Notes under the pieces: generated by a model
Told to the model about the DNA's origin: nothing
The model's input: the letters and a program-made list of their open reading frames with translations, nothing else
Database searches by the model: none
Translations under genes and position numbers: made by a program
Part shown: piece by piece, positions 1 through 64,000 of the stretch
Position numbering within the stretch: the first letter of the stretch is position 1
Layout of the letters: each line of letters begins with the position of its first letter
Source: Ignavibacteriota bacterium
GTDB taxonomy: Bacteria; Bacteroidota; Ignavibacteria; Tepidaquicellales; Tepidaquicellaceae
Assembly (NCBI GenBank): GCA_026390735.1
Contig: JAPLFJ010000004.1
Span: forward strand, 1-64,000
Direction: 5' to 3'
DNA length: 64,000 nucleotides

Positions 1-46
1 AGAAACCATAAATTAGCCGAAAGAAAGCGTTTTGTTTTTTTTTCGC

Positions 47-66
47 CTTCCCCCCTAGGGGGGAAG
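47..66. repeat. perfect 20-bp palindrome
   Basis: Six C and six G flank a central TA, with CTT/AAG arms, so the 20 bases read identically on both strands. Pyrimidine/purine tracts on either side (AAAGAAAG near 21-28 and CTTTCTTTC near 73-82) could extend the stem imperfectly. A T-run lies before it on the plus strand and none follows it on either strand, so it is not a standard intrinsic terminator. No gene is visible between here and position 260. Confidence 0.6.
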
Positions 67-259
67 AATGCTCTTTCTTTCTTCCTTAATTTAATAATTT
101 CTCTTTTAACCATTTACACATAATTTTTTACACTCCCTGAATAATTGCACATTTATCTGTGATTTTTAAAGATAGAATTGCTAAATTAATATTGTGATGT
201 TTTTTTATATTTACACAAAAAATTTTACACCCTCCTTGGATACGAGAAAATTTACTGTT

Positions 260-375
260 TTCAGGCACGTTCAGGTCCACTTCTCGTATGTTTCTCGTAT
301 GTTTCTCGTATGTTTCTCGTTCACCTTGCGCTCTAACTAGGCTCAAGATAGGCTTGAACCTCGTATATTCCTCGT
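260..375. repeat. 11-bp-period heptamer array A
   Basis: Read on the plus strand, heptamer cores begin at 260 (TTCAGGC), 270 (TTCAGGT), 281, 292, 303 and 314 (TTCTCGT four times), 325 (CTTGCGC), 336 (ACTAGGC), 347 (GATAGGC), 358 (ACCTCGT) and 369 (TCCTCGT). Apart from the first step (10 bp), every step is exactly 11 bp, leaving 4-bp spacers; ATGT is used three times and the others vary. A related TTCTCGC at 382 is two bases out of phase. Similar cores sit next to each other in blocks. One helical turn per unit would suit a protein binding along one face of the DNA, but that is inference. The rest of 1-535 shows no gene; the array lies beyond the end of the truncated metH-like gene. Confidence 0.75.
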
Positions 376-535
376 TCATGGTTCTCGCAAAACCGGATGG
401 ACGTATAAAATCTTACAGAAATATCTGTAATGGCAAAATCAGTGAAAATAATAGTATTATAAGTGAAGGGATAAATAATAGAAGGAAGAACAACCGTAAA
501 GATTGTCTGCCAGTGGATTTACTCAGTAGTTTTGT

Positions 536-2359
536 TTACTCGCCTACTTCTTCGAACTTGCGGTTGTCAAAGATTAAATCGGTTGCGAGCTGGCGTCCCT
601 TTTCGTCTATCTTGTATAAAGGCATTATTTTGCCTGCGTGTACTATCACCATATCAAGTCCTGCTTCTATTGCGTAATGAAGGAATACTGAGTTTAGCAC
701 GTGACGTATGTGTGGGCTGAGTCCGAAGGAACAGTTACTGAGTCCGAGTATTGTTTTGCACTTCGGCATTATCTTTTTTATTTCCGTGATTGCTTTGATG
801 GTGTTTATGCCGCTTTTACGAAGGTCTTCCTGACCTGAGCCGAGCGGAAATGTCAATGTATCGAAAATTAAATCTTCTTCACGGAAGTTGTGTTCCTTTG
901 CTGCGTGGTCGCGGATACGTTTTGCGATGGCGACTTTTTTATCTAGGTCGTATGCTTGTCCTTCTTCGTCAATTGAGAGTGCTACAACTGCTGCTCCATA
1001 GCGTTTTGCAAGTGCTAATATTTTGTCAGCTTTTACTGTGCCCTCTTCAAAGTTTATTGAGTTGATGATTGCACGTCCTGCATATAGTTTCAATGCTGTT
1101 TCTATTACGTTTACTTCCGTGGAGTCTATCATTAGCGGAAGAGTGACTGCTGTGTTGAATCGTTTTATCACTTCCGTCATATCACGGACTTCATCGCGTC
1201 CAACGTAAGCAACACAAATGTCGAGTATGTGTGCACCTTCTTTTACCTGTTCCTTGGCCATGTTTACCATTGCGTCATAGTCCTCTTTCTCAAGAAGGTT
1301 TTTGAACTGACGGGAACCGTTTGCGTTGCAGCGCTCCCCTACCAGCACTGGCGCAGGATCTATGGTCATCGTTGATATGCTGTACAGCGATGCAACGGAT
1401 GATGTGAATTCCCATTTTCTTTCTACAGGTGTGATGCGTTCAGATACTTCACTGAGTTTTCTGATGTGCTCTGCGTTTGTTCCGCAGCATCCGCCTACTA
1501 CTCTTACGCCGAAGTCTTTAACGAATAGTGTTGCCCACTTTTCCATTTCCTCGGGTGTAAGGTGGTAATGTGCTTTGCCGCTTACGTTTTCGGGTATTCC
1601 TGCGTTGGGCATACAGAATACATTCTTCGGTGAATTGTGACAGAGGTAACGGATGTTCTCTTCCATTTCCTTGGGTCCTGTTGCACAGTTCATTCCTATG
1701 ATATCAACGAGGTCGTATGGTTCAATGACTGTGAGTGCCGCTGATATGTCGGTACCCATAAGCATTGTACCCATTGTTTCGACTGTGACAGATACTATAA
1801 CAGGCAGTTTGCGTTTCTTATCTCGGAATAATCTGTCAGCTGCTGCTAGTGCGCATTTTATCTGAAGTAAATCCTGACAGGTTTCAATGCAGAATAAATC
1901 AACGCCGCCGTCGAATAAACCGCTCATCTGTCGGTAGTACGATTCTTCCATTTCGTCAAACGTTATATGTCCTAGAGAAGGAAGTTTCGTTGTTGGCCCT
2001 ATTGAACCGGCTACAAAGCGTGGTTTTATATTCGTGGAAAACTCTTTTGCAACAGATTTTGCAAGTTGTGCTGACTTTAAAGAAAGTTCGTAATCGAGAT
2101 TGGCAATGTTGTATTCGTTTAAAACTATTGAAGCAGTACCGAATGAATTCGTTTCTATAACATCAGCACCTGCTTCGAGAAAATATGAATGGAGTTTAGT
2201 AACAACTTCAGGTTTTGATACACATAGGTATTCGTTGCAGCCTTCAAGGTCTTTTCCTCCGAAATCGTCGGCTGTTAAACCGTACGTCTGCAGAGTTGAG
2301 CCCGTGGCACCGTCAAATACAAGTACTTTTTCTTTCAGCTGTTCTAAAAATGTCTTCAT
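536..2359 (-). CDS. metH: MetH-like protein with homocysteine and pterin domains only
   Basis: A 607-residue protein corresponding to the first two modules of cobalamin-dependent methionine synthase. Residues about 1-305 are the homocysteine S-methyltransferase barrel; the zinc-binding cysteines are visible as C225 (GMNCATGP) and C291/C292 (GGCCGT). Residues about 335-595 are the methyltetrahydrofolate (pterin) barrel with VGERCNANGSR, PLMIDSTEV and GLSNCSFGL. It stops just after this barrel, where full-length MetH (about 1,150-1,230 residues) continues into the cap, B12-binding and reactivation domains. No frame downstream (535 to 1) resumes those domains. It is either a natural two-module subunit needing a separate corrinoid protein or a truncated gene. 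metF, which makes its folate substrate, is at 55460-56413. Start ATG is clear. Confidence 0.85.
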   Translation of the reverse strand: MKTFLEQLKEKVLVFDGATGSTLQTYGLTADDFGGKDLEGCNEYLCVSKPEVVTKLHSYFLEAGADVIETNSFGTASIVLNEYNIANLDYELSLKSAQLAKSVAKEFSTNIKPRFVAGSIGPTTKLPSLGHITFDEMEESYYRQMSGLFDGGVDLFCIETCQDLLQIKCALAAADRLFRDKKRKLPVIVSVTVETMGTMLMGTDISAALTVIEPYDLVDIIGMNCATGPKEMEENIRYLCHNSPKNVFCMPNAGIPENVSGKAHYHLTPEEMEKWATLFVKDFGVRVVGGCCGTNAEHIRKLSEVSERITPVERKWEFTSSVASLYSISTMTIDPAPVLVGERCNANGSRQFKNLLEKEDYDAMVNMAKEQVKEGAHILDICVAYVGRDEVRDMTEVIKRFNTAVTLPLMIDSTEVNVIETALKLYAGRAIINSINFEEGTVKADKILALAKRYGAAVVALSIDEEGQAYDLDKKVAIAKRIRDHAAKEHNFREEDLIFDTLTFPLGSGQEDLRKSGINTIKAITEIKKIMPKCKTILGLSNCSFGLSPHIRHVLNSVFLHYAIEAGLDMVIVHAGKIMPLYKIDEKGRQLATDLIFDNRKFEEVGE

Positions 2360-2519
2360 GTATATTTATATAGTTATTAGTTTAAACAAAAATGGTTAAG
2401 AAAAGATTTCACCACTACGTCACTACGATTAATATGTAATATATAAATTAGAAAAATAAAGAAATATGGAAAAGGTTTCACGCTAATAGTTGTGAAGGCG
2501 AGAATAGAATATAAGAATT

Positions 2520-2548
2520 AAAAAAGCCCACGACTTTTATCGTGGGCT
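2520..2548 (-). terminator. intrinsic terminator after the first S46 peptidase gene
   Basis: A 9-bp perfect stem (2525-2533 with 2540-2548, loop of six) is followed on the minus strand by six T. It lies 36 bp past the stop codon of the S46 gene ending at 2584 and so closes the two-gene peptidase unit before the metH-like gene. Confidence 0.85.
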
Positions 2549-2583
2549 GTATTTTGAATCTTAACCTATTTTAAAATTACACT

Positions 2584-4662
2584 TTATTCAGTAAATAGTT
2601 TTCCCGAACGAAGTTCTTCAGCAAGTCTTTTCACTTTGTAAAGGTTTTTAATCACCTGAACCATTCCTTCAGAATCCAGAGATACTGTGTGAGGAACTTC
2701 GGTTGTGTAAATATAATTGTCGGATAAGCTTTCGATGTTGCCGTCGAATGCGAGTCCTACGATTTCACCGTCTTTATTGATGACAGGACTGCCTGAGTTT
2801 CCACCGATGATGTCGTTTGTGGAGATGAAATTGAACGCTGTTGATTTATCAAATTCCGCAGGCGGATTGATGAATCTTTCAGGTAATGTCCATGGATATT
2901 GTTTATCGAATGAATAGTATCTGTCGTAGTACCCATAGAAAGTGGTCTTTGGCGGTGCGATTGTTCCGTTATAATTGTAGCTTTTGATTACGCCGTCTGA
3001 AATTCTGAGTGTGAATGTTGCGTCAGGCGGAATGGTTGTATTGTATACTTCGAACGTTGCTCTGCCGATTAACTCTTTGTTTATGGTTGAGATGTTTCTT
3101 AATTCGTCTGACTTCTTCTTGATTTCAGTCATTCTTGCGTATGTTGCGAGTGAGAACTTAATGAACGGGTCGTTTGATTTAAGGATTGCATCGTTGCCCT
3201 GCGAAAGAAGAACTAATGCGCCGTCTTTTGTGGACAGAACTGATGAACCTGCGAGTGACTCGGGTGTACCTGATAAACATTTTATTCCTGCATTATCATT
3301 TCCGAGTTTCTTTGTGATTGCATCGAGTCTGAATTTTAACAATGCTTTGTCTAAATCTGCGTCGTAGTTTTTGTAGATTGCTTCTATTTTTGCAGCGTCG
3401 AGTGTTTCTTTGTTCATTGCTGCTGTAACGAGTTTATCTGCTGCAAGGAACTGTACTGACGATGTTCTTGCGTTGACTGAATATGAATATAATTCAGGAT
3501 AAATCTTGCTCATTTCTTTATTAGCGTTTGCGATTTCCTCCCAGGCTTTGCCATACTTCGATTTTAAAGTCGGGTTTGCGTCGATAGCTGTTCTTAAAGT
3601 TTTTTCGAAGTGCTTTTTCTTTGCCATTATGACAGGATCGTTCAAAGCTTTAATCATTCCGATGTAAACTTTCTGTGAGTTTGCCATCGAGAATAAAGTG
3701 TTGTTGAGTTCTTTTCCTTTTTCAGGATTCTTTGCGATGATGTCTGTGTATGTGTTTACGAGCATATCGAGCATATTTCTTACGTCCGATAATGAATAGT
3801 CTCTTGCGAATTCAAGCTGTGCGTATGTGTTTAGTCTTTCGGTTCTGCCTGGGTTTCCGATTACGAAAATAGGTTCACCGACTTTTGCACCGTTTGTGCT
3901 CCATTTGTAATAATGTTCTGTCTTTAAAGGCTTGCCTGTTTCGTCGTAGACTCTGAAGAATGTACAGTCGAGGTTGTATCTCGGGTACGTGAAGTTATCA
4001 GGGTCGCCGCCGAAGAATCCAGCCTGGTCTTCAGGTGCGAATACCAGACGGACGTCTGTGTATCTTTTGTAAACGTAGGCAGAGTATAATGCGCCGTTGT
4101 ACAGTGTTACTACCTGGCATCTTAAACCTGTTTCTGCTGCGACTCTCTTTTCGATTTCAGAAATCTTTGCAGTTTTGTTTGTGACTTTTTCGTCGTTTGT
4201 TTTTCCGAGTTCCATTGCTGTGTGAATTTCTTCGGTGACGTCAGTCATTTTTACTAACTGGTCGACGTAGAGATTCGGAACGGGTCTTTCGTCCTCGAGT
4301 TTCATAGCGAGGAAGCCGTTGTCGTGAAGGTTTTCACCGTCTTTTTCGACCTGTGAAACGGATTCACGTCCGCAGTGGTGGTTTGTCATTACGAGACCAT
4401 CACCTGAAACGAAAGATGAAGAACAGTATGAAGCAAATCTGATTGCCGACATACGTACATGGTCGAGCCATTCCTGTGTTGGTTTAAAACCATAAGTTTC
4501 ATTAAGGTAATCAACGGGCGGATAATCGAACGTCCACATTTTACCCATATCATACTTTGATGATTTTACTGTATCAAGATTAACACCGTAGTTTTGAGAA
4601 AAAGCAGAGCTTGTCCAGACTACTAATGCTAAGATGAAAATACTGAATATTTTCTTATACAT
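2584..4662 (-). CDS. secreted S46 family dipeptidyl-peptidase, full length
   Basis: Serine exopeptidase of family S46 (DPP7/DPP11 type), which releases dipeptides from peptide N-termini in the periplasm or at the cell surface. Residues 1-23 form a signal peptide ending AFSQ. The catalytic triad can be placed by family spacing: H96 in TNHHCG, D232 in RYNLDC and S623 in GGNSGSP. The residue 18 after the serine is glycine (G641, in LAFDGN); from memory, glycine there marks DPP7-like preference for hydrophobic P1 residues, while arginine marks Asp/Glu-specific DPP11. The 692-residue length is normal for the family (about 700-720). There is no T9SS C-terminal domain. A shorter paralogue lies 25 bp upstream on the same strand, so the two are probably co-transcribed. 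Confidence 0.93.
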   Translation of the reverse strand: MYKKIFSIFILALVVWTSSAFSQNYGVNLDTVKSSKYDMGKMWTFDYPPVDYLNETYGFKPTQEWLDHVRMSAIRFASYCSSSFVSGDGLVMTNHHCGRESVSQVEKDGENLHDNGFLAMKLEDERPVPNLYVDQLVKMTDVTEEIHTAMELGKTNDEKVTNKTAKISEIEKRVAAETGLRCQVVTLYNGALYSAYVYKRYTDVRLVFAPEDQAGFFGGDPDNFTYPRYNLDCTFFRVYDETGKPLKTEHYYKWSTNGAKVGEPIFVIGNPGRTERLNTYAQLEFARDYSLSDVRNMLDMLVNTYTDIIAKNPEKGKELNNTLFSMANSQKVYIGMIKALNDPVIMAKKKHFEKTLRTAIDANPTLKSKYGKAWEEIANANKEMSKIYPELYSYSVNARTSSVQFLAADKLVTAAMNKETLDAAKIEAIYKNYDADLDKALLKFRLDAITKKLGNDNAGIKCLSGTPESLAGSSVLSTKDGALVLLSQGNDAILKSNDPFIKFSLATYARMTEIKKKSDELRNISTINKELIGRATFEVYNTTIPPDATFTLRISDGVIKSYNYNGTIAPPKTTFYGYYDRYYSFDKQYPWTLPERFINPPAEFDKSTAFNFISTNDIIGGNSGSPVINKDGEIVGLAFDGNIESLSDNYIYTTEVPHTVSLDSEGMVQVIKNLYKVKRLAEELRSGKLFTE

Positions 4663-4687
4663 ATCTTTTAAAGTGTATTTATAAAAA

Positions 4688-6427
4688 TTAGTTATTTGTT
4701 ATCTTTCCGTTTATTAGTTCAGAACCGATACGCTTTAACAGATACATATCGTTTATTGCTTCAAGAAGACCTCTTGAGTCAACAGAAACAGTTGTAGGTA
4801 CTTCATCTGTGTAGATGAATTCACCGGGCATACTTTCTATGTTGCCATCAAAAACAAGTCCAACTATTTCTGCGTTCTTGTTTATCATCGGGCTTCCTGA
4901 ATTACCGCCGATGATATCATTTGTTGAGATAAAATTGAACGGTGTACCGAAATCAAAATCTGCAGGCGGTTTTAGCCATCTGTCTGCAAGTGACCACGGG
5001 TCTTTTTTATCAAAAGAGTAATACCTGTCAAGGAACCCAAAGAACGTCGTATGGGCAGGTGCCGTTGTACCGTTGTAGTTGTAACTTTTAATCACACCGT
5101 CTGATATCCTGAGCGTAAATGTTGCATCCGGCGGTATTGAAGTACCATAAACATCATATATAGCACGTCCTAAAATCTGGTTATAGTATTCTTCTTTAGC
5201 ACCTAATTCCTGTAATTTTGTATACAAAGTTCTGAAACCGTTCCCCTTATACTTTTCGTAAATTTCTCGCTTTTGTTTCACTAAATTTGCAATATCGTTC
5301 CAGACATTGCCATATTTTGCTTTTAATTTAGGGTTTGAGTCAACTGAAGCCCTGAATTTCTTCTCAAAATCTCTTTTTCTTGCCATTAAAACGCCGTCGT
5401 TAAGACCTTTTAAGGTACCAACGAAGACTTTCTGACTGTTTGTGTATTCGAATAATGTGTTATTAAGTTCTTTTTCTTTGTCAGGGTTTTCTGAAATGAC
5501 TCTTCTTAAACTATCGACAAAGTTGTTTATGTATCCGAGGATTAACGGGTCTGAGATGTCTCTCTTGAATTCAAGCTGTGATACTGTTAAGAGTCTTGAA
5601 GTTGAACCAGGGTTTCCGACTACAAATATAGGTTCACCGGCATCTGCACCTGCATTGCTCCATTTGAAGAAGTTTGTAACTTTAAGTGGATTACCGTTTT
5701 CATCGTAAACTCTGAAGAATGTGCAGTCTAAATTGTACCTTGGGTATGTAAAGTTATCAGGGTCGCCGCCAAAGAATCCTGCTTGGTCTTCCGGTGCAAA
5801 TACTAATCTGACGTCGTTGTATCTTTTATAAATGTACGCTGAGTAGACACCACCATTGTACAAAGTGACTACCTGACAGATTATGCTCTTACCTTCTTTG
5901 TATCTGCCTTTGATTTCTCTTATCTTATTTTCTTTGAATTCGTCTTTTTCTTCAAGGTCTTTACCTTTATCAATTTCCGACTGGATTTCTTTTGTAACGT
6001 CAACGATTTTTATTAGTTGCTCTACAAACAATCCCTTAACAGGTCTTTCATCTTCAATCTTCATTGCCGTGAAACCGTCTTTATGTAAATCTTCACCTTC
6101 TTTCTGTACAAGTGAAACAGATTCGCGTCCGCAATGGTGATTTGTCATAACCAGACCGTCTGCCGAAACGAAGGATGCGGAACAGTAATCTGCAAACCTG
6201 AGGGCTGACATTCTGACATTATCGAGCCATTCCTGCGTGGGCCTGAATCCGTATGCCGACTGGAAATAATCAAGTGGCGGAAAATCAAATGTCCACATTT
6301 TACCATTGTCAAACTTCTGCGCTTTAACTGTATCAAGGTTTACACCATAAGTGACCTGAGAATAAACATAAACAGGCGTTAATAGTACAAATAATACGAG
6401 TATTAATTTTTTGAAATCATTCTTCAT
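4688..6427 (-). CDS. secreted S46 family peptidase, short paralogue
   Basis: Paralogue of the neighbouring S46 peptidase, with a signal peptide (residues 1-24, ending VYSQ) and an intact triad: H98 in TNHHCG, D234 in RYNLDC and S510 in GGNSGSP. The specificity position is again glycine (G528, in FDGN), so DPP7-like. At 579 residues it is 113 shorter than its partner. Alignment by eye puts the whole difference in one block: both share KYG..W..IAN, then this copy jumps to a short linker and rejoins at GRAIYDVYG..IPPDATFTLRISDG. The missing segment corresponds to part of the alpha-helical domain that in S46 enzymes covers the active-site cleft. The frame is open throughout, so this is a domain deletion rather than decay. 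Confidence 0.92.
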   Translation of the reverse strand: MKNDFKKLILVLFVLLTPVYVYSQVTYGVNLDTVKAQKFDNGKMWTFDFPPLDYFQSAYGFRPTQEWLDNVRMSALRFADYCSASFVSADGLVMTNHHCGRESVSLVQKEGEDLHKDGFTAMKIEDERPVKGLFVEQLIKIVDVTKEIQSEIDKGKDLEEKDEFKENKIREIKGRYKEGKSIICQVVTLYNGGVYSAYIYKRYNDVRLVFAPEDQAGFFGGDPDNFTYPRYNLDCTFFRVYDENGNPLKVTNFFKWSNAGADAGEPIFVVGNPGSTSRLLTVSQLEFKRDISDPLILGYINNFVDSLRRVISENPDKEKELNNTLFEYTNSQKVFVGTLKGLNDGVLMARKRDFEKKFRASVDSNPKLKAKYGNVWNDIANLVKQKREIYEKYKGNGFRTLYTKLQELGAKEEYYNQILGRAIYDVYGTSIPPDATFTLRISDGVIKSYNYNGTTAPAHTTFFGFLDRYYSFDKKDPWSLADRWLKPPADFDFGTPFNFISTNDIIGGNSGSPMINKNAEIVGLVFDGNIESMPGEFIYTDEVPTTVSVDSRGLLEAINDMYLLKRIGSELINGKITNN

Positions 6428-6492
6428 AGCAATATTTAATTTTTGTATAATTTATGCATAAAGATTGCTATTCTATGTAACTTTTTCAATCT

Positions 6493-6522
6493 AAAAAGGA
6501 ACGGAGCAAAATGCTCCGTTCC
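6493..6522 (-). terminator. intrinsic terminator after ftsZ
   Basis: An 11-bp perfect stem (6498-6508 with 6512-6522, loop AAA/TTT) is followed on the minus strand by five T (6493-6497). It sits between the ftsZ stop (6598) and the start of the S46 gene (6427), so it marks the end of the division and cell-wall cluster. Confidence 0.88.
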
Positions 6523-6597
6523 CTTCTTGCTGTTGTCTCATCGGCAGATAGAAACAACAACTTCATCCAATATATTCAAAAAAACTTCTCTATATAA

Positions 6598-7836
6598 TTA
6601 ATCCAGAGACCGCCTTAAAAATGCCGGAGGATCTACATCTTTAAGGTCGTTTTCACCAAAGAACTTGTTCTTTGTCTTCTTAAAGTTGTAAGCTTCCTTT
6701 TCGCTTAAATCATCGTTAAATTTGTCTTCGCCGCTGAACTTTCTCCTTAGTACTGCAGGCTTGTCAAGTTCACCTATATTTTCAGGAATCTTATCAAGAT
6801 GCCCTTCCTGAATTGTGTCTATTCCTATAACGTTTCGGTATACCTTTTCAGTTTCAGGTTCTGACTTTGCAACTTCATCTTTTCTGAATCCTGTTGCGAT
6901 TACTGTAACCATTACTTCGTCATCCATTTCCTTGTCGTCCATAAGTCCGAAAATGTAGTTTGCTTTTTCTCCGACTGCTTCCTGTACCTGTGAGTTGATA
7001 ACATCGATTTCATCGAACCCGATATTGCCGTCTGATGCGATATTAACCAGAACGTTCTTTGCGCCTGTGATGTTAATGTTTTCAAGAATCGGATTTGAGA
7101 GTGCCTCGCTGACGGCTTTCATTGCTCTGCCTTCGCCGTTTGCGATACCCGTACCGATGATGGCGTCACCTGTGTTCTTCATCGTTGTCTTTACGTCTGC
7201 AAAGTCTACATTGATTTCGCCTGTCTTTGTGATAATCTGCGAAATACCTTTTGTTGCGTTGTAAAGAACTATGTTTGCGAGTGCCAGTGCCTGATTTTTT
7301 GTTGCTCTGTCAGGTATCAGTTCTCTGATTCTTTCGTTAGGAATAACAATTAAACTGTCAACTTCCTTCTTGAGTTTATCGATACCATCAAGAGCTGAGT
7401 TCATTCTTGGCTTGCCTTCAAAAATAAACGGCTTTGTGACGATAGAAACAACAAGTATGTCCAGGCTTCTTGCAATCTTTGCAACGAGCGGTGAGGCTCC
7501 TGTGCCTGTTCCGCCTCCCATACCAGCAGTGATGAATACCATATCACTTCCTGTTAATGCACGGGTTATTTCGTCCCTGCTTTCTTCGGCAGCTTTATCG
7601 CCTAATGCAGTATTGGCTCCTGTTCCAAGTCCCTTTGTAATGTTTTTTCCTATCTGTATCTTAATATCAGCTTTACTGATTTCCAGTGACTGTAAATCAG
7701 TGTTAATCGCTATAAATTCTACGCCTTCAATACCTTTGTCGACCATAGAATTAAGTATGTTTCCACCGCCACCACCTACACCAACTACTTTAATCTTTGC
7801 GCCGTTCGATTCGTTCGGTAATAATTGAATGCTCAT
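6598..7836 (-). CDS. ftsZ: cell division GTPase FtsZ
   Basis: Tubulin-like GTPase that polymerises into the Z-ring at midcell. The nucleotide-binding signature GGGTGTG is at residues 107-113, preceded by the N-terminal glycine-rich VGVGGGGGN at 18-26 and the NTD at 45-47. Residues to about 320 are the globular core. A variable charged linker follows, then the conserved C-terminal peptide DPPAFLRRSLD, which in other bacteria binds FtsA and other Z-ring partners. It is the last gene of the dcw cluster, 58 bp after ftsA, and is followed by a strong terminator. Length 412 is normal. Confidence 0.98.
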   Translation of the reverse strand: MSIQLLPNESNGAKIKVVGVGGGGGNILNSMVDKGIEGVEFIAINTDLQSLEISKADIKIQIGKNITKGLGTGANTALGDKAAEESRDEITRALTGSDMVFITAGMGGGTGTGASPLVAKIARSLDILVVSIVTKPFIFEGKPRMNSALDGIDKLKKEVDSLIVIPNERIRELIPDRATKNQALALANIVLYNATKGISQIITKTGEINVDFADVKTTMKNTGDAIIGTGIANGEGRAMKAVSEALSNPILENINITGAKNVLVNIASDGNIGFDEIDVINSQVQEAVGEKANYIFGLMDDKEMDDEVMVTVIATGFRKDEVAKSEPETEKVYRNVIGIDTIQEGHLDKIPENIGELDKPAVLRRKFSGEDKFNDDLSEKEAYNFKKTKNKFFGENDLKDVDPPAFLRRSLD

Positions 7837-7894
7837 TTGTTTACCCTTTCAAATTAATTTATAATTATTATTTTTAATAAATTTTATGTTTGTA

Positions 7895-9181
7895 TTATAG
7901 TTCATCAAACCAGGTTTTGACTTTTACTAATAAACCTTTTATTGATACATCTGACTTGTCCGATACCTTTTTTCCTTTTGTTCCCATCGGAATTTTATCG
8001 GTACTGTCCATTGTTCTTGCCCTGTGGAGTATGAGTCCCACACCTGTTGCGTATATAGGGCTTTCAACTTCTTTCGACAGTCCGCCGGAAAGACCGCGTG
8101 GTAAACCAAGGTTTACTTCCATACCGAGAATTTCTTCTGCTAATTCTTTTGTTCCTTTTATGAGTGAGCCGCCGCCTGTTACGACTACTCCTGCAGGAAG
8201 TTCGTGCATTATCTGTGAATTCTTTAATTCTATTGCTGCGAGTTCAAAGATGTCCTGCATTCTTGCCTGAATGATTCTTGCAAGAATACTTTTTCTTGTT
8301 CTTTTTGGGATTTTTCTGCTGATTGATTCTATAAGTATATCATCGTCGTTCAGTATTTCTGAAACTGTAGCAAAGCCATATTCTCTTTTTATTCTTTCCG
8401 CTTCTTCTTCTGATATGCCGAGTGTTTCATAGATATCTTTTGTTACTAGACTTCCTGCAATACCGATGCCTGCAGTGTATTTTAACACACCCTTCTTAAA
8501 TACTGCGATATCTGTAGTCCCGCCGCCGATGTCTATCATTGCAACACCGACTTTCTTTTCACCTTCTTCGAGAACTGCGTATGAAGAGGCTATTGGTTCG
8601 AGGACTATGTCATCGATTTCAACTCCGCAGCTTCTTACGCAATTTGATAAATCGTCAATCGAAGAAACTAAGCAGGTGATGATGTTCATCTTTGCTTCGA
8701 GCCTTACGCCGAACATTCCTACAGGTGATTCATAGATTCCGTCTTTGCCGTCTATATTATACTCCTGCGGAATGACGGAAATGATTTGTGTATCCGAAGG
8801 AATTTTAATTAAACTTGCCTGCTCTCTTAACCTGACTATATCGTCTTCCTGTATTACGCGGTCAGGGTTCTGAATACCTATGATTGTTGATGTCTGAATA
8901 CATCTTATGTGATGTCCTGCAATACCTACGGAAACAGACTTAATCTGAATCCCTGAATTTAATTCTGCCTGGTCAAGTGCTACTTTAATAGAATCAATCG
9001 TCTTTTGAGGATTTACAACTATACCTCTGTTTAAACCTTCAGAGGCAGCTTTCCCCACACCAATGATATCTATCTGACCGTTTGCTTTTTTATGAGCAAC
9101 AATCACGCATATCTTGGTCGTTCCTACGTCTAGACCTACAATAATCTCGTCTTCAATGCCTTTGCTTTTTTTACTTTTCAT
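7895..9181 (-). CDS. ftsA: cell division protein FtsA
   Basis: Actin-like ATPase that tethers FtsZ filaments to the membrane and recruits late division proteins. The phosphate-1 loop is VGLDVGTTKICV at about residues 15-26. The SHS2/1C subdomain follows (SVSVGIAGHHI), then phosphate-2 VAMIDIGGGTTDIAVF at about 213-228 and the adenosine loop VVTGGGSLIKG. The C-terminal WFDEL may form the short amphipathic membrane anchor, although it is very short. The gene lies 6 bp after ftsQ in the usual ftsQ-ftsA-ftsZ order. Length 428 is typical. Confidence 0.97.
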   Translation of the reverse strand: MKSKKSKGIEDEIIVGLDVGTTKICVIVAHKKANGQIDIIGVGKAASEGLNRGIVVNPQKTIDSIKVALDQAELNSGIQIKSVSVGIAGHHIRCIQTSTIIGIQNPDRVIQEDDIVRLREQASLIKIPSDTQIISVIPQEYNIDGKDGIYESPVGMFGVRLEAKMNIITCLVSSIDDLSNCVRSCGVEIDDIVLEPIASSYAVLEEGEKKVGVAMIDIGGGTTDIAVFKKGVLKYTAGIGIAGSLVTKDIYETLGISEEEAERIKREYGFATVSEILNDDDILIESISRKIPKRTRKSILARIIQARMQDIFELAAIELKNSQIMHELPAGVVVTGGGSLIKGTKELAEEILGMEVNLGLPRGLSGGLSKEVESPIYATGVGLILHRARTMDSTDKIPMGTKGKKVSDKSDVSIKGLLVKVKTWFDEL

Positions 9182-9187
9182 ATTGTA

Positions 9188-9928
9188 TTAATTAAATTTT
9201 GCAATAATTTGATTTGAATAACGTAAATCCACATACTGGCACTCTGCATTTTTCTTCAGTATCTCTTCTTCCATAAACTTCTTGTATAATCCTAATTTTT
9301 GTTTGTAAACTGTTACTGCATCTTTTTCTACACGCGGGAAGTAAAACGAAATTGATTTCTCGTTCGATTTTACTATCACTTTGTTCGAATCCTTCATATT
9401 AATCTCGGATATCATATTCTGCAGATATCTCCCCTTTGAATATGCAGCCTTTATAAGATTAATCGCCATATTAATGTCAATCTTGTACTGTGCTATATTC
9501 TCTGCTCTTAATCCGCTTATGACAGGAAGGTCGAATGCCTTCTCGTAATTCTTGAAAGAGAATACTTCCTGCTCTTCGTCTATAAGATTAAGTTCATTGT
9601 TCTTCAGTATAACTGCCAGAGGCTTCTTTTCGGTTATTTCGATTATTAATTCCGAAGGGGGCTCTTTGCTCACTACTACCTTTTTGATTTCAGGATGCTT
9701 TGCTATCCTGTCGCGTATAAAGGTAAGGTTAAGTTCTTCGAGATTGATAACTGAGTCCGCTTTGATACCTGCTGCGTTGAGAACTTCTTCTTCGCTTATT
9801 GTTATATTTCCTTTTACTGTAATCTTGTTTATGTACGTTTTGTTTCTCCAGTTATTCGCAAATACAATGAATAAGAATATTACTATTCCTGACAGACTTA
9901 AGAATATTATTAATTTTCTCTTACTCAT
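9188..9928 (-). CDS. ftsQ: cell division protein FtsQ/DivIB
   Basis: Bitopic divisome protein. A basic N-terminus (SKRK) and one membrane segment at about residues 5-24 precede a periplasmic POTRA domain (about 33-100: YINKITVKGN..ISEEEVLNAAGI..D). The FtsQ beta domain then runs to the end. FtsQ bridges FtsL/FtsB and the septal synthases. Sequence conservation is weak, as usual for the family, but the domain order, length (246) and position between murC and ftsA make the call firm. Its start overlaps the end of murC by 4 bp. Confidence 0.92.
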   Translation of the reverse strand: MSKRKLIIFLSLSGIVIFLFIVFANNWRNKTYINKITVKGNITISEEEVLNAAGIKADSVINLEELNLTFIRDRIAKHPEIKKVVVSKEPPSELIIEITEKKPLAVILKNNELNLIDEEQEVFSFKNYEKAFDLPVISGLRAENIAQYKIDINMAINLIKAAYSKGRYLQNMISEINMKDSNKVIVKSNEKSISFYFPRVEKDAVTVYKQKLGLYKKFMEEEILKKNAECQYVDLRYSNQIIAKFN

Positions 9929-11295
9929 TTTGTTTTGATTCCTTTTATAAATTTATCGCACATATTAGTTACATCCCCTGCTCCCTGAAATACTACCCTG
10001 TCTCCCTTTCTTAGTGATTTCCTTAAATCTGCATACAAATTATTTTCGTTCTCAACTAGACACTTATCTTTCTTTATCAGATTGTAAATAAGTTTTGAAC
10101 TTACGCCCTTCATGGCTTTTTCTCTTGCTGCATAAACAGGAAGCAAATATACTTTGTCAGCTACACTGAGTGATTTAGCAAATTCTTTGTAGAACTGTTT
10201 TGTCCGCGAATATGTATGCGGCTGAAACACTACTATTAATCTTTTCCTATCAATATCTTTCAATGATTTAAGGGAAGAGAGTACTTCTGAAGGATGATGA
10301 CCATAGTCGTCATATACTTCCAGGTTTATCTTATCATACTTTAGTTCAAGTCTTCTATTTACACCCTTAAAGTCTTTTAAACTCCTGAATATGTTTGCTG
10401 ACTTTGCTGCGAATATAGTTGCACAGATTGCTGCAGAAGCATTATAAACGTTGTGGTATCCAGGGATGCCGAGTTCCACTTTAAAGTCGTTAAGGCTGAA
10501 TGTAGTCTTCGCTGCAGACATCTTTACGTTCGAGATTACGTTAGTTCCTTTAATACCGAAATCAATTACTACTTCATCAACCGGGTCAACCAGTTCTCTT
10601 ACGTTCTTATCATCGTAATTTGCAACGATTGTGCCTTCCTCTTTAAGATTACACAGGAAACTCCTGAAAGCTGTCTTTAAGGATTTCTCGTTCTTGTATA
10701 TATCAATGTGGTCTAATTCTATGTTGTTAACTACTATTATGTTTGGTTTGAGTGTAAGGAAACTTCTGTCGTATTCATCAGCTTCAACTACAGCCCATTT
10801 TCCTTTACCGATTCTGTATGATGCACCGCCTAAAACGTCAAGATTGCCTCCGACGAATACTGTCGGGTCGATTCCGCTTTTAATAAGTATGTTTGCAATC
10901 ATAGATGTAGTACTTGTTTTGCCGTGTGTACCTGATACTGCAATGAGGTTAAGACCGTTTACCAACTCGCCCAGCAATACTGCTCTTTTGATTGTGTTAA
11001 TCTTTAATGCAAGTGCTTTTTTATATTCAGGATTGTCCTTTTTCACTGCGGATGTATAAACAACAAGATGTACGCCTTTGCTGATATTATCTGCAGAATG
11101 ACTGTAAGTTACCTTTGCACCTTTTTTCTCAAGGCGTTCTGTTATGAATGTTTTTGTTGAGTCGCTTCCCGTTACTTTATATCCTTTGATCAGTAAATAT
11201 TCTGCGAGCCCGCACATTCCTATGCCGCCGATACCTATAAAGTGTACGCTCTTTACTTTCTTATTCAGATACATTATTTCTTTTTTAACTGTCAT
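9925..11295 (-). CDS. murC: UDP-N-acetylmuramate--L-alanine ligase MurC
   Basis: ATP-dependent ligase that adds L-alanine to UDP-MurNAc, the first peptide-stem step of peptidoglycan synthesis. The N-terminal Rossmann motif HFIGIGGIGMCGLAE lies at about residues 18-32, the ATP loop AVSGTHGKTSTTS at 119-131, and the central domain carries VVEADEYDRSFL. The C-terminal domain includes YDDYGHHPSEV and VFQPHTYSRT, which are typical of MurC. Start ATG overlaps the stop of the upstream membrane protein (ATGA). No murB or ddl follows; ftsQ comes next. Confidence 0.97.
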   Translation of the reverse strand: MTVKKEIMYLNKKVKSVHFIGIGGIGMCGLAEYLLIKGYKVTGSDSTKTFITERLEKKGAKVTYSHSADNISKGVHLVVYTSAVKKDNPEYKKALALKINTIKRAVLLGELVNGLNLIAVSGTHGKTSTTSMIANILIKSGIDPTVFVGGNLDVLGGASYRIGKGKWAVVEADEYDRSFLTLKPNIIVVNNIELDHIDIYKNEKSLKTAFRSFLCNLKEEGTIVANYDDKNVRELVDPVDEVVIDFGIKGTNVISNVKMSAAKTTFSLNDFKVELGIPGYHNVYNASAAICATIFAAKSANIFRSLKDFKGVNRRLELKYDKINLEVYDDYGHHPSEVLSSLKSLKDIDRKRLIVVFQPHTYSRTKQFYKEFAKSLSVADKVYLLPVYAAREKAMKGVSSKLIYNLIKKDKCLVENENNLYADLRKSLRKGDRVVFQGAGDVTNMCDKFIKGIKTK

Positions 11296-11750
11296 TGTTT
11301 GGATATCTTTTGAAATTCTGTTAATAGTTTTCTTTCATCGTAAAACTCACTAAGTCTTATTCTTAATATTTTCTTCCTGTCTTTAAGTTTTATTCCCACT
11401 CTGCGGACATTGCTTCTTCCGTCCTTGTATCTTTTTCTTTCTCTGGAATACCTTATACTGATTACTTCAGAGAAAATAATATCTCTTTTGCCGAACCTGT
11501 TTTTAATTATAAATCTGTCCGGAAGGAATTCTATTTCTTTACCTCTTATTGCATTAACGACTAAGACTAAAAGTGTGTAAAAAATGAATAAACCCGTTAT
11601 ATAAATTATAGGGTCATGGAAAACGATTGTGAATTCGTTCTTGCCAAAAGTCCCTCTCATTATTACGTACAGGGCAAAAAACATGAAATAGATTACTATC
11701 AGTTTATAATAGAAATCCAGACGCGCTTTGTATATTCTGTTTTGCTCCAT
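11292..11750 (-). CDS. PH-like two-helix membrane protein of unknown function in the dcw cluster
   Basis: I do not recognise this 152-residue protein. It has two hydrophobic helices (about residues 15-35 and 48-68) joined by a short loop. The C-terminal part (about 75-152) is highly basic and beta-rich, beginning KEIEFLPDRFIIKNRFG. The layout of two helices plus a small beta domain resembles bacterial PH-domain (bPH2/YdbT-like) membrane proteins, but that is a fold-level impression only. Its reading frame overlaps murC by 4 bp and abuts the murG stop by 1 bp, so it is translationally packed into the cluster and is probably connected with envelope assembly or division. Confidence 0.8.
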   Translation of the reverse strand: MEQNRIYKARLDFYYKLIVIYFMFFALYVIMRGTFGKNEFTIVFHDPIIYITGLFIFYTLLVLVVNAIRGKEIEFLPDRFIIKNRFGKRDIIFSEVISIRYSRERKRYKDGRSNVRRVGIKLKDRKKILRIRLSEFYDERKLLTEFQKISKQ

Positions 11751-12835
11751 TAGTTAATAATATTTTTAATTTCATTAAAAATTTTAAGAGGCGCATCTTT
11801 ATCGTATATTTTTGATATATTCAGGCTCAGGTTATTCAGTATGGTATCGGAGTTTATTACTTCATTCACTTTATTCATAAAACAATTGCTTAAGATGTCT
11901 TCCTTAATCATTATTGCAGCATCCCTTTTAAGTAGTGAAAATGCATTCTTTTCCTGATGGTTCTCTGCAGCAGTCGGTAATGGTACCAGTATTGCAGGTT
12001 TTCTGAACAAACTGAGTTCCATTATACTGCTTATTCCTGCACGGCAAACAACTACATCAGATGCTGAGTATGCATAATCCATTTCCTTTATGAATTCTAG
12101 AACCTTTACATTCTTATGTACACCGCTGAACATTTCCGTATATTCCCTGTAACTGGATTTACCTGTCTGCCAGATTAAATTTATGTTGTTTTCTGTGATT
12201 TGTTTAATCGATACTTTTACGCATTCGTTTATTGCTTTTGCGCCCTGGCTTCCGCCAAAGACAAAAAGTGTCTTTAATTTGTGGTCAAGTCCGAAGAATC
12301 TGCAGGCCTCTTCTTTACTGTAAAGTTTTAACTTATTCCTTACGGGATAAGATATTTCAACTACATTATCTACCCTTTTTAAGAATTTCTCTGTTTCCTT
12401 GAAGTTCACTACAACTCTGCTGACTTTACCCGAAAGATGTTTTGTAACTTTACCAGGGAATGAATTGCCTTCCTGTATAAGTGTCGGAATGCCCTTCTTT
12501 ACTGCAGAAGAAACCACAGGACCGGATACGTATCCGCCCGTTCCAACTACTACGTCAGGTTTAAACTCGCTCATTATTTTCTTACATTTTCCCAGTGAAT
12601 TCAGGTAATTTTTTATAAATGTTATATTATTAAATATATTCTTTCTGTTAAATCCTGTTACTTCTATAAGCTTAATCTCATAATTATTCTCTGGTACTAC
12701 TTTTTCTTCCATTCTGCCCTGCGCACCTATAAAAAGTATCTTGCTCGTACTTTCGTTCTTCATAATCTCATCTGCTATTGCGATTGCTGGGAAAATATGT
12801 CCGCCTGTTCCTCCGCCTGTCATAATCACCCTCAT
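11750..12835 (-). CDS. murG: lipid II synthase glycosyltransferase MurG
   Basis: Transfers GlcNAc from UDP-GlcNAc to lipid I, giving lipid II, on the inner face of the membrane (GT28 family). The first glycine-rich loop GGGTGGHIFPAIAIADE lies at residues 7-23. The second, FGGSQGAKAINE, is near residue 193, and the UDP-GlcNAc site ELSLFRKPAILVPLP..AENHQ lies near 273-293. Length 361 is typical. The start overlaps the ftsW stop by 4 bp. Confidence 0.97.
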   Translation of the reverse strand: MRVIMTGGGTGGHIFPAIAIADEIMKNESTSKILFIGAQGRMEEKVVPENNYEIKLIEVTGFNRKNIFNNITFIKNYLNSLGKCKKIMSEFKPDVVVGTGGYVSGPVVSSAVKKGIPTLIQEGNSFPGKVTKHLSGKVSRVVVNFKETEKFLKRVDNVVEISYPVRNKLKLYSKEEACRFFGLDHKLKTLFVFGGSQGAKAINECVKVSIKQITENNINLIWQTGKSSYREYTEMFSGVHKNVKVLEFIKEMDYAYSASDVVVCRAGISSIMELSLFRKPAILVPLPTAAENHQEKNAFSLLKRDAAIMIKEDILSNCFMNKVNEVINSDTILNNLSLNISKIYDKDAPLKIFNEIKNIIN

Positions 12836-13962
12836 ACATTAACCCCCATAATCACTGATTGCGGTACATCACTCTGTTTTTTGTTAGAAGATATATTAAT
12901 AAGTATTCCTGCCGCTGCTGAATTAAAGAGCATAGCTGTTCCGCCAAAACTTACAAACGGAATTGGTACTCCCGTTGTGGGGAAAATACCGCTTGCGACA
13001 GACATATTTACTATTGCGTATGAGACTATGATTGTCGTTATACCGAATGCAAGATACTTTCCGAATGGGTCATCTACATTCTTTACAACCTTATAACCTC
13101 TTACAAGAATAACTGCAAACATTGCGACCACAAAAGCAGTACCGATGAATCCGTATTCTTCTCCAAGGATTGAGAAGATAAAATCTCCGTATGATTCCGG
13201 CAGGAAGAATTCTTTCTGTACAGAGTTTCCGCTGCCTACTCCGACTATTCCACCGTTGCCTAATCCTATGATTGCCTGTGTTAACTGATGCTGTGCAGTA
13301 CCCGTTGAACTGTACTCTGCGAAGTTTTCTAGGCGGGCACGGATGTATGATTTTGACAATATAAACAATACTGCAACAGGCGTTAAAGAGACTATTGTGA
13401 AGATTATATGTTTTATTTTAACGTCAGATGTAAGTAACAATAGAATAGTTGTTCCAAAGATTATTGATGCTGTCGAGAAATTTGGCTGCAATGCAACTAA
13501 TCCGCAAACAGCAAGAATGTAAAGTAATATCGGCAGATAACCTTTGTATAGATTATCTACGTAACCTTCTTTTCTGACCAGAAGTGCTGAGACGTAGATT
13601 ATCAGCGCATACTTTGCCAGGTCTGAAGGCTGGAAACTCATAGGTCCGAACATTATCCATCTGTTAACATTCTTCACGGCTGACGATGTGAAGAGCACTA
13701 TAATGAGCAATGCAATCGTTCCAAAAATAATAAACTTGCTAAACTTTTCAACGTACCTGTAATCAATCTTTATAAAAACGAAAAGAACAACGAGCGAAAG
13801 CACAACTTTGAAAATATGGGACTTGAGAAGATAACTTGCATCATTCCATCTGCTTAATGAATAGTCTGAACTCGCGCTATAGACTACGGCTATGCTGAAG
13901 AAAATCAGCAGCAATACCGGTATAAGAATAAATATGTCTATTTTATGAGTTCCCTGTTTCAT
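12832..13962 (-). CDS. ftsW: septal peptidoglycan polymerase FtsW (SEDS family)
   Basis: Polytopic SEDS glycosyltransferase that polymerises lipid II at the septum together with the class B PBP. About ten hydrophobic segments are visible. Family motifs include VNRWIMFGPMSFQPSDLAKYA (about residues 98-118), the region ending QAIIGLGNGGIVGVGSG, FFLPESYGDFIFSILGEE with its conserved acidic residues, and TGVPIPFVSFGGTAMLF near the C-terminus. Length 376 is normal. It lies between murD and murG, sharing an end base with murD and four with murG. Confidence 0.97.
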   Translation of the reverse strand: MKQGTHKIDIFILIPVLLLIFFSIAVVYSASSDYSLSRWNDASYLLKSHIFKVVLSLVVLFVFIKIDYRYVEKFSKFIIFGTIALLIIVLFTSSAVKNVNRWIMFGPMSFQPSDLAKYALIIYVSALLVRKEGYVDNLYKGYLPILLYILAVCGLVALQPNFSTASIIFGTTILLLLTSDVKIKHIIFTIVSLTPVAVLFILSKSYIRARLENFAEYSSTGTAQHQLTQAIIGLGNGGIVGVGSGNSVQKEFFLPESYGDFIFSILGEEYGFIGTAFVVAMFAVILVRGYKVVKNVDDPFGKYLAFGITTIIVSYAIVNMSVASGIFPTTGVPIPFVSFGGTAMLFNSAAAGILINISSNKKQSDVPQSVIMGVNV

Positions 13963-15329
13963 TATAGCTCATTTACTATTTGTTTAAAAACTTCACCTCT
14001 GTGTTCAAAGTTCTGAAACATATCAAAACTTTTGTACCCTGGAGAGAAAAGCACAAAGTCTCCCGGTTTAGCTATATTCTTTGCGTGCTTAACAGCATCA
14101 GAGAATTCATCGAACATTTTTACCATTACAGTATCCTTGTAGTGTTCTGATATTGCTTCCCTGCTCTGTCCTATCGCACAAATAAACTTTACTCTTTCTT
14201 TTATAAGCGGGTCAACTATTTCAAAATTATTAACACCTTTTTTACCGCCCATTATGAGAATTATGTTACACTTAAAACTTTCAAGTGCTACGTATAAAGA
14301 ATCGTAGTTTGTTGCCTTTGAATCGTTATAATACTTAACGCCTTCAAGTTCTCTTACTGTTTCAATCCTGTGCTCAACACCTTTAAAGTTCATAAGGGTC
14401 TTTTTGATGGAATCATTACTGACACCGAATTTCTTAACTGCCATTATTGCAGCCATTGAGTTCATTACATTATGTGTTCCCCTTAAAAAGATTTCTTCCT
14501 TATTGATAATAACTTCTTCTGTATCGTGTTTATAACATACTGAATCATTATCAGTATATGTTTCATACTTAAAATCATCTGAAGGACTGTTTACACTAAA
14601 TGTTCCTACTGTAGCGTTAAATATACTTACCCTGTTTTTTAAGGTTATATCGTCGTAATTAATAATAATTAAGTCATCGTCTTTCTGATTTTTATTCACT
14701 TTATACTTTGCTTCGGCATACAGTCCTAACGAACCGTGCCAGTCAATATGGTCTGAAGTAATGTTAAGTATTGCAGATACCATTGGTCTGAATGTATCTG
14801 TAAACTCAAGCTGAAAACTGCTGACTTCGAGTACTACTATGGAATCACTCTTTAAATCCGGAATGATTTCAGAGAATGCAAGACCAACGTTTCCGCAAAC
14901 ATGAACATCAAAACCTGAATCTCGTAACATCGTCCCTGTTAATTCTGTTGTAGTAGTTTTGCCGTTAGTGCCTGTGATTGCTATTATTGGTACATTGCAG
15001 AACCATGAAGCTGCTTCCACTTCACTTACTATTTTTATTCCTTTGGCTTTAGCTTTTACGAGAACGTCTGACCCGGGAGCAATACCTGGACTTGTAATGA
15101 TGTATTCTGCATTAAATATTCTATCCGAGTTTCCTCCAAGTTCATATTCAATTCCGAAATCCATTAAAACCTGTTCATTAAGGTATAATAAGACTTCCTT
15201 CTTTGAAGAATCGCTTAACAATACTAATGCACCTGACTTCTTAAGCAGTTTTGATATCCCGATACCGCTTCTTCCGGCACCTAAAACGGTAAACTTAATA
15301 TTTTTAATTTTATCAGTTTCCATCATCAT
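13962..15329 (-). CDS. murD: UDP-N-acetylmuramoylalanine--D-glutamate ligase MurD
   Basis: Adds D-glutamate to UDP-MurNAc-L-Ala. The Rossmann motif VLGAGRSGIGISKLL lies at about 15-29, the ATP loop AITGTNGKTTTTE at about 115-127, and NITSDHIDWHGS and YYNDSKATNYDS mark the central and C-terminal parts. Three consecutive ATG codons are available at the start (MMMETDK), so the true N-terminus could be one or two residues shorter. The start overlaps the end of mraY by 4 bp. Confidence 0.97.
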   Translation of the reverse strand: MMMETDKIKNIKFTVLGAGRSGIGISKLLKKSGALVLLSDSSKKEVLLYLNEQVLMDFGIEYELGGNSDRIFNAEYIITSPGIAPGSDVLVKAKAKGIKIVSEVEAASWFCNVPIIAITGTNGKTTTTELTGTMLRDSGFDVHVCGNVGLAFSEIIPDLKSDSIVVLEVSSFQLEFTDTFRPMVSAILNITSDHIDWHGSLGLYAEAKYKVNKNQKDDDLIIINYDDITLKNRVSIFNATVGTFSVNSPSDDFKYETYTDNDSVCYKHDTEEVIINKEEIFLRGTHNVMNSMAAIMAVKKFGVSNDSIKKTLMNFKGVEHRIETVRELEGVKYYNDSKATNYDSLYVALESFKCNIILIMGGKKGVNNFEIVDPLIKERVKFICAIGQSREAISEHYKDTVMVKMFDEFSDAVKHAKNIAKPGDFVLFSPGYKSFDMFQNFEHRGEVFKQIVNEL

Positions 15330-16435
15330 CTGATTTTAAACGTTGCTAATGTCATGATTGCAAGCAAAACTGCAATTATATAAAACCTCAAAACTATCTT
15401 TGGTTCTGGTATTCCTTTCATTTCAAAATGGTGATGGAATGGCGCCATCAAGAATACTCGCCTGCCTTCTCCATATTTCTTCTTTGTATACTTGAAATAG
15501 TATCTCTGAATAAGAACTGATACTGCTTCAGCAAAAAATATTCCGCCAAGCAACGGTAACAGGAATTCCTTTTTTACCAGGATACAAAGTGTTCCAACCG
15601 CACCTCCGAGTGCAAGTGAACCTGTATCACCCATAAAGATTTGTGCGGGATAGGAATTGTACCACAGGAATCCGAGAGCCGCTCCCGCAACAGCAGTACA
15701 GTATATCACGAGCTCTCCGTTGCCTTTTAAGTATATTATGTTCAAATATTTTGAGAGAGTTATGTTACCAGAGATATATGCAATTACCCCTAAAGTTATG
15801 ATTACGATTCCAACAGTACCTGTTGCAAGTCCGTCAAGACCGTCAGTCAGATTAACTGCGTTAGATGTTGCAGTTATAATGAAAATAATTATAGGAATAT
15901 AGAATATCGAGAAATCAAACTGATAGTTTTTAAGGAACGGAATAGTTGTAATAGTGTTAATTCCGTGAAATTCAGGTGCTAAGTATATTACTAATCCGAC
16001 AATAATCCCTACTGTTACCTGTCCAATTAATTTATACTTTGCAAGCAAACCTTTTTTGTACTTCTTAACTACTTTCAAATAATCATCAAGAAGTCCGACA
16101 AGACCCAATGATATCGTTGAGAACAAAACTAACTGTATGTAAATATTGCTTAAATTAGCCCAAAGGAGTACAGGTATCAATCCTGACATAAGAATTATCA
16201 ATCCGCCCATTGTTGGCGTTCCTGCTTTAGACCAGTGGAATTTTGGTCCATCTTCCTTCTTAGCCTCGCCAATTTGTTTCTTCTTTAAGTAACTTAAAAC
16301 TTTTGGGCCGACATAAAAAGTAAGCAGTAATGCCGTTATGGCTGCAAGTGCCGAACGGAAAGTTAAATACTTAAAGACATTAAATCCCGGAGGATTAAAC
16401 TTTGCCTGTATATATTCAGCTAAGAAATAAAGCAT
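15326..16435 (-). CDS. mraY: phospho-MurNAc-pentapeptide transferase MraY
   Basis: Integral membrane enzyme that joins UDP-MurNAc-pentapeptide to undecaprenyl phosphate, making lipid I. About ten transmembrane segments are apparent. Motifs include GTPTMGGLIIL, the metal/substrate aspartates in LLDDYLKVVKK, NAVNLTDGLDGLATG, FMGDTGSLALGG and FHHHFEMKG. Length 369 is typical. It lies 6 bp downstream of murF. Confidence 0.98.
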   Translation of the reverse strand: MLYFLAEYIQAKFNPPGFNVFKYLTFRSALAAITALLLTFYVGPKVLSYLKKKQIGEAKKEDGPKFHWSKAGTPTMGGLIILMSGLIPVLLWANLSNIYIQLVLFSTISLGLVGLLDDYLKVVKKYKKGLLAKYKLIGQVTVGIIVGLVIYLAPEFHGINTITTIPFLKNYQFDFSIFYIPIIIFIITATSNAVNLTDGLDGLATGTVGIVIITLGVIAYISGNITLSKYLNIIYLKGNGELVIYCTAVAGAALGFLWYNSYPAQIFMGDTGSLALGGAVGTLCILVKKEFLLPLLGGIFFAEAVSVLIQRYYFKYTKKKYGEGRRVFLMAPFHHHFEMKGIPEPKIVLRFYIIAVLLAIMTLATFKIR

Positions 16436-16441
16436 CTGCCG

Positions 16442-17830
16442 TTAGTTTAATTTGTTAGTAAAAACATTTTGAATAACTTCTTCCATCTTCATACCTCTTG
16501 AACCTTTAACATATAATATGTCACCGTCTTTTATGTTTACTTTCAGGAACAATGACAGGTCATCCTTCTCTTCAAAGTAGAAACTGTTCTTCAAACCTCT
16601 TGCACCTTTGAAAGTGTGGTACGACATATCTCCGTAAAAATAATTGAAATCAAAACTCATTTTCTTCAGTAACTTCCCTATACCTGTATGCTCTTGCTTC
16701 GAAGCCTTGCCCATCTCGAGCATATCAGAGAGAATAATGTGTTTTCTCCCTTTTGTTTTAAAATCTTTCATCGTATCTAGACCTAACTTCACGGAATCGG
16801 GATTGCTGTTGTATGCATCATTGATAACTTTGATTCCGCAGTATTCATTAAATTCCATCCTCTTGCTGCTGAGGCTACTTAAGTTTTTCAATGCCGCAGA
16901 GATAACAGACGGCTGAATACCGAAGTATATTCCTGCTGCAATTGCAGAGAGTCCGTTGAAGTAAGAATGCTTACCGAATGTGTTTATGTATGTCTTGTAA
17001 TTCTTATTATTGTGTTTGTAAGTAAGTTTCGGCCTGAATTCACCGTCGAAACCTTCCATCTTTCCTTTTATATCTGAGTTATATTTGTAAGAATAAGTGA
17101 AGTAATTGTTTTTGTGCTTACCGTAATAATTTTTCACAAAACTATCATCAAGGTTGTAGAAACAACACGAGCCGTTTTTATTAACCCAGTCATATACCTG
17201 GAATTCCTCTTTTGCTACACCCTTTAAGTTCTTAAAGAATTCAAAATGTTCTTTTCCGATGTTGGTAACCAATGCAAAATCAGGTTTTGCGATACTGCAA
17301 AGATATTCAAGCTCATTGAAGTGATTGCTGCCGAGTTCGGCTACACAGAAATTATGGTGATCTTCAATCCTTAATAAAGTCAAAGGTAATCCGATATGAT
17401 TGTTAAAATTACCCTCGGTCTTAATCAAGTTGAATTTCTTAGAAAGTACTTCCGCAATAATATCTTTTGTAGAAGTTTTTCCGTTGCTCCCCGCTACTGC
17501 AAATACCGGGATGTTCATTTTATCCCTGTGAATGAGTGCAAGTTGTCCGAGCGCTTTAACTGTATCGACAACTACTGCAAAGATCTGTTTCGGATATTTA
17601 TTCCTATTTTTAGTGAACCACTTTTTGTTTACGAATATCAGACGCACCTTTGCTTTTATTGCATTATCTATATAGTTGTGTCCGTCAGTTGTCTCACCCT
17701 TGATGGCAATAAATATTGAATTACGGTTAACATTTCTCGAATCAATCGAAACGTTATCGAATGAATCAGGTACTCTGCTGTTCTGTACCAGTTCACATTT
17801 TAACTTCAATATTTCCTGTTTCGTAATCAC
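16442..17830 (-). CDS. murF: UDP-MurNAc-tripeptide D-Ala-D-Ala ligase MurF
   Basis: Adds D-Ala-D-Ala to the UDP-MurNAc-tripeptide, finishing the cytoplasmic precursor. The N-terminal Mur domain contains SIDSRNVNRNSIFIAIKGE, the ATP loop is AVAGSNGKTSTKD (about residues 112-124), AELGSNHFNELEYL follows, and NDAYNSNPDSV and LSDMLEMGKAS mark the C-terminal domain. The start is GTG, overlapping the murE TAG stop by one base. Length 462 is normal. Confidence 0.96.
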   Translation of the reverse strand: MITKQEILKLKCELVQNSRVPDSFDNVSIDSRNVNRNSIFIAIKGETTDGHNYIDNAIKAKVRLIFVNKKWFTKNRNKYPKQIFAVVVDTVKALGQLALIHRDKMNIPVFAVAGSNGKTSTKDIIAEVLSKKFNLIKTEGNFNNHIGLPLTLLRIEDHHNFCVAELGSNHFNELEYLCSIAKPDFALVTNIGKEHFEFFKNLKGVAKEEFQVYDWVNKNGSCCFYNLDDSFVKNYYGKHKNNYFTYSYKYNSDIKGKMEGFDGEFRPKLTYKHNNKNYKTYINTFGKHSYFNGLSAIAAGIYFGIQPSVISAALKNLSSLSSKRMEFNEYCGIKVINDAYNSNPDSVKLGLDTMKDFKTKGRKHIILSDMLEMGKASKQEHTGIGKLLKKMSFDFNYFYGDMSYHTFKGARGLKNSFYFEEKDDLSLFLKVNIKDGDILYVKGSRGMKMEEVIQNVFTNKLN

Positions 17831-19305
17831 TATTTTGCAAGATTAGAATATTTTTGAATAACTTCCTGATCGTCGAAATGAGATTTCACTCCGTTTATTT
17901 CCTGATACGTTTCGTGCCCTTTACCGCATATTAAAATTATATCACCCTTTTTAGAGAACTCAATACTTCTCATGATTGCTTTATCCCTGTCGGCTTCAAC
18001 TTCATACTTCTTGTTTGCATCGATGCCTTTTTCAATATCGTTTATAATGCTCATAGGGTCTTCGGTTCTTGGATTATCAGATGAAATGATAACAAAGTCT
18101 GACAGGTCAGTTGCAATTTTTCCCATCACAGGTCTCTTTGTTTTATCCTTATCACCCCCGCACCCAAACAAAGTAATTACTTTTCCGTTTACTCCTTCTG
18201 AGTTTCTTACGTCAATCGCAGCTTCTATTGCATTCTTAAGGGAATCTGATGTATGTGAGTAATCTACTATAGCACAGGCACCGTTTGGAAGCATCGTTCT
18301 ATTAAACCTGCCTTTTACTGCTTCAAATTTACTGATTGCAGATAAAATTGTATCTATCCCAATTTCGTATGTTAAGCAGCATTCGATTGCTGCGAGAATA
18401 TTGTACACATTGAATCTGCCTGTTAATGAAGAAATTACTGTGTGAGTGATACCGTTAATCTTTACATCAAAACTTAAACCGTTAAGTCCGATTTTTATAT
18501 TTTCCGCTTTTAAGTCAGATTGATTATTAATAGAGTATAACTTTTTCTCACCTTTAGAGGAATCAAGTATTCTTATCCCGTATTCATCATCACTGTTCGA
18601 TATTGCCAGAGAATTTTCAGGCAGAATATCAAACAATATCTTTTTAGCTTCCAGATAGTTTTCCATGTTTAAATGAAGGTCCATATGTTCACTTGTCAGA
18701 TTTGTGAACACTGCAGTATCAAATTTAATCGTGTGTACTCTGCTGTTAACCAAGGCGATTGACGAAACTTCCATAACACAAAAATCAAGACCGTTATTTA
18801 CCATTTCATTAAGCATCTGATTCATTTCGATTGAATCGGGAGTAGTTAACTTTGCGTCTGATTTGTGAGAACCAGTAATATAGTCTATAGTACCTACTAA
18901 TCCACATTTATGGCCATTTGATTCTAATATGCTTTTAACTATGTATGAAATGGTTGTCTTCCCGTTTGTTCCTGTGATGCCTACAACTTTCAGTTTATCA
19001 GATGGATTATCATAATAAGCACAACTGATTTCAGCCATTGCCTGTCTTACGTTTTCAACGAATACTGCATGCTGGAACTCTTTATAATCATCTTTGAAGT
19101 TTGTATCTGCAATTATTAATTCTGCACCTGCACTTGCGGCATCTTTTGCAAATTTCTTTCCGTCTGTCTTCATTCCCCTTATAGAAAAGAATATGAATCC
19201 AGGTTTAACATCTTTTGAATTAAGGCTTAGACCTTTAACTTCAAAATCTGTTACCGATTCCTGAAATCTGATTTGTGCAATATTTAATAATTCAGTTAGT
19301 TTCAT
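17830..19305 (-). CDS. murE: UDP-MurNAc-tripeptide synthetase MurE (meso-DAP type)
   Basis: Adds the third amino acid to UDP-MurNAc-L-Ala-D-Glu. The N-terminal domain ends the first strand with SLNSKDVKPGFIFFSIRG, the ATP loop is GITGTNGKTTISY (about 109-121), and TNLTSEHMDLH follows. The specificity motif reads DNPRTEDP; DNPR is the known signature for meso-diaminopimelate, as opposed to lysine enzymes. This predicts a Gram-negative-type peptidoglycan. It overlaps the PBP gene stop by one base. Confidence 0.97.
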   Translation of the reverse strand: MKLTELLNIAQIRFQESVTDFEVKGLSLNSKDVKPGFIFFSIRGMKTDGKKFAKDAASAGAELIIADTNFKDDYKEFQHAVFVENVRQAMAEISCAYYDNPSDKLKVVGITGTNGKTTISYIVKSILESNGHKCGLVGTIDYITGSHKSDAKLTTPDSIEMNQMLNEMVNNGLDFCVMEVSSIALVNSRVHTIKFDTAVFTNLTSEHMDLHLNMENYLEAKKILFDILPENSLAISNSDDEYGIRILDSSKGEKKLYSINNQSDLKAENIKIGLNGLSFDVKINGITHTVISSLTGRFNVYNILAAIECCLTYEIGIDTILSAISKFEAVKGRFNRTMLPNGACAIVDYSHTSDSLKNAIEAAIDVRNSEGVNGKVITLFGCGGDKDKTKRPVMGKIATDLSDFVIISSDNPRTEDPMSIINDIEKGIDANKKYEVEADRDKAIMRSIEFSKKGDIILICGKGHETYQEINGVKSHFDDQEVIQKYSNLAK

Positions 19306-21476
19306 TAATTTTCTTCTTTACAGAATAATATTACTTTACTCTTTGTGCTTACTTTGTTTCCGGGTTTCGGAAACATATCTACAACTTCACCGCTGCCGTT
19401 TACATCAACTATAAATCCTTCTGATACAAGTTTGTTTATAGATTTTCTTAGACTCATTTTTCTGACGTCGGGAACCAGAATAGTACTTGAGTTTTCAACG
19501 TTAGAGTTTTTTATGAATAGTTTCATCTTTTTACCGTCTTCAAGCTTGCTGCCCGATGAAGGTTCCTGAGAATCCACTGATATAATCTTCCCTTGCAGTT
19601 CTTTTGAGTTTAAGTCTTTGTCTAAATCGTAGCCTATATTTCTTTCGTTCAGAATTTCGATAGCATCTTTAACTCTGAGATTCACGAGGTTTGGAAGAAC
19701 TCTGTCTTTATCAGGATTTGATTTTTCAATCACGGGTTTATCTTTATTGTCTGCAATTGATTCGTTCCTGTATGTATTAATGACATCATTAAACCCCATT
19801 ATTCTTATGGCTATCTTCTGGAAAACAGGAGCAGCAACCTTACCGCCATAAAATCCATTTTTAGGGTCATCAAGAATTACCATTATAACTATTTCGGGAT
19901 TATCAGCAGGAAAATATCCAACGAATGATGATATGTGTGAACTGCTTGAATATTCACCTTCAACTAATCTCTGAGTAGTGCCGGTTTTTCCGGCAACTTT
20001 GAGACCTTCAATCTTTGCGTCTGTACCTGTCCCTCTTTCAACCACACCGATAAACATATCGTTTAGTTTTTTTGCTGACTCAGAGGAGATAACCTGTCTT
20101 ACAGGTGACGGGAAATTTTCGAGTATTACGTTTCCGTCAGGGGTGACTTCTTTTTTGACAATGTACGGTTTCATAAGAAGTCCGTTGTTTGCAATTGCAG
20201 CATAAGCCATCGTTAGCTGTAATGCATTTACTGCAACCTGATAACCTATAGCCATAAATTCCAGTGAGCCATTGGTAAAGTCCAGAGGTCTTTTCAGATA
20301 GCCTTTGTTCTCACCGTTCAATTCAATCCCTGTATAAATTCCAAATCCGTAATCACGTGCATACTTGAAAAATCTTTCAGCACCTAATTTCTGAGAAAGT
20401 TTCGCAACACCGATGTTGCTTGACCTCTCTATAATCTGCTGGAAGGTCAGTGATGATGCCGGGTATGAATCAATAATGTCCATACCGAATACTTTATAAG
20501 TGCCATTTTCGGTATTAATAACATCCTGAGGGTTATCCAGTTTTTCCTCAAGAATTGCTGAAGCTGTTATTAACTTGAAAGTTGAACCTGGTTCATAAAT
20601 ATCAGATATTACTGAATTCTTCATACCCGATGTATCTTCACGCTTAATGTTGTTCGGGTCGTAAGAAGGATAATTGCACATCGCAAGAATTTCGCCAGTC
20701 TTTACAGATACAACTAATGCTTTTCCTCTTGAAGCATTAAAAGACTTTACTCCGGCTGATAATTCTTCTTCGGCAATCTGCTGTACTCTTTTATCTATGG
20801 TCAGAATAATATTTGCACCGCCTTCAGGTTCTTTCTGAACAAAGTTCAGGTCAGGTCTTTTAAATCCCCTGCCGTCTTTTCTGGATATCATGTAACCCTC
20901 TTTGCCTGTCAGATCTTTATTTAATGCAAGTTCAATACCGCTAACACCTTTGTTGTCCAGATCATTGTAACCAATAATCTGTGAACCGATAGAGCCATAA
21001 TTATAGAATCTTGATGACTCCTTGAAAACATCAAGACCTTCAAGTTTAAGAGTATCCAGACCTTTCAAATCAGAGACTTCTACTTTTCTTTCAAGGTAGA
21101 AAGCAGAAGTATTCTTATTTATAAGTTTATCGTAATACTCAAACTTACTCTTACCAAACACTGCAGCCATAACTGTGGAGACTGTATCGGGATTCTTTAT
21201 CTTATAGGGATCAGCTATAACAGACACCCTGAAGACGTTGGAGACAAAAGAATTCATATTCCTGTCGAAGATACCGCCTCTCAAGGGAGAGATAATTTCC
21301 CTTGTCTGAGATTGCTTTTTAGCGATAATCTTGTATTTTTCTGAATCTAAAATCTGTATTGAAGTAAGTTTCATTATTATAATGCCAAGAAAAACCAGAA
21401 GAATTATCATAAAATAATTAATTCTCCGGGTTACGGATAAGAAAGACTTATTATTTTTAAAATCGTAAAAAGTCAT
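19305..21476 (-). CDS. ftsI: class B penicillin-binding protein (FtsI/PBP3) with two PASTA domains
   Basis: Septal D,D-transpeptidase that cross-links peptidoglycan with FtsW. One N-terminal membrane helix (about residues 19-40) is followed by the dimerisation domain, starting ISPLRGGIFDRN. The transpeptidase has its three motifs: S298-T-F-K301, S352-S-N354 and K497-T-G499. Two PASTA repeats follow at about 594-655 and 658-722, so at 723 residues it is longer than E. coli FtsI and closer to SpoVD/PBP2x-like proteins. PASTA domains are usually linked to peptidoglycan binding. It sits between ftsL and murE. Confidence 0.96.
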   Translation of the reverse strand: MTFYDFKNNKSFLSVTRRINYFMIILLVFLGIIIMKLTSIQILDSEKYKIIAKKQSQTREIISPLRGGIFDRNMNSFVSNVFRVSVIADPYKIKNPDTVSTVMAAVFGKSKFEYYDKLINKNTSAFYLERKVEVSDLKGLDTLKLEGLDVFKESSRFYNYGSIGSQIIGYNDLDNKGVSGIELALNKDLTGKEGYMISRKDGRGFKRPDLNFVQKEPEGGANIILTIDKRVQQIAEEELSAGVKSFNASRGKALVVSVKTGEILAMCNYPSYDPNNIKREDTSGMKNSVISDIYEPGSTFKLITASAILEEKLDNPQDVINTENGTYKVFGMDIIDSYPASSLTFQQIIERSSNIGVAKLSQKLGAERFFKYARDYGFGIYTGIELNGENKGYLKRPLDFTNGSLEFMAIGYQVAVNALQLTMAYAAIANNGLLMKPYIVKKEVTPDGNVILENFPSPVRQVISSESAKKLNDMFIGVVERGTGTDAKIEGLKVAGKTGTTQRLVEGEYSSSSHISSFVGYFPADNPEIVIMVILDDPKNGFYGGKVAAPVFQKIAIRIMGFNDVINTYRNESIADNKDKPVIEKSNPDKDRVLPNLVNLRVKDAIEILNERNIGYDLDKDLNSKELQGKIISVDSQEPSSGSKLEDGKKMKLFIKNSNVENSSTILVPDVRKMSLRKSINKLVSEGFIVDVNGSGEVVDMFPKPGNKVSTKSKVILFCKEEN

Positions 21477-21781
21477 TCCATTTCGTTTCTTTTAATGAAT
21501 ATTTTCCTGTTTTGTCTGATGTTCAATTCATCTATTTTAAGATTCAGTTTTTCCTCTGCTATTTTCTTGACTCTGTCGTACGAACCCAGCTTTTCAATTT
21601 CCATTTTAAGCGAATTGTTTGTCTGGTTTGCTTTCATAATATCATCTTTAACTATGTTAACTTCTTTTATTAATTTGTTTACTGCGATTATATTGTTGAT
21701 AAGAAAAACCGAAGAAGAAGAAAGCAGGAGAAAAAATGATATAGCCCAGAATATCGATATTTTTCTCTTTTGATTCTTCAT
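21473..21781 (-). CDS. ftsL: FtsL-like cell division protein
   Basis: A 102-residue bitopic protein with a basic N-terminus (KNQKRK), one membrane helix at about 9-29 and a coiled-coil stretch at about 32-62 ending in LGSYDRVKKIAEEKLNL, the pattern of the FtsL/DivIC family. FtsL forms a trimer with FtsB and FtsQ and activates the FtsW-FtsI pair. Sequence identity in this family is very low, so the call rests on size, architecture and position between rsmH and ftsI, overlapping both by 4 bp. Confidence 0.85.
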   Translation of the reverse strand: MKNQKRKISIFWAISFFLLLSSSSVFLINNIIAVNKLIKEVNIVKDDIMKANQTNNSLKMEIEKLGSYDRVKKIAEEKLNLKIDELNIRQNRKIFIKRNEME

Positions 21782-22689
21782 GCGATAACTACCTCTGCTG
21801 CCCTTAGTTTAGCACTTCTGGATTTGGAATTTCTTTTGACTTCATCATATTCAGGCATAACAACTTTCTTCGTGAGAATCTTAAACCCCTTTGACATGTC
21901 ATCTTTCATTTCGTTGCTCTTAAAGAAATTCTTTACAAGTCTGTCTTCGAGAGAGTGGTACGAAACCACAACTATTCTGCCGCCTTCGGATAAAATTTCA
22001 AGACTGTCAGAAAGTAATCTTTCAAGATCATTGAGTTCATCGTTCACTGCAATTCTTAATGCCTGAAATGCTTTAGAAAGGAACTTAACCGGTATACTTT
22101 TTTTCAGGTCATATTCTCTCTGAATAATTCTTATAAATTCGCCAGTAGTTTCGAGTTTCTTTGTTTTCCTGAAATTTATAATTGCACGTGACAACCTGTT
22201 AGCTTTTTTAATTTCACCGTAGGTTTCGAAAACGTTAGTAAGTTCGGATTCCCTGTATTCGTTTAAAATCTGACAGGCATCTAGAGAAGAGTTTTTATCT
22301 GCACGCATATCAAGCCTTGTATCGTTCATAAAACTGAAACCATCTTCGTGATCAAGCTGGTAAGAAGATAATCCAAGATCGACTACAATCCCGGTTACAG
22401 TACTGAATCCAAAATCATTTACAATGTTTTTGACCTCAGCAAAATTACCCTGCCTGAATAATATGCTTGCTGTTTTGTTTTCCAACCTTTTAGATGAATG
22501 ATTTATTGCATTAATATCCTTATCAATGCAAATTAATTTTGACTCCCCCTTAATACTGTTAACAATTAACTCCGAATAACCGCCACCACCCAAAGTGCCA
22601 TCAACTATAATATGTTTTTCAATCTTTGTATTTATCAAATACATATTCATAGTATCCAGTAATACCGGTATATGGTATTCGGTCTTCAA
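21778..22689 (-). CDS. rsmH: 16S rRNA m4C1402 methyltransferase RsmH (MraW)
   Basis: SAM-dependent N4-methylation of C1402 in the ribosomal P-site. The SAM loop VDGTLGGGGYSE lies at about 29-40. DLGLSSYQLD, GFSFMNDTRLDMR and a C-terminal SYHSLEDRLVKNFF are family signatures. The start appears to be TTG: no ATG, GTG or TTG lies upstream in frame before a stop, and the N-terminus (KTEYHIPVLLD) matches the family at this point. It follows mraZ by 21 bp. Confidence 0.96.
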   Translation of the reverse strand: MKTEYHIPVLLDTMNMYLINTKIEKHIIVDGTLGGGGYSELIVNSIKGESKLICIDKDINAINHSSKRLENKTASILFRQGNFAEVKNIVNDFGFSTVTGIVVDLGLSSYQLDHEDGFSFMNDTRLDMRADKNSSLDACQILNEYRESELTNVFETYGEIKKANRLSRAIINFRKTKKLETTGEFIRIIQREYDLKKSIPVKFLSKAFQALRIAVNDELNDLERLLSDSLEILSEGGRIVVVSYHSLEDRLVKNFFKSNEMKDDMSKGFKILTKKVVMPEYDEVKRNSKSRSAKLRAAEVVIA

Positions 22690-22710
22690 AGCATTTACCC
22701 TTTTTAATAT

Positions 22711-23169
22711 TTATAAAATATTCTTATTTAAAATCTTTTCCGTTACCGCCTGCGCAACGCTTTCAAAAGGTTCAGGATTTTGCTTATCATATTCCGCCTT
22801 GCTTTCTGGATTCCAGATTTCAATATTCTGAAGCATACCGAGAAGCAAAATTTCCTTTTTGATATGAGCAAATTCAATCAACTGGGAAGGGAGTAAGAAT
22901 CTGTTGTGTGAATCTAATTCACATTCATGTACGTACATCAAGAACTGCCTCATAAAATATCTTTCTCTGTCGTTAAAAACATTAAAGTTCACGAGACCTT
23001 TTTTTACCCTTTCCCATTCGTCAAGTGGGTATAGCATAAGACATCCGTTTAATCCACGGGTCAAAACGATTTTATTGTCGGCCTCTGGGGTCATTTTAGA
23101 CCTGAATTTTCCCGGAAGAACAATCCTCGATTTTGCATCTAACACCGCTATTGAATGTCCCTGAAACAA
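22711..23169 (-). CDS. mraZ: transcriptional regulator MraZ
   Basis: AbrB-like DNA-binding protein that forms ring-shaped oligomers and represses its own dcw operon in species where it was tested. Two SpoVT/AbrB half domains carry the DXXXR signature: DAKSRIVLPGKFR (about 11-23) and DSHNRFLLPSQL (about 87-98). The start is TTG; stop codons (TAG TAA) lie just upstream, so no longer form exists. Three GTGG boxes at an exact 10-bp period lie immediately upstream. Confidence 0.96.
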   Translation of the reverse strand: MFQGHSIAVLDAKSRIVLPGKFRSKMTPEADNKIVLTRGLNGCLMLYPLDEWERVKKGLVNFNVFNDRERYFMRQFLMYVHECELDSHNRFLLPSQLIEFAHIKKEILLLGMLQNIEIWNPESKAEYDKQNPEPFESVAQAVTEKILNKNIL

Positions 23170-23208
23170 TACTTACTACTTTAAATTAAGTAAAATTGGG
23201 ATTTGAAG

Positions 23209-23232
23209 CCACTTTACCCCACTTCATCCCAC
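23209..23232 (-). promoter_or_regulatory. MraZ operator: three GTGG boxes at 10-bp period
   Basis: On the minus strand GTGG occurs three times in register (GTGGGATGAA, GTGGGGTAAA, GTGGCTTC), starting at plus coordinates 23232, 23222 and 23212. Known MraZ operators in E. coli and mollicutes are TGGG/GTGG direct repeats spaced one helical turn apart. The boxes lie between the promoter and the mraZ start, where bound MraZ would block initiation. Confidence 0.85.
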
Positions 23233-23234
23233 TA

Positions 23235-23265
23235 CAAAAATACACAATTTAATGTTAAAGTCAAA
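23235..23265 (-). promoter_or_regulatory. Bacteroidota-type promoter of the dcw cluster
   Basis: On the minus strand TTTG (23265-23262) is followed after exactly 19 bp by TATTTTTG (23242-23235). This fits the Bacteroidota sigma factor consensus TTTG-N19-TAnnTTTG completely. The predicted start of transcription falls in the MraZ boxes, about 60 bp upstream of mraZ. Confidence 0.8.
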
Positions 23266-23338
23266 CGAATTTTTTAAGAATTTGTAATAAATTTTGCGGG
23301 AGTCAAAATATGGAAGTAAGAAAGGGTTTTAGGGCATT

Positions 23339-23369
23339 AAAAAAGGGGTTGTTAAGCAACAACCCCTTT
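23339..23369 (-). terminator. intrinsic terminator after rpoC
   Basis: A 12-bp perfect stem (23342-23353 with 23358-23369, four-base loop) ends in a run of T on the minus strand. It lies 22 bp beyond the rpoC stop and separates the ribosomal/RNA polymerase block from the mraZ promoter. Confidence 0.92.
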
Positions 23370-23390
23370 GATATTAATTTGATTTTTCTT

Positions 23391-26300
23391 TTATGATATC
23401 TCGTATTCTTTGTTCACTTTTTCTTTCCCATTTGTTTCTTCTTCAAATTCATCCATTGTATGTTTGTCAACATGCGATACGAGTAATTCTCTGTATTTTC
23501 TCAAACCGGTACCTGCAGGAATTATCTGACCAATGATAACGTTTTCTTTTAATCCCAGTAAGTAATCAACTTTACCTTTTATTGCGGCATCAGTCAGGAC
23601 TCTTGTTGTTTCCTGGAACGATGCTGCAGAAATAAAGCTATCTGTAGAAAGCGAAGTCTGAGTAATACCAAGTAACACTGCGTCTGCGGTTGCAGGTACA
23701 GCATCCCTTGTTTTAATACCTGTCTTGTTTTTCTTCTTCAGGAGCAGGTTTAATTCTTTTACAGCTTTCTTAGGTAAGATTTCTCCGACAGATACTGCAT
23801 CGCTGTCACCTTTATCAATGACGACGACCATACCTCTCATTTTCTCGTTACCGTCTGCAAAATTGTTTTTGTGAATGACGTCACCTTCAAGGAACGTAGT
23901 ATCGCCCGAACTTGTTACTTTCACTTTCTGTAACATCTGGCGTACTATAACCTCGATATGCTTATCATTAATTTTTACACCCTGAATTCTGTAAACTTCC
24001 TGAATTTCATTTACAAGATATTCCTGAACTTCAGAGACACCCTTTATCTTTAAGATGTCGACAGGATCAAAAGCACCACCTGTTAAAGGTTCACCGGCAA
24101 ACACCGAATCACCGCTACGAACTAAAATATGCTTTGAAATCGGAATTCTGTAATCGATTGCTTTAGAACCGTCAACACTTCTTAATGTAACTTCACGGCT
24201 ACCTCTTGAGATTTTACCAATTTCAACTTTACCGTCGATTTCAGCAATCTTCGCAGGATCCGATGGACTTCTTGCTTCGAATAATTCTGTTACTCTTGGA
24301 AGACCACCCGTGATGTCACGTGTTTTACCTGATTCTCTTGGGATCTTAACGATTGTGGCACCGGCTTTTACTTCTACTCCGTCTGCAAACAATAAGTTTG
24401 CCTTTGCAGGAATCAAGTAAGAACTTAATACTTTATTTCCGCGCTGGGAAAGGATCTGTAAAGTCGGACTCTTTGTTTTATCTTTACTTTCGATAACTGT
24501 TTTCTGTAAGTTACCTGTCTGTTCATCGATTACTAATTCGTACTGCTTGCCTTCCTGTAAATCCTGATACTGTAAAATACCGTTATGTTCAGCAACGATT
24601 ACCGAGTTGTATGGATCCCACTCATAAAGTTTCTGATTCTTTATAACCTTTTCATTATTCTTTACTTTCAGTTTTGAACCATAAGGAACGTAGTATTTTG
24701 CGAGTACATTCTTCTTGTCATCAACAATGTTTATAACACCATTTCTACTTAAAGAAATATGCTGTACGTCTGTTGTTGTTTCGTATTCAACAATCTTGAA
24801 GTTTTCGAAAATAACCTTACCGTCAAACTTGGTAATGATTTCAGACTGTGTAACAATCTTACTTGCAGTACCACCGATGTGGAATGTTCTGAGTGTTAAC
24901 TGTGTTCCAGGCTCACCGATTGACTGTGCTGCAATTATACCAACTGCTTCACCGACGTTAACCATCTTACCTGTTGATAAATCCCTGCCGTAACATTTTG
25001 TACAAACACCGCGTTTTGTTTCGCAGGTCAATACCGAACGGATTTCAACACCTGTTATAGGAGTCTCAGAAATTATCTTAACTTTGTCTTCATCAATTTC
25101 TTCACCGGCTTTTACGATTACCTTTTTAGTTAAAGGATTGACAACATCGTGAGTTGATACTCTTCCGAGTATTCTTTCTGCCAATGGTTCTTTTACGTCT
25201 TCACCTTCTTTTAAAGCTTCTGTATATACTCCACGGATAGTTCCGCAGTCTTTTTCATTTATAATAACATCCTGCGCTACGTCAACAAGTCTGCGTGTCA
25301 GGTAACCCGCATCAGCAGTCTTTAAAGCCGTATCGGCAAGACCTTTTCTCGCACCGTGAGTGGAGATAAAGTATTCAAGGATTGAAAGACCTTCTTTAAA
25401 GTTTGCAATAATAGGATTCTCAATAATTTCACCTGCTTGGCCTGTTAAAGACTTCTGCGGTTTCTGCATAAGACCTCTCATACCTGCTAGCTGGCTAACC
25501 TGTTCAGCGGAACCTCTTGCACCTGAGTCTATCATCATGTGCAATGAGTTAAATCCATTCTTGGATTTACGTAAATTATCCATCAAATCATTCTTTACGT
25601 GATCACGTACGTGTGTCCAGTTATCAATAACCTTATTGTATCTTTCGTTTTCAGAAATGATACCTTTTGATTTTTGTTTTTCAATCGACTCTACTTTGGC
25701 TAATGCCTCTTCAATAATTTTCCTCTTTGTGCTCGGAACTTCAATGTCATCAATGTTAACTGACAAGCCGCCTAAAGTTGCATGCTTAAACCCAAGTTCT
25801 TTTAACTTATCCAGGAATAAAGCAGTCTTTTGGTTACCGACTTTTCTGTATATCATTCCAATGATTGAAATGATTTTTTTCTTTTTCAAGAGATCATTGA
25901 TGAACGGAATTTCTTCCGGTACTATTTGATTAAATATTACCCTACCTGCAGTTGTTTCAATAATCTCGCCTTTTATTCTAATCTTAATTCTGGCGTGAAT
26001 ACTTACAACCTTATTGTTAACAGCTACGATTAATTCATCAGCAGATGCAAATATTTTTCCTTCACCTTTATCACCTTTTAATTCTTTGGTTAAATAATAG
26101 CAACCAAGTACTAATTCCTGGTTAGGAACGATAATAGGATTACCGTTCTGCGGTGAAAGAATGTTATGCGAAGACAACATTAATATTGTTGCTTCAAGTT
26201 GCGCATCATAGGATAACGGAACGTGTACAGCCATCTGGTCACCGTCAAAGTCGGCATTGAACGCTGTGCAAACAAAAGGATGCAATGTTATTGCCTTTCC

Positions 26301-27656
26301 TTCAATCAGTACAGGCTGGAATGCCTGAATACTAAGCCTGTGCAGTGTAGGAGCACGATTTAATAATACAGGATGTCCATCGATTACGTTTTCAAGAATA
26401 TCCCATACGTCCGGTGTTCTCTTGTCAATTAATTTTTTTGCACTCTTTACAGTCTTTACATAATCCCTGTCAATAAGTCTTCTGATAACGAATGGTTTGA
26501 ACAATTCCAGTGCCATATCTTTTGGAATACCGCATTCGTGAAGCTTAAGTTCAGGCCCTACAACGATAACAGACCTGCCTGAATAGTCAACTCTTTTACC
26601 GAGTAAATTCTGGCGAAATCTTCCCTGTTTACCTTTTAATATATCCGACAAAGATTTTAAAGCTCTGTTTTCAGACCTTACAGCTGTAACTCTTCTTGAG
26701 TTATCGAGTAAAGCATCAACAGCTTCCTGCAGCATTCTTTTTTCATTTCTTAAGATTACCTCAGGTGCTTTAATATCTATTAATCTCTTTAACCTGTTAT
26801 TTCTGATTATAACTCTTCTGTACAAATCATTCAGATCACTCGTTGCAAACCTGCCGCCTTCTAAAGGAACCAAAGGACGCAGCTCAGGAGGTATTACAGG
26901 AATAACATCGAATACCATCCACTCAGGTTTATTTGGTTTTCCGTCCGGCTTAAGTTTGAATGATTCAAGAACCCTTAATCTCTTAATGTTCTCGGCTTTT
27001 TTAATGGCAGAAGGTTCATCGAGTAATTCGGCTCTTAATCTTGCAACCTCTTCATTAATGATAACACGTCTTAACATTTCCTTTATAGCTTTTCCGCCCT
27101 GATCAACAATAAATTTTTCTTTATTGTCATCATCAAGAAACTGATTATCTTCAGGCATCTTGGCTAATTCTTCAAGATAGTCTTCTTCTGTTATTAATTC
27201 ATGTTTCTTAAACCTGGATTTCCCCGGATTTACAACAACATATGATTCATAGTATATTATTTTTTCCAGTTCTTTGGATGTTATTCCAAGTACATAACCT
27301 ATCTTCGAAGGTAATGACCTGAAATACCAGATATGAACAACCGGTACGCATAAGGAAATATGTCCCATTCTCTCACGTCTGACACTTTTCATATTAATCT
27401 CAACACCGCATCTGTCACAAACTATTCCTTTGTACCTTATTCCTCTGTATTTACCGCAATGACATTCCCAGTCTTTAACCGGACCGAATATTTTTTCACA
27501 GAACAAACCGTCTTTGTCAGGCTTAAATGTTCTGTAGTTTATCGTTTCTGGTTTTGTAACCTCGCCATAAGAATTTGTTATTATTGTGTCTGTCGAAGAG
27601 ATGTTTATTGTTATCTTCGAAAAACGTTTTTTCTTTTGTTCGGGTTTAATTGGCAT
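23391..27656 (-). CDS. rpoC: RNA polymerase beta' subunit
   Basis: Catalytic subunit of RNA polymerase. The N-terminal zinc ribbon is visible at about residues 64-82 ([20 protein letters not shown]). The active-site [12 protein letters not shown] holds the three Mg-binding aspartates. The bridge-helix and trigger-loop region is present ([26 protein letters not shown]), as is the second zinc site ([13 protein letters not shown]). Length 1421 is typical of the Bacteroidota/Chlorobiota group. It lies 32 bp after rpoB and is followed by a strong terminator. Confidence 0.99.
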
Positions 27657-27688
27657 ATTTTAAATAAAATTAATTTCTTTGTTTTGTT

Positions 27689-30600
27689 TTAGTCAATATT
27701 TATATCTAATCCTAATCCTTGCAGCTCTTTCATTATAACGTTGAAAGCTTCCGGAATATTCGGCTCGGGTAAGTTTTCACCTTTAATAATTGCCTCGTAA
27801 ACTTTGCTTCTTCCAACAACATCATCACTCTTAACTGTTAACATTTCTCTTAATATATTCGATGCACCATAGCCCTGAAGTGCCCAGCACTCCATCTCTC
27901 CAAACCTCTGACCACCGAATTGTGCTTTACCACCAAGCGGCTGCTGGGTTATTAAAGAGTAAGGTCCGATTGAACGTGCGTGAATCTTGTCGTCAACCAG
28001 ATGAGAAAGTTTCAGCATATAGATATAACCGATTGTAACCTGCTGGTCGAATTTAATACCCGTCATTCCGTCGAATAATTCTGATCTTGAGTTATTCGGT
28101 AATCCTGACTGTTCAAGCGAGGTAATAATTTCTTCAACAGTTGCACCATCAAAAATTGGAGTAGCAAACTTAACACCGTTTTGTTTTCCAACCCATCCGA
28201 GAGCTGTTTCGTATAATTGTCCTAAATTCATTCTCGAAGGAACACCTAACGGATTAAGAACTATATCCACTGGTCTTCCATCAGGTAAGAACGGCATATC
28301 TTCAGGTGGTACGATTTTGGCAACAACACCCTTATTACCGTGTCTGCCTGCCATTTTATCACCTACGGAAAGTTTTCTCTTTTTTGCTACATAAACCTTA
28401 GCAAGTTTTACAACTCCATTTGGTAATTCATCACCTAATGTAACTTTTACTTTTAATCTCTTATATTTCTCTTCGATTTCAACAATCTTATAATGGTAAT
28501 TCTTAAAGATATCGATTATTAAAGAATTTGCTTTTTTACTGTTTGACCAGTCGCCTTCAACATCCAGTTCACGGAAATCTACGGCATTGTTGTTAAAGAG
28601 GTTTGTAAATGTTTCTCTTTTGAATGTTACATTCTTCTTTACAACTATGTTTCCTTTTATATCTCTTATTCCTTCAGAATCTTTTCCATCCAGAAGAATT
28701 CCAAGTTTCTCCGCTAACTTTAAGTTAAGTTCTTTTATATCTTTCTTTCTGTCACTTTCATATTTATCAATTCTCTTCTTCTCTTCACGTTTACCTTCTG
28801 AGTCCTTGGTTTTTCTTGAGAATAATTTCCTGTTGATAACAATCCCTTTTAATCCGGGAGTTGCTTTTAAAGAAGCATCTTTTACGTCACCGGCCTTATC
28901 ACCAAAGATAGCTCTTAAGAGTTTTTCTTCAGGTGTAGGTTCTGTTTCACCCTTAGGTGTAACTTTACCTATTAATATATCGCCTTCTTTTACATCTGCA
29001 CCAATTCTTACTATACCGTTCTCATCCAGGTCTTTTGTTGCTTCTTCACTAACATTAGGAATTTCTTTTGTTAATTCTTCTTCACCTCTTTTTGTATCTC
29101 TGACTTCAAGACTGAATTCTTCGATATGTACTGAAGTGAAAATATCTTTTGATACAACTTTTTCACTTATTACGATAGCATCCTCAAAGTTATATCCTCT
29201 CCAAGGCATAAACGCAACCAGGATATTTCTGCCCAGTGCAAGTTCGCCGTTTTCTGTTGAAGAACCATCAGCAAGTATATCACCCTTTTTAACTTTTTGC
29301 CCCTCTCTTACGATTGGTCTCTGGTTAATAGAAGTATCCTGATTTGTTCTTAAGAATTTAACTAATCTGTATTCAACTGTTCTCTTGTCTTCAAAGCTTA
29401 AAAGACTTTCTTCTGAATCTTCTCTTATGTTATATTTTACAATAATCTTATCTGATGAGACATACTCAATTACACCATCTGCTTCAGCAACAATCATCGA
29501 ACGGGAATCTCTTGCGACAATTTCTTCGAATCCTGTACCGACAATCGGTGACTGAGGTCTTAATAACGGAACTGCCTGACGTTGCATATTACTTCCCATC
29601 AGTGCTCTGTTAGCATCATCATGTTCTAAGAACGGTATTAATGCTGCTGCCGCAGAAACAATCTGGTTCGTGGCTACATCCATATAATCTACATTCTTAC
29701 CTTCTTCTAAAGGAAAATCACCTTTGAATCTGGTCTTTACCTTTTTATTCATAAAGATACCTTTATTATCTAAAGGTTCGTTTGCCTGTGCGATATAGAA
29801 TTCATCTTCTTTATCAGCAGAAATGAATTCAATAGTATCTGATACTATTCCGTTGTCAACTGTTCTATATGGTGTTTCAATAAATCCGAGTTCATTAACT
29901 CTTGAGTGAATACACAATGAGGAAATAAGACCGATATTCGGACCTTCCGGTGTTTCAATCGGACATAATCTTCCGTAGTGTGTATAGTGAACGTCACGAA
30001 CTTCAAAACCGGCTCTTTCACGTGACAGACCGCCAGGTCCTAAAGCCGAGATTCTTCTCTTGTGAGTCATCTCTGATAATGGATTTGTCTGATCCATAAA
30101 CTGCGATAACTGACTAGTTCCGAAGAATGAAGACAAGGCACTTGTAATAGGCCTTGAGCTCACTAATCTTAAAGGAGTTAAATTTTCTTCATCGTGGATA
30201 CTCATCTTTTCCCTGATGGTTCTGATCATTCTTGAAAGACCAAGACCAAACTGCTGTGACAACTGTTCATTCACTGTTCTTACTCTTCTGTTTCCTAAAT
30301 GGTCTATATCATCAACTTCTTTTTTCCTGTCAACTAAATCTCTTATATACTCAATAATTTTCTTTATATCTTCGAGTGTAAGAATAGTTGTGGTTAAATC
30401 TATATCTAAATCAAGTTTTCTGTTTATTTTATATCTTCCTACTTCACCTAAGTCATACTTCTTTGTGTTGAAGAACTGCTTTTCAATATAACTCTTGGCA
30501 CTTTCACCTTCTGCATCAGTCATTAAATGCTGAGCTGCCTTCTTATCCTTCGGATTAGTAGGTTCGGTTGGTGCCGTTGCAATCTCTTCTTCTTCATCTT

Positions 30601-31528
30601 CATTAATCGTATTAAATATAACTCTTTCGCCGTCTGTACAATCTTTCTTAAGTAAGTTGATATAATGGATCTTAGCATTTAAAACGGAAATTAAATGTTC
30701 TTCACTTAATACGGTATCGGATTCGATTCCAAGTTCCTCACCTGTATTAGTATCTATTATGTTTTCAACTGTTGTTCTGCCAACGAAATCAAGGTATGTA
30801 TTATTAGTAACGTGAACGTGGTCAACAAGATTAAACAACTCCATCATTTTGAGTTTATCGTTTATAGATAAAGCTCTTAATAAAGTTGAGAAATAGAATT
30901 TCTTCTTTCTGTCAACGTAAGCATACAATAAGTCATTAATATCAGTCGTAAATTCAACCCATGAACCTTTATAAGGAATAACCCTTGCAGAAAATAGTTC
31001 GGTTCCGTTTGCGTGTGTTGATTCACTGAATACAACACCAGGTGACCTGTGCAGCTGGCTGACTATTACTCTTTCAGAGCCATTAATTATAAAACTGCCT
31101 CGCGGAGTCATATAAGGTAACTGGCCTAAATAAACATCCTGTTCTAAAACGTAGTTATATTCTTTAGCGGCTGAGTTTGGCTTCGTAGACAAACGTAATT
31201 TCACCTTAACCGGGACAGAATACGTCAATCCCTGTTCCTGACATTCTATAATAGTGTAAGGTGGCTTTTCGATAAAATATTCTACGAATTCAAGTAAAGC
31301 CGTCTCTCTTGAATCTGTTATTGGGAAATTATCCTCAAATACTTTTTGTAGTCCAATAGGTTTTCTCTTACTGATAGGAACATCTTCCTGTAAGAAATCT
31401 TTGTATGACTGCAACTGAACGTTTAATAGATCAGGCGGATCCTTGTGAATATCCGATTTCGAGAATGTTAATCTATTGTTCTTACTGTTGAGGGGTTTTA
31501 ATCCTGCTAAAACACCTTTTAATTCCAT
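27689..31528 (-). CDS. rpoB: RNA polymerase beta subunit
   Basis: Forms the active-site cleft with beta'. The rifampicin-binding region reads SQLSQFMDQTNPLSEM followed by THKRRISALGPGG, with the residues equivalent to E. coli D516, H526 and S531 all in their sensitive (wild-type) state. GDKMAGRHGNKG and the C-terminal GGQRFGEMECWALQGYGA are conserved. It lies 112 bp after rplL, with an attenuator-like hairpin between. Length is 1279. Confidence 0.99.
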   Translation of the reverse strand: MELKGVLAGLKPLNSKNNRLTFSKSDIHKDPPDLLNVQLQSYKDFLQEDVPISKRKPIGLQKVFEDNFPITDSRETALLEFVEYFIEKPPYTIIECQEQGLTYSVPVKVKLRLSTKPNSAAKEYNYVLEQDVYLGQLPYMTPRGSFIINGSERVIVSQLHRSPGVVFSESTHANGTELFSARVIPYKGSWVEFTTDINDLLYAYVDRKKKFYFSTLLRALSINDKLKMMELFNLVDHVHVTNNTYLDFVGRTTVENIIDTNTGEELGIESDTVLSEEHLISVLNAKIHYINLLKKDCTDGERVIFNTINEDEEEEIATAPTEPTNPKDKKAAQHLMTDAEGESAKSYIEKQFFNTKKYDLGEVGRYKINRKLDLDIDLTTTILTLEDIKKIIEYIRDLVDRKKEVDDIDHLGNRRVRTVNEQLSQQFGLGLSRMIRTIREKMSIHDEENLTPLRLVSSRPITSALSSFFGTSQLSQFMDQTNPLSEMTHKRRISALGPGGLSRERAGFEVRDVHYTHYGRLCPIETPEGPNIGLISSLCIHSRVNELGFIETPYRTVDNGIVSDTIEFISADKEDEFYIAQANEPLDNKGIFMNKKVKTRFKGDFPLEEGKNVDYMDVATNQIVSAAAALIPFLEHDDANRALMGSNMQRQAVPLLRPQSPIVGTGFEEIVARDSRSMIVAEADGVIEYVSSDKIIVKYNIREDSEESLLSFEDKRTVEYRLVKFLRTNQDTSINQRPIVREGQKVKKGDILADGSSTENGELALGRNILVAFMPWRGYNFEDAIVISEKVVSKDIFTSVHIEEFSLEVRDTKRGEEELTKEIPNVSEEATKDLDENGIVRIGADVKEGDILIGKVTPKGETEPTPEEKLLRAIFGDKAGDVKDASLKATPGLKGIVINRKLFSRKTKDSEGKREEKKRIDKYESDRKKDIKELNLKLAEKLGILLDGKDSEGIRDIKGNIVVKKNVTFKRETFTNLFNNNAVDFRELDVEGDWSNSKKANSLIIDIFKNYHYKIVEIEEKYKRLKVKVTLGDELPNGVVKLAKVYVAKKRKLSVGDKMAGRHGNKGVVAKIVPPEDMPFLPDGRPVDIVLNPLGVPSRMNLGQLYETALGWVGKQNGVKFATPIFDGATVEEIITSLEQSGLPNNSRSELFDGMTGIKFDQQVTIGYIYMLKLSHLVDDKIHARSIGPYSLITQQPLGGKAQFGGQRFGEMECWALQGYGASNILREMLTVKSDDVVGRSKVYEAIIKGENLPEPNIPEAFNVIMKELQGLGLDINID

Positions 31529-31578
31529 TTATTCTTATTTAATTATATATAAAATATAAAACAAAATAAAAGCAATAA

Positions 31579-31608
31579 GGTTTAAGGATGATCTCTCATC
31601 CTCAAACC
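31579..31608 (-). terminator. possible attenuator between rplL and rpoB
   Basis: A hairpin with 12 pairs and one mismatch (31579-31591 with 31596-31608) lies in the 112-bp rplL-rpoB gap. On the minus strand it is followed by a broken T-rich stretch rather than a clean T-run, so it would be leaky. In many bacteria partial termination here lowers rpoBC expression relative to the ribosomal proteins; that role is inferred from position. Confidence 0.5.
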
Positions 31609-31640
31609 AATTACTTTCAATATTTCTGACATTTAGAGTC

Positions 31641-32012
31641 TTATTTAATTTCAACCTTTGCGCCGACTGCTTCTAATTCTGCTTTTAATTTCTCAGCATC
31701 AGCCTTTGGCATATTTTCTTTTACAGGTTTTGGTGCACCTTCAACTAATGCTTTAGCTTCTGTTAAACCTAAACCGGTTGCAGTTTTAACTGCTTTAATT
31801 ACCTTAATTTTATCAGCACCGACTTCTGCTAATACAACTGTGAATTCGGTTTTTTCTTCTTCCGCTGCTGCTGCAGGGGCTGAAGCTGCTGCCATCATTA
31901 CAGGTGCTGCTGCAGTTACGCCAAATTTATCTTCTAATGCTTTCTTTAATTCTGAAGCTTCAGTTAAAGTTAAGTTTGATATTTTTTCTAATAATTCTTC
32001 TACTACTGACAT
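31641..32012 (-). CDS. rplL: ribosomal protein bL12 (L7/L12)
   Basis: Stalk protein that recruits translation GTPases. The N-terminal dimerisation helix region (residues 1-32) is followed by an alanine-rich hinge (about 33-52) and the globular C-terminal domain ([18 protein letters not shown] to VGAKVEIK). Length 123 is typical. It lies 54 bp after rplJ, its partner in the stalk. Confidence 0.98.
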
Positions 32013-32066
32013 TTTTATTTCCTTTAATAATTAAAATTTAATTTAAAATTTATTTAAAACTTAAAA

Positions 32067-32600
32067 CTAAGCTGCTCTCTTTTTGGCAGCTTCTTCAATG
32101 ATACTTGCAAGATCTCTGACAACCGCATTAATCGAACCAACGATACCCGATACCGGTGAATCGAGGCTTGATAATATACCCGAAATAAGTTCTTCTTTCG
32201 AGAGCAACGAAGCAAGTAAACCCATTTTATCGCTGCCATAGTATAATCCATCAACTATAGCTGCTTTGAATTTTGGTTTTTCAACTTTTTCTGTTACTTT
32301 CTTTAGAATTTTTGCGGGTGCAATAGGGTTGCTTCCGGAAAAAACAATACCTGTATTTCCTTTTAAATGACCTTTAAGATTTTCAACAAAGCCTGAATAC
32401 TGTTCGCTTTCCTGTAACGCCCTGATAGCGAAAGTGTTCTTTACGACTTTATATTTAATCTCCGCCTTATAGAATTCACCACGCAGATTATTAACGTCTG
32501 CGACAGTCATTCCGACGAAATCAATTAAGTAGATAGCTGGTGCATTGTTCATCATTTCCTTAATCTCAGCAATTATCTCATTCTTTTTACTTTTTTCCAT
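32067..32600 (-). CDS. rplJ: ribosomal protein uL10
   Basis: Anchors L7/L12 dimers to the 50S subunit through its C-terminal helix. The conserved N-terminal region (YLIDFVGMTVADVNNLR..F, VVKNTFAIRAL) and GNTGIVFSGSNPIAPAKIL identify it. Length 177 is normal. In E. coli the L10-L12 complex binds the leader of its own mRNA; the 93-bp gap upstream could hold such a leader, but I could not identify one. Confidence 0.97.
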   Translation of the reverse strand: MEKSKKNEIIAEIKEMMNNAPAIYLIDFVGMTVADVNNLRGEFYKAEIKYKVVKNTFAIRALQESEQYSGFVENLKGHLKGNTGIVFSGSNPIAPAKILKKVTEKVEKPKFKAAIVDGLYYGSDKMGLLASLLSKEELISGILSSLDSPVSGIVGSINAVVRDLASIIEEAAKKRAA

Positions 32601-32693
32601 ACAAATTGTTAATAATTATAAAACATTTTGAAGCCATATCCGGTTATCACAATCCCGGTATACGTTATATATGTATTGAGTGCGTAAACTTTA

Positions 32694-33398
32694 TTATACC
32701 GCGGCTTTAAGTTCAGGCAATGTTCTGTCTATTTTTATGCCTGGGCCCATTGTGCTCGAGAGTGTAATACCTTTAATATAAACACCTTTTGCTGCTGCGG
32801 GTTTTAACTTAACAATCATTGTTATAAAAGCAGTAATATTTTCAACCAACTTATGCTCATCGAACGATGCCTTACCTATTGCTGAATGGACGGTACCGTT
32901 TTTATCAACTCTGAAATCAATCTTTCCTGCTTTTACTTCTTTTACTGCCTGACCGACGTTAGGTGTAACCGTTCCGCTTTTCGGATTCGGCATTAAACCG
33001 CGTGGTCCTAAAATCTTACCTAATTTACCAAGTTCTGCCATTGAATCAGGTGTTGCTATTATAACGTCAACATCTGTCCAGCCGTCCTGGATTTTCTTTA
33101 AATAATCTTCGAATCCTACGTGTTCAGCACCTGCATCGATTGCCTCCTGTTGTTTATCAGGTCTGGCGATAACCAGAACTCTGATTGTTTTACCCGTTCC
33201 GTTAGGAAGGGCAACAGTACCACGAACGACCTGGTCTGCGTGTTTAGGATCAACTCCTAAATTCATAGCAATATCAACTGACTCATCAAATTTTGATTTA
33301 GCATACTTCTTAACCATTGAAACTGATTCTGCTATTTTATATTCTTTCTTTGAATCTAATGATTTACTTATTTCTTTCTGTTTCTTTGTTAGTTTCAT
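32694..33398 (-). CDS. rplA: ribosomal protein uL1
   Basis: Binds 23S rRNA at the mobile stalk next to the E-site. The segments DIAMNLGVDPKHADQ, VRGTVALPNGTGK, LGKILGPRGLMPNPK and GTVTPNVGQAVKEVK are diagnostic. Length 234 is normal. It lies 28 bp after rplK. Confidence 0.98.
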   Translation of the reverse strand: MKLTKKQKEISKSLDSKKEYKIAESVSMVKKYAKSKFDESVDIAMNLGVDPKHADQVVRGTVALPNGTGKTIRVLVIARPDKQQEAIDAGAEHVGFEDYLKKIQDGWTDVDVIIATPDSMAELGKLGKILGPRGLMPNPKSGTVTPNVGQAVKEVKAGKIDFRVDKNGTVHSAIGKASFDEHKLVENITAFITMIVKLKPAAAKGVYIKGITLSSTMGPGIKIDRTLPELKAAV

Positions 33399-33426
33399 TT
33401 TTCTAAAAACAATTTAATTTCGTTAA

Positions 33427-33849
33427 TTATTCTACGGTTATTCCCATACTTCTTGCAGTACCCTTAACCATGCTCATTGCATGCTCAACGTCTCTTGCAT
33501 TTAAATCTACCATTTTTGTTTCAGCAATTTCTTTCACTTGCTTAACGGTGACTTTACCTACCTTAGTTTTGTTCGGAATTCCAGAACCTTTTTCCAGACC
33601 TGCAGCTTTAAGAAGCAATACGGCTGCCGGAGGAGTTTTGGTAATGAATGTAAATGACTTATCCGAATAAACTGTAATAACAACCGGAATTATTAAACCC
33701 TTTTTATCCTGGGTTCTAGCATTAAATTGTTTACAGAATTCCATTCCGTTAACACCTCTTTGCCCTAATGCCGGTCCAACGGGAGGGGCCATTGTTGCCT
33801 GCCCTGCCGGAATTTGTAACTTGATGAATCCTACTACTTTTTTGGCCAT
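33427..33849 (-). CDS. rplK: ribosomal protein uL11
   Basis: Binds the GTPase-associated centre of 23S rRNA. The N-terminal domain [20 protein letters not shown] with [13 protein letters not shown], and the rRNA-binding C-terminal domain ending [20 protein letters not shown], are typical. Length 140 is standard. It lies 23 bp after nusG. Confidence 0.98.
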
Positions 33850-33872
33850 GATATTATATATTTAAAAAATGT

Positions 33873-34550
33873 TTATTTTAATTTCTCTATTTGGTTAAAC
33901 TCTAATTCAATAGGTGTCTTTCTTCCGAAAATACTTACCATAACTTTCACCTTCATCTTTTCTGTATTGATTTCAAGAACCACACCGTTGAAATTATTGA
34001 ATGGTCCGTTCGTAACTTTTACGGCATCACCATCCGCTAATTTCAGGTCAATCTTTTCTGTAAGATTCTCATCGTTAAGAATTGCCTTAATTCTTTTAAT
34101 CTCTGAATCTTTTAAAGGAACCGGGTCAAGTTTCTGACCTTTGATATTTTTTGCGCCGACTACACCCATAACACTGGGTACCTTTGCGAGAGTTCTCTTA
34201 ATGTTATCATTAAGGAATGCTTCAAGCAGAATGTAACCCGGAAAAAAATTCTTATACTTGATTTTCTTCTTACCGTTCTTAACCTCGAAAACTTTTTCAA
34301 GAGGAATCATAACTGTCTTGATGTAATTCTCAAGTTGTTCTTCCCTGATCTGGTTATCAAGATAAATCTTAACTTTATTCTCATGGCCTGCAACAACCCT
34401 TATTGCATACCATTTGTAAATATCAGAATCAACAGTCTCTTCGCTTGGTGTCTCGGGATTCTCTACAGACTCATCGTCTTTAGGCAATTCCCGATCACTA
34501 ACGATTTCCTCGTTCACATCTTCAATGTTTGTATTTTCAGTATCTGTCAT
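33873..34550 (-). CDS. nusG: transcription factor NusG with acidic N-terminal extension
   Basis: Elongation factor that links RNA polymerase with Rho or the ribosome. The NGN domain begins at about residue 45 (YKWYAIRVVAGHENKVKIYL), with the KOW domain near the end (LADGDAVKVTNGPFNNFNG). The first 44 or so residues are an acidic extension (many D/E plus T/N/P) absent from E. coli NusG; similar tails occur in other phyla. It starts 6 bp after secE. Confidence 0.96.
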   Translation of the reverse strand: MTDTENTNIEDVNEEIVSDRELPKDDESVENPETPSEETVDSDIYKWYAIRVVAGHENKVKIYLDNQIREEQLENYIKTVMIPLEKVFEVKNGKKKIKYKNFFPGYILLEAFLNDNIKRTLAKVPSVMGVVGAKNIKGQKLDPVPLKDSEIKRIKAILNDENLTEKIDLKLADGDAVKVTNGPFNNFNGVVLEINTEKMKVKVMVSIFGRKTPIELEFNQIEKLK

Positions 34551-34556
34551 AAATTG

Positions 34557-34739
34557 TTAGAATAATATTTTCAGTAATTCACTGATTCCCTTATCTACTA
34601 CATAAACAAAAATAGCGAACACAAACATTGTAATTACAACAACCTTTGTGTAATCTCTCATTTCTTCTTTCTTCGGCCACGAGACCTTCTGCATTTCTTT
34701 GTAGATGTCCGTGAAAAAATTTAATATTTTATCTCTCAT
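34557..34739 (-). CDS. secE: preprotein translocase subunit SecE
   Basis: Small essential subunit of SecYEG. The 60-residue protein has the amphipathic N-terminal helix with EMQKVSWPKKEEM, the SecE hallmark, and a single membrane helix at about 33-52. It starts 22 bp downstream of tRNA-Trp, the usual order. Confidence 0.97.
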   Translation of the reverse strand: MRDKILNFFTDIYKEMQKVSWPKKEEMRDYTKVVVITMFVFAIFVYVVDKGISELLKILF

Positions 34740-34761
34740 ATGTATTTGATTTTACTCTCTG

Positions 34762-34834
34762 CACGAGTGGAGGGACTCGAACCCCCAACCTACGGTTTTG
34801 GAGACCGGAACTCTACCAATTGAGCTACACTCGT
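34762..34834 (-). tRNA. tRNA-Trp (CCA anticodon)
   Basis: The 73-nt cloverleaf has a perfect 7-bp acceptor stem (ACGAGTG/CACTCGT), D-loop AATTGGTA, anticodon loop CTCCAAA and T-loop TTCGAGT. The lowest anticodon-stem pair is a mismatch. The 3' CCA is not encoded. Confidence 0.96.
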
Positions 34835-34913
34835 ATAATAAATTGTAAATTTAAAAGAACTAACGGATACATAGCTTGATTTGTCAAGTTCGAAGTCTTC
34901 ATTTTCAAGCTAG

Positions 34914-34986
34914 AGCTGATGACCGGGATTGAACCGGTGACCTCATCCTTACCAAGGATGTGCTCTACCAACTGAGCTACATCAGC
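34914..34986 (-). tRNA. tRNA-Thr (GGT anticodon)
   Basis: The 73-nt cloverleaf has acceptor stem GCTGATG/CATCAGC, anticodon loop TTGGTAA and T-loop TTCAATC. CCA is not encoded. Only 79 bp separate it from tRNA-Trp; many related genomes carry tuf in that gap. Confidence 0.96.
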
Positions 34987-34995
34987 AACTCTCTG

Positions 34996-35068
34996 AGCGG
35001 GAGACGAGACTCGAACTCGCGACCAACAGCTTGGAAGGCTGTGACTCTACCAACTGAGTTACTCCCGC
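34996..35068 (-). tRNA. tRNA-Gly (TCC anticodon)
   Basis: The 73-nt cloverleaf has acceptor stem GCGGGAG/CTCCCGC, anticodon loop CTTCCAA and T-loop TTCGAGT. CCA is not encoded. It lies 9 bp upstream of tRNA-Thr, so they are processed from one transcript. Confidence 0.96.
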
Positions 35069-35074
35069 GTATTG

Positions 35075-35157
35075 TGGGTAGGGAAGGATTCGAACCTCCG
35101 AAGACATCAGTCGTCAGATTTACAGTCTGATGCGTTTAACCACTTCGCTACCTACCC
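35075..35157 (-). tRNA. tRNA-Tyr (GTA anticodon)
   Basis: An 83-nt class II tRNA with acceptor stem GGGTAGG/CCTACCC, anticodon loop CTGTAAA, a long variable arm and T-loop TTCGAAT. It heads the Tyr-Gly-Thr-Trp tRNA series that precedes secE. Confidence 0.96.
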
Positions 35158-35254
35158 GGATTTTCTACAAATGGTAAATTTAGGGAATTTAAACCAATAA
35201 ATCAATATATAATTTAAGGATTTTCAATAAATCTTTATATAACGTAAATCTGAT

Positions 35255-36745
35255 TTAAATGCCGATTTTCAATAAACTGTCTATTTTTTCTTTCTGCCCC
35301 CTGAGCAGGTTTAATCTCTGGATTATATTCTCCTTGTCGTTATTTCCGCCGAAAAACTGACCTGAAGAATAGTCGTAAATTACAGGTAATAACATCAGAT
35401 TTCCTGCATCGTCTTTTATATCTGCTTTACCTTTTTTAATTCCGTTGATTACTACATCCTCCCCTATTTCATATTTACTGTTTTCATTCATAATCGCGTA
35501 TAATTTCCTGTCGTCGGAAGATTTAATAATAACATAATCTGACGATTTCTTCATAACCTTTCCTGAAATCTGAACCATATTTTTTGTATCAAGTTCCGGC
35601 TCTATTTTCTTTAGTTCTTCGGTCTTGCCTGATATTTCCCTTTCTATATCTTTTACCCTTATTACCAGTCCTAACTTCTTATTTAACAGATTCTTTGAGT
35701 CAAACAACGACTGTCTCTCTTTTTCGAACTCAGTGGAAGGAAAGTTATCCAGCAAAGCAAGTGACTTTTCGACCCTGTCTTTTGCCTCGTTAAATTTTCC
35801 CGATTCATTTAACTCTTTAGCCTCACTTCTGATAATCAAGGACTCTTTCCCTGCGCTTTGCAGTATTTTCCCGTAAATATCTTTATAAGTTAACGGATTC
35901 TCCCTGGAGTCAATTTTCCTTAAGTAGATTAAAGATGTCCGCCAGTCCTGATCGCAAATCAATAATGCCATCTGAGAAGAGAGTTTTCTGATTTTATCAA
36001 CTGCGGATTCTTTTAATTTGCCATCCGGATATTTAATTAAAAATTTCTCATACTTTGAAATCTGACTTTCGAGTGATTTAACGTCTGACATATTATCGTA
36101 TGCCTCTATTTCGGCAAACTCGGTATTCTCTTTCAGATAAATAAACCTGTAAGCAAGAAAGCCTGCAGAAAGAACGATTAACAAAACTATGAAAGTATAA
36201 ACAGAATTCAATATATACCTGTTTCTTTTAATAGCGGGAAGAAGTTCACTCAGATATTTTATCTTTGAATTAATATATTCACTCTCTTCATCGTCGCAGT
36301 ATTTAAGGTAATCTTTGTAGAACATCGAGGCAGCCCTGAATTCTTTTTTCTTAAAACTCTCCTCGGCACTTTCGTATATCTTCATTTTCACATTCATCAT
36401 CGATATCGCCCTGTTGTAAAAGACCTTTGCCTCTATGTTATTTTTCTCTACGTTTAATATTCTGTTGCATTCATTAATTGCCTCGTTAAATTTCCTTACG
36501 TTAAACAGATATTCGATGTGGATAAGTAATTCCCTTACTGGAACGGAAGACTGAAACAAAGGATTGAGAAGTATATTCTTTTGTGAACAACTTATAACAG
36601 CACAGCCATTACCCCTTTCCCAGCATCTGACATGATAAACAATTCCGCAACTTTTACAGAAATACCTTTCGCTTTCATCATCGACACTCTGCAGACAATG
36701 CTGGCAGATTAACAGATGTTCGTCTTTATTTTCTTTACTGCTCAA
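35255..36745 (-). CDS. membrane protein with N-terminal prokaryotic RING-type zinc finger
   Basis: A 496-residue protein of unknown role. Residues 14-53 hold a cross-brace zinc finger: C14-x2-C17-x12-C30-x2-C33-x4-H38-x2-C41-x6-C48-x4-C53, including CKSCGIVYHVRCWERGNGC. This is the pattern of the prokaryotic RING finger family 1, in which no ubiquitin system has been shown. TPR-like helices follow (about 70-170), then one transmembrane helix (about 178-205) and a long, partly coiled-coil region. The start is TTG and no better codon is available. Cytoplasmic finger with extracytoplasmic C-terminal part is the likely topology (inference). It sits alone between the tRNA cluster and a LysE-type gene. 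Confidence 0.82.
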   Translation of the reverse strand: MSSKENKDEHLLICQHCLQSVDDESERYFCKSCGIVYHVRCWERGNGCAVISCSQKNILLNPLFQSSVPVRELLIHIEYLFNVRKFNEAINECNRILNVEKNNIEAKVFYNRAISMMNVKMKIYESAEESFKKKEFRAASMFYKDYLKYCDDEESEYINSKIKYLSELLPAIKRNRYILNSVYTFIVLLIVLSAGFLAYRFIYLKENTEFAEIEAYDNMSDVKSLESQISKYEKFLIKYPDGKLKESAVDKIRKLSSQMALLICDQDWRTSLIYLRKIDSRENPLTYKDIYGKILQSAGKESLIIRSEAKELNESGKFNEAKDRVEKSLALLDNFPSTEFEKERQSLFDSKNLLNKKLGLVIRVKDIEREISGKTEELKKIEPELDTKNMVQISGKVMKKSSDYVIIKSSDDRKLYAIMNENSKYEIGEDVVINGIKKGKADIKDDAGNLMLLPVIYDYSSGQFFGGNNDKENIIQRLNLLRGQKEKIDSLLKIGI

Positions 36746-36776
36746 TATGTTTAAGGAATATTAAAATTGAAAAATA

Positions 36777-37559
36777 TCAGACACTATGGAAGAACAGAAA
36801 ATCAACTGCCTTGTACAACAGGAACACACTTAACAGGATAAGCATAATTCCGACTCCTACGTTTATTTTACTCAATGCTTTTGGACTTACCCTGTGTGTA
36901 TTATTTGAAATAACTTTCACAAGAGTCCAGAACCAGAAAGTCGTTCCCGCAAAAACACCTATAGAATAAGAAAGCCCTGTTATAAACCTTGAATCTATTA
37001 TTCCATAACTTTTCATGTAACCTGTAAGAGCAAACCACGATGCAGGGATTGTAACAGAAGAAATACATAGGAATGCTCCTTTCAGAAAACTACCTAATAA
37101 ACTATTCTCATCTTTCTTCAGTAAATCAGTATGAAGCATTCTTGTGATATCTTCTGTTCTCTGTTCAAGTTTATTCTCAACTTCGCCAAGTTTATCATGC
37201 ATTCCATCAACCGAACTATTTTCGGTTCTGTTTTCAGGAACTTTAGTCATCATCAGTTTAAAACCTGACACGCCAACCACAACACATCCCACGAGCGTAA
37301 GAATAATCTTAAACAGCATTTCATTGTCGGAAAAGAAAGTATCAACTGAGTCAGGAATAAATCCTTTTATCAATGCATAGCCGCCGTAGGATATAATAAT
37401 ATAAATCATATCCATGAAACCTGCACCTGCGCCGACAGCAACACCATTCCTTATTTCGTGTCTCAGACCCTGCGAAATAACAAGGATGTTAGTCGGACCC
37501 ATAGGAGGCATTGACAATAAATATCCCGTGATTAATCCTACAACTAAACCAGTTATCAA
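36777..37559 (-). CDS. LysE/RhtB-type transporter family protein
   Basis: A 260-residue polytopic membrane protein. The N-terminus (GLVVGLITGYLLSMPPMGPTN, then GLRHEIRNGVAVGAGAGFMD) matches the LysE/RhtB exporter pattern of a proline-rich bend and GP in the first helix pair. Six hydrophobic segments are visible. Between the third and fourth there is a charged segment (about 105-145, rich in E, K, D and R) longer than usual for small LysE proteins. Substrate unknown. The start is TTG; a later ATG would remove most of the first helix. Confidence 0.78.
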   Translation of the reverse strand: MITGLVVGLITGYLLSMPPMGPTNILVISQGLRHEIRNGVAVGAGAGFMDMIYIIISYGGYALIKGFIPDSVDTFFSDNEMLFKIILTLVGCVVVGVSGFKLMMTKVPENRTENSSVDGMHDKLGEVENKLEQRTEDITRMLHTDLLKKDENSLLGSFLKGAFLCISSVTIPASWFALTGYMKSYGIIDSRFITGLSYSIGVFAGTTFWFWTLVKVISNNTHRVSPKALSKINVGVGIMLILLSVFLLYKAVDFLFFHSV

Positions 37560-37800
37560 TTAATAAATATCTAAATTTTATTAAATTAAAGAATTACTAA
37601 AACATTTTCAATCTTAAAGTAATTATATTTGAGGTTAGAAATTTCAGTAAATAATCGTGACCCTGAAATTGAATAATAAATAAAAAACTGAAATTAATAT
37701 GAAGAAAGCCAAAGAAAGGACTATAATAGTTTAAAAAGTAATGTTACTGCTATAAAAACAGTATTTTACGCAGTTTCCAGTAACTAATGTTAAAACGTAG

Positions 37801-37887
37801 CAGAGAGAGAGGGATTCGAACCCCCGGTAACCGTAAGGCTACAACGGTTTTCAAGACCGCCGCTTTCAACCACTCAGCCATCTCTCT
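37801..37887 (-). tRNA. tRNA-Ser (TGA anticodon)
   Basis: An 87-nt class II tRNA with acceptor stem AGAGAGA/TCTCTCT, anticodon loop CTTGAAA, a long variable arm and T-loop TTCGAAT. Discriminator is G and CCA is not encoded. It stands alone between the LysE-type gene and truB. Confidence 0.95.
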
Positions 37888-38087
37888 GTGTTTTTCTATA
37901 AACGTGTAATATATTACTTTCAGATGTTTTTTTCAATGTATAATCGCATCATATCATTAATTATTTTGGAAGACAGGGTATGCAGGATTCAGGATATTTG
38001 TCTGAGTATTCAGGAATAAAAGCCCGGATACAGTAAAAGGATAAATTATGTCATTATAAATATTATCCTAATAAGATATTTTTGTTA

Positions 38088-38810
38088 ATGGAAGAAACTG
38101 TAAACAAATACGACAATAAAGTTATACTTGTGGATAAGCCACTGAACTGGACTTCGGCGAAAGTGACCAATAAGATAAAGAAAACTTTCAAACTCAAAAA
38201 AGTCGGACACTCAGGAACGCTTGACCCGAGAGCCACAGGTTTATTAATAATATGCACAGGCAAAAAAACCAAGACAATTACTGAGATGATCGGTTATGAC
38301 AAGGATTACGAAGGTACTTTCAGGATTGGTGCAACGACTCCCACTTATGATACTGAATCAGAAGAAATTGAAATTAAAGATGTATCCCATATAACAGAAG
38401 AAATGATTAATAATGCGAGGGATAAATTCTCAGGAGAGATATCACAGATTCCTCCTATGCATTCAGCGATAAAACTAAACGGAAAACCTATTTATAAACT
38501 TGCAAGAAAAGGAAGAACCATTGTCCTTGATCCAAGGAAAGTTTTCATCAGAAAATTTGAGGTTGAAAGAATCAGCGATACAGAGATAAAATTTTTTGTT
38601 TCTGTTTCCAAAGGAACATACATACGTTCACTTGCGTTTGATTTCGGAAATGAACTTGGTGTGGGCGGATACCTGAAGACACTCAGAAGATTAAGGGTTG
38701 GCGGTTTTAATGTAAGTGAAGTGGATGAAAATTCGGAAGAACTGGATTTAATGCGGTTTAAAGTTTTAGAGGATATTGCGGATATTAATTCTTTTCCTCT
38801 AAACCCATAG
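38088..38810 (+). CDS. truB: tRNA pseudouridine-55 synthase TruB
   Basis: Makes the universal pseudouridine 55 in the T-loop of tRNAs. The catalytic aspartate is in HSGTLDPRATGLLI (about residues 43-56); VDKPLNWTSAKVTNKIK and SKGTYIRSLAFDFG are conserved. I chose ATG at 38088; a TTG two codons upstream is in frame but less likely. At 240 residues it is a short form, ending where E. coli TruB has a C-terminal PUA extension. The last 26 bp overlap the convergent rbfA gene. Confidence 0.96.
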   Translation: MEETVNKYDNKVILVDKPLNWTSAKVTNKIKKTFKLKKVGHSGTLDPRATGLLIICTGKKTKTITEMIGYDKDYEGTFRIGATTPTYDTESEEIEIKDVSHITEEMINNARDKFSGEISQIPPMHSAIKLNGKPIYKLARKGRTIVLDPRKVFIRKFEVERISDTEIKFFVSVSKGTYIRSLAFDFGNELGVGGYLKTLRRLRVGGFNVSEVDENSEELDLMRFKVLEDIADINSFPLNP

Positions 38811-39153
38811 AGTCATTCTTTTTAACTTCATTCAGAAGTTTGTTTATCTTATCTGCATATTCCATTGTATCGTCGTAGTAGAAAATTATCTCAGGAACAT
38901 ACTTCAGTGATAATTGTTTTCCGAGCAAAAACCTTATATGCTTTTTACGCTCATTTATCATTTCAACCAGGGTTTCCACAGGTTCCTTATTCCCAAGAAA
39001 TGACACATAGATTTTAGCAAGTTTAAGGTCGGGTGACATAATAACTTTTGAGACAGTAATTAACCCGGCATTCAGGTCCATAATATCTCTGGACATTGCC
39101 GAGTTCAATCTGTGTTTTATTTCTTCTGCAACTTTATCTGTTCTTATAGACAT
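38785..39153 (-). CDS. rbfA: 30S ribosome-binding factor RbfA
   Basis: Late 30S maturation and cold-adaptation factor that binds helix 1 of 16S rRNA. The 122-residue KH-like protein has VAEEIKHRLNSAMSRDI, LITVSKVIMSPDLKLAKIYVSFLG and LGKQLSLKYVPEIIFYYDDT, typical of the family. It starts 4 bp after infB ends. Its C-terminal coding end overlaps the end of truB on the other strand by 26 bp. Confidence 0.96.
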   Translation of the reverse strand: MSIRTDKVAEEIKHRLNSAMSRDIMDLNAGLITVSKVIMSPDLKLAKIYVSFLGNKEPVETLVEMINERKKHIRFLLGKQLSLKYVPEIIFYYDDTMEYADKINKLLNEVKKNDSMGLEEKN

Positions 39154-39157
39154 TTAT

Positions 39158-42100
39158 TTAAACCGACTCTAACTTTCTCTTAGTTTCTATTAATTTATAA
39201 CCTTCTATTACGTCACCAACTTTGACATCACTGTAGTTTTCAAGTCCGATACCGCATTCATATCCTGATTCAACTTCCTTAACGTCGTCTTTAAGTCTCT
39301 TTAATGACGAGATGGTACCATTGTATATTTCCAGCCCGTCTCTGACGAGTCTGACCTTGTGGTTTCTGATAATCTTTCCGTCCTGTACATAACAACCTGC
39401 AATATTACCTATCTTAGGTACTTTAAATACCAGTCTGACTTCAATAGTTGCAGTAATCTCTTCATTTACGTCAGGTGCTAACAATCCTTCGAGTACCAGT
39501 TTAACTTCATCGAGTGCATTATATATAATACTGTGAATTCTTATTTCAACACTGCTCTTCTCAGCAAGTTTTCTTGCATTAAGGTTAGGTCTGACATTGA
39601 ATCCAATAATAACAGCACTTGATGCTTCAGCAAGCAATACGTCTGATTCAGTAATCTGTCCGACTGCTTTATGAATAACCTTAACAGTTGCAGTACCAGG
39701 TTTAGATAATTTATGCAATGAATCTGCAAGAGCTTCACCAGAACCGTCAACGTCAGTCTTAAGAATAATATTAAGTTCAACTGATTTACCTTCTTTAATC
39801 TGATTCGTAATATCTTCAAGTGTTGTATGCTTAATCTGCCTCATATCCTGTTCACGTTTCAACTGCTGTCTCTTTAATGCGATCTGTCTTGCTTCAATAT
39901 CTGACTTCAGTACAACCACTGCATCACCTGCCTGAGGCAATCCTTCAAATCCGATTATCTGCACTGGAGTAGAAGGACCTGCTTCTTCAAGTCTCTTATC
40001 TCTTTCATCAAACATAGCTCTTACTCTGCCTGCAAACACACCAGCTACAAAGTTATCACCGACTTTAAGCGTTCCTTTTGTAACGAGTATAGTAGCAACA
40101 GAACCTCTTCCCTTATCAAGTCTTGATTCGAGAACAACACCTCTTGCATCACGGTTCGGATTTGCCTTTAAAGCAAGCATTTCAGATTCGAGAAGTATCT
40201 TTTCAAGAAGCGTTTCGATGTTCTGTCCTTTTTTGGCAGAAATCTCTACCGACTGATATTTACCGCCCCATTCTTCAACCAGTATATTCCTGTCAGCAAG
40301 CTGGGATTTAATTCTCTCCACATTTGCTTCAGGTTTATCAACTTTATTTATCGCAATAACGATTGGGACACCTGCTGCGAGAGCATGGTTAATAGCTTCA
40401 ATAGTCTGTGGCATTACACTGTCATCTGCTGCAACCACCAGAACAACAATATCTGCTGCCTGTCCGCCACGGGCACGCATTGCAGTAAATGCTTCGTGAC
40501 CCGGTGTATCGAGGAATGTTATATGCTTTCCGTTATCGAGTTTAACTTTATACGCACCGATGTGCTGAGTGATACCGCCCGCTTCACCTGCCACTACGTT
40601 TGCTTTTCTAACGTAGTCAAGCAATGATGTTTTACCATGGTCAACGTGACCCATAACCGTAACAACCGGTGGTCTTTCGACGAGTGTACTTTCTTCGTCA
40701 ACAGTATCCTTTAATAAATCTTCTTCGTATTCCGACTGGAATTCAATCTTATAACCGAACTCTTCTGCGAGTAACTGCAGTAAATCTTTCTCAAGTCTCT
40801 GGTTAATAGAAACCATCATTCCGAGGTCGAGACATTTCTTGATAATGTCGGTTACAGGAACTTCCATAATCGTTGCAAGCTCAACAGTCGAAACAAATTC
40901 CGTAACTGTTAATATATTCTTACGCTGTTCCTGAATAGCAATATTTATCTTTTCCTGTTCGAGTCTTTCCTTTTTCTTCTTCTTTCTTGCTATACTTCTT
41001 GCTGATGCTCCGCTGTCATCTTCAATCTTAGCCATTGTTTCTCTGATTGCATCATCAATCTCTTTCTGTGATATATCTTTGCCCTTTATACCCTTGCCGA
41101 ATTTCTTTTTCTTCTTTTCGTAATCCGACTCTGTTTTGTGTTTCTTATCCTTATCCTTATTAATTACTTTCTTTAAATCTTTTGCTGGAGGAAGAACCGG
41201 TACAACTGGTTTATTTGACTTAAAGAAACTTTCTTTCTTGTCTTTAAACCTTAAGTTCGATTTTGAAGGGTCCTTAATAGTAACCTTCTCAAACTTGCCT
41301 TTTGAATTAGGGTCATTCGGTTTAAACCTGCCGCGATCTTTATAATCAGGTTTCCCTGTTGGCTTGGTTGCATCTTTATTTTGTCCTGGTTTAACAAAGT
41401 TTGGTTTATCTTTATTAAACGGCTTCTTATGCCATGGCTGGTCAGTCTTAGGTTTAAACGGTTTCTGTGGATCCGTTGATTTTGTAAACTCTTTTGGTTT
41501 TGAAAAATCTTTCGGCTTGCTGAAATCTCTTGGTTTTGAAAAATCTTTCGGCTTGCTGAAATCTTTTGGTTTCGAGAAATCTTTTTTAAACTCCGTGCCT
41601 TTAGCTTTCAGTGTTTTATCTGCACTTGTATCGGCAGTTTTTGCTGTTTCGGAATTATCAGCTGATTTAGTGCCAACTTCAGCAGGAGTTACTACCTGTG
41701 CTGTATTTTCTGCCGTTTTTTCAGTCTTGCCTGTATCACCTGTTCTGTCAGCTTCGCGTTTTTCTCTCTTTGCAGTCTGCTCTTCGAGTCTTTTCTTTTC
41801 AAAATGTTTCTGGCCTGACTCTTTCTTTTCCTTTAACTTCTTCTGTGTCTCGTATAATTTCTCGAGTTCGGTTTTTCTGTTCTTTGCAAGTTCAGCGTCC
41901 TCTTTTACTTTTTTCTCGTGTGCAAGAAAAGCCTGAAGTTCCTGTTTCTTTCTTTCTTCTTCTTCGCCTTTTTTCTGTTCGTCTAAATTCTTTTTAAGCC
42001 TGTCATCTTCTTCCTTCTTCTTCTTCGTCTGTTCTTCCTTTTTCATCACTTCATTTGCTTCGGATATCTCTACCTTGTTAACCTTTGCAAAATCTACAAT

Positions 42101-42301
42101 CTTCTTTAACTGTTTCTCGTGTTCCGCAACATCATGTTTAAACTTATTCAAAACTTTACCGACTATGTCCGCCTCCAGAGTTGTATTGATAGTCACTTTC
42201 TCAATACCAAGGTCTTTCAGATATCCAATAATATCTTCTTTAGACCTGTTTATCTCTTTAGCTAACTTAACCAATTTCATTTTTTGTGGTGTTTCAGACA
42301 T
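39158..42301 (-). CDS. infB: translation initiation factor IF-2
   Basis: GTPase that brings initiator tRNA to the 30S subunit. The IF2 N-terminal domain is at residues 1-60, followed by a very long charged linker (about 65-450) rich in K, E, D and P with five DFSKPK-type hexapeptides. The G domain has GHVDHGKTS, DTPGHEAF and NKVDKP, followed by domains II-IV. I place the start at ATG 42301 (MSETPQKMKLVKLAKEI); a TTG two codons upstream is possible. Length 1047 exceeds E. coli IF2 (890) because of the linker. The operon order rimP-nusA-infB-rbfA is conserved across bacteria. Confidence 0.97.
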   Translation of the reverse strand: MSETPQKMKLVKLAKEINRSKEDIIGYLKDLGIEKVTINTTLEADIVGKVLNKFKHDVAEHEKQLKKIVDFAKVNKVEISEANEVMKKEEQTKKKKEEDDRLKKNLDEQKKGEEEERKKQELQAFLAHEKKVKEDAELAKNRKTELEKLYETQKKLKEKKESGQKHFEKKRLEEQTAKREKREADRTGDTGKTEKTAENTAQVVTPAEVGTKSADNSETAKTADTSADKTLKAKGTEFKKDFSKPKDFSKPKDFSKPRDFSKPKDFSKPKEFTKSTDPQKPFKPKTDQPWHKKPFNKDKPNFVKPGQNKDATKPTGKPDYKDRGRFKPNDPNSKGKFEKVTIKDPSKSNLRFKDKKESFFKSNKPVVPVLPPAKDLKKVINKDKDKKHKTESDYEKKKKKFGKGIKGKDISQKEIDDAIRETMAKIEDDSGASARSIARKKKKKERLEQEKINIAIQEQRKNILTVTEFVSTVELATIMEVPVTDIIKKCLDLGMMVSINQRLEKDLLQLLAEEFGYKIEFQSEYEEDLLKDTVDEESTLVERPPVVTVMGHVDHGKTSLLDYVRKANVVAGEAGGITQHIGAYKVKLDNGKHITFLDTPGHEAFTAMRARGGQAADIVVLVVAADDSVMPQTIEAINHALAAGVPIVIAINKVDKPEANVERIKSQLADRNILVEEWGGKYQSVEISAKKGQNIETLLEKILLESEMLALKANPNRDARGVVLESRLDKGRGSVATILVTKGTLKVGDNFVAGVFAGRVRAMFDERDKRLEEAGPSTPVQIIGFEGLPQAGDAVVVLKSDIEARQIALKRQQLKREQDMRQIKHTTLEDITNQIKEGKSVELNIILKTDVDGSGEALADSLHKLSKPGTATVKVIHKAVGQITESDVLLAEASSAVIIGFNVRPNLNARKLAEKSSVEIRIHSIIYNALDEVKLVLEGLLAPDVNEEITATIEVRLVFKVPKIGNIAGCYVQDGKIIRNHKVRLVRDGLEIYNGTISSLKRLKDDVKEVESGYECGIGLENYSDVKVGDVIEGYKLIETKRKLESV
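41492..41581 (-). repeat. tandem hexapeptide repeats inside infB
   Basis: Five consecutive hexapeptides DFSKP(K/R), followed by a degenerate EFTKS, are encoded by 18-bp units. At the DNA level a 36-bp double unit is repeated almost exactly, indicating recent slippage or unequal recombination. They lie in the disordered linker, so length variation is probably tolerated. Confidence 0.85.
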
Positions 42302-42349
42302 ACTCAATAATCTTTTTCTTTAAGTTTATGTATACTAATCTACATTAGT

Positions 42350-43588
42350 TTATTGTTTATCGTTTTCTGAAGACGCTTCTGCTTCAGGATTTGAATCCTG
42401 AGTTTCGTCAGTGGTCTCTTCAGTAACATTTTCGGAACTTTCGTTTTCTTCGTTTGTGTTCTCATCGTTTTCTTCGATCATATTCTCATCGTTTTCTTCG
42501 TTCATATTCTCATTATTCTCATTGTTTTCATCTTCATCCTCATCTTCATCCTCGTCGTTCTGTTCTCTTATCACATCAATCTGAAAACCTGTTAACTTAG
42601 ATGCCAGTTTTATATTCTGTCCGTTCTTACCTATTATTAAACTAACCTGGTCTTCGTCTGCATTTATCTTAGCAACTTTATTTACATTATCAATATATAT
42701 ATCCTGTAACTTCGCAGGTGACAGTGCTCTTGAAATGTAAAGAGCATTATCTTTAGTATAATTTATAACGTCAATATTTTCGTTGCACAATTCTCTTACT
42801 ATCGAGTGAATTCTCATACCCTTCATACCAACACATGCACCTACTGCATCAATCTTATCATCGTTCGACATAACCGCAATCTTTGCTCTTTCACCCGGGT
42901 CTCTTGATATACCTTTGATTTCGAGAATTCCATCATAGATTTCAGGAATCTCAAGTTCGAATAACTTATACAAAAACTTATCATCTGCTCTCGAAACTAC
43001 AATAAGAGGCGGACCTGAAGGTTTTTTATCAAGACGTTTTATGATAACGCGTATGTTATCGCCCTTCTTGTATCTTTCTTTTGCAATCTGCTCTTCCTTT
43101 GGAAAGAATAATTCGTTACCATTATGCATTAAAAGAATTGATGCTGGTTTAATCTGATAGACTTCACCAACAAGAATTTCGCCAAGCTGATCTTTATAGA
43201 AATTATACGTAACTTCCTTATCGATTTCTCTTAATTTCTGGTTCAAACTTTGTTTAAGGTTAAGAACTGACCTTCTGCCGAATTCTTCGATAGGAATTTC
43301 CTCAACAAAATCATCACCGACTTCAAAGTCCTCACCGGATTTATCTTTTGCTGTTTCGATATCTATTTCGGTCGCAGGGTCAACTACATCTTCAACTACT
43401 GTTTTATAAAGGAATATCTCTATATTACCTTTTTCCATATTAACAATAATATCGAAATTCGCGGTCGGACCGTGCTTCTTTTCCATCATTTTTCTGAAGG
43501 AATCCTTGATGACACTCTCGAGTATATCTCTGTCTATACTCTTCATTTTCGCCATTTGAACGAATGCTTCTACTATATCTGACTTCAT
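42350..43588 (-). CDS. nusA: transcription termination/antitermination factor NusA
   Basis: RNA polymerase-binding factor that affects pausing, termination and antitermination. The N-terminal domain (residues 1-130) is followed by S1 (GEILVGEVYQIKPASILLMHNG) and two KH domains (AVGACVGMKGMRIHSIVRELCNENIDVI and SLIIGKNGQNIKLASKLTGFQIDV). After residue 345 there is a roughly 65-residue acidic tail of D, E and N instead of the AR repeats of E. coli NusA. Length is 412. It lies 17 bp after rimP. Confidence 0.96.
   Translation of the reverse strand: MKSDIVEAFVQMAKMKSIDRDILESVIKDSFRKMMEKKHGPTANFDIIVNMEKGNIEIFLYKTVVEDVVDPATEIDIETAKDKSGEDFEVGDDFVEEIPIEEFGRRSVLNLKQSLNQKLREIDKEVTYNFYKDQLGEILVGEVYQIKPASILLMHNGNELFFPKEEQIAKERYKKGDNIRVIIKRLDKKPSGPPLIVVSRADDKFLYKLFELEIPEIYDGILEIKGISRDPGERAKIAVMSNDDKIDAVGACVGMKGMRIHSIVRELCNENIDVINYTKDNALYISRALSPAKLQDIYIDNVNKVAKINADEDQVSLIIGKNGQNIKLASKLTGFQIDVIREQNDEDEDEDEDENNENNENMNEENDENMIEENDENTNEENESSENVTEETTDETQDSNPEAEASSENDKQ
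42445..42555 (-). repeat. low-complexity acidic repeats at the end of nusA
   Basis: Near-repeats encoding EENDEN-type hexa- to nonapeptides and a run of alternating D and E make up the C-terminal tail of NusA. On the plus strand the unit reads like TCATCGTTTTCTTCG. Such tracts are prone to slippage. Confidence 0.75.
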
Positions 43589-43605
43589 AAAAAATAATTA
43601 ATTAA

Positions 43606-44058
43606 TTAAAAAGGTAACTTAACTTTTAAATCCACAAATTTATCAAATGTGTTAACGTATTCAGATACCTCTTTCTTCTTTTCTATTATTGAAAACTTTA
43701 ATTCATTCCTCTCTGTATCAATATCTGTTAACTTTCCTGTTTTCGGTGTATCCTCAACAGTAAATTCAAATATTCTGTTTATGTGTTTCTTCAACTGCCA
43801 TACATACTTAAACGCCCTCTCTACGCCGGGAGATGACACTACCACTTTAAGCAGTTCATCCTTAAAAGACTGTTCATCTATCCTTGCATTAAGTTCGCGG
43901 CTGATTTCAGCCAGCACATCAAAATCAAGCATATCCTCGGCATCAACATACACTTCGGCGATTTTATTCTTTCTCTCACCGCGAATAAGAATATCTATTA
44001 AATGGATGTTTTTTCCGTTTAATATCTCATTAACCAATATGTTTAATTCTTTTTCCAA
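43606..44058 (-). CDS. rimP: ribosome maturation factor RimP
   Basis: 30S assembly factor acting on the S12 region. Conserved parts are VYVDAEDMLDFDVLAEISRELNARID and VVSSPGVERAF, with the Sm-like C-terminal domain. The start is uncertain. The family N-terminus aligns with LEKELNILVNEIL, which begins at a TTG (44058) and gives 150 residues, the E. coli length. The only other in-frame start, GTG at 44103, lies inside a terminator hairpin and would translate its T-run as FFF. No ATG is in frame. Confidence 0.88.
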   Translation of the reverse strand: MEKELNILVNEILNGKNIHLIDILIRGERKNKIAEVYVDAEDMLDFDVLAEISRELNARIDEQSFKDELLKVVVSSPGVERAFKYVWQLKKHINRIFEFTVEDTPKTGKLTDIDTERNELKFSIIEKKKEVSEYVNTFDKFVDLKVKLPF

Positions 44059-44076
44059 TGTCTGTTCTGTTGCATT

Positions 44077-44104
44077 AAAAAAAAAGTGGGTTTCCCAACC
44101 CACT
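44077..44104 (-). terminator. terminator-like attenuator hairpin at the head of rimP-nusA-infB
   Basis: A perfect 8-bp stem (44085-44092 with 44097-44104, loop of four) is followed on the minus strand by nine T. It is 19 bp upstream of the probable rimP start and there is no minus-strand gene upstream for it to end, so it probably acts on the leader of the rimP operon. Terminators placed in front of rimP are known as premature terminators in Gammaproteobacteria. Confidence 0.75.
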
Positions 44105-44556
44105 CATAATATTCACATCACCGTATATCGAATAAATATATTATTATTAATCCCTTTTAGCAAGTCCAAATTGAATGCCTCCGAAGGTAAGACGGTTTTT
44201 GGAACTTCATCCGCAAATTTCAAAATTAACCCTGATTCACAATGCTTTTTAGAAGTTTTAAAAGAATTAAGCCTTGGAGATAATGAAAGCATATATAATC
44301 AATTATACTATCAATTTTCGAAAAAATATATACTGGAATTTGTTATATATCTTGAAAATCAGTACATTTAGCCGTAATTTATTATTAAGTAAATCTTATA
44401 CAAATATTTAAGAATATTTTAATGAGGAATCTTAAATTACAAAGTTACTCTACACAACACGCACTCTTTTATTTTCAAATAATTATATTACAATTAATAA
44501 TATATATTTTAGTAAAACCTAAATTAAACAAAAGATTAATTTTATAATACTTTAAT
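44105..44556. other. gene-poor interval with leader of the rimP operon
   Basis: About 450 AT-rich bases. The plus-strand frame that is open opposite rimP continues to a TAG at 44371; its last 65 codons (from a TTG near 44172, LNASEGKTVFGTSS onward) look mildly protein-like but have no convincing start. I rate a small gene there as unlikely. The promoter of the rimP operon should lie here on the minus strand; I found no full TTTG-N19-TAnnTTTG match. Confidence 0.4.
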
Positions 44557-44933
44557 ATGAAAACAGAAACAACTAAGCAGAGAACTAAAAGAACTAAGGT
44601 TTTATTTCAGGTAATACTTACAATCTTATTTCTTGTTTTTGCATCTCCTCAAAGTATATTTCCACAGTGGATGAATCAGCTGTAGTAGTTAATGGTCCCG
44701 ATGTTTACGACCTGAAGTTTTTTAATGAAAATACAGGTATAATAACATCTCAACTACTGAATGTTTACAGCACGACTAATGGAGGTGACAACTGGGTATT
44801 GCTTGGTATTAAAATAAATATGCAGCAGTTGCAGAAAATAGATAGCAATGCTATTTATGGTTGCGGTGCAAGATACAATGGAAATGGAATAAATGTATTT
44901 TCACAAACAAAAAGAATGATATTTATGAAATAA
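44557..44933 (+). pseudogene. decayed YCF48-like T9SS cargo gene
   Basis: ATG 44557 opens a 42-codon frame encoding a signal peptide-like sequence ending ASPQSIFPQW, then stops at TAG 44683. The neighbouring frame, open from 44667, continues the homology: DVYDLKFFNENTGII and STTNGGDNW align with DIKFFDANTGIII and KTTNGGNNW of the intact paralogue at 44981. It then ends in SQTKRMIFMK, which matches the very last residues of the T9SS domain of that paralogue (NKTKRMIYMK). The copy therefore has a frameshift near the signal peptide and has lost about 340 internal residues. Confidence 0.75.
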
Positions 44934-44980
44934 AAAGCAATGACAATTTTAGAATAATAATAATTTAACTATTATAGGAT

Positions 44981-46303
44981 ATGAAAAAATACATAATAAT
45001 ACTTGCGTTAATGCTGTTTGGAGCAAGCAGCTCCTTTGGGCAATGGATATATCAATCGTTGCCGGCGTATTACGAAGTTAAAGACATAAAATTCTTTGAT
45101 GCGAATACGGGGATAATCATTTTAGGTTCAACTAATCCGGGTATGTTAAAAACAACAAATGGCGGGAATAACTGGACGCTGTTTGATACAACTGTTTATT
45201 ATTATGGATTGCAAACTATAGATAGTGTAACAATGTATGCTTATGGACAAAGAACGAGCATTTACAGAATAAAAAGAACATTTGACAGAGGAATAACCTG
45301 GGATAGTGTTAGTGTTTCTTCGGCAAGGATGTTTTGGGATTTCTCCTTCGTAAACAAAGACACGGGCTGGGTGAGCGGTTTTAATGGTGATTATGTAATC
45401 TGGCGAACAACTAATGGTGGAGTAACACTTGTGCCACAGACAGGCGGTATTGGGAACGGTGCAATATTTTTCTTAAAGCAAAAAGTGAATGGAGAATATT
45501 ACGGCTGGCAGAATAATTTCGATGAACTTTGGCGGACAACAAACAGTGGGGTTAACTGGTTTCAGGTTACAGCTCCGGCAGCACCATATCTATTCTATAT
45601 TCAGTTTGTAGATGGAAACACTGGTTGGTTTTCTGCCGGGTATAACGGTATTTACAAAACAACAAACGGAGGATCAAACTGGGTAAATCAGCCTTTAGCT
45701 CCAGGAATCCCACAAATCATAAGCGGAATGACACATTTTATTTGTATCAATAAAGATACTATATATGGTATTGGTTCGGCTAAAATGCTACAAAATAGAG
45801 TAGTGGGAATAGTCTGGAAAACCACAAACGGTGGATTGAACTGGGGATATCAGCAACCGGATACAAATTATTATAATGGAGCATACGCTTCAATTGATTT
45901 TATAAATGCTAACTCTGGATGGGCGTATGGGGGTAACGGAGTTCATACAACCAATGGCGGTGGTGTAATATTATATCCTACTTATGTAATTAATAATTCA
46001 ACGGAGATAACGAATTACGAAATGAAACAAAATTACCCAAACCCGTTTAATCCTGTCACTACCATTGAATTTAATCTTCCGAAAGTCTCGTACGTAAACC
46101 TTAGCATTTATGACATTACGGGAAAATCAATAATCAATGTAATAAACGGGTTTTTACTTTCCGGAGGAACTCATAGGTACAGAATTGAAGAATTTGGAAA
46201 ATTGAATCTTTCAAGTGGAACATATTTTTATAGGCTTGAAGCAAGAGATATAAATGGTGCTGTTGTTTTTAATAAAACAAAGAGAATGATATATATGAAA
46301 TAA
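44981..46303 (+). CDS. secreted YCF48-like beta-propeller protein with T9SS sorting domain
   Basis: A 440-residue exported protein. The signal peptide is residues 1-21 (ending SFGQ). Repeats of the YCF48/photosystem assembly-like type follow, recognisable from TTNGGNNW, TTNSGVNWF, TTNGGSNWV and TTNGGLNWG, each near the end of a blade. From about 345 the type A T9SS C-terminal domain begins: MKQNYPNPFNPVTTIEFNLP, SIYDITGK, SGTYFYRLEA and the final KRMIYMK. It should be secreted across the outer membrane and released or attached to the cell surface. Function unknown. A decayed relative lies just upstream. Confidence 0.88.
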   Translation: MKKYIIILALMLFGASSSFGQWIYQSLPAYYEVKDIKFFDANTGIIILGSTNPGMLKTTNGGNNWTLFDTTVYYYGLQTIDSVTMYAYGQRTSIYRIKRTFDRGITWDSVSVSSARMFWDFSFVNKDTGWVSGFNGDYVIWRTTNGGVTLVPQTGGIGNGAIFFLKQKVNGEYYGWQNNFDELWRTTNSGVNWFQVTAPAAPYLFYIQFVDGNTGWFSAGYNGIYKTTNGGSNWVNQPLAPGIPQIISGMTHFICINKDTIYGIGSAKMLQNRVVGIVWKTTNGGLNWGYQQPDTNYYNGAYASIDFINANSGWAYGGNGVHTTNGGGVILYPTYVINNSTEITNYEMKQNYPNPFNPVTTIEFNLPKVSYVNLSIYDITGKSIINVINGFLLSGGTHRYRIEEFGKLNLSSGTYFYRLEARDINGAVVFNKTKRMIYMK

Positions 46304-46330
46304 TTAAAGAACAAAGAAATATTGTAAAGA

Positions 46331-46424
46331 AAAGGGCGGAAGCTCAAAATGAAATACCGGCGAGGGTTTTTTCAAAATGAGAGAAATCTTATCTCTAAGA
46401 TTTCCCACCCGCCCTTTCATTTTT
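46331..46424 (+). terminator. compound hairpin downstream of the T9SS gene
   Basis: Outer arms AAAGGGCGG (46331-46339) and CCGCCCTTT (46409-46417) pair perfectly and are followed by CATTTTTAA. Inside lies a second perfect hairpin, GAAATCTTA/TAAGATTTC (46383-46391 with 46396-46404). AAAATGA occurs twice between the arms. It can end the preceding transcript, but the nested architecture over about 90 bp is more elaborate than an ordinary terminator. Confidence 0.55.
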
Positions 46425-46539
46425 AAAATAATTTAAAAATAAATGTATAGAAAGGAAAATCATTATGAGGTAAGACAAAAGTATTATACGCGAAATTAGA
46501 TATCAGGAATTCTATTTATTAACTTAAAAATTTAAAAGC

Positions 46540-47187
46540 ATGAAAAATTTATTCAGGTTTTACTTTGTTGCGGCGTTAATATTGGGAAGTTTAATTTCTT
46601 ACAATGATAGCAGTTCGCAAACTGGCAGGATGAGTAACAAGTTCTATCTGGGACCAATCAATACTTACTTTGTGGAGGCAATGCACAACGACATAATGTT
46701 TCCATGGTATTCAGAACTAAATTACAATATGATGCATAACTATTCCTCTCATTCAGATTCATTGGGAGATTGGCTGGGAACAAATCAAAAAGACGGTGGA
46801 TTCTTAGAGTCTTTGGGTGCTTACGATGTTTTTATAAATAATTCTATTTCTAAATGGAGTATCTATTCAGCGAGTAATTCATTAATCTATCAGCGAGAAA
46901 AAGTCGAAAGAGGCGGTTACGGACAAAGATCAACCTATCAGGTAGAATATGATTCTAATTACTGGTCTTCAAAATTCCCGCAGTATGGGTATAGAAATCC
47001 AAATACGGTAGGCAGAACAAAAACAGATGATGCCCTTTATGGGAATAACATAATTGTAAAGTATTGCATAGTAAACGTAGACGACACAGGAAAAGTTGTA
47101 AGCGGATTAATAGAAAATGCAGAGCAGGTTAATTTTTATTCTGTAATCCCTCCGAATGCTAACAGAAGCGGAGCACGATTATTTTAA
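46540..47187 (+). CDS. exported protein of unknown function
   Basis: A 215-residue protein that I do not recognise. The signal peptide is at about 1-27 (ending SSSQ). The mature part is rich in Y, N, S and W, with motifs such as YNMMHNYSSHSDSLGDWLG and DDALYGNNIIVKYCIVN. It ends abruptly at SGARLF without a T9SS domain. It may be the N-terminal remnant of a larger cargo protein, since a palindrome and gene-free DNA follow immediately, but no homologue can be checked here. Confidence 0.6.
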   Translation: MKNLFRFYFVAALILGSLISYNDSSSQTGRMSNKFYLGPINTYFVEAMHNDIMFPWYSELNYNMMHNYSSHSDSLGDWLGTNQKDGGFLESLGAYDVFINNSISKWSIYSASNSLIYQREKVERGGYGQRSTYQVEYDSNYWSSKFPQYGYRNPNTVGRTKTDDALYGNNIIVKYCIVNVDDTGKVVSGLIENAEQVNFYSVIPPNANRSGARLF

Positions 47188-47196
47188 TTTCTCTCG

Positions 47197-47218
47197 TTAC
47201 TACGCTCTAGCGTAGTAA
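47197..47218. repeat. near-perfect palindrome after the exported protein gene
   Basis: TTACTACGCT and AGCGTAGTAA pair perfectly around CT, starting 9 bp after the stop codon. No T-run follows on either strand. It resembles REP-like palindromes rather than a standard terminator. Confidence 0.6.
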
Positions 47219-47500
47219 TGCAAACAGATAATCCTCATATACCACCATATTTAATATGTATATTTTATATTTGATATCCCTTAAAATTGTGTATTATCTG
47301 AAATCCCAAGAGGGAATCCCAATTGCAAATTTTTAATCCAATTATCTATCATTTCTCGGGAACTTTTTTCAGCAAGCACTTGTTTAAACATTATAATGTA
47401 TAATCAAATATACATATCGGATGATTCAAAAATCATCGGTTTTCATTACAATGATATGAAAATGCTCAAATGCTGTTTTTACAGTTTCTTACACTGACCC

Positions 47501-47584
47501 AATACACCTCTAATACACTACTAATCCACCAGAAATACAACTTACTTGGTACTATCTTGGTATCATCTCCCTAATAACTTGCTC
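47501..47584. repeat. 11-bp-period heptamer array B
   Basis: Cores start at 47501 and 47512 (AATACAC), 47523 (AATCCAC), 47534 (AATACAA), 47545 and 47556 (CTTGGTA), 47567 (CTCCCTA) and 47578 (CTTGCTC): eight units in strict 11-bp register. The 4-bp spacers (CTCT, TACT, CAGA, CTTA, CTAT, TCAT, ATAA) are unrelated. As in array A, the core changes in blocks. The surrounding interval 47188-47658 has no convincing gene. Confidence 0.75.
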
Positions 47585-47658
47585 AAATCAAAGCATAATG
47601 CTGATTATGGCATTTATAAAATGCTTATTTGGAAGGTATAAAAATGAACCCCTTTTTA

Positions 47659-48429
47659 CTATTTCACTGATTTTATAACTTCAAGTATATCATTATGTAT
47701 CTTTCCGTTCGATGCAAGTATTTCTTTATTATATACTGAATATTTGTCTCCGTTAAAGTCTGTTACTATCCCGCCAGCCTCAGTTAATATTATGTAACCC
47801 GCAGCAACGTCCCACGCGTTTAAATTGTATTCCCAGAATCCGTCGAACCTGCCGCATGCTGTCCAGCAAATATCCAGTGCTGCAGAACCGAGTCTGCGAA
47901 CAGGTATGTCCTTATTTACTATTGCCGCAAAAACTTCAACGGGTTTATTCGGATTGTTACTCGTATTGTAAGGAAATCCTGTTACGAGCAGAGATTTAGC
48001 GAAAGAAGTTTCATTCGATACCTTTATCTTCTTATCGTTCAGAAAAGCACCCTTTCCTTTTTCAGCAAAGAAGAGTTCGTTGCCGAATGGGTTGTAAATG
48101 CCGCCCATTACTATTTCACCCGCTACTTCTACTCCAATCGATATGCAGCATATCGGGATTCCGTGTGCATAGTTAATCGTTCCGTCTATAGGGTCAATAA
48201 TCCATTTCACGTCTGAAGCAGTATTAAGTGCTCCGATTTCTTCAGAAAGTATATTATGGTCAGGGAAATTATTACGTATGATTTCAATTATCTTTGCTTC
48301 AGAACGTTTGTCAACTTCAGTAACGAGGTTTGAAACAATGTCTTTGCTTTCTATTAAAAAGTCTTTCTGGAAATATTCTTTAAGAATAGTACTGCTTTCG
48401 TGAAGTGCTTTGTAAAGTATATTTTTCAT
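47659..48429 (-). CDS. suhB: inositol monophosphatase family protein (SuhB-like)
   Basis: Mg-dependent phosphatase of the FIG superfamily; bacterial members dephosphorylate inositol-1-phosphate, and SuhB also has a role in rRNA transcription in E. coli. Metal ligands are visible as E63/E64 (LSEE), D79 and D82 in DPIDGTINYAHG, and the late WDVAAGYIILTEAGG. Length 256 is normal. It is the last gene of a minus-strand run of four (50157 to 47659), 5 bp after the MBL gene. Exact substrate not predictable. Confidence 0.88.
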   Translation of the reverse strand: MKNILYKALHESSTILKEYFQKDFLIESKDIVSNLVTEVDKRSEAKIIEIIRNNFPDHNILSEEIGALNTASDVKWIIDPIDGTINYAHGIPICCISIGVEVAGEIVMGGIYNPFGNELFFAEKGKGAFLNDKKIKVSNETSFAKSLLVTGFPYNTSNNPNKPVEVFAAIVNKDIPVRRLGSAALDICWTACGRFDGFWEYNLNAWDVAAGYIILTEAGGIVTDFNGDKYSVYNKEILASNGKIHNDILEVIKSVK

Positions 48430-48434
48430 ATTCT

Positions 48435-49205
48435 TTATTCTATTGTAAATTCGAGTCCGTCGTACGCAAGCTGAATGTTCTCAGGTAATGTTGCGTTAGT
48501 TTCGTCGTTGTTTAAGTCGTGAGTAATATGCGTAAAGTAAGTCTGCTTTGGTTTCAACTTCAATGCAATATCAGTCGCCTCTTTCAGACTGAAGTGTGTA
48601 GGATGCGGAGAATGTCTTAACGAGTTAAGTATCAGCACATCGAGTCCGTGCAGCTTTTCCATCTCTGCATCGGGAATGAAACTGGCATCAGTGATGTAAG
48701 CAAACTTCCCTATCCTGTACCCGAATATTTTAATCTTTCCGTGCATCACTTCTATCGGCATTATCTTAACACCGTGTGCTTCGAATTCTTTATTCTCAAG
48801 ATAGTTGAAATGCATAAGCGGAACTGCCATATATTTTATTAGTGTCTCATCGAGTGCATACCTGAAGGTTAGTTTTATTTCGTCGAGCGTTGGAGGATTG
48901 CCGTAAACATCCACAAACTTCTTATGTCTCTGATTAATCTGACGTAAATCATCGAGACCGAATATATGGTCGACGTGATGATGAGTATAAAGAATTGCGT
49001 CAAGGTCTGTTACGTTTGCCCTTAATAACTGCTGTCGGAAATCTATTGAAGTATCTATTAGTATTTTCTTTCCCTGAGTTTCTATGTAAACTGAAGCACG
49101 CAGTCTTTTATCTTTCGGATTAGTTGACATACAAGTGTGGCAGGTACAGCCGATTATAGGAACACCCTGCGATGTCCCGCTTCCTAATACTACTACTCTT
49201 ATCAT
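48435..49205 (-). CDS. metallo-beta-lactamase fold hydrolase (PhnP/RNase Z-like)
   Basis: A 256-residue MBL protein. The N-terminal LGSGTSQGVPIIGCTCHTC (C20, C22 and C25 can bind a structural zinc) and the metal motif H75-x-H77-x-D79-H80 place it with the PhnP-like phosphodiesterases. Later ligands are MHGK, TDAS and YFTHITHD. PhnP hydrolyses cyclic ribose phosphates in the C-P lyase pathway, but no phn genes are nearby, so the substrate is open. The stop lies 5 bp before suhB. Confidence 0.85.
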   Translation of the reverse strand: MIRVVVLGSGTSQGVPIIGCTCHTCMSTNPKDKRLRASVYIETQGKKILIDTSIDFRQQLLRANVTDLDAILYTHHHVDHIFGLDDLRQINQRHKKFVDVYGNPPTLDEIKLTFRYALDETLIKYMAVPLMHFNYLENKEFEAHGVKIMPIEVMHGKIKIFGYRIGKFAYITDASFIPDAEMEKLHGLDVLILNSLRHSPHPTHFSLKEATDIALKLKPKQTYFTHITHDLNNDETNATLPENIQLAYDGLEFTIE

Positions 49206-49507
49206 AATAACTTCTGCTGGCTTTCCTTATCTATCAACTCGCGAATGTTCGGTTTAAGATAAATTCCGTCAACTCCAATTTCAGAAAGATTCTTCGCAAG
49301 AAAATTAATTTTCTTCTGCGGCTCTATATTTCTGTTAAGCAGAAATAACTTTTGTTCGCGAAGCAGACAAAATCCGCCTTTAAAGAAACCTTTTTCAATT
49401 CTTACCGAATATCCAATTTGAGTATATACTTCAAGTAATTCCGTAATAACGATTTCCTGATTTTCTGTAACCTGTACGTCCTTCGCTTTCTTAATAACTT
49501 TACTCAT
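49202..49507 (-). CDS. conserved small protein of unknown function
   Basis: A 101-residue soluble protein without a signal peptide or membrane segment: VITELLEVYTQIGYSVRIEKGFFKGGFCLLREQ, LFLLNRNIEPQKKINFLAKNLSEIG. The alternation suggests a small alpha/beta domain. I do not recognise the family. It overlaps the MBL gene by 4 bp at one end and the membrane protein gene by 4 bp at the other, so translation is coupled. Confidence 0.75.
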   Translation of the reverse strand: MSKVIKKAKDVQVTENQEIVITELLEVYTQIGYSVRIEKGFFKGGFCLLREQKLFLLNRNIEPQKKINFLAKNLSEIGVDGIYLKPNIRELIDKESQQKLL

Positions 49508-50157
49508 TTTAGGTATTCCTCTTTTAAATCATCTTCATCGTGCATAAAATACTTGTATGAATATTCTTCCAGATGCTGTTTCTTTTCTTCTTCCAGTACT
49601 GCAAGACTTTTCTTCATCGGCTGAGTAACTGCAATCACAATAATTGCATAATACGACAGTAATGCAATCCACGGCACACCTTTAAGGAATCCGATACGTT
49701 CACCGAATATTTTCAGTAAGCCGTCGTGCACAGGCGGATTGTTCAGGTATAATAAATAGAATTTAACGTCGAGGTATGAAGTATAGACTTCAACAGGTAC
49801 GAATGTATAGAACAGAATAACACACATAAGAAGCCACGGATTCTCGCGCAGATTAAGTTTTGCTTTCTTCAGAAATATTACTGAGAATATTAATGTAGCT
49901 GTATAAGCACCCATAATCAGTAATGAAGAATGGGATAACATTCTGAATATCCAGTTTTCTTCATCAGGAGGAATACTCGTCCTGAAACTGAATTCATCGT
50001 AATTTAAAAGGTCGTTCCCGATCAAAGCACGAACATTAATCGCACCGAGCCATACGACTGCCGATATTACCAAAAACGCTAACCAGAGTTTTGCTGTCTT
50101 ATTCAATATAATAATTTGTTTTCGCTTAAAATTATTTAATTGAAGTGACACATTCAA
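49504..50157 (-). CDS. integral membrane protein of unknown function
   Basis: A 217-residue protein with about five hydrophobic segments (near residues 26-46, 75-93, 104-125, 126-142 and 160-177), a charged C-terminus rich in E, K and H, and a proline-containing loop FRTSIPPDEENW. I do not recognise the family. Starts are TTG at 50157 or GTG at 50151; no ATG is in frame. It is the first gene of the operon leading to suhB. Confidence 0.72.
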   Translation of the reverse strand: MNVSLQLNNFKRKQIIILNKTAKLWLAFLVISAVVWLGAINVRALIGNDLLNYDEFSFRTSIPPDEENWIFRMLSHSSLLIMGAYTATLIFSVIFLKKAKLNLRENPWLLMCVILFYTFVPVEVYTSYLDVKFYLLYLNNPPVHDGLLKIFGERIGFLKGVPWIALLSYYAIIVIAVTQPMKKSLAVLEEEKKQHLEEYSYKYFMHDEDDLKEEYLK

Positions 50158-50252
50158 TTTAATAAGGTGTAAATCTTTTAAGAAATGATTTTGTTACATT
50201 ATTACTTATTTAATCACTAAATTTGTTAAAATTAAACATAGTATAGAAATAA

Positions 50253-51335
50253 ATGGAAGAAAAAATCAAGAAAATACTTTCCACAGTAAGTGAACCGTAC
50301 CTGAAAAAAGGATTTACAGAACTTGGATTTGTTTATGAAATATCGTTGAACGGTGATAAATTGAAATTACGGTTAGGTATAACAGACACTGAATACAATG
50401 ATTTTCCCGGATTGAAGAACCGTATTGCAGTAAAAATAATAGAAGAGATTCCTGAGATAAAGAAAGTTGATGTGGATTTTATGCTTGGAGTTGTTAATCA
50501 CGACAACAAACAGAAGACACTGGTACTGCCAAAGGTTAAGAACACTATAGCAATCGCTTCGGGTAAAGGCGGAGTCGGCAAATCAACTGTAGCAGCGAAC
50601 CTCGCAGTATCGCTTACGCTTGAAGGTGCGAAAGTCGGACTGATAGATGCCGATATATACGGACCGTCAATTCCTATAATGCTCGGTGCAGACGGAAGAC
50701 CATGTATAGTGAAAGTCGGAGACAAGAACAAGATGCTGCCTGTTGAACAGTTTAACATTAAACTTATGTCAATAGGATTTTTAATAGAGGATAATTCAGC
50801 TGTAGTATGGCGCGGCCCGATGGCTTCAAGTGCACTGAAACAATTTATGACAGAGGTTGAATGGGAAGAACTCGATTACTTACTTTTCGATATGCCTCCG
50901 GGAACGGGTGACATACAGTTAACATTAAGCCAGACAGTGCCTCTTACGGGTTCAGTTGTTGTTACAACACCTCAGGAAATAGCATTAGCAGACGCACGCA
51001 AAGGACATTTAATGTTTGAAAAAGTAAATGTACCGAACCTCGGCTTCATAGAGAATATGAGTTATTACTTAAAAGCAGACGGTGAAAAGGAATACATATT
51101 CGGACAAGGCGGCGGGAAGAAGATTGCCGATGAATTCGGAGTAAAACTTCTGGGTGAAATCCCAATCGACACAAACGTAAGGATTGCAGGCGATAGCGGC
51201 AAGCCGATAGTAATCGCAGACCCTGAATGTGAAGTAAGCAAAATATTCAAGGATATTGCCAAGAAACTGATTCTTGAAATAAACGAGAGGAACATCTCAC
51301 CTAAGAAAAATTCAGGACTTGAGATACTGATGTAA
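50253..51335 (+). CDS. mrp: Mrp/NBP35-family iron-sulfur carrier ATPase
   Basis: P-loop ATPase thought to carry and insert [4Fe-4S] clusters. Residues 1-90 are a MIP18 (DUF59) domain. The deviant Walker A SGKGGVGKST lies at 103-112, with DADIYGPSIP and LLFDMPPGTGD downstream. The CPxC cluster-binding motif that most Mrp proteins have after ENMSY is absent (ENMSYYLKADGEKEY here); I recall Bacteroidota Mrp proteins also lacking it. nfu follows on the same strand, supporting a role in Fe-S biogenesis. Confidence 0.93.
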   Translation: MEEKIKKILSTVSEPYLKKGFTELGFVYEISLNGDKLKLRLGITDTEYNDFPGLKNRIAVKIIEEIPEIKKVDVDFMLGVVNHDNKQKTLVLPKVKNTIAIASGKGGVGKSTVAANLAVSLTLEGAKVGLIDADIYGPSIPIMLGADGRPCIVKVGDKNKMLPVEQFNIKLMSIGFLIEDNSAVVWRGPMASSALKQFMTEVEWEELDYLLFDMPPGTGDIQLTLSQTVPLTGSVVVTTPQEIALADARKGHLMFEKVNVPNLGFIENMSYYLKADGEKEYIFGQGGGKKIADEFGVKLLGEIPIDTNVRIAGDSGKPIVIADPECEVSKIFKDIAKKLILEINERNISPKKNSGLEILM

Positions 51336-51354
51336 TTTTATCTTTATAAAAATG

Positions 51355-51388
51355 AATGGTTACAGGATTATTCCTGTAACCATTTTTT
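51355..51388 (+). terminator. intrinsic terminator between mrp and nfu
   Basis: A 13-bp perfect stem (51355-51367 with 51372-51384, loop TTAT) ends in a run of T on the plus strand, 20 bp past the mrp stop and 40 bp before nfu. It is strong, so nfu must depend on readthrough or on its own promoter. Confidence 0.88.
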
Positions 51389-51427
51389 ATTCATATCATT
51401 AAATAACCATTTTTATTAGATTTGTTT

Positions 51428-51667
51428 ATGAGCAGAGAATTAAATTTAGAGAATATAGAATCAGTACTTAAGGGTATCCGTCCACATTTACAGGTTGACG
51501 GCGGTGACGTTGAAGTAGTAAGTATTGAAAGCGACTCAATCGTAAACGTAAGACTGCTTGGTGCTTGCAATACCTGTCCATTGAATTTAATGACACTGAG
51601 AGCAGGAATAGAAAGGGCTTTAATGCTTGAGTTTCCTCAGATTGTACGTATAGAGTCAGTCGCCTGA
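51428..51667 (+). CDS. NifU-like C-terminal domain protein (Nfu)
   Basis: A 79-residue Fe-S scaffold or carrier. The hallmark motif is C47-x2-C50 in GACNTCPLN, preceded by IRPHLQVDGGDVEVV. I use ATG 51428; an upstream TTG is also in frame. Pairing with mrp fits cluster delivery. Its last 12 bp overlap the convergent nucleotidyltransferase gene. Confidence 0.93.
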   Translation: MSRELNLENIESVLKGIRPHLQVDGGDVEVVSIESDSIVNVRLLGACNTCPLNLMTLRAGIERALMLEFPQIVRIESVA

Positions 51668-52336
51668 TTCTTCTGCCTGCTTAAGGTTTTCCGTCTTTCC
51701 TAAATCAATAAATACTGAATCCAATACATCAAACCCTTTTACATGTTTCTTTTCTTCAAGATATACATCTAAAATATCCTTGTAATCATTCTTGTAATTA
51801 GCAGAGAAAATATCATTCGATATAATGTGCATTCCGTTGAAAGCGAAATAGTTTTCTTCCATCACATCGCTTTTGACTCTTCCTTTCAGATGAAAGTTAC
51901 TATCAAACTCCAGGTACCTTGAAGTCTTTCTTTTCTGAACGGCGAGCAATGCAAACGGTTTAGTTGATTCGTATTCCCTTATCAGTAATTCAATGTTAAA
52001 GTTTGTAAAGACATCAACATTCAGAACAAGGAAGTAATCTTCTGACTGCAGATATTCCTTGGCGTTTAACACTCCCCCGCCTGTACCGAGGATATCTTCT
52101 TCTGCAATGACGACTATCTTAACACCGAAATCGATTTCCTGAAAGTACTTAATTAACCGCTCGCTGAAATGGTGAGCGTTAACTATGATTTCTTTTATGC
52201 CAATGGATTTCAGTTTCTCTATCTGGTAAGAAATCATCGTGCCGTTTTTAAACGGTACGAGTGCCTTGGGAGTTGAATCCGTAATCGGTTTAAGTCTTGT
52301 GCCGTATCCTGCGGCGAGTATCATTGCTTTGTTCAT
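51656..52336 (-). CDS. sugar-phosphate nucleotidyltransferase family protein
   Basis: A 226-residue NTP-transferase. The signature LAAGYGTRLKPITDSTPKAL is at residues 7-26 and the metal-binding LNVDVF near 105. It resembles MurU/HddC/mannose-1-phosphate guanylyltransferase-type proteins lacking the C-terminal hexapeptide domain. It would activate a sugar-1-phosphate with a nucleotide, perhaps for wall recycling or surface glycans; the sugar cannot be predicted. Convergent with nfu. Confidence 0.87.
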   Translation of the reverse strand: MNKAMILAAGYGTRLKPITDSTPKALVPFKNGTMISYQIEKLKSIGIKEIIVNAHHFSERLIKYFQEIDFGVKIVVIAEEDILGTGGGVLNAKEYLQSEDYFLVLNVDVFTNFNIELLIREYESTKPFALLAVQKRKTSRYLEFDSNFHLKGRVKSDVMEENYFAFNGMHIISNDIFSANYKNDYKDILDVYLEEKKHVKGFDVLDSVFIDLGKTENLKQAEESGD

Positions 52337-52450
52337 TGTGTAAATTAGAAATCGCAGAGATAATTTGAAAGAGAATAAGGATGGACTTTATGGAATAGGT
52401 GCACCGAGAATGAAGTTTGAATTGTATTATCAACAATTTTACAAAATACA

Positions 52451-52481
52451 TTTATTATTAGGCGGTAATATGATAATTTTG
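52451..52481 (+). promoter_or_regulatory. probable nadA promoter
   Basis: TAATTTTG (52474-52481) matches the Bacteroidota -7 element TAnnTTTG, and TTTA lies exactly 19 bp upstream at 52451-52454, one base off the TTTG consensus. The nadA ATG is 16 bp downstream, leaving a very short leader. Confidence 0.5.
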
Positions 52482-52497
52482 AGTAATTAAATAGAAT

Positions 52498-53457
52498 ATG
52501 ATTTTAACAAAGAATAAAGAAGTTAAGAGTAAAGAGTTTTACGTTAGCGAGATTTTAAGACTGAAGAAAGAACTGAACGCAGTCCTGCTTGCACACTACT
52601 ATCAGGAAGGCGACATTCAGGATATTGCAGACCATATCGGCGACAGTCTGCAACTTGCACAGGCAGCGGAGAAGACTAATGCTGACGTTATTGTTTTTGC
52701 AGGTGTGCATTTTATGGCAGAGACAGCAAAGATTCTTAATCCGGATAAACTTGTACTGCTTCCCGATTTAAACGCAGGATGCTCGCTTGCAGAAGGCTGC
52801 CCCGCCGATTTACTTCAGAAGTTCAAAGATAAACACAAAGACCATATAATAATAAGTTATATAAACTGTTCAGCAGAAGTAAAGGCAATGTCTGACATTA
52901 TCTGTACTTCTTCGAACGCAGAAAAGTTAGTTAAGCAGATTCCAGAATCACAGAAGATAATATTTGCACCTGATAAAAATCTCGGAAGTTATTTAATCAA
53001 GAAGACAGGACGCGACATGGTTCTCTGGCAAGGTGCCTGTATTGTTCACGAGACTTTCAGCGAGAGAAAGATAATGATGCTCAAACTTGAGAATCCGAAG
53101 GCAAAACTAATTGCACATCCTGAATGCGAAGAGAAGATACTTATGAATTCTGACTTTGTCGGTTCGACGAGTGCACTGCTGAATTTTGTTGAGAAAGATT
53201 CTGCGACTGAGTTTATTGTTGCTACTGAACCTGGAATAATACACCAGATGGAGAAGGCGTGTCCTGATAAGAAGTTTATATTAGCACCGCCTGAAGCAAA
53301 CTGTTCGTGCAATGAATGTCCGTATATGAAACTGAACACTATGGAGAAGTTGTATTTGTGTATGAGAGACGGGACACCTGAGATAATACTCGATAAGGAA
53401 ATACAGAGAAGAGCACTGGTACCTATACAGAGAATGCTGGAGATGAGTAAAAAATAA
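52498..53457 (+). CDS. nadA: quinolinate synthase NadA
   Basis: [4Fe-4S] enzyme that condenses iminoaspartate with dihydroxyacetone phosphate to quinolinate in NAD biosynthesis. [19 protein letters not shown] is near residues 32-50. Cluster cysteines are C95 ([10 protein letters not shown]), C181 (WQGAC) and one in the late [10 protein letters not shown]. Length 319 is normal. No nadB or nadC is nearby. The stop codon abuts the 3' end of the convergent RNase P RNA gene. Confidence 0.97.
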
Positions 53458-53832
53458 CTGTTTCGCAGTAAGCCGGATTTTGTGACTCTTGCGAGCCGGC
53501 AACCATTTATCTTGGTCTGTCATTACTTTCAGACTCTTTGCATCCTACCCCGAAAGTATTAAGAAGTAAGCAGCACTTCAACTTTCTATACGCGGACTTG
53601 CTCCGGATGAGGTTTATCAATCTTAAAGATTGCTCTTTAAATGGTAGGCTCTTACCCTGCCGTTTCACCCTTATCCCGATGAATCGGGACGGTATTCCTT
53701 TCTGTGACACTTTCTAACTGTGCTTCTTGCGAAACACAATTCCGGGGAACTCCCCCGACATCCCTGCTTTTACGGAGTCCGGACTTTCCTCACCGTGGAT
53801 TGCTCCACCAGCGCGATTGCCTTGCGAAACAG
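53458..53832 (-). ncRNA. rnpB: RNase P RNA (bacterial type A)
   Basis: The catalytic RNA of RNase P. The ends pair as helix P1 (CTGTTTCGCA with TGCGAAACAG). The conserved GAGGAAAGTCCGGAC lies just inside the 5' part, GGTAAGAGCCTACC and the ACAGA-type core are present, and the 3' part ends with the CCGGCTTA segment. About 375 nt. It lies 16 bp after the zinc-ribbon gene. On the minus strand P1 is followed by TTATTTTTT inside the end of nadA, so P1 may double as terminator. Confidence 0.96.
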
Positions 53833-53848
53833 TTAAACTTATTGTTGA

Positions 53849-54697
53849 TTAAATATTTTCTATCAGTTTTTCATCAATCATAATTCTTCCGCAGGACTGG
53901 CAGAGGAAAATATCTTCTGCAACCCTTATTTCAATTTCTCTTTGCGGAGGAACCGAGTTATAACAGCCGCTGCAATTACCTTTTCTTACTATTGCAGTTG
54001 CTTCACCTTTTAAAGAACCGTTGATGCGTTCATAAAGTGTCTTATGCTTATCTTCAAGTTTCTCGAGTATAACTTTTCTCTTTTCAATAAGTTCGTTCTC
54101 TTCTTCTTCAAACTGTTTGTTAAGAGAATTAAGGTGCGATGTATCTTCTTTAAGTTCTGCTTTCAGTTCTTCGTAACTCTTCGACATTTCAAGAATACCC
54201 TTAACAAGGTTTTCCTGGTACGATTTAAGTTCTTTTAATCTTGCATCATTCTTATCTGTTGTTTCCATCATTGCATCAATCTGTTTTGTTATCTCATCGT
54301 ATTCCTTGTTATTCTTTGCTTTATATTTCGACTCATCGTACTTCGTAACTTTATCATCAAGGTTTTTATTCTCTTTATTAAGTGCTTTTTCTTCACTCTC
54401 AAAAGTTTTCAGTTTTGCTTTATCCTCGGTAAGATGCACTTCAACAACCGCCATTCTTTCCTTCAGATTCTCAATCCTTACGGGCAGGTCACCTTTTTCA
54501 TCATCTATTTCAGCAAGTTCCTCATCAATCTTCGTTAATTCATACAGCATCAGAAGTATTTTCACGTAACTTTCTTTCTTCGCTATTGCTCCTTCTTCAA
54601 AATATTCAAGAATCTTTGCATCAGGAAGGTTAGATTCATTATTCCCTGATTCGGTTGATTCACTTGCATTAACAATGTTTTCGTTTGATTCGTCCAT
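53849..54697 (-). CDS. CT398-like coiled-coil zinc-ribbon protein
   Basis: A 282-residue soluble protein. A long charged coiled coil (about 40-230) precedes a C-terminal C4 zinc ribbon with C242-x2-C245 (CSGC) and C266-x2-C269 (CQSC), the hallmark of the C4-type zinc ribbon/CT398 family, of unknown molecular function. The neighbourhood NIF3-domain gene, this gene and rnpB recurs in related bacteria as far as I recall. Upstream spacing to the NIF3-domain gene is 1 bp. Confidence 0.85.
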   Translation of the reverse strand: MDESNENIVNASESTESGNNESNLPDAKILEYFEEGAIAKKESYVKILLMLYELTKIDEELAEIDDEKGDLPVRIENLKERMAVVEVHLTEDKAKLKTFESEEKALNKENKNLDDKVTKYDESKYKAKNNKEYDEITKQIDAMMETTDKNDARLKELKSYQENLVKGILEMSKSYEELKAELKEDTSHLNSLNKQFEEEENELIEKRKVILEKLEDKHKTLYERINGSLKGEATAIVRKGNCSGCYNSVPPQREIEIRVAEDIFLCQSCGRIMIDEKLIENI

Positions 54698-54698
54698 T

Positions 54699-55319
54699 TT
54701 ATATTAGTTTTATATTATTTTGATTTTCTTCGAATGATATTGATACTTCAGCTTTAAACTTCTTAGCCAGTGCTTTTACGTGCTCGTCGCATAAGTTTTC
54801 AAACATAAGCAGTCTTGAAAACTTCAGGTCTGAGAATCCTTTTGCGATAACAACTTTATTGTTCAGTCTGTAGATAAGTTCTTCCAGTGTTACTTTACCC
54901 TTCAGTTCACAATAATAAGCAGCTACATCTTTTGTCCTCTTGGTAAACTCATAAACTTCATAAGCAGGTTCTTCATAAGGATGGTTTGCGAGCAGCGCGT
55001 CGTTTACTGCATCGAGCTCTTCACTTCCGCATTCCATTTCCAGCCTTACTTCTTCCTCGAACGATAATTTTCCAACCTTACCCGAAAAAGGTTTGGCTGA
55101 TTTACCGGGTACAAAAGTACCGACACCTTTCATCCTGAAGGAGCAAACAGTGTAATTACCTATTCTGCCTGCACCGGCATTAGCGAGTTCGTACGTTAGC
55201 TTGTCAACACTTTTCAGAGGGACATAAGTTACTACCTTTTTTCTGTTAACATACTTGTATTGAACAGGGGTAAGTGACTTAATTTCAGTTTTCTTAAAAT
55301 AATCAAATATTTTATTCAT
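54699..55319 (-). CDS. NIF3-related protein containing the PII/CutA-like insert domain
   Basis: About 206 residues. The centre (VVTYVPLKSVDKLTYELANAGAGRIGNY, then GVGTFVPGKSAKPF and NHPYEEPAYEVYEF) matches the PII/CutA-like domain that is inserted in long NIF3/YqfO proteins. The metal-binding NIF3 halves are not recognisable, so it seems to be a free-standing insert domain with its own C-terminal extension. Start is ATG 55319, or ATG 55331, which directly touches the T-run of the preceding terminator. Function unknown. Confidence 0.78.
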   Translation of the reverse strand: MNKIFDYFKKTEIKSLTPVQYKYVNRKKVVTYVPLKSVDKLTYELANAGAGRIGNYTVCSFRMKGVGTFVPGKSAKPFSGKVGKLSFEEEVRLEMECGSEELDAVNDALLANHPYEEPAYEVYEFTKRTKDVAAYYCELKGKVTLEELIYRLNNKVVIAKGFSDLKFSRLLMFENLCDEHVKALAKKFKAEVSISFEENQNNIKLI

Positions 55320-55331
55320 TGGGGTATACAT

Positions 55332-55359
55332 AAAAAAAGTGCATCCTTGTGGGATACAC
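55332..55359 (-). terminator. intrinsic terminator after metF
   Basis: A hairpin with seven pairs and one mismatch (55339-55346 with 55352-55359) is followed on the minus strand by seven T (55338-55332). It is about 100 bp beyond the metF stop and touches an ATG of the NIF3-domain gene. Confidence 0.78.
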
Positions 55360-55459
55360 CTTAAACTTAAACAATTAAACTATGAAAAACTATTATATCT
55401 TCGTGCTTTTCCATGTATCAATATAGTAATATATAAAAACACTTTCAATCTAAAATTCA

Positions 55460-56413
55460 TTATAACATCAGTTTTTTAAAAAGCATCTGAACAGGTTTGC
55501 TGTACTGCAGAATGTAAAAATGCACAGCAGGGACTTTTTTATTCAGCAATTCCTCCACCTGTTTGCAGGCCCATTCAACACCTATTTCCATAACGTGTTT
55601 ATCATCGGCAGCAATAACCTCGTTGTAAAGGTCTTCGGGTATATCAATGTAGAAATCCCTCGGAAGACTGGTTAAATGCTTTTTCTGTGTAATTATCTTC
55701 AATCCCGGAATAACAGGTATATCGAAACCTTCTTTCCTGATTGTATCAACATAATTGAAATAATGCTTATTATCGAAGAACATCTGCGATACTATGTAAT
55801 TAGCACCTGATGAGATTTTATTCCTTACTACTTCAATATCAGCTTTTATGTTAGGTGATTCATAATGTTTTTCGGGATACCCTGCAACTCCGATACAAAA
55901 GTCAGTCGGGGTGGCATCGAGCAAATCGACTTCGAGATAATTACCTTTGTTCATCTGTGTTACCTGTTCAACGAGTTCAACTGCAAAGTCATTCGTAGTC
56001 TTTCCCTGCGGAGTAGGTTTCTTGAATCCTTTATCATCACCCTGAATTGCGAGAACATTCTCAATGCCAAGGTAATGCAGTTCAATCAGAGCATCTTCAG
56101 TTTCTTCTTTGGTAAAACCTTTGCAGAGAATATGCGGGACAGTATCTATGTTGTATTTATTCTTTATTGCAACACTGATACCAATAGTACCCGGTCTTTT
56201 CCTCTTAACCTTCTTTTTGATAATACCTGCGGGTGTTTCTTCGTACTGCACTTCGGCAGAATGCGAAGTAACATCAATAAACGGAGGATTGAGTTTTATC
56301 AGACTCTCCAGAGTACTGAATAACTGATTTATGTCACCGCCTCTTAAAGGAGGAATAATTTCGTAACTGATTAAGGGGTTCGTGGCTTTCGCCAGATGTT
56401 CAACAACTTTCAT
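55460..56413 (-). CDS. metF: methylenetetrahydrofolate reductase
   Basis: FAD enzyme reducing 5,10-methylene-THF to 5-methyl-THF, the methyl donor for methionine synthase. The TIM-barrel begins SYEIIPPLRGGD, where the glutamate of the family's catalytic site lies. LAIQGDDKG, FCIGVAGYPEKHYESPN, ISSGANYIVSQMFFDN and VIPGLKIIT are conserved. Length 317 is normal. It lies 10 bp after the TolB-like gene and is followed by a terminator. Its product supplies the MetH-like protein at 536-2359. Confidence 0.96.
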   Translation of the reverse strand: MKVVEHLAKATNPLISYEIIPPLRGGDINQLFSTLESLIKLNPPFIDVTSHSAEVQYEETPAGIIKKKVKRKRPGTIGISVAIKNKYNIDTVPHILCKGFTKEETEDALIELHYLGIENVLAIQGDDKGFKKPTPQGKTTNDFAVELVEQVTQMNKGNYLEVDLLDATPTDFCIGVAGYPEKHYESPNIKADIEVVRNKISSGANYIVSQMFFDNKHYFNYVDTIRKEGFDIPVIPGLKIITQKKHLTSLPRDFYIDIPEDLYNEVIAADDKHVMEIGVEWACKQVEELLNKKVPAVHFYILQYSKPVQMLFKKLML

Positions 56414-56423
56414 TATTCAGATT

Positions 56424-57404
56424 TTAATTTAATACATCAGGGTGCATCGAAGAACCTTTACCTGTAAGGATTTCGCTTTTGCCTGTTGAGATATTTAATA
56501 CGCCGACGACATAGTTTTTTCCGTCTTCTGCGTCGTAGAGTATTCTTTCATTGTCAATCCACACATAATTTGCAGCACTACCGCCTTTGATATCGTGACT
56601 TTTCCTGTTACCACCTTCTAAATCCATTGTATAGAATTTAGTTTTTGATTCGCCGATTTCAACGAAAGCAATCTTATTATCGTCAGGAGAAAACTTAGGC
56701 CTGTTTGAACTTGTGATACCTTTGGAAATCGCCTTTTCTTTTCCGTCTTTATAAATGTGGATTGTACCCTGCAGATTATTGTTAAAAGCAGACCATACAA
56801 TCATTAAATTGTCAGATGAAATATCGGGTAAAAGGTTTGCGTTATCATTATTGCTGATCTGATAAACATTATTCCCTGTAGTATCATCAAGGTCAATAAG
56901 CATAACGTCCTTGCCGCCCTGCATAAAAGACGAGAAGACAATCTTCGAACCGTCTCTGGAAAGCACCTGCTGATTTGAATAACCAAGGTCTGATATTAGT
57001 ATAGGTTCTGATTCATTTAAAGACATTGCATAGATTGTAAGAACACCTTCGTAGTCTGAGTTAAAAACAATAGTTTCACCGTCAGTACCGAATGATGGAT
57101 GTTCACCGCCAAAAACGAAATACGGATCGGCAGGTTTATCGGTATTAACATTATCTACAAAAAATATTCTTCCGTCGTCTGTATTGAAAACAACCTTAGA
57201 GCCGTCGGGCGACCATTTCGGAAAGTAACAGTCTGTTGACATATCAGTAATTTGTTTTTTGTCGCTTCCGTCTTCATTCATAATAAAGACCTGATAGTAC
57301 CCTGAACTATTCTGGTCTGAAACATAAGTAATTTTCTTGGATTGAGATAAAACTAAATTGTACCCTGCCAGAACCATCAGAATCAGGATGATAATCTTTT
57401 TCAT
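56424..57404 (-). CDS. exported TolB-like WD40/PD40 beta-propeller protein
   Basis: A 326-residue exported protein. The start is ATG 57404, giving a clean signal peptide (MKKIIILILMVLAGYNLVLSQ); a TTG seven codons upstream is also open. The mature part is a six-bladed propeller of PD40/TolB-type repeats, for example CYFPKWSPDGSKVVF, EHPSFGTDGETIVF and NRPKFSPDDNKIAF. There is no T9SS domain and no TolB N-terminal domain. It probably acts in the periplasm; ligand unknown. Directly upstream of metF, likely co-transcribed although functionally unrelated. Confidence 0.85.
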   Translation of the reverse strand: MKKIIILILMVLAGYNLVLSQSKKITYVSDQNSSGYYQVFIMNEDGSDKKQITDMSTDCYFPKWSPDGSKVVFNTDDGRIFFVDNVNTDKPADPYFVFGGEHPSFGTDGETIVFNSDYEGVLTIYAMSLNESEPILISDLGYSNQQVLSRDGSKIVFSSFMQGGKDVMLIDLDDTTGNNVYQISNNDNANLLPDISSDNLMIVWSAFNNNLQGTIHIYKDGKEKAISKGITSSNRPKFSPDDNKIAFVEIGESKTKFYTMDLEGGNRKSHDIKGGSAANYVWIDNERILYDAEDGKNYVVGVLNISTGKSEILTGKGSSMHPDVLN

Positions 57405-57780
57405 ATAAAATATGTTTATTTGCAAATTATAACTATAATAATAATTAAGAAATTCGTGTTAAAAAAGGGAAAAGATAAACGATAATTATAATTTATAAGT
57501 ATTCTTTTTTGAATTATAGACTTATACAACTTTTGTTCAGACCTTTCATTTCAGCAAGTTATGGCAGGTTTACAGATATATTTTCGTAATATTGATTCCT
57601 TCCTGATGAGCACGTCATTAATCTTCAGAAGCAATCATTATTAACTTGCATTTAAGAAGATAATTTATTATATTTGTACTGAATATTATTAGAGGTTTAG
57701 TAATCCTGCATTACGAACTGCAAAGTACAGGACCTCAATTTTGACCGAAAATCAACCTTTCAAAAAAAGAATCAGGGAAA

Positions 57781-57820
57781 TGGCGCAGTGGTGGCGCACA
57801 CGTGACGCACTTTTGGCGCA
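57781..57820. repeat. 11-bp-period heptamer array C
   Basis: TGGCGCA at 57781 and 57792, TGACGCA at 57803 and TGGCGCA at 57814 are in exact 11-bp register with spacers GTGG, CACG and CTTT. In the same register follow TCTGCTA (57825), CCTACTT (57836), CTCACTT (57847), CACCCGT (57858) and CAACAGG (57869), where adjacent pairs again resemble each other, so the array may run to about 57875. The 700-bp interval 57405-58106 has no convincing gene; this patch is clearly richer in G+C than its flanks. Confidence 0.65.
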
Positions 57821-58106
57821 GAACTCTGCTATAAACCTACTTAGATCTCACTTATCACACCCGTATAGCAACAGGCAAAGGACCTGACCAGAACCCAATT
57901 TTTACATGTAATTCACACATACAGATATGAATATATAAAGATATTATTTCATATTTGTACTCATTTTATTGGTATTATTTACAGGCTTATTCAGGAATAT
58001 TAGTATTAATATGTATCATTCGTAACGGAGGGTGGTTTGCTCCAGAATCATAATTATACATACTGTTTTCAATTCATAAATAAATGGAAATGTTATATAT
58101 TGTGTT

Positions 58107-58517
58107 ATGATTACTAATAAAATATTTGACGAAGTAACTTTTAAGGCGGCAAGGAGCGGCGGCAAGGGCGGACAGAACGTTAACAAGGTTTCGACAAAAG
58201 TGGAATTGTATTTCAATGTGTATAATTCTATGTGCATAAGTTATGAAGATAAGATTGTGCTGCTGAATAAACTTGCAAACAGAATTGACAAGAACGGTGT
58301 ACTGAAGCTTACGTGCGAAACCGAACGGTCACAGTTTAAGAATAAACAGATTGTTTCAGATAAGTTCAAAACTATGCTTACTGAAGCACTTAAGAAAAAG
58401 AAGAAGCGTATCGAAACAAAACCTACTACGGGCTCGAAGGAAAAGAGAATCACTTCGAAGAAGATAGTCTCCAGAAAGAAGGCAGTACGTACTGAGAAAC
58501 ATTTCGGTGATGACTAA
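58107..58517 (+). CDS. arfB: peptidyl-tRNA hydrolase ArfB (YaeJ/ICT1 type)
   Basis: Ribosome rescue factor that releases peptides from stalled ribosomes. The catalytic GGQ lies at residues 21-23 in ARSGGKGGQNVNKVSTKVEL. The C-terminal tail is long and strongly basic (KKKKKR, KEKR, SRKKAVR), which in ArfB enters the empty mRNA channel. Length 136 is typical; there is no codon-recognition domain, unlike RF1/RF2. pgeF follows 3 bp downstream. Confidence 0.94.
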   Translation: MITNKIFDEVTFKAARSGGKGGQNVNKVSTKVELYFNVYNSMCISYEDKIVLLNKLANRIDKNGVLKLTCETERSQFKNKQIVSDKFKTMLTEALKKKKKRIETKPTTGSKEKRITSKKIVSRKKAVRTEKHFGDD

Positions 58518-58520
58518 TTT

Positions 58521-59255
58521 ATGTTAATAAAACCAGAGATATTCAATAAGTTCGGGAATGTAATATGCGGAGTAAGTACACGCTTCGGGAAAGAACCTCG
58601 TCCGCCTTTTGATTTTAATATGAGCTTTAAAGTCGGTGATGATACAGATGCAGTGAAGAAAAACAGAAAGGACTTTTTCGATGAGCTTGGTATTGACGGT
58701 TCTAAAGTTACTTTCCAGTTTCAGACACATTCAACCGTACATAACTACGTGGGCGAGACCTGTTTCTTTAACGGTTCGGACGGACTTTATACGGATAAGG
58801 AAGATCTGTTCCTCGCAGTGAACGTTGCTGACTGTGTGCCTGTTTTTATCTATGATTCAGTTAATAAAGTAGTAGCAGGAATACATTCGGGATGGAAAGG
58901 TACACAGCAGAGAATTGTGACTCACACAATAAATACACTAATTGATAAGTTTAAGTCTAAGCCCGGAAACCTTTATGTGTATGTAGGTCCGGGAATAAGC
59001 GTTAAGAATTTTGAAGTGGGAAAAGATGTGTTTGATATGTTCGATGATGAGTTTAAGGAAATGCGGGACGGGAAGTATTACGTGAACCTGAGAAAAGATA
59101 TCTATACACGTCTGATAAGACAGGGTGTGAAGGCAGAGAATGTGGAGGTTTCGGAGTATTGCACGGTTGACGACGAGAACCTGTTTCATTCGTACAGAAG
59201 AGACGGGGGAAAATCGGGAAGGATGCTGGGAGTGATAGGTCAATTTAAAATTTGA
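58521..59255 (+). CDS. pgeF: PgeF/YfiH-family (laccase-domain) protein
   Basis: Zinc enzyme family described both as peptidoglycan editing factor and as purine nucleoside phosphorylase/adenosine deaminase (LACC1-like). Metal ligands fit H70 (QTHSTVHN), C105 (NVADCVPVFIY) and H122 (AGIHSGWKGT). YVGPGISVKNFEVG and HSYRRDGGKSGRM are conserved. Length 244 is normal. It is translated from ATG 58521, just after arfB. Confidence 0.92.
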   Translation: MLIKPEIFNKFGNVICGVSTRFGKEPRPPFDFNMSFKVGDDTDAVKKNRKDFFDELGIDGSKVTFQFQTHSTVHNYVGETCFFNGSDGLYTDKEDLFLAVNVADCVPVFIYDSVNKVVAGIHSGWKGTQQRIVTHTINTLIDKFKSKPGNLYVYVGPGISVKNFEVGKDVFDMFDDEFKEMRDGKYYVNLRKDIYTRLIRQGVKAENVEVSEYCTVDDENLFHSYRRDGGKSGRMLGVIGQFKI

Positions 59256-59407
59256 AATTGTAAATTTGAAGAGCGTTGTGATTGTTCGTTTTTCGTTGTT
59301 GGTCGTTAATAGAATCCGGTTTATACATAAATAAAAGAGGTGAAAATATTACTTGTTAATTGCGTGATTCTTGATTACGTTTTCTGATAAGCTTAAAGGA
59401 GTAAATT

Positions 59408-61951
59408 ATGAAAAAGTTATTCTTCATTCTTTTAGTAGTATTTCTTTCAGAAACTACTTACGGACAGTTATATTATTACAACTGGAACCCCATAACAAGT
59501 CCTGTTACAGCAAATTTAAACACACTGGTAATGTACGGCAATGATATGTTAATTGCTGGTAACGGTGGTACTTGTTTTTTATTAAACAGTGCAGGTACAA
59601 ACTGGACTTCTTACAACACAGCTTCTTCAGCAGATTTTAATTCACTCAATATTAACAGTAGTTATTTCCTTGGAGGAAATAACGGTATAATATTAAAGAC
59701 AGCTGCTCCAGGAAACAACTGGACATATGTCAGTCTTCCCGTTACACAGAATGTTAATTGTGTATCACACAGTATAGGAGCAAATTATAAAATGGCGTGC
59801 GGTGATAACGGAATACTGTATTACACGACTACAGGCGGTACAAACTGGTATTCATTAAATTCAAACACAACAAATAATTTAAGGAACATATACTACAATA
59901 CTAATTTATCGAATTCCCGTTCATATTTATGCGGTGATAACGGTACGTTCAGAAAAATTATTTTCACTTTCCCGCCAATACCACCTGTGATTACTATATT
60001 TACTTCCAATACAGGATTTGCTAATAATTTTAATTTTGTGACTGTTTTGGGCAATGATACGAATAAATTATTAATGGCAGGTTCGGGAGGAATTATAGTT
60101 AAGTCAACGAACGGCGGTGCAAACTGGGTTCAGCAGGTAAGCGGAACAACAAAAAATCTGAGATTCATGTATGTAAGCAGCGAGAATGAAATTTATGCAT
60201 GCGGAGATCAGGGGACTGTACTGAGAACAACAAACGGAGGTACAAACTGGGGAGCACAGGTTGTAAATTCGAATGCCGATTTACGAGGATTAGCTTTTGT
60301 AAACAATACGGCAGGATATTCAATCGGAAGCGGCGGGACAATACTAAGGACTTATTTTCCAAACCCGCTTTCTGATACAAGTATAAAGCGCATAAAACTT
60401 GATGGTAATAACATAAGCGCATATTTTCAGAATACAGGAATATTCGACCAAAATTCTGATACAGGAAATACTGCAGGGTTTGAATGGCCGAAAGATGCAG
60501 GAAGAACAGCAATATTCACATCGGGATTGAGCATGTCTGCAATAGTCAACGGACAATTAAGACAGGCAATGTGTTCTTACAAAGGCGAATACTGGCCGGG
60601 GCAGATTATAAACGGCACTCCGCAAACCCCACAGGAATTAAACAAAATATGGAAAGTTAGTGCGGGTGACAACTGCAATAACAGTGTAGACTTTGCAAAC
60701 TGGGGTTTGATAGTTCCATACGGTGCACCTTACAGGGACATGAATAATAATGGAGTTTATGACCCGTGTATTGATATTCCGGGTGTAAAGAATGCTACAC
60801 AGACAATATTCATGGCTTTAACAGACGGCTTTGCTTATAAACATTCACCAGGTGAAGGATTCGGGGGCGGCACTTTACCTATGAATGCTGATATGAAAAT
60901 TACTGCCTGGACTTACGGTGATACTTCTTTAACAAATGTACAGTATATGAGATTTGATGTTATTAACCGGGGAAGTTCTGCATGGAATAATTTATACTTT
61001 GCATTAATAGGAGATCCTGACCTGGGAGATGCGAATGATGATTATCTGGCAATGGATTCGACACGAAATATGTGGATATGTTATAACGGTGATAATTATG
61101 ACGGGAACGGTGCACCGCCAACATACGGCGCAGCTCCTCCAGCATTAGGAATGAGAGTGATCAAATTCCCTGTAAACAAGACAGTTACACCTTTCGATAC
61201 AATATATACAAGCAGCGGAAGTTACTTCACTTGCACAAGCTGCAGCCCTCCGCCTTGTGAATCTGACCCAAACGGGCAACCACTCGGAGCATACAATATG
61301 ATGAAAGGGTTTAAAAAGGACGGATCAAAATGGATGAATCCTACTTTCACACCACCCCGGCCTGTTAAGTTTGTTTTTGGTGGTGAGCCAGAACCAAATA
61401 CTGGATGGACTGAGCCTAAAGGGTCTATTAGAAATTGCGGCGGAGATACAGGCGTATACGTTCCGGTAAATGCTCCAGGCGACAGAAGATACATATTAGG
61501 AATGGGAAAAGATAATTTTACAATGAATCCGGGTGACTCACAAAGCATAGTTGTAATTCAGTTGATTGCCAGAGGCAGTAATAATTTAAACTCCGTTACA
61601 TTGTTAAAACAACTATCAGATATAGCTGCAAACTATACTGTCGGGGTAAATCAGATAGGTACAACAGTCCCTGGTAATTTTTCATTATCACAGAACTACC
61701 CTAATCCGTTTAACCCGGAGACAAGAATTAAGTTCGCAATACCAAGTATCAGAAATCTGAACAGTAATGTCGTAATACTTCGTGTGTTTGATATGCTTGG
61801 TAAAGAAATAGCAACACTAGTAAATGACAGGTTGAGTCCGGGTGTGTATGAGGTTGCGTTTGACGGGAACAAACTTTCGAGCGGAATGTATTTTTATAAA
61901 TTGCAAATGGGAGAATATTCTGATACAAAGCGGATGGTTCTTTTGAAATAA
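59408..61951 (+). CDS. large secreted YCF48-like protein with T9SS sorting domain
   Basis: An 847-residue exported protein. The signal peptide is residues 1-20 (ending TYGQ). YCF48-like blades occupy about 25-320, with motifs KSTNGGANWVQQ and RTTNGGTNWGAQ. A second domain (about 330-750), rich in N, G and P, has no recognisable family. The type A T9SS domain starts at about 757 (LSQNYPNPFNPETRIKFAIP) and ends with DTKRMVLLK. An unusually clear Shine-Dalgarno (AAAGGAG, about 7 bp before ATG) suggests strong translation. It should be exported to the cell surface or medium. Function unknown. Confidence 0.88.
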   Translation: MKKLFFILLVVFLSETTYGQLYYYNWNPITSPVTANLNTLVMYGNDMLIAGNGGTCFLLNSAGTNWTSYNTASSADFNSLNINSSYFLGGNNGIILKTAAPGNNWTYVSLPVTQNVNCVSHSIGANYKMACGDNGILYYTTTGGTNWYSLNSNTTNNLRNIYYNTNLSNSRSYLCGDNGTFRKIIFTFPPIPPVITIFTSNTGFANNFNFVTVLGNDTNKLLMAGSGGIIVKSTNGGANWVQQVSGTTKNLRFMYVSSENEIYACGDQGTVLRTTNGGTNWGAQVVNSNADLRGLAFVNNTAGYSIGSGGTILRTYFPNPLSDTSIKRIKLDGNNISAYFQNTGIFDQNSDTGNTAGFEWPKDAGRTAIFTSGLSMSAIVNGQLRQAMCSYKGEYWPGQIINGTPQTPQELNKIWKVSAGDNCNNSVDFANWGLIVPYGAPYRDMNNNGVYDPCIDIPGVKNATQTIFMALTDGFAYKHSPGEGFGGGTLPMNADMKITAWTYGDTSLTNVQYMRFDVINRGSSAWNNLYFALIGDPDLGDANDDYLAMDSTRNMWICYNGDNYDGNGAPPTYGAAPPALGMRVIKFPVNKTVTPFDTIYTSSGSYFTCTSCSPPPCESDPNGQPLGAYNMMKGFKKDGSKWMNPTFTPPRPVKFVFGGEPEPNTGWTEPKGSIRNCGGDTGVYVPVNAPGDRRYILGMGKDNFTMNPGDSQSIVVIQLIARGSNNLNSVTLLKQLSDIAANYTVGVNQIGTTVPGNFSLSQNYPNPFNPETRIKFAIPSIRNLNSNVVILRVFDMLGKEIATLVNDRLSPGVYEVAFDGNKLSSGMYFYKLQMGEYSDTKRMVLLK

Positions 61952-62031
61952 TAACATCTATAGTTACAGAGGTTTTCAGGTAATATGATTTGGTGGTTTA
62001 ATATTTTGGTGATAATGTTTTATTAAATGAT

Positions 62032-62064
62032 AACAGCCGGGGATGTATATCGCCGGCTGTTTTG
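62032..62064 (+). terminator. intrinsic terminator after the large T9SS gene
   Basis: A 9-bp perfect stem (AACAGCCGG with CCGGCTGTT, 62032-62040 and 62053-62061), a 12-base loop and a short T-run on the plus strand. It lies 80 bp past the stop of the gene ending at 61951 and just before the end of the convergent SET gene. Confidence 0.78.
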
Positions 62065-62084
62065 TATATAATGAATAATTAAGT

Positions 62085-62456
62085 TTACAGTTTATCGTAG
62101 TCGATTAAGATTTCTGCACCTTTTGGGATGTCCTTTATGGCAAAGTAGTCATAATGTTCGTCGTTCAATGCGTTTGGTTCGTTCGAATGGTTCAGGAACC
62201 AGCCGACTGACATTCTGTTAAAGTTCTTCGGAGTGCTGTACCCTTTGTCCTCCGGGAAATGGATTGAGTATTTACCGAGTACGCGTGATGGTACGTTTGT
62301 GTGTTTCACTTCGGACTCGTGAAGGAATGTATGGTCTTCTTCGTCGAATAAGGGAAGTTTAGCACCCTTCTTAATCTTTGCCGTTGAAAAGACTCCTACT
62401 CCGTGTACGGAGGATGGTCTTAATTCGAAATAAATCTCTTCTGTCTTTTTGATGAT
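62085..62456 (-). CDS. SET-domain protein without a canonical start codon
   Basis: The frame encodes a complete small SET domain: IYFELRPSSVHGVGVFSTAKIKKG at the N-terminus, then LPLFDEEDH, the catalytic-site motif NHSNEPNA and the final KGAEILIDYDKL. SET domains methylate lysines with SAM. A stop (TAA) precedes at 62468-62466. Between it and the domain there is no ATG, GTG or TTG; the only GTG (62309) would remove half of the domain. Translation from ATC at 62456 (IIKKTEEIYF), another near-cognate codon, or an upstream sequence or assembly error must be assumed. About 124 residues. Confidence 0.7.
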   Translation of the reverse strand: MIKKTEEIYFELRPSSVHGVGVFSTAKIKKGAKLPLFDEEDHTFLHESEVKHTNVPSRVLGKYSIHFPEDKGYSTPKNFNRMSVGWFLNHSNEPNALNDEHYDYFAIKDIPKGAEILIDYDKL

Positions 62457-62478
62457 GTTATATGTTTAGTTTTTAAAA

Positions 62479-63894
62479 TTATATTTCTACTTCTGTACCG
62501 CGTTCAGGTATTATAATTTCTTTAAAGCCATTAGAGTTCAATATTGTTTTAAGGTTTTCCTGCTGAGGTGATTCCCCGTGTACGAGGAAGATTTTCTTCA
62601 GGCGTTCTTTATCGAACTGTTTCATATAGTCGAGTATTTCGCCGCTGTCAGCGTGTGCGGAGAATGAATTGAGTATTTTCACCTTTGCCTTCACAACATA
62701 CTCATCGCCGTATATCTTCACCTTGTATCCAGGTTTATCGGATGCCTTTATCAGTTCGCGTCCGAGCGTATGCTCTGCCATATACCCGATTATCATTATC
62801 GTGTTCTTTGGGTTGCCTATATTGTTTAAAAGGTGATGGAGTATTCTTCCTGCTTCGCACATTCCCGATGCTGAAATAATCATCGCAGTACCTTTCAGTG
62901 AATTTAACTTTTTGGATTCTTCAACGTTCTTTATGTACTTAATGTTTTCAAACCCGAATATGTTTACACCCGACGCAAGAAGTTTATACGTTTCTTCATC
63001 GAAGCATTCAGGATGAAGTTTAAATACTTCAGTGGCGTTCACGGACAAAGGACTGTCAACATACACAGGGAAATGCGGAAGTTTTCCTGCCGCAGTCATT
63101 TTAGATATTTCATAAACAAGTTCCTGAGTTCTGCCAACGCTGAAAGACGGCACGATGATTTTACCGCCTGTAGTTAAAGCTTCTGAAATAGTGTTAAGCA
63201 AACCGTCTTCAATCTTATCAGCAGGAACGTGGTACAATCCGCCGTAAGTCGATTCGGTTATCAGATAATCTACGTTACCCATAAATTCTGGGTCTTTAAG
63301 TATAGGCAGATTTTTTCTTCCAAGGTCTCCCGTGAAGCCGAGTCTGGTCGTCTTTCCGTTTTCGGTAACTTCAAGAACTACTGATGCCGAACCGAGAATA
63401 TGTCCCGCATCGTAGAACATAACTTTCACGTTATCACCAAGACCGTCTATCATAAAACTTTTATTGTAAGAGACTGATTTAAACTTTTCAATAGTCTGCT
63501 TTGCATTTTCAACTGTGTACAAAGGATTGAACAGTGGCTGATTCTTTTTAGCACGGCGTTTATTCACGAACTCAACGTCCTTCTCCTGTATAAAGGCACT
63601 GTCAAGAAGCATAATGGAACAAAGGTCGCGAGTTGCGGGAGTTGTGTATATATCGCCCGTAAAGCCCTTTGCACAGAGCGTCGGCAGGTTTCCTGCGTGG
63701 TCTATGTGAGCGTGAGAAAGAATCACTGCGTGAATTTCTTTAGGTTCGAACAGAAACTTTCTGTTCATCTGGAATGCTTCTTCGCGTCTGCCCTGAAACA
63801 TACCGCAATCGAGAAGTATTTTCTTTCCGTTGATTTCCAGTAAGTGCTGTGAACCTGTAACTGTTTTAGCCGCACCGCAAAATTTTATCTTCAT
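62479..63894 (-). CDS. beta-CASP metallo-beta-lactamase RNase
   Basis: A 471-residue RNA-processing MBL of the CPSF73/YSH1-like bacterial group. The metal motif HAHIDH is at residues 61-66, with the later ligands DAGHILGSAS and GDLGRK. The beta-CASP insert (SFSVGRTQELVYEI, VDSPLSVNATEVF) and the C-terminal SASGMCEAGRILHHL and FSAHADSGEIL are diagnostic. It probably acts as an endo- or exoribonuclease. Its start overlaps the stop of the next upstream gene (ATGA). Confidence 0.93.
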   Translation of the reverse strand: MKIKFCGAAKTVTGSQHLLEINGKKILLDCGMFQGRREEAFQMNRKFLFEPKEIHAVILSHAHIDHAGNLPTLCAKGFTGDIYTTPATRDLCSIMLLDSAFIQEKDVEFVNKRRAKKNQPLFNPLYTVENAKQTIEKFKSVSYNKSFMIDGLGDNVKVMFYDAGHILGSASVVLEVTENGKTTRLGFTGDLGRKNLPILKDPEFMGNVDYLITESTYGGLYHVPADKIEDGLLNTISEALTTGGKIIVPSFSVGRTQELVYEISKMTAAGKLPHFPVYVDSPLSVNATEVFKLHPECFDEETYKLLASGVNIFGFENIKYIKNVEESKKLNSLKGTAMIISASGMCEAGRILHHLLNNIGNPKNTIMIIGYMAEHTLGRELIKASDKPGYKVKIYGDEYVVKAKVKILNSFSAHADSGEILDYMKQFDKERLKKIFLVHGESPQQENLKTILNSNGFKEIIIPERGTEVEI

Positions 63895-64000
63895 AGTTTT
63901 ATCTCCGTTAAAATTTCTTTGTTAAGTTTATGTTTTGTAACGTATGGATTGTCTTTCATGAAATATCTGTAAGGCAGGTCTGCGCCTTCCTTTATGCCAA
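63891..64000 (-). CDS. partial CDS, probable 3-methyladenine DNA glycosylase (AAG type)
   Basis: Only the last 35 codons are in the window. The encoded end, GIKEGADLPYRYFMKDNPYV and a short lysine-rich tail, resembles the C-terminus of AAG/MPG-type alkylbase DNA glycosylases (consensus like RIGI..A..LPWRFY..NPYVS). The family call rests on this short match. The stop overlaps the beta-CASP start by 4 bp, indicating an operon. Confidence 0.5.
   Translation of the reverse strand, partial: GIKEGADLPYRYFMKDNPYVTKHKLNKEILTEIKL

Follow-up and report, generated by a model that had tools for sequence, protein, structure and literature searches.

The strict 11-bp array near the start of the window, by which is meant the whole 64,000-nucleotide stretch of DNA analysed here, is real and larger than first described. 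This array (array A) is one copy of an element, named type 1, that recurs in the same genome, that of an uncultured lake bacterium of the Ignavibacteriota, and in a congener, and it is accompanied by arrays of other words with the same step. The best reading, to which a probability of about 0.4 is assigned, is that these are dispersed, phase-locked minisatellite elements changing by helical turns, whose cores are probably kept as putative sites for a cooperatively binding protein.

Register and modules of the type-1 element

The heptamers reported in the initial annotation lie where they had been placed. It placed ten of eleven cores at 11-bp steps; the single 10-bp step vanishes once TTTCAGG is read at 259, and CTTGCGC at 325 is an additional in-register unit that had apparently gone uncounted. 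Each unit consists of a 7-bp core and a variable 4-bp spacer, giving a step of 11 bp (Table 1). At this lag 68 of 117 positions match, and at the double (lag 22) 46 of 106, against 21-40 matches of 107-123 positions for the other lags from 5 to 21. The best 55-base stretch contains 40 lag-11 matches. When window 1-535 was shuffled 5,000 times at order 3, the highest value was 34, and 3.84 Mb of shuffled window likewise contained no locus with 40 matches per 55 bases; the possibility that shuffled sequence gives similar arrays, raised at the outset, was thus tested, and the shuffles gave none.

The array had been described as neither a CRISPR nor a simple tandem repeat, and both descriptions are borne out. 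Its cores are 7 bp and its spacers 4 bp long, where a CRISPR array has repeats of about 20-50 bp and spacers of comparable size, and most units are alike in register and unlike in sequence: the perfect-repeat portion comprises 3.6 of about 12 units (281-320), the others keeping the register but not the sequence. As for a coding repeat, the arrays lie outside long open reading frames, and the frames that overlap them are short. The spacers, on the other hand, are not the mostly unrelated tetramers they were taken for. They are drawn from a limited set (atgt, tcac, tcta, tcaa, atat, tcat and more), and in type-1 copies they tend to move together with the core that comes next.

Table 1. Arrays and associated modules in the window.
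Feature	Position in window	Strand	Description
Leader units	237..258	+	TGGATAC.gaga and AAATTTA.ctgt; in the register of array A; shared with other type-1 copies
Inverted core inside leader	240-249		ATACGAGAAA
Array A (type-1 element)	259..386	+	12 in-register 11-bp units: TTTCAGG, TTCAGGT, TTCTCGT x4, CTTGCGC, ACTAGGC, GATAGGC, ACCTCGT, TCCTCGT, GGTTCTC; unit starts 259, 270, 281, 292, 303, 314, 325, 336, 347, 358, 369, 380
Tail motif	430..470	+	ATGGCAAAATCAGTGAAAATAATAGTATTATAAGTGAAGGG; 3' of array A, also 3' of type-2 arrays
Array B	47501..47562	+	AATACAC x3, AATACAA-type core, then CTTGGTA x2; 11-bp steps
Array C	57781..57820	+	TGGCGCA, TGGCGCA, TGACGCA, TGGCGCA; 11-bp steps

Sixteen type-1 copies were found, eight in the genome of the window (array A and seven others) and eight in one congener; the search was positive in one of four congeners and in none of the remaining 57 relatives. 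All copies follow a common word order: the leader, TTTCAGG, repeated TTCAGGT or TTCTCGT, CTTGCGC, ACTnGGY/ACTTGCT and GATAGGY, after which come TCCTCGT, TTCTCGT, TTCAGGT or TTGTCGT. Words are repeated, absent or swapped between copies, so that, for example, ACTTGGT can precede or follow CTTGCGC. The blocks of like cores noted in array A are therefore present but not private to it, as the same words recur, partly permuted, at 15 other loci in two species. In the 15 copies from the two species that hold both anchors, the distance from TTTCAGG/TTTCTCG to GATAGG is always an integer number of 11-bp units (4, 6, 7 or 8; the copy g4_432 has six), and in an independently made alignment of 14 copies the mid-array length differences fall in 11-base gaps. 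Among type-1 copies, 11-bp modules are lost, gained or exchanged as complete units, and the register is kept.

Downstream of the array, the motif AATAATAGTATTATAAGTGAAGGG was found just after an array in all five sampled copies, one of type 1 (that of the window) and four of type 2, the largest of the other families; further divergent copies of the tail were read by eye. Since the tail follows both types, arrays of different words share one downstream module. When the tail is written as GGCAAAA..GAAAATAATAGTATTATAAGTGAAGGG, with the near-palindrome ATAATAGTATTAT, it is seen only downstream of 11-bp arrays (window 430-470, L025, L042, L092, L094, L096 and L100).

Upstream, window 1-138 and 141-236 are the ends of two different repeated IS-like elements; the genome has about seven and eight near-identical copies of them, respectively, most of which lie at the ends of contigs. 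Membership of a known transposon end had been named at the outset as an observation that would refute the description of array A, and this was tested. The end at 141-236 abuts the type-1 element directly, but array A is not itself an IS end: among the seven other type-1 copies, the 141-236 element was seen only near C10, about 130 bp away, and for this reason the array is not regarded as part of the IS-like element. Clean empty sites were not obtained; synteny is broken at the loci tried in other congeners.

Core families sharing the 11-bp step

The two further arrays reported in the window are real (arrays B and C). Array C belongs to an element of about 110 bp with two further copies in the sampled genome stretches, three in all. 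In intergenic DNA, a de novo scan of stretches from the same genome gave one excess that stood out, period 11 together with its double at 22. The overlapping pattern matches of the largest family, AGACYAA (type 2), number 43 for this genome and 27 for the congener, with none in the other relatives searched. The 21 type-2 arrays read in this genome have mostly 4-5 units, and their 75 internal spacers comprise 21 distinct sequences, GATA being the commonest last spacer (11 of 21); this small vocabulary is common to different loci. Further 11-bp families include ATGCGGT, AACGCGT, TGACTAT, CGCACTT and more, about ten families altogether. At a threshold of 32/55, about 977 kb of this genome gave 30 lag-11 loci, against zero for the nine relatives sampled (885 kb); many of the stretches from this genome had been chosen around type-1 or type-2 arrays, and nine of the 30 loci remain when only families outside that choice are considered. 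Several unrelated core families of one genome thus have the same period, which supports the original view that the architecture, rather than any one sequence, is conserved.

Some other regularities were observed in the same material. A subgroup of type-2 arrays carries TGACA..TGTCA palindromes on both flanks (L009 18760-18870, L020 7780-7900, L056 17440-17560, L089 4590-4700 and L074 about 1480-1600). In the intergenic sample of G000, three-unit chains of period 9 number 23, compared with 8.2 in shuffles, and the sampled relatives (L103-L108, L284-L323) have an excess at lags 14 and 21, not 11.

How the arrays change was followed in five array comparisons between the two species, made at four loci because the congener assembly holds one locus in two versions. 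Cores differ at 22 of 273 sites (8%) and spacers at 48 of 156 (31%; Fisher P 3e-9), with flanks differing at 9-34%. At locus L054 the congener has lost most of the type-2 array, from which it follows that no single array is indispensable. The same intergenic region of the congener holds a fresh, near-perfect AGACCGA.gaga array, the unaligned stretches being 249 and 248 bp long; these observations suggest that arrays arise by 11-bp tandem duplication and decay. While an array is present its core words and helical phase hold, and the comparison of the two species argues for a constraint on both. The earlier proposal of a scaffold for a cooperatively binding protein is the one that fits best, given the integer-unit lengths in 15 of 15 copies and cores that change far less than spacers.

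Homogenisation between copies could, however, mimic a constraint on the cores, and this is how core conservation would be accounted for by the main rival. On this view the arrays would be selfish or neutral MITE-like repeats that serve no function for the host; slippage or unequal exchange in 11-bp steps would expand their internal minisatellite, and copying would carry it from locus to locus. Such an explanation is a real though tentative possibility. It accommodates multicopy, dispersed, intergenic elements that are patchy between species, a small spacer vocabulary common to different loci, leader and tail modules, and fresh near-perfect 11-bp duplications, and it has a described analogue in BrickBuilt (PMC4596501). 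It sits less easily with the period common to unrelated core families, with a register that survives word changes and with spacers less constrained than cores; in addition, type-2 copies mostly have no shared flank outside the array, and target duplication was not seen.

In the preferred reading, which combines minisatellite growth with protein binding, arrays would originate when a single helical turn is duplicated in tandem, and they would be retained if each core were the contact site of a candidate DNA-binding protein assembling head to tail, one subunit per turn. It is proposed that phase-breaking changes are selected against and that the spacer drifts because one subunit per turn contacts each core. 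This assembly is the simplest model for the constant phase, the changing words, the drifting spacers and the indifference to orientation, with both the protein and its benefit as putative components, and it predicts a phase-reading, cooperatively assembling protein. Against it, the existence of about ten core families would need either one permissive protein or several, and the genome yielded three OmpR-type proteins and no RHH_1 protein.

Genomic context and candidate binding proteins

The arrays are intergenic and indifferent to gene orientation, those of type 2 being found between convergent, divergent and tandem genes in either orientation. As position and strand relative to genes are irrelevant, a bound array would be a local nucleoprotein patch and not a promoter switch; such a patch is proposed to organise the chromosome, to insulate, or to let a selfish element capture its own protein. 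Of the 30 neighbours tested with Pfam, those that have family matches are housekeeping or otherwise unrelated genes with no common function, among them a homocysteine S-methyltransferase/pterin-binding protein (metH-like), ScpA, a succinate dehydrogenase/fumarate reductase flavoprotein, ribosomal protein L2, GAPDH, an isocitrate/isopropylmalate dehydrogenase, thiamin pyrophosphokinase, an RF-1 domain protein, an inositol monophosphatase and others. No transposase or DNA-binding regulator was among these 30, and no par genes were among the tested neighbours.

Three families were tried as gene markers of the arrays and rejected, being few, absent, or present in array-free congeners too. Y1_Tnp genes occur in seven of seven genomes searched, including three congeners without arrays; OmpR-type (Trans_reg_C) proteins number three in this genome, as in array-free congeners; and RHH_1 is absent from this genome, from four congeners and from a Chitinophagaceae genome with 11-bp arrays of its own, 8 of 14 control genomes being positive. 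The co-occurring recombinase or regulator gene that had been anticipated was accordingly not found by these searches. The ParM-type actin family PF06406 matched in no genome, the control genomes being silent too.

Some ParMRC systems use 11-bp iterons to which ParR binds cooperatively, one per turn, and the initial annotation had likened array A to parC. The 11-bp spacing is indeed the same, but ParR-parC provides one centromere beside parM/parR, whereas here dozens of chromosomal loci per genome lie beside housekeeping genes, no RHH_1 protein was detected and the tested neighbours lack par genes, which makes ParR/parC-like centromere sites extremely improbable.

An RNA element has also been considered, in which the array would be transcribed and its 7-nt words would be repeated seeds for pairing or would be recognised by an RNA-binding protein. 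One turn of an A-form helix is 11 nt as well, and the opposing arms of the Chitinophagaceae element described below could pair. Folding, however, is no stronger than in shuffles (z -1.4 to +1.1), consensus pairs are absent in 14 type-1 copies, Rfam has no match at the arrays, and the strand relative to genes is not fixed; an RNA role is very improbable.

The geometry is reproduced exactly by operators of the OmpR/PhoB type, which together with BrickBuilt MITE minisatellites are the nearest precedents. PhoP from Mycobacterium tuberculosis recognises a 7-bp motif with a strict 4-bp spacer, binding head to tail and cooperatively, and OmpR/PhoB-type proteins also bind this 7+4 arrangement as trimers and tetramers (PMC4832192). 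Each core family could then be the direct-repeat site of one response regulator. The context differs, though: PhoP-type operators have few motifs and stand at promoters, whereas arrays here can have 12 or more units, switch cores, and are positioned independently of promoters. Arrays much longer than usual operators, present in both orientations and also between convergent genes, beside neighbours of no common function and in a genome with only three Trans_reg_C proteins, render this explanation very improbable.

Described elements and occurrence in other lineages

The closest described element is BrickBuilt from Porphyromonas gingivalis, a MITE minisatellite that is always intergenic, with about 19 copies per genome and a leader-array-tail organisation (PMC4596501). 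The arrays described here are likewise intergenic, multicopy and confined to few species, and they too combine a leader, a tandem array and a tail with a variable number of units, which in BrickBuilt varies between strains. BrickBuilt, however, repeats a single 23-nt unit without spacers and has small inverted-repeat ends, whereas here 7+4 bp units of several unrelated core families carry changing words, and no terminal inverted repeat of the element was seen by eye. Direct repeats of the heptamer TAACTGA in Beggiatoaceae and others, including Bacteroidetes, are also abundant, intergenic and patchy in distribution (PMC4679880). In the available part of that report they consist of one heptamer with no spacer described, mostly just upstream of start codons, and, unlike the families here, related heptamers are rarely repeated in the Beggiatoaceae genome. 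REP/RAYT systems are palindromic repeats associated with a Y1 transposase, a family that here occurs both in this genome and in array-free congeners. A limited search of the literature yielded no description of block-changing 11-bp arrays.

Should each helical turn keep its one core as words and spacers are replaced, what the element conserves is geometry. Such arrays would be likely to escape a search that looks for a fixed motif or an exact tandem repeat, or to be misclassified by it; a lag-11 scan detects them at once and offers a simple route to the same architecture in other genomes.

The AGACYAA pattern has at least 110 matching stretches over 85,000 species. Many of the matches listed come from assorted bacteria and are tandem repeats with a strict 11-bp step; the culturable Niastella sp. 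OAS944 and Pedobacter sp. BAL39, with AGACCAA-type arrays, are also among the matches listed. In viral contigs 29 stretches have period 11, 13 have period 10 and 23 have period 13; since the pattern also occurs at other periods in these contigs, the viral matches look like ordinary tandem repeats and were set aside.

In the Chitinophagaceae MAG MJ130916A_bin-0263, opposing arms of 11-bp units make up a dispersed element of about 150 bp, some copies of which have extra 22-bp pieces. This MAG has more 11-bp arrays with other words, with four loci at 32/55 in 222 kb of stretches chosen independently of arrays and 0-2 at other lags. As this unrelated genome has 11-bp arrays of its own, the architecture is found, with different words, in two lineages or more. 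A wider generalisation would recognise a class of intergenic DNA elements, defined by helical phase instead of sequence, that Ignavibacteriota possess and Bacteroidota possess separately. Exchangeable 11-bp words would be bound, one per turn, by a polymerising, word-tolerant protein forming dispersed nucleoprotein filaments along the chromosome; taken as a whole, this generalisation is considered unlikely.

In Chitinophagaceae MAGs the element of about 150 bp usually ends in a GC-rich hairpin, ACCGGGGTTTTTCCCC (L125, L130, L162, L179, L185, L195, L126, L176 and L366-L385). Bacteroidia MAGs (L116, L138, L139, L154, L196 and L212) hold blocks of TGGGTAA and AGACTAA at 11-bp steps, partly as inverted copies.
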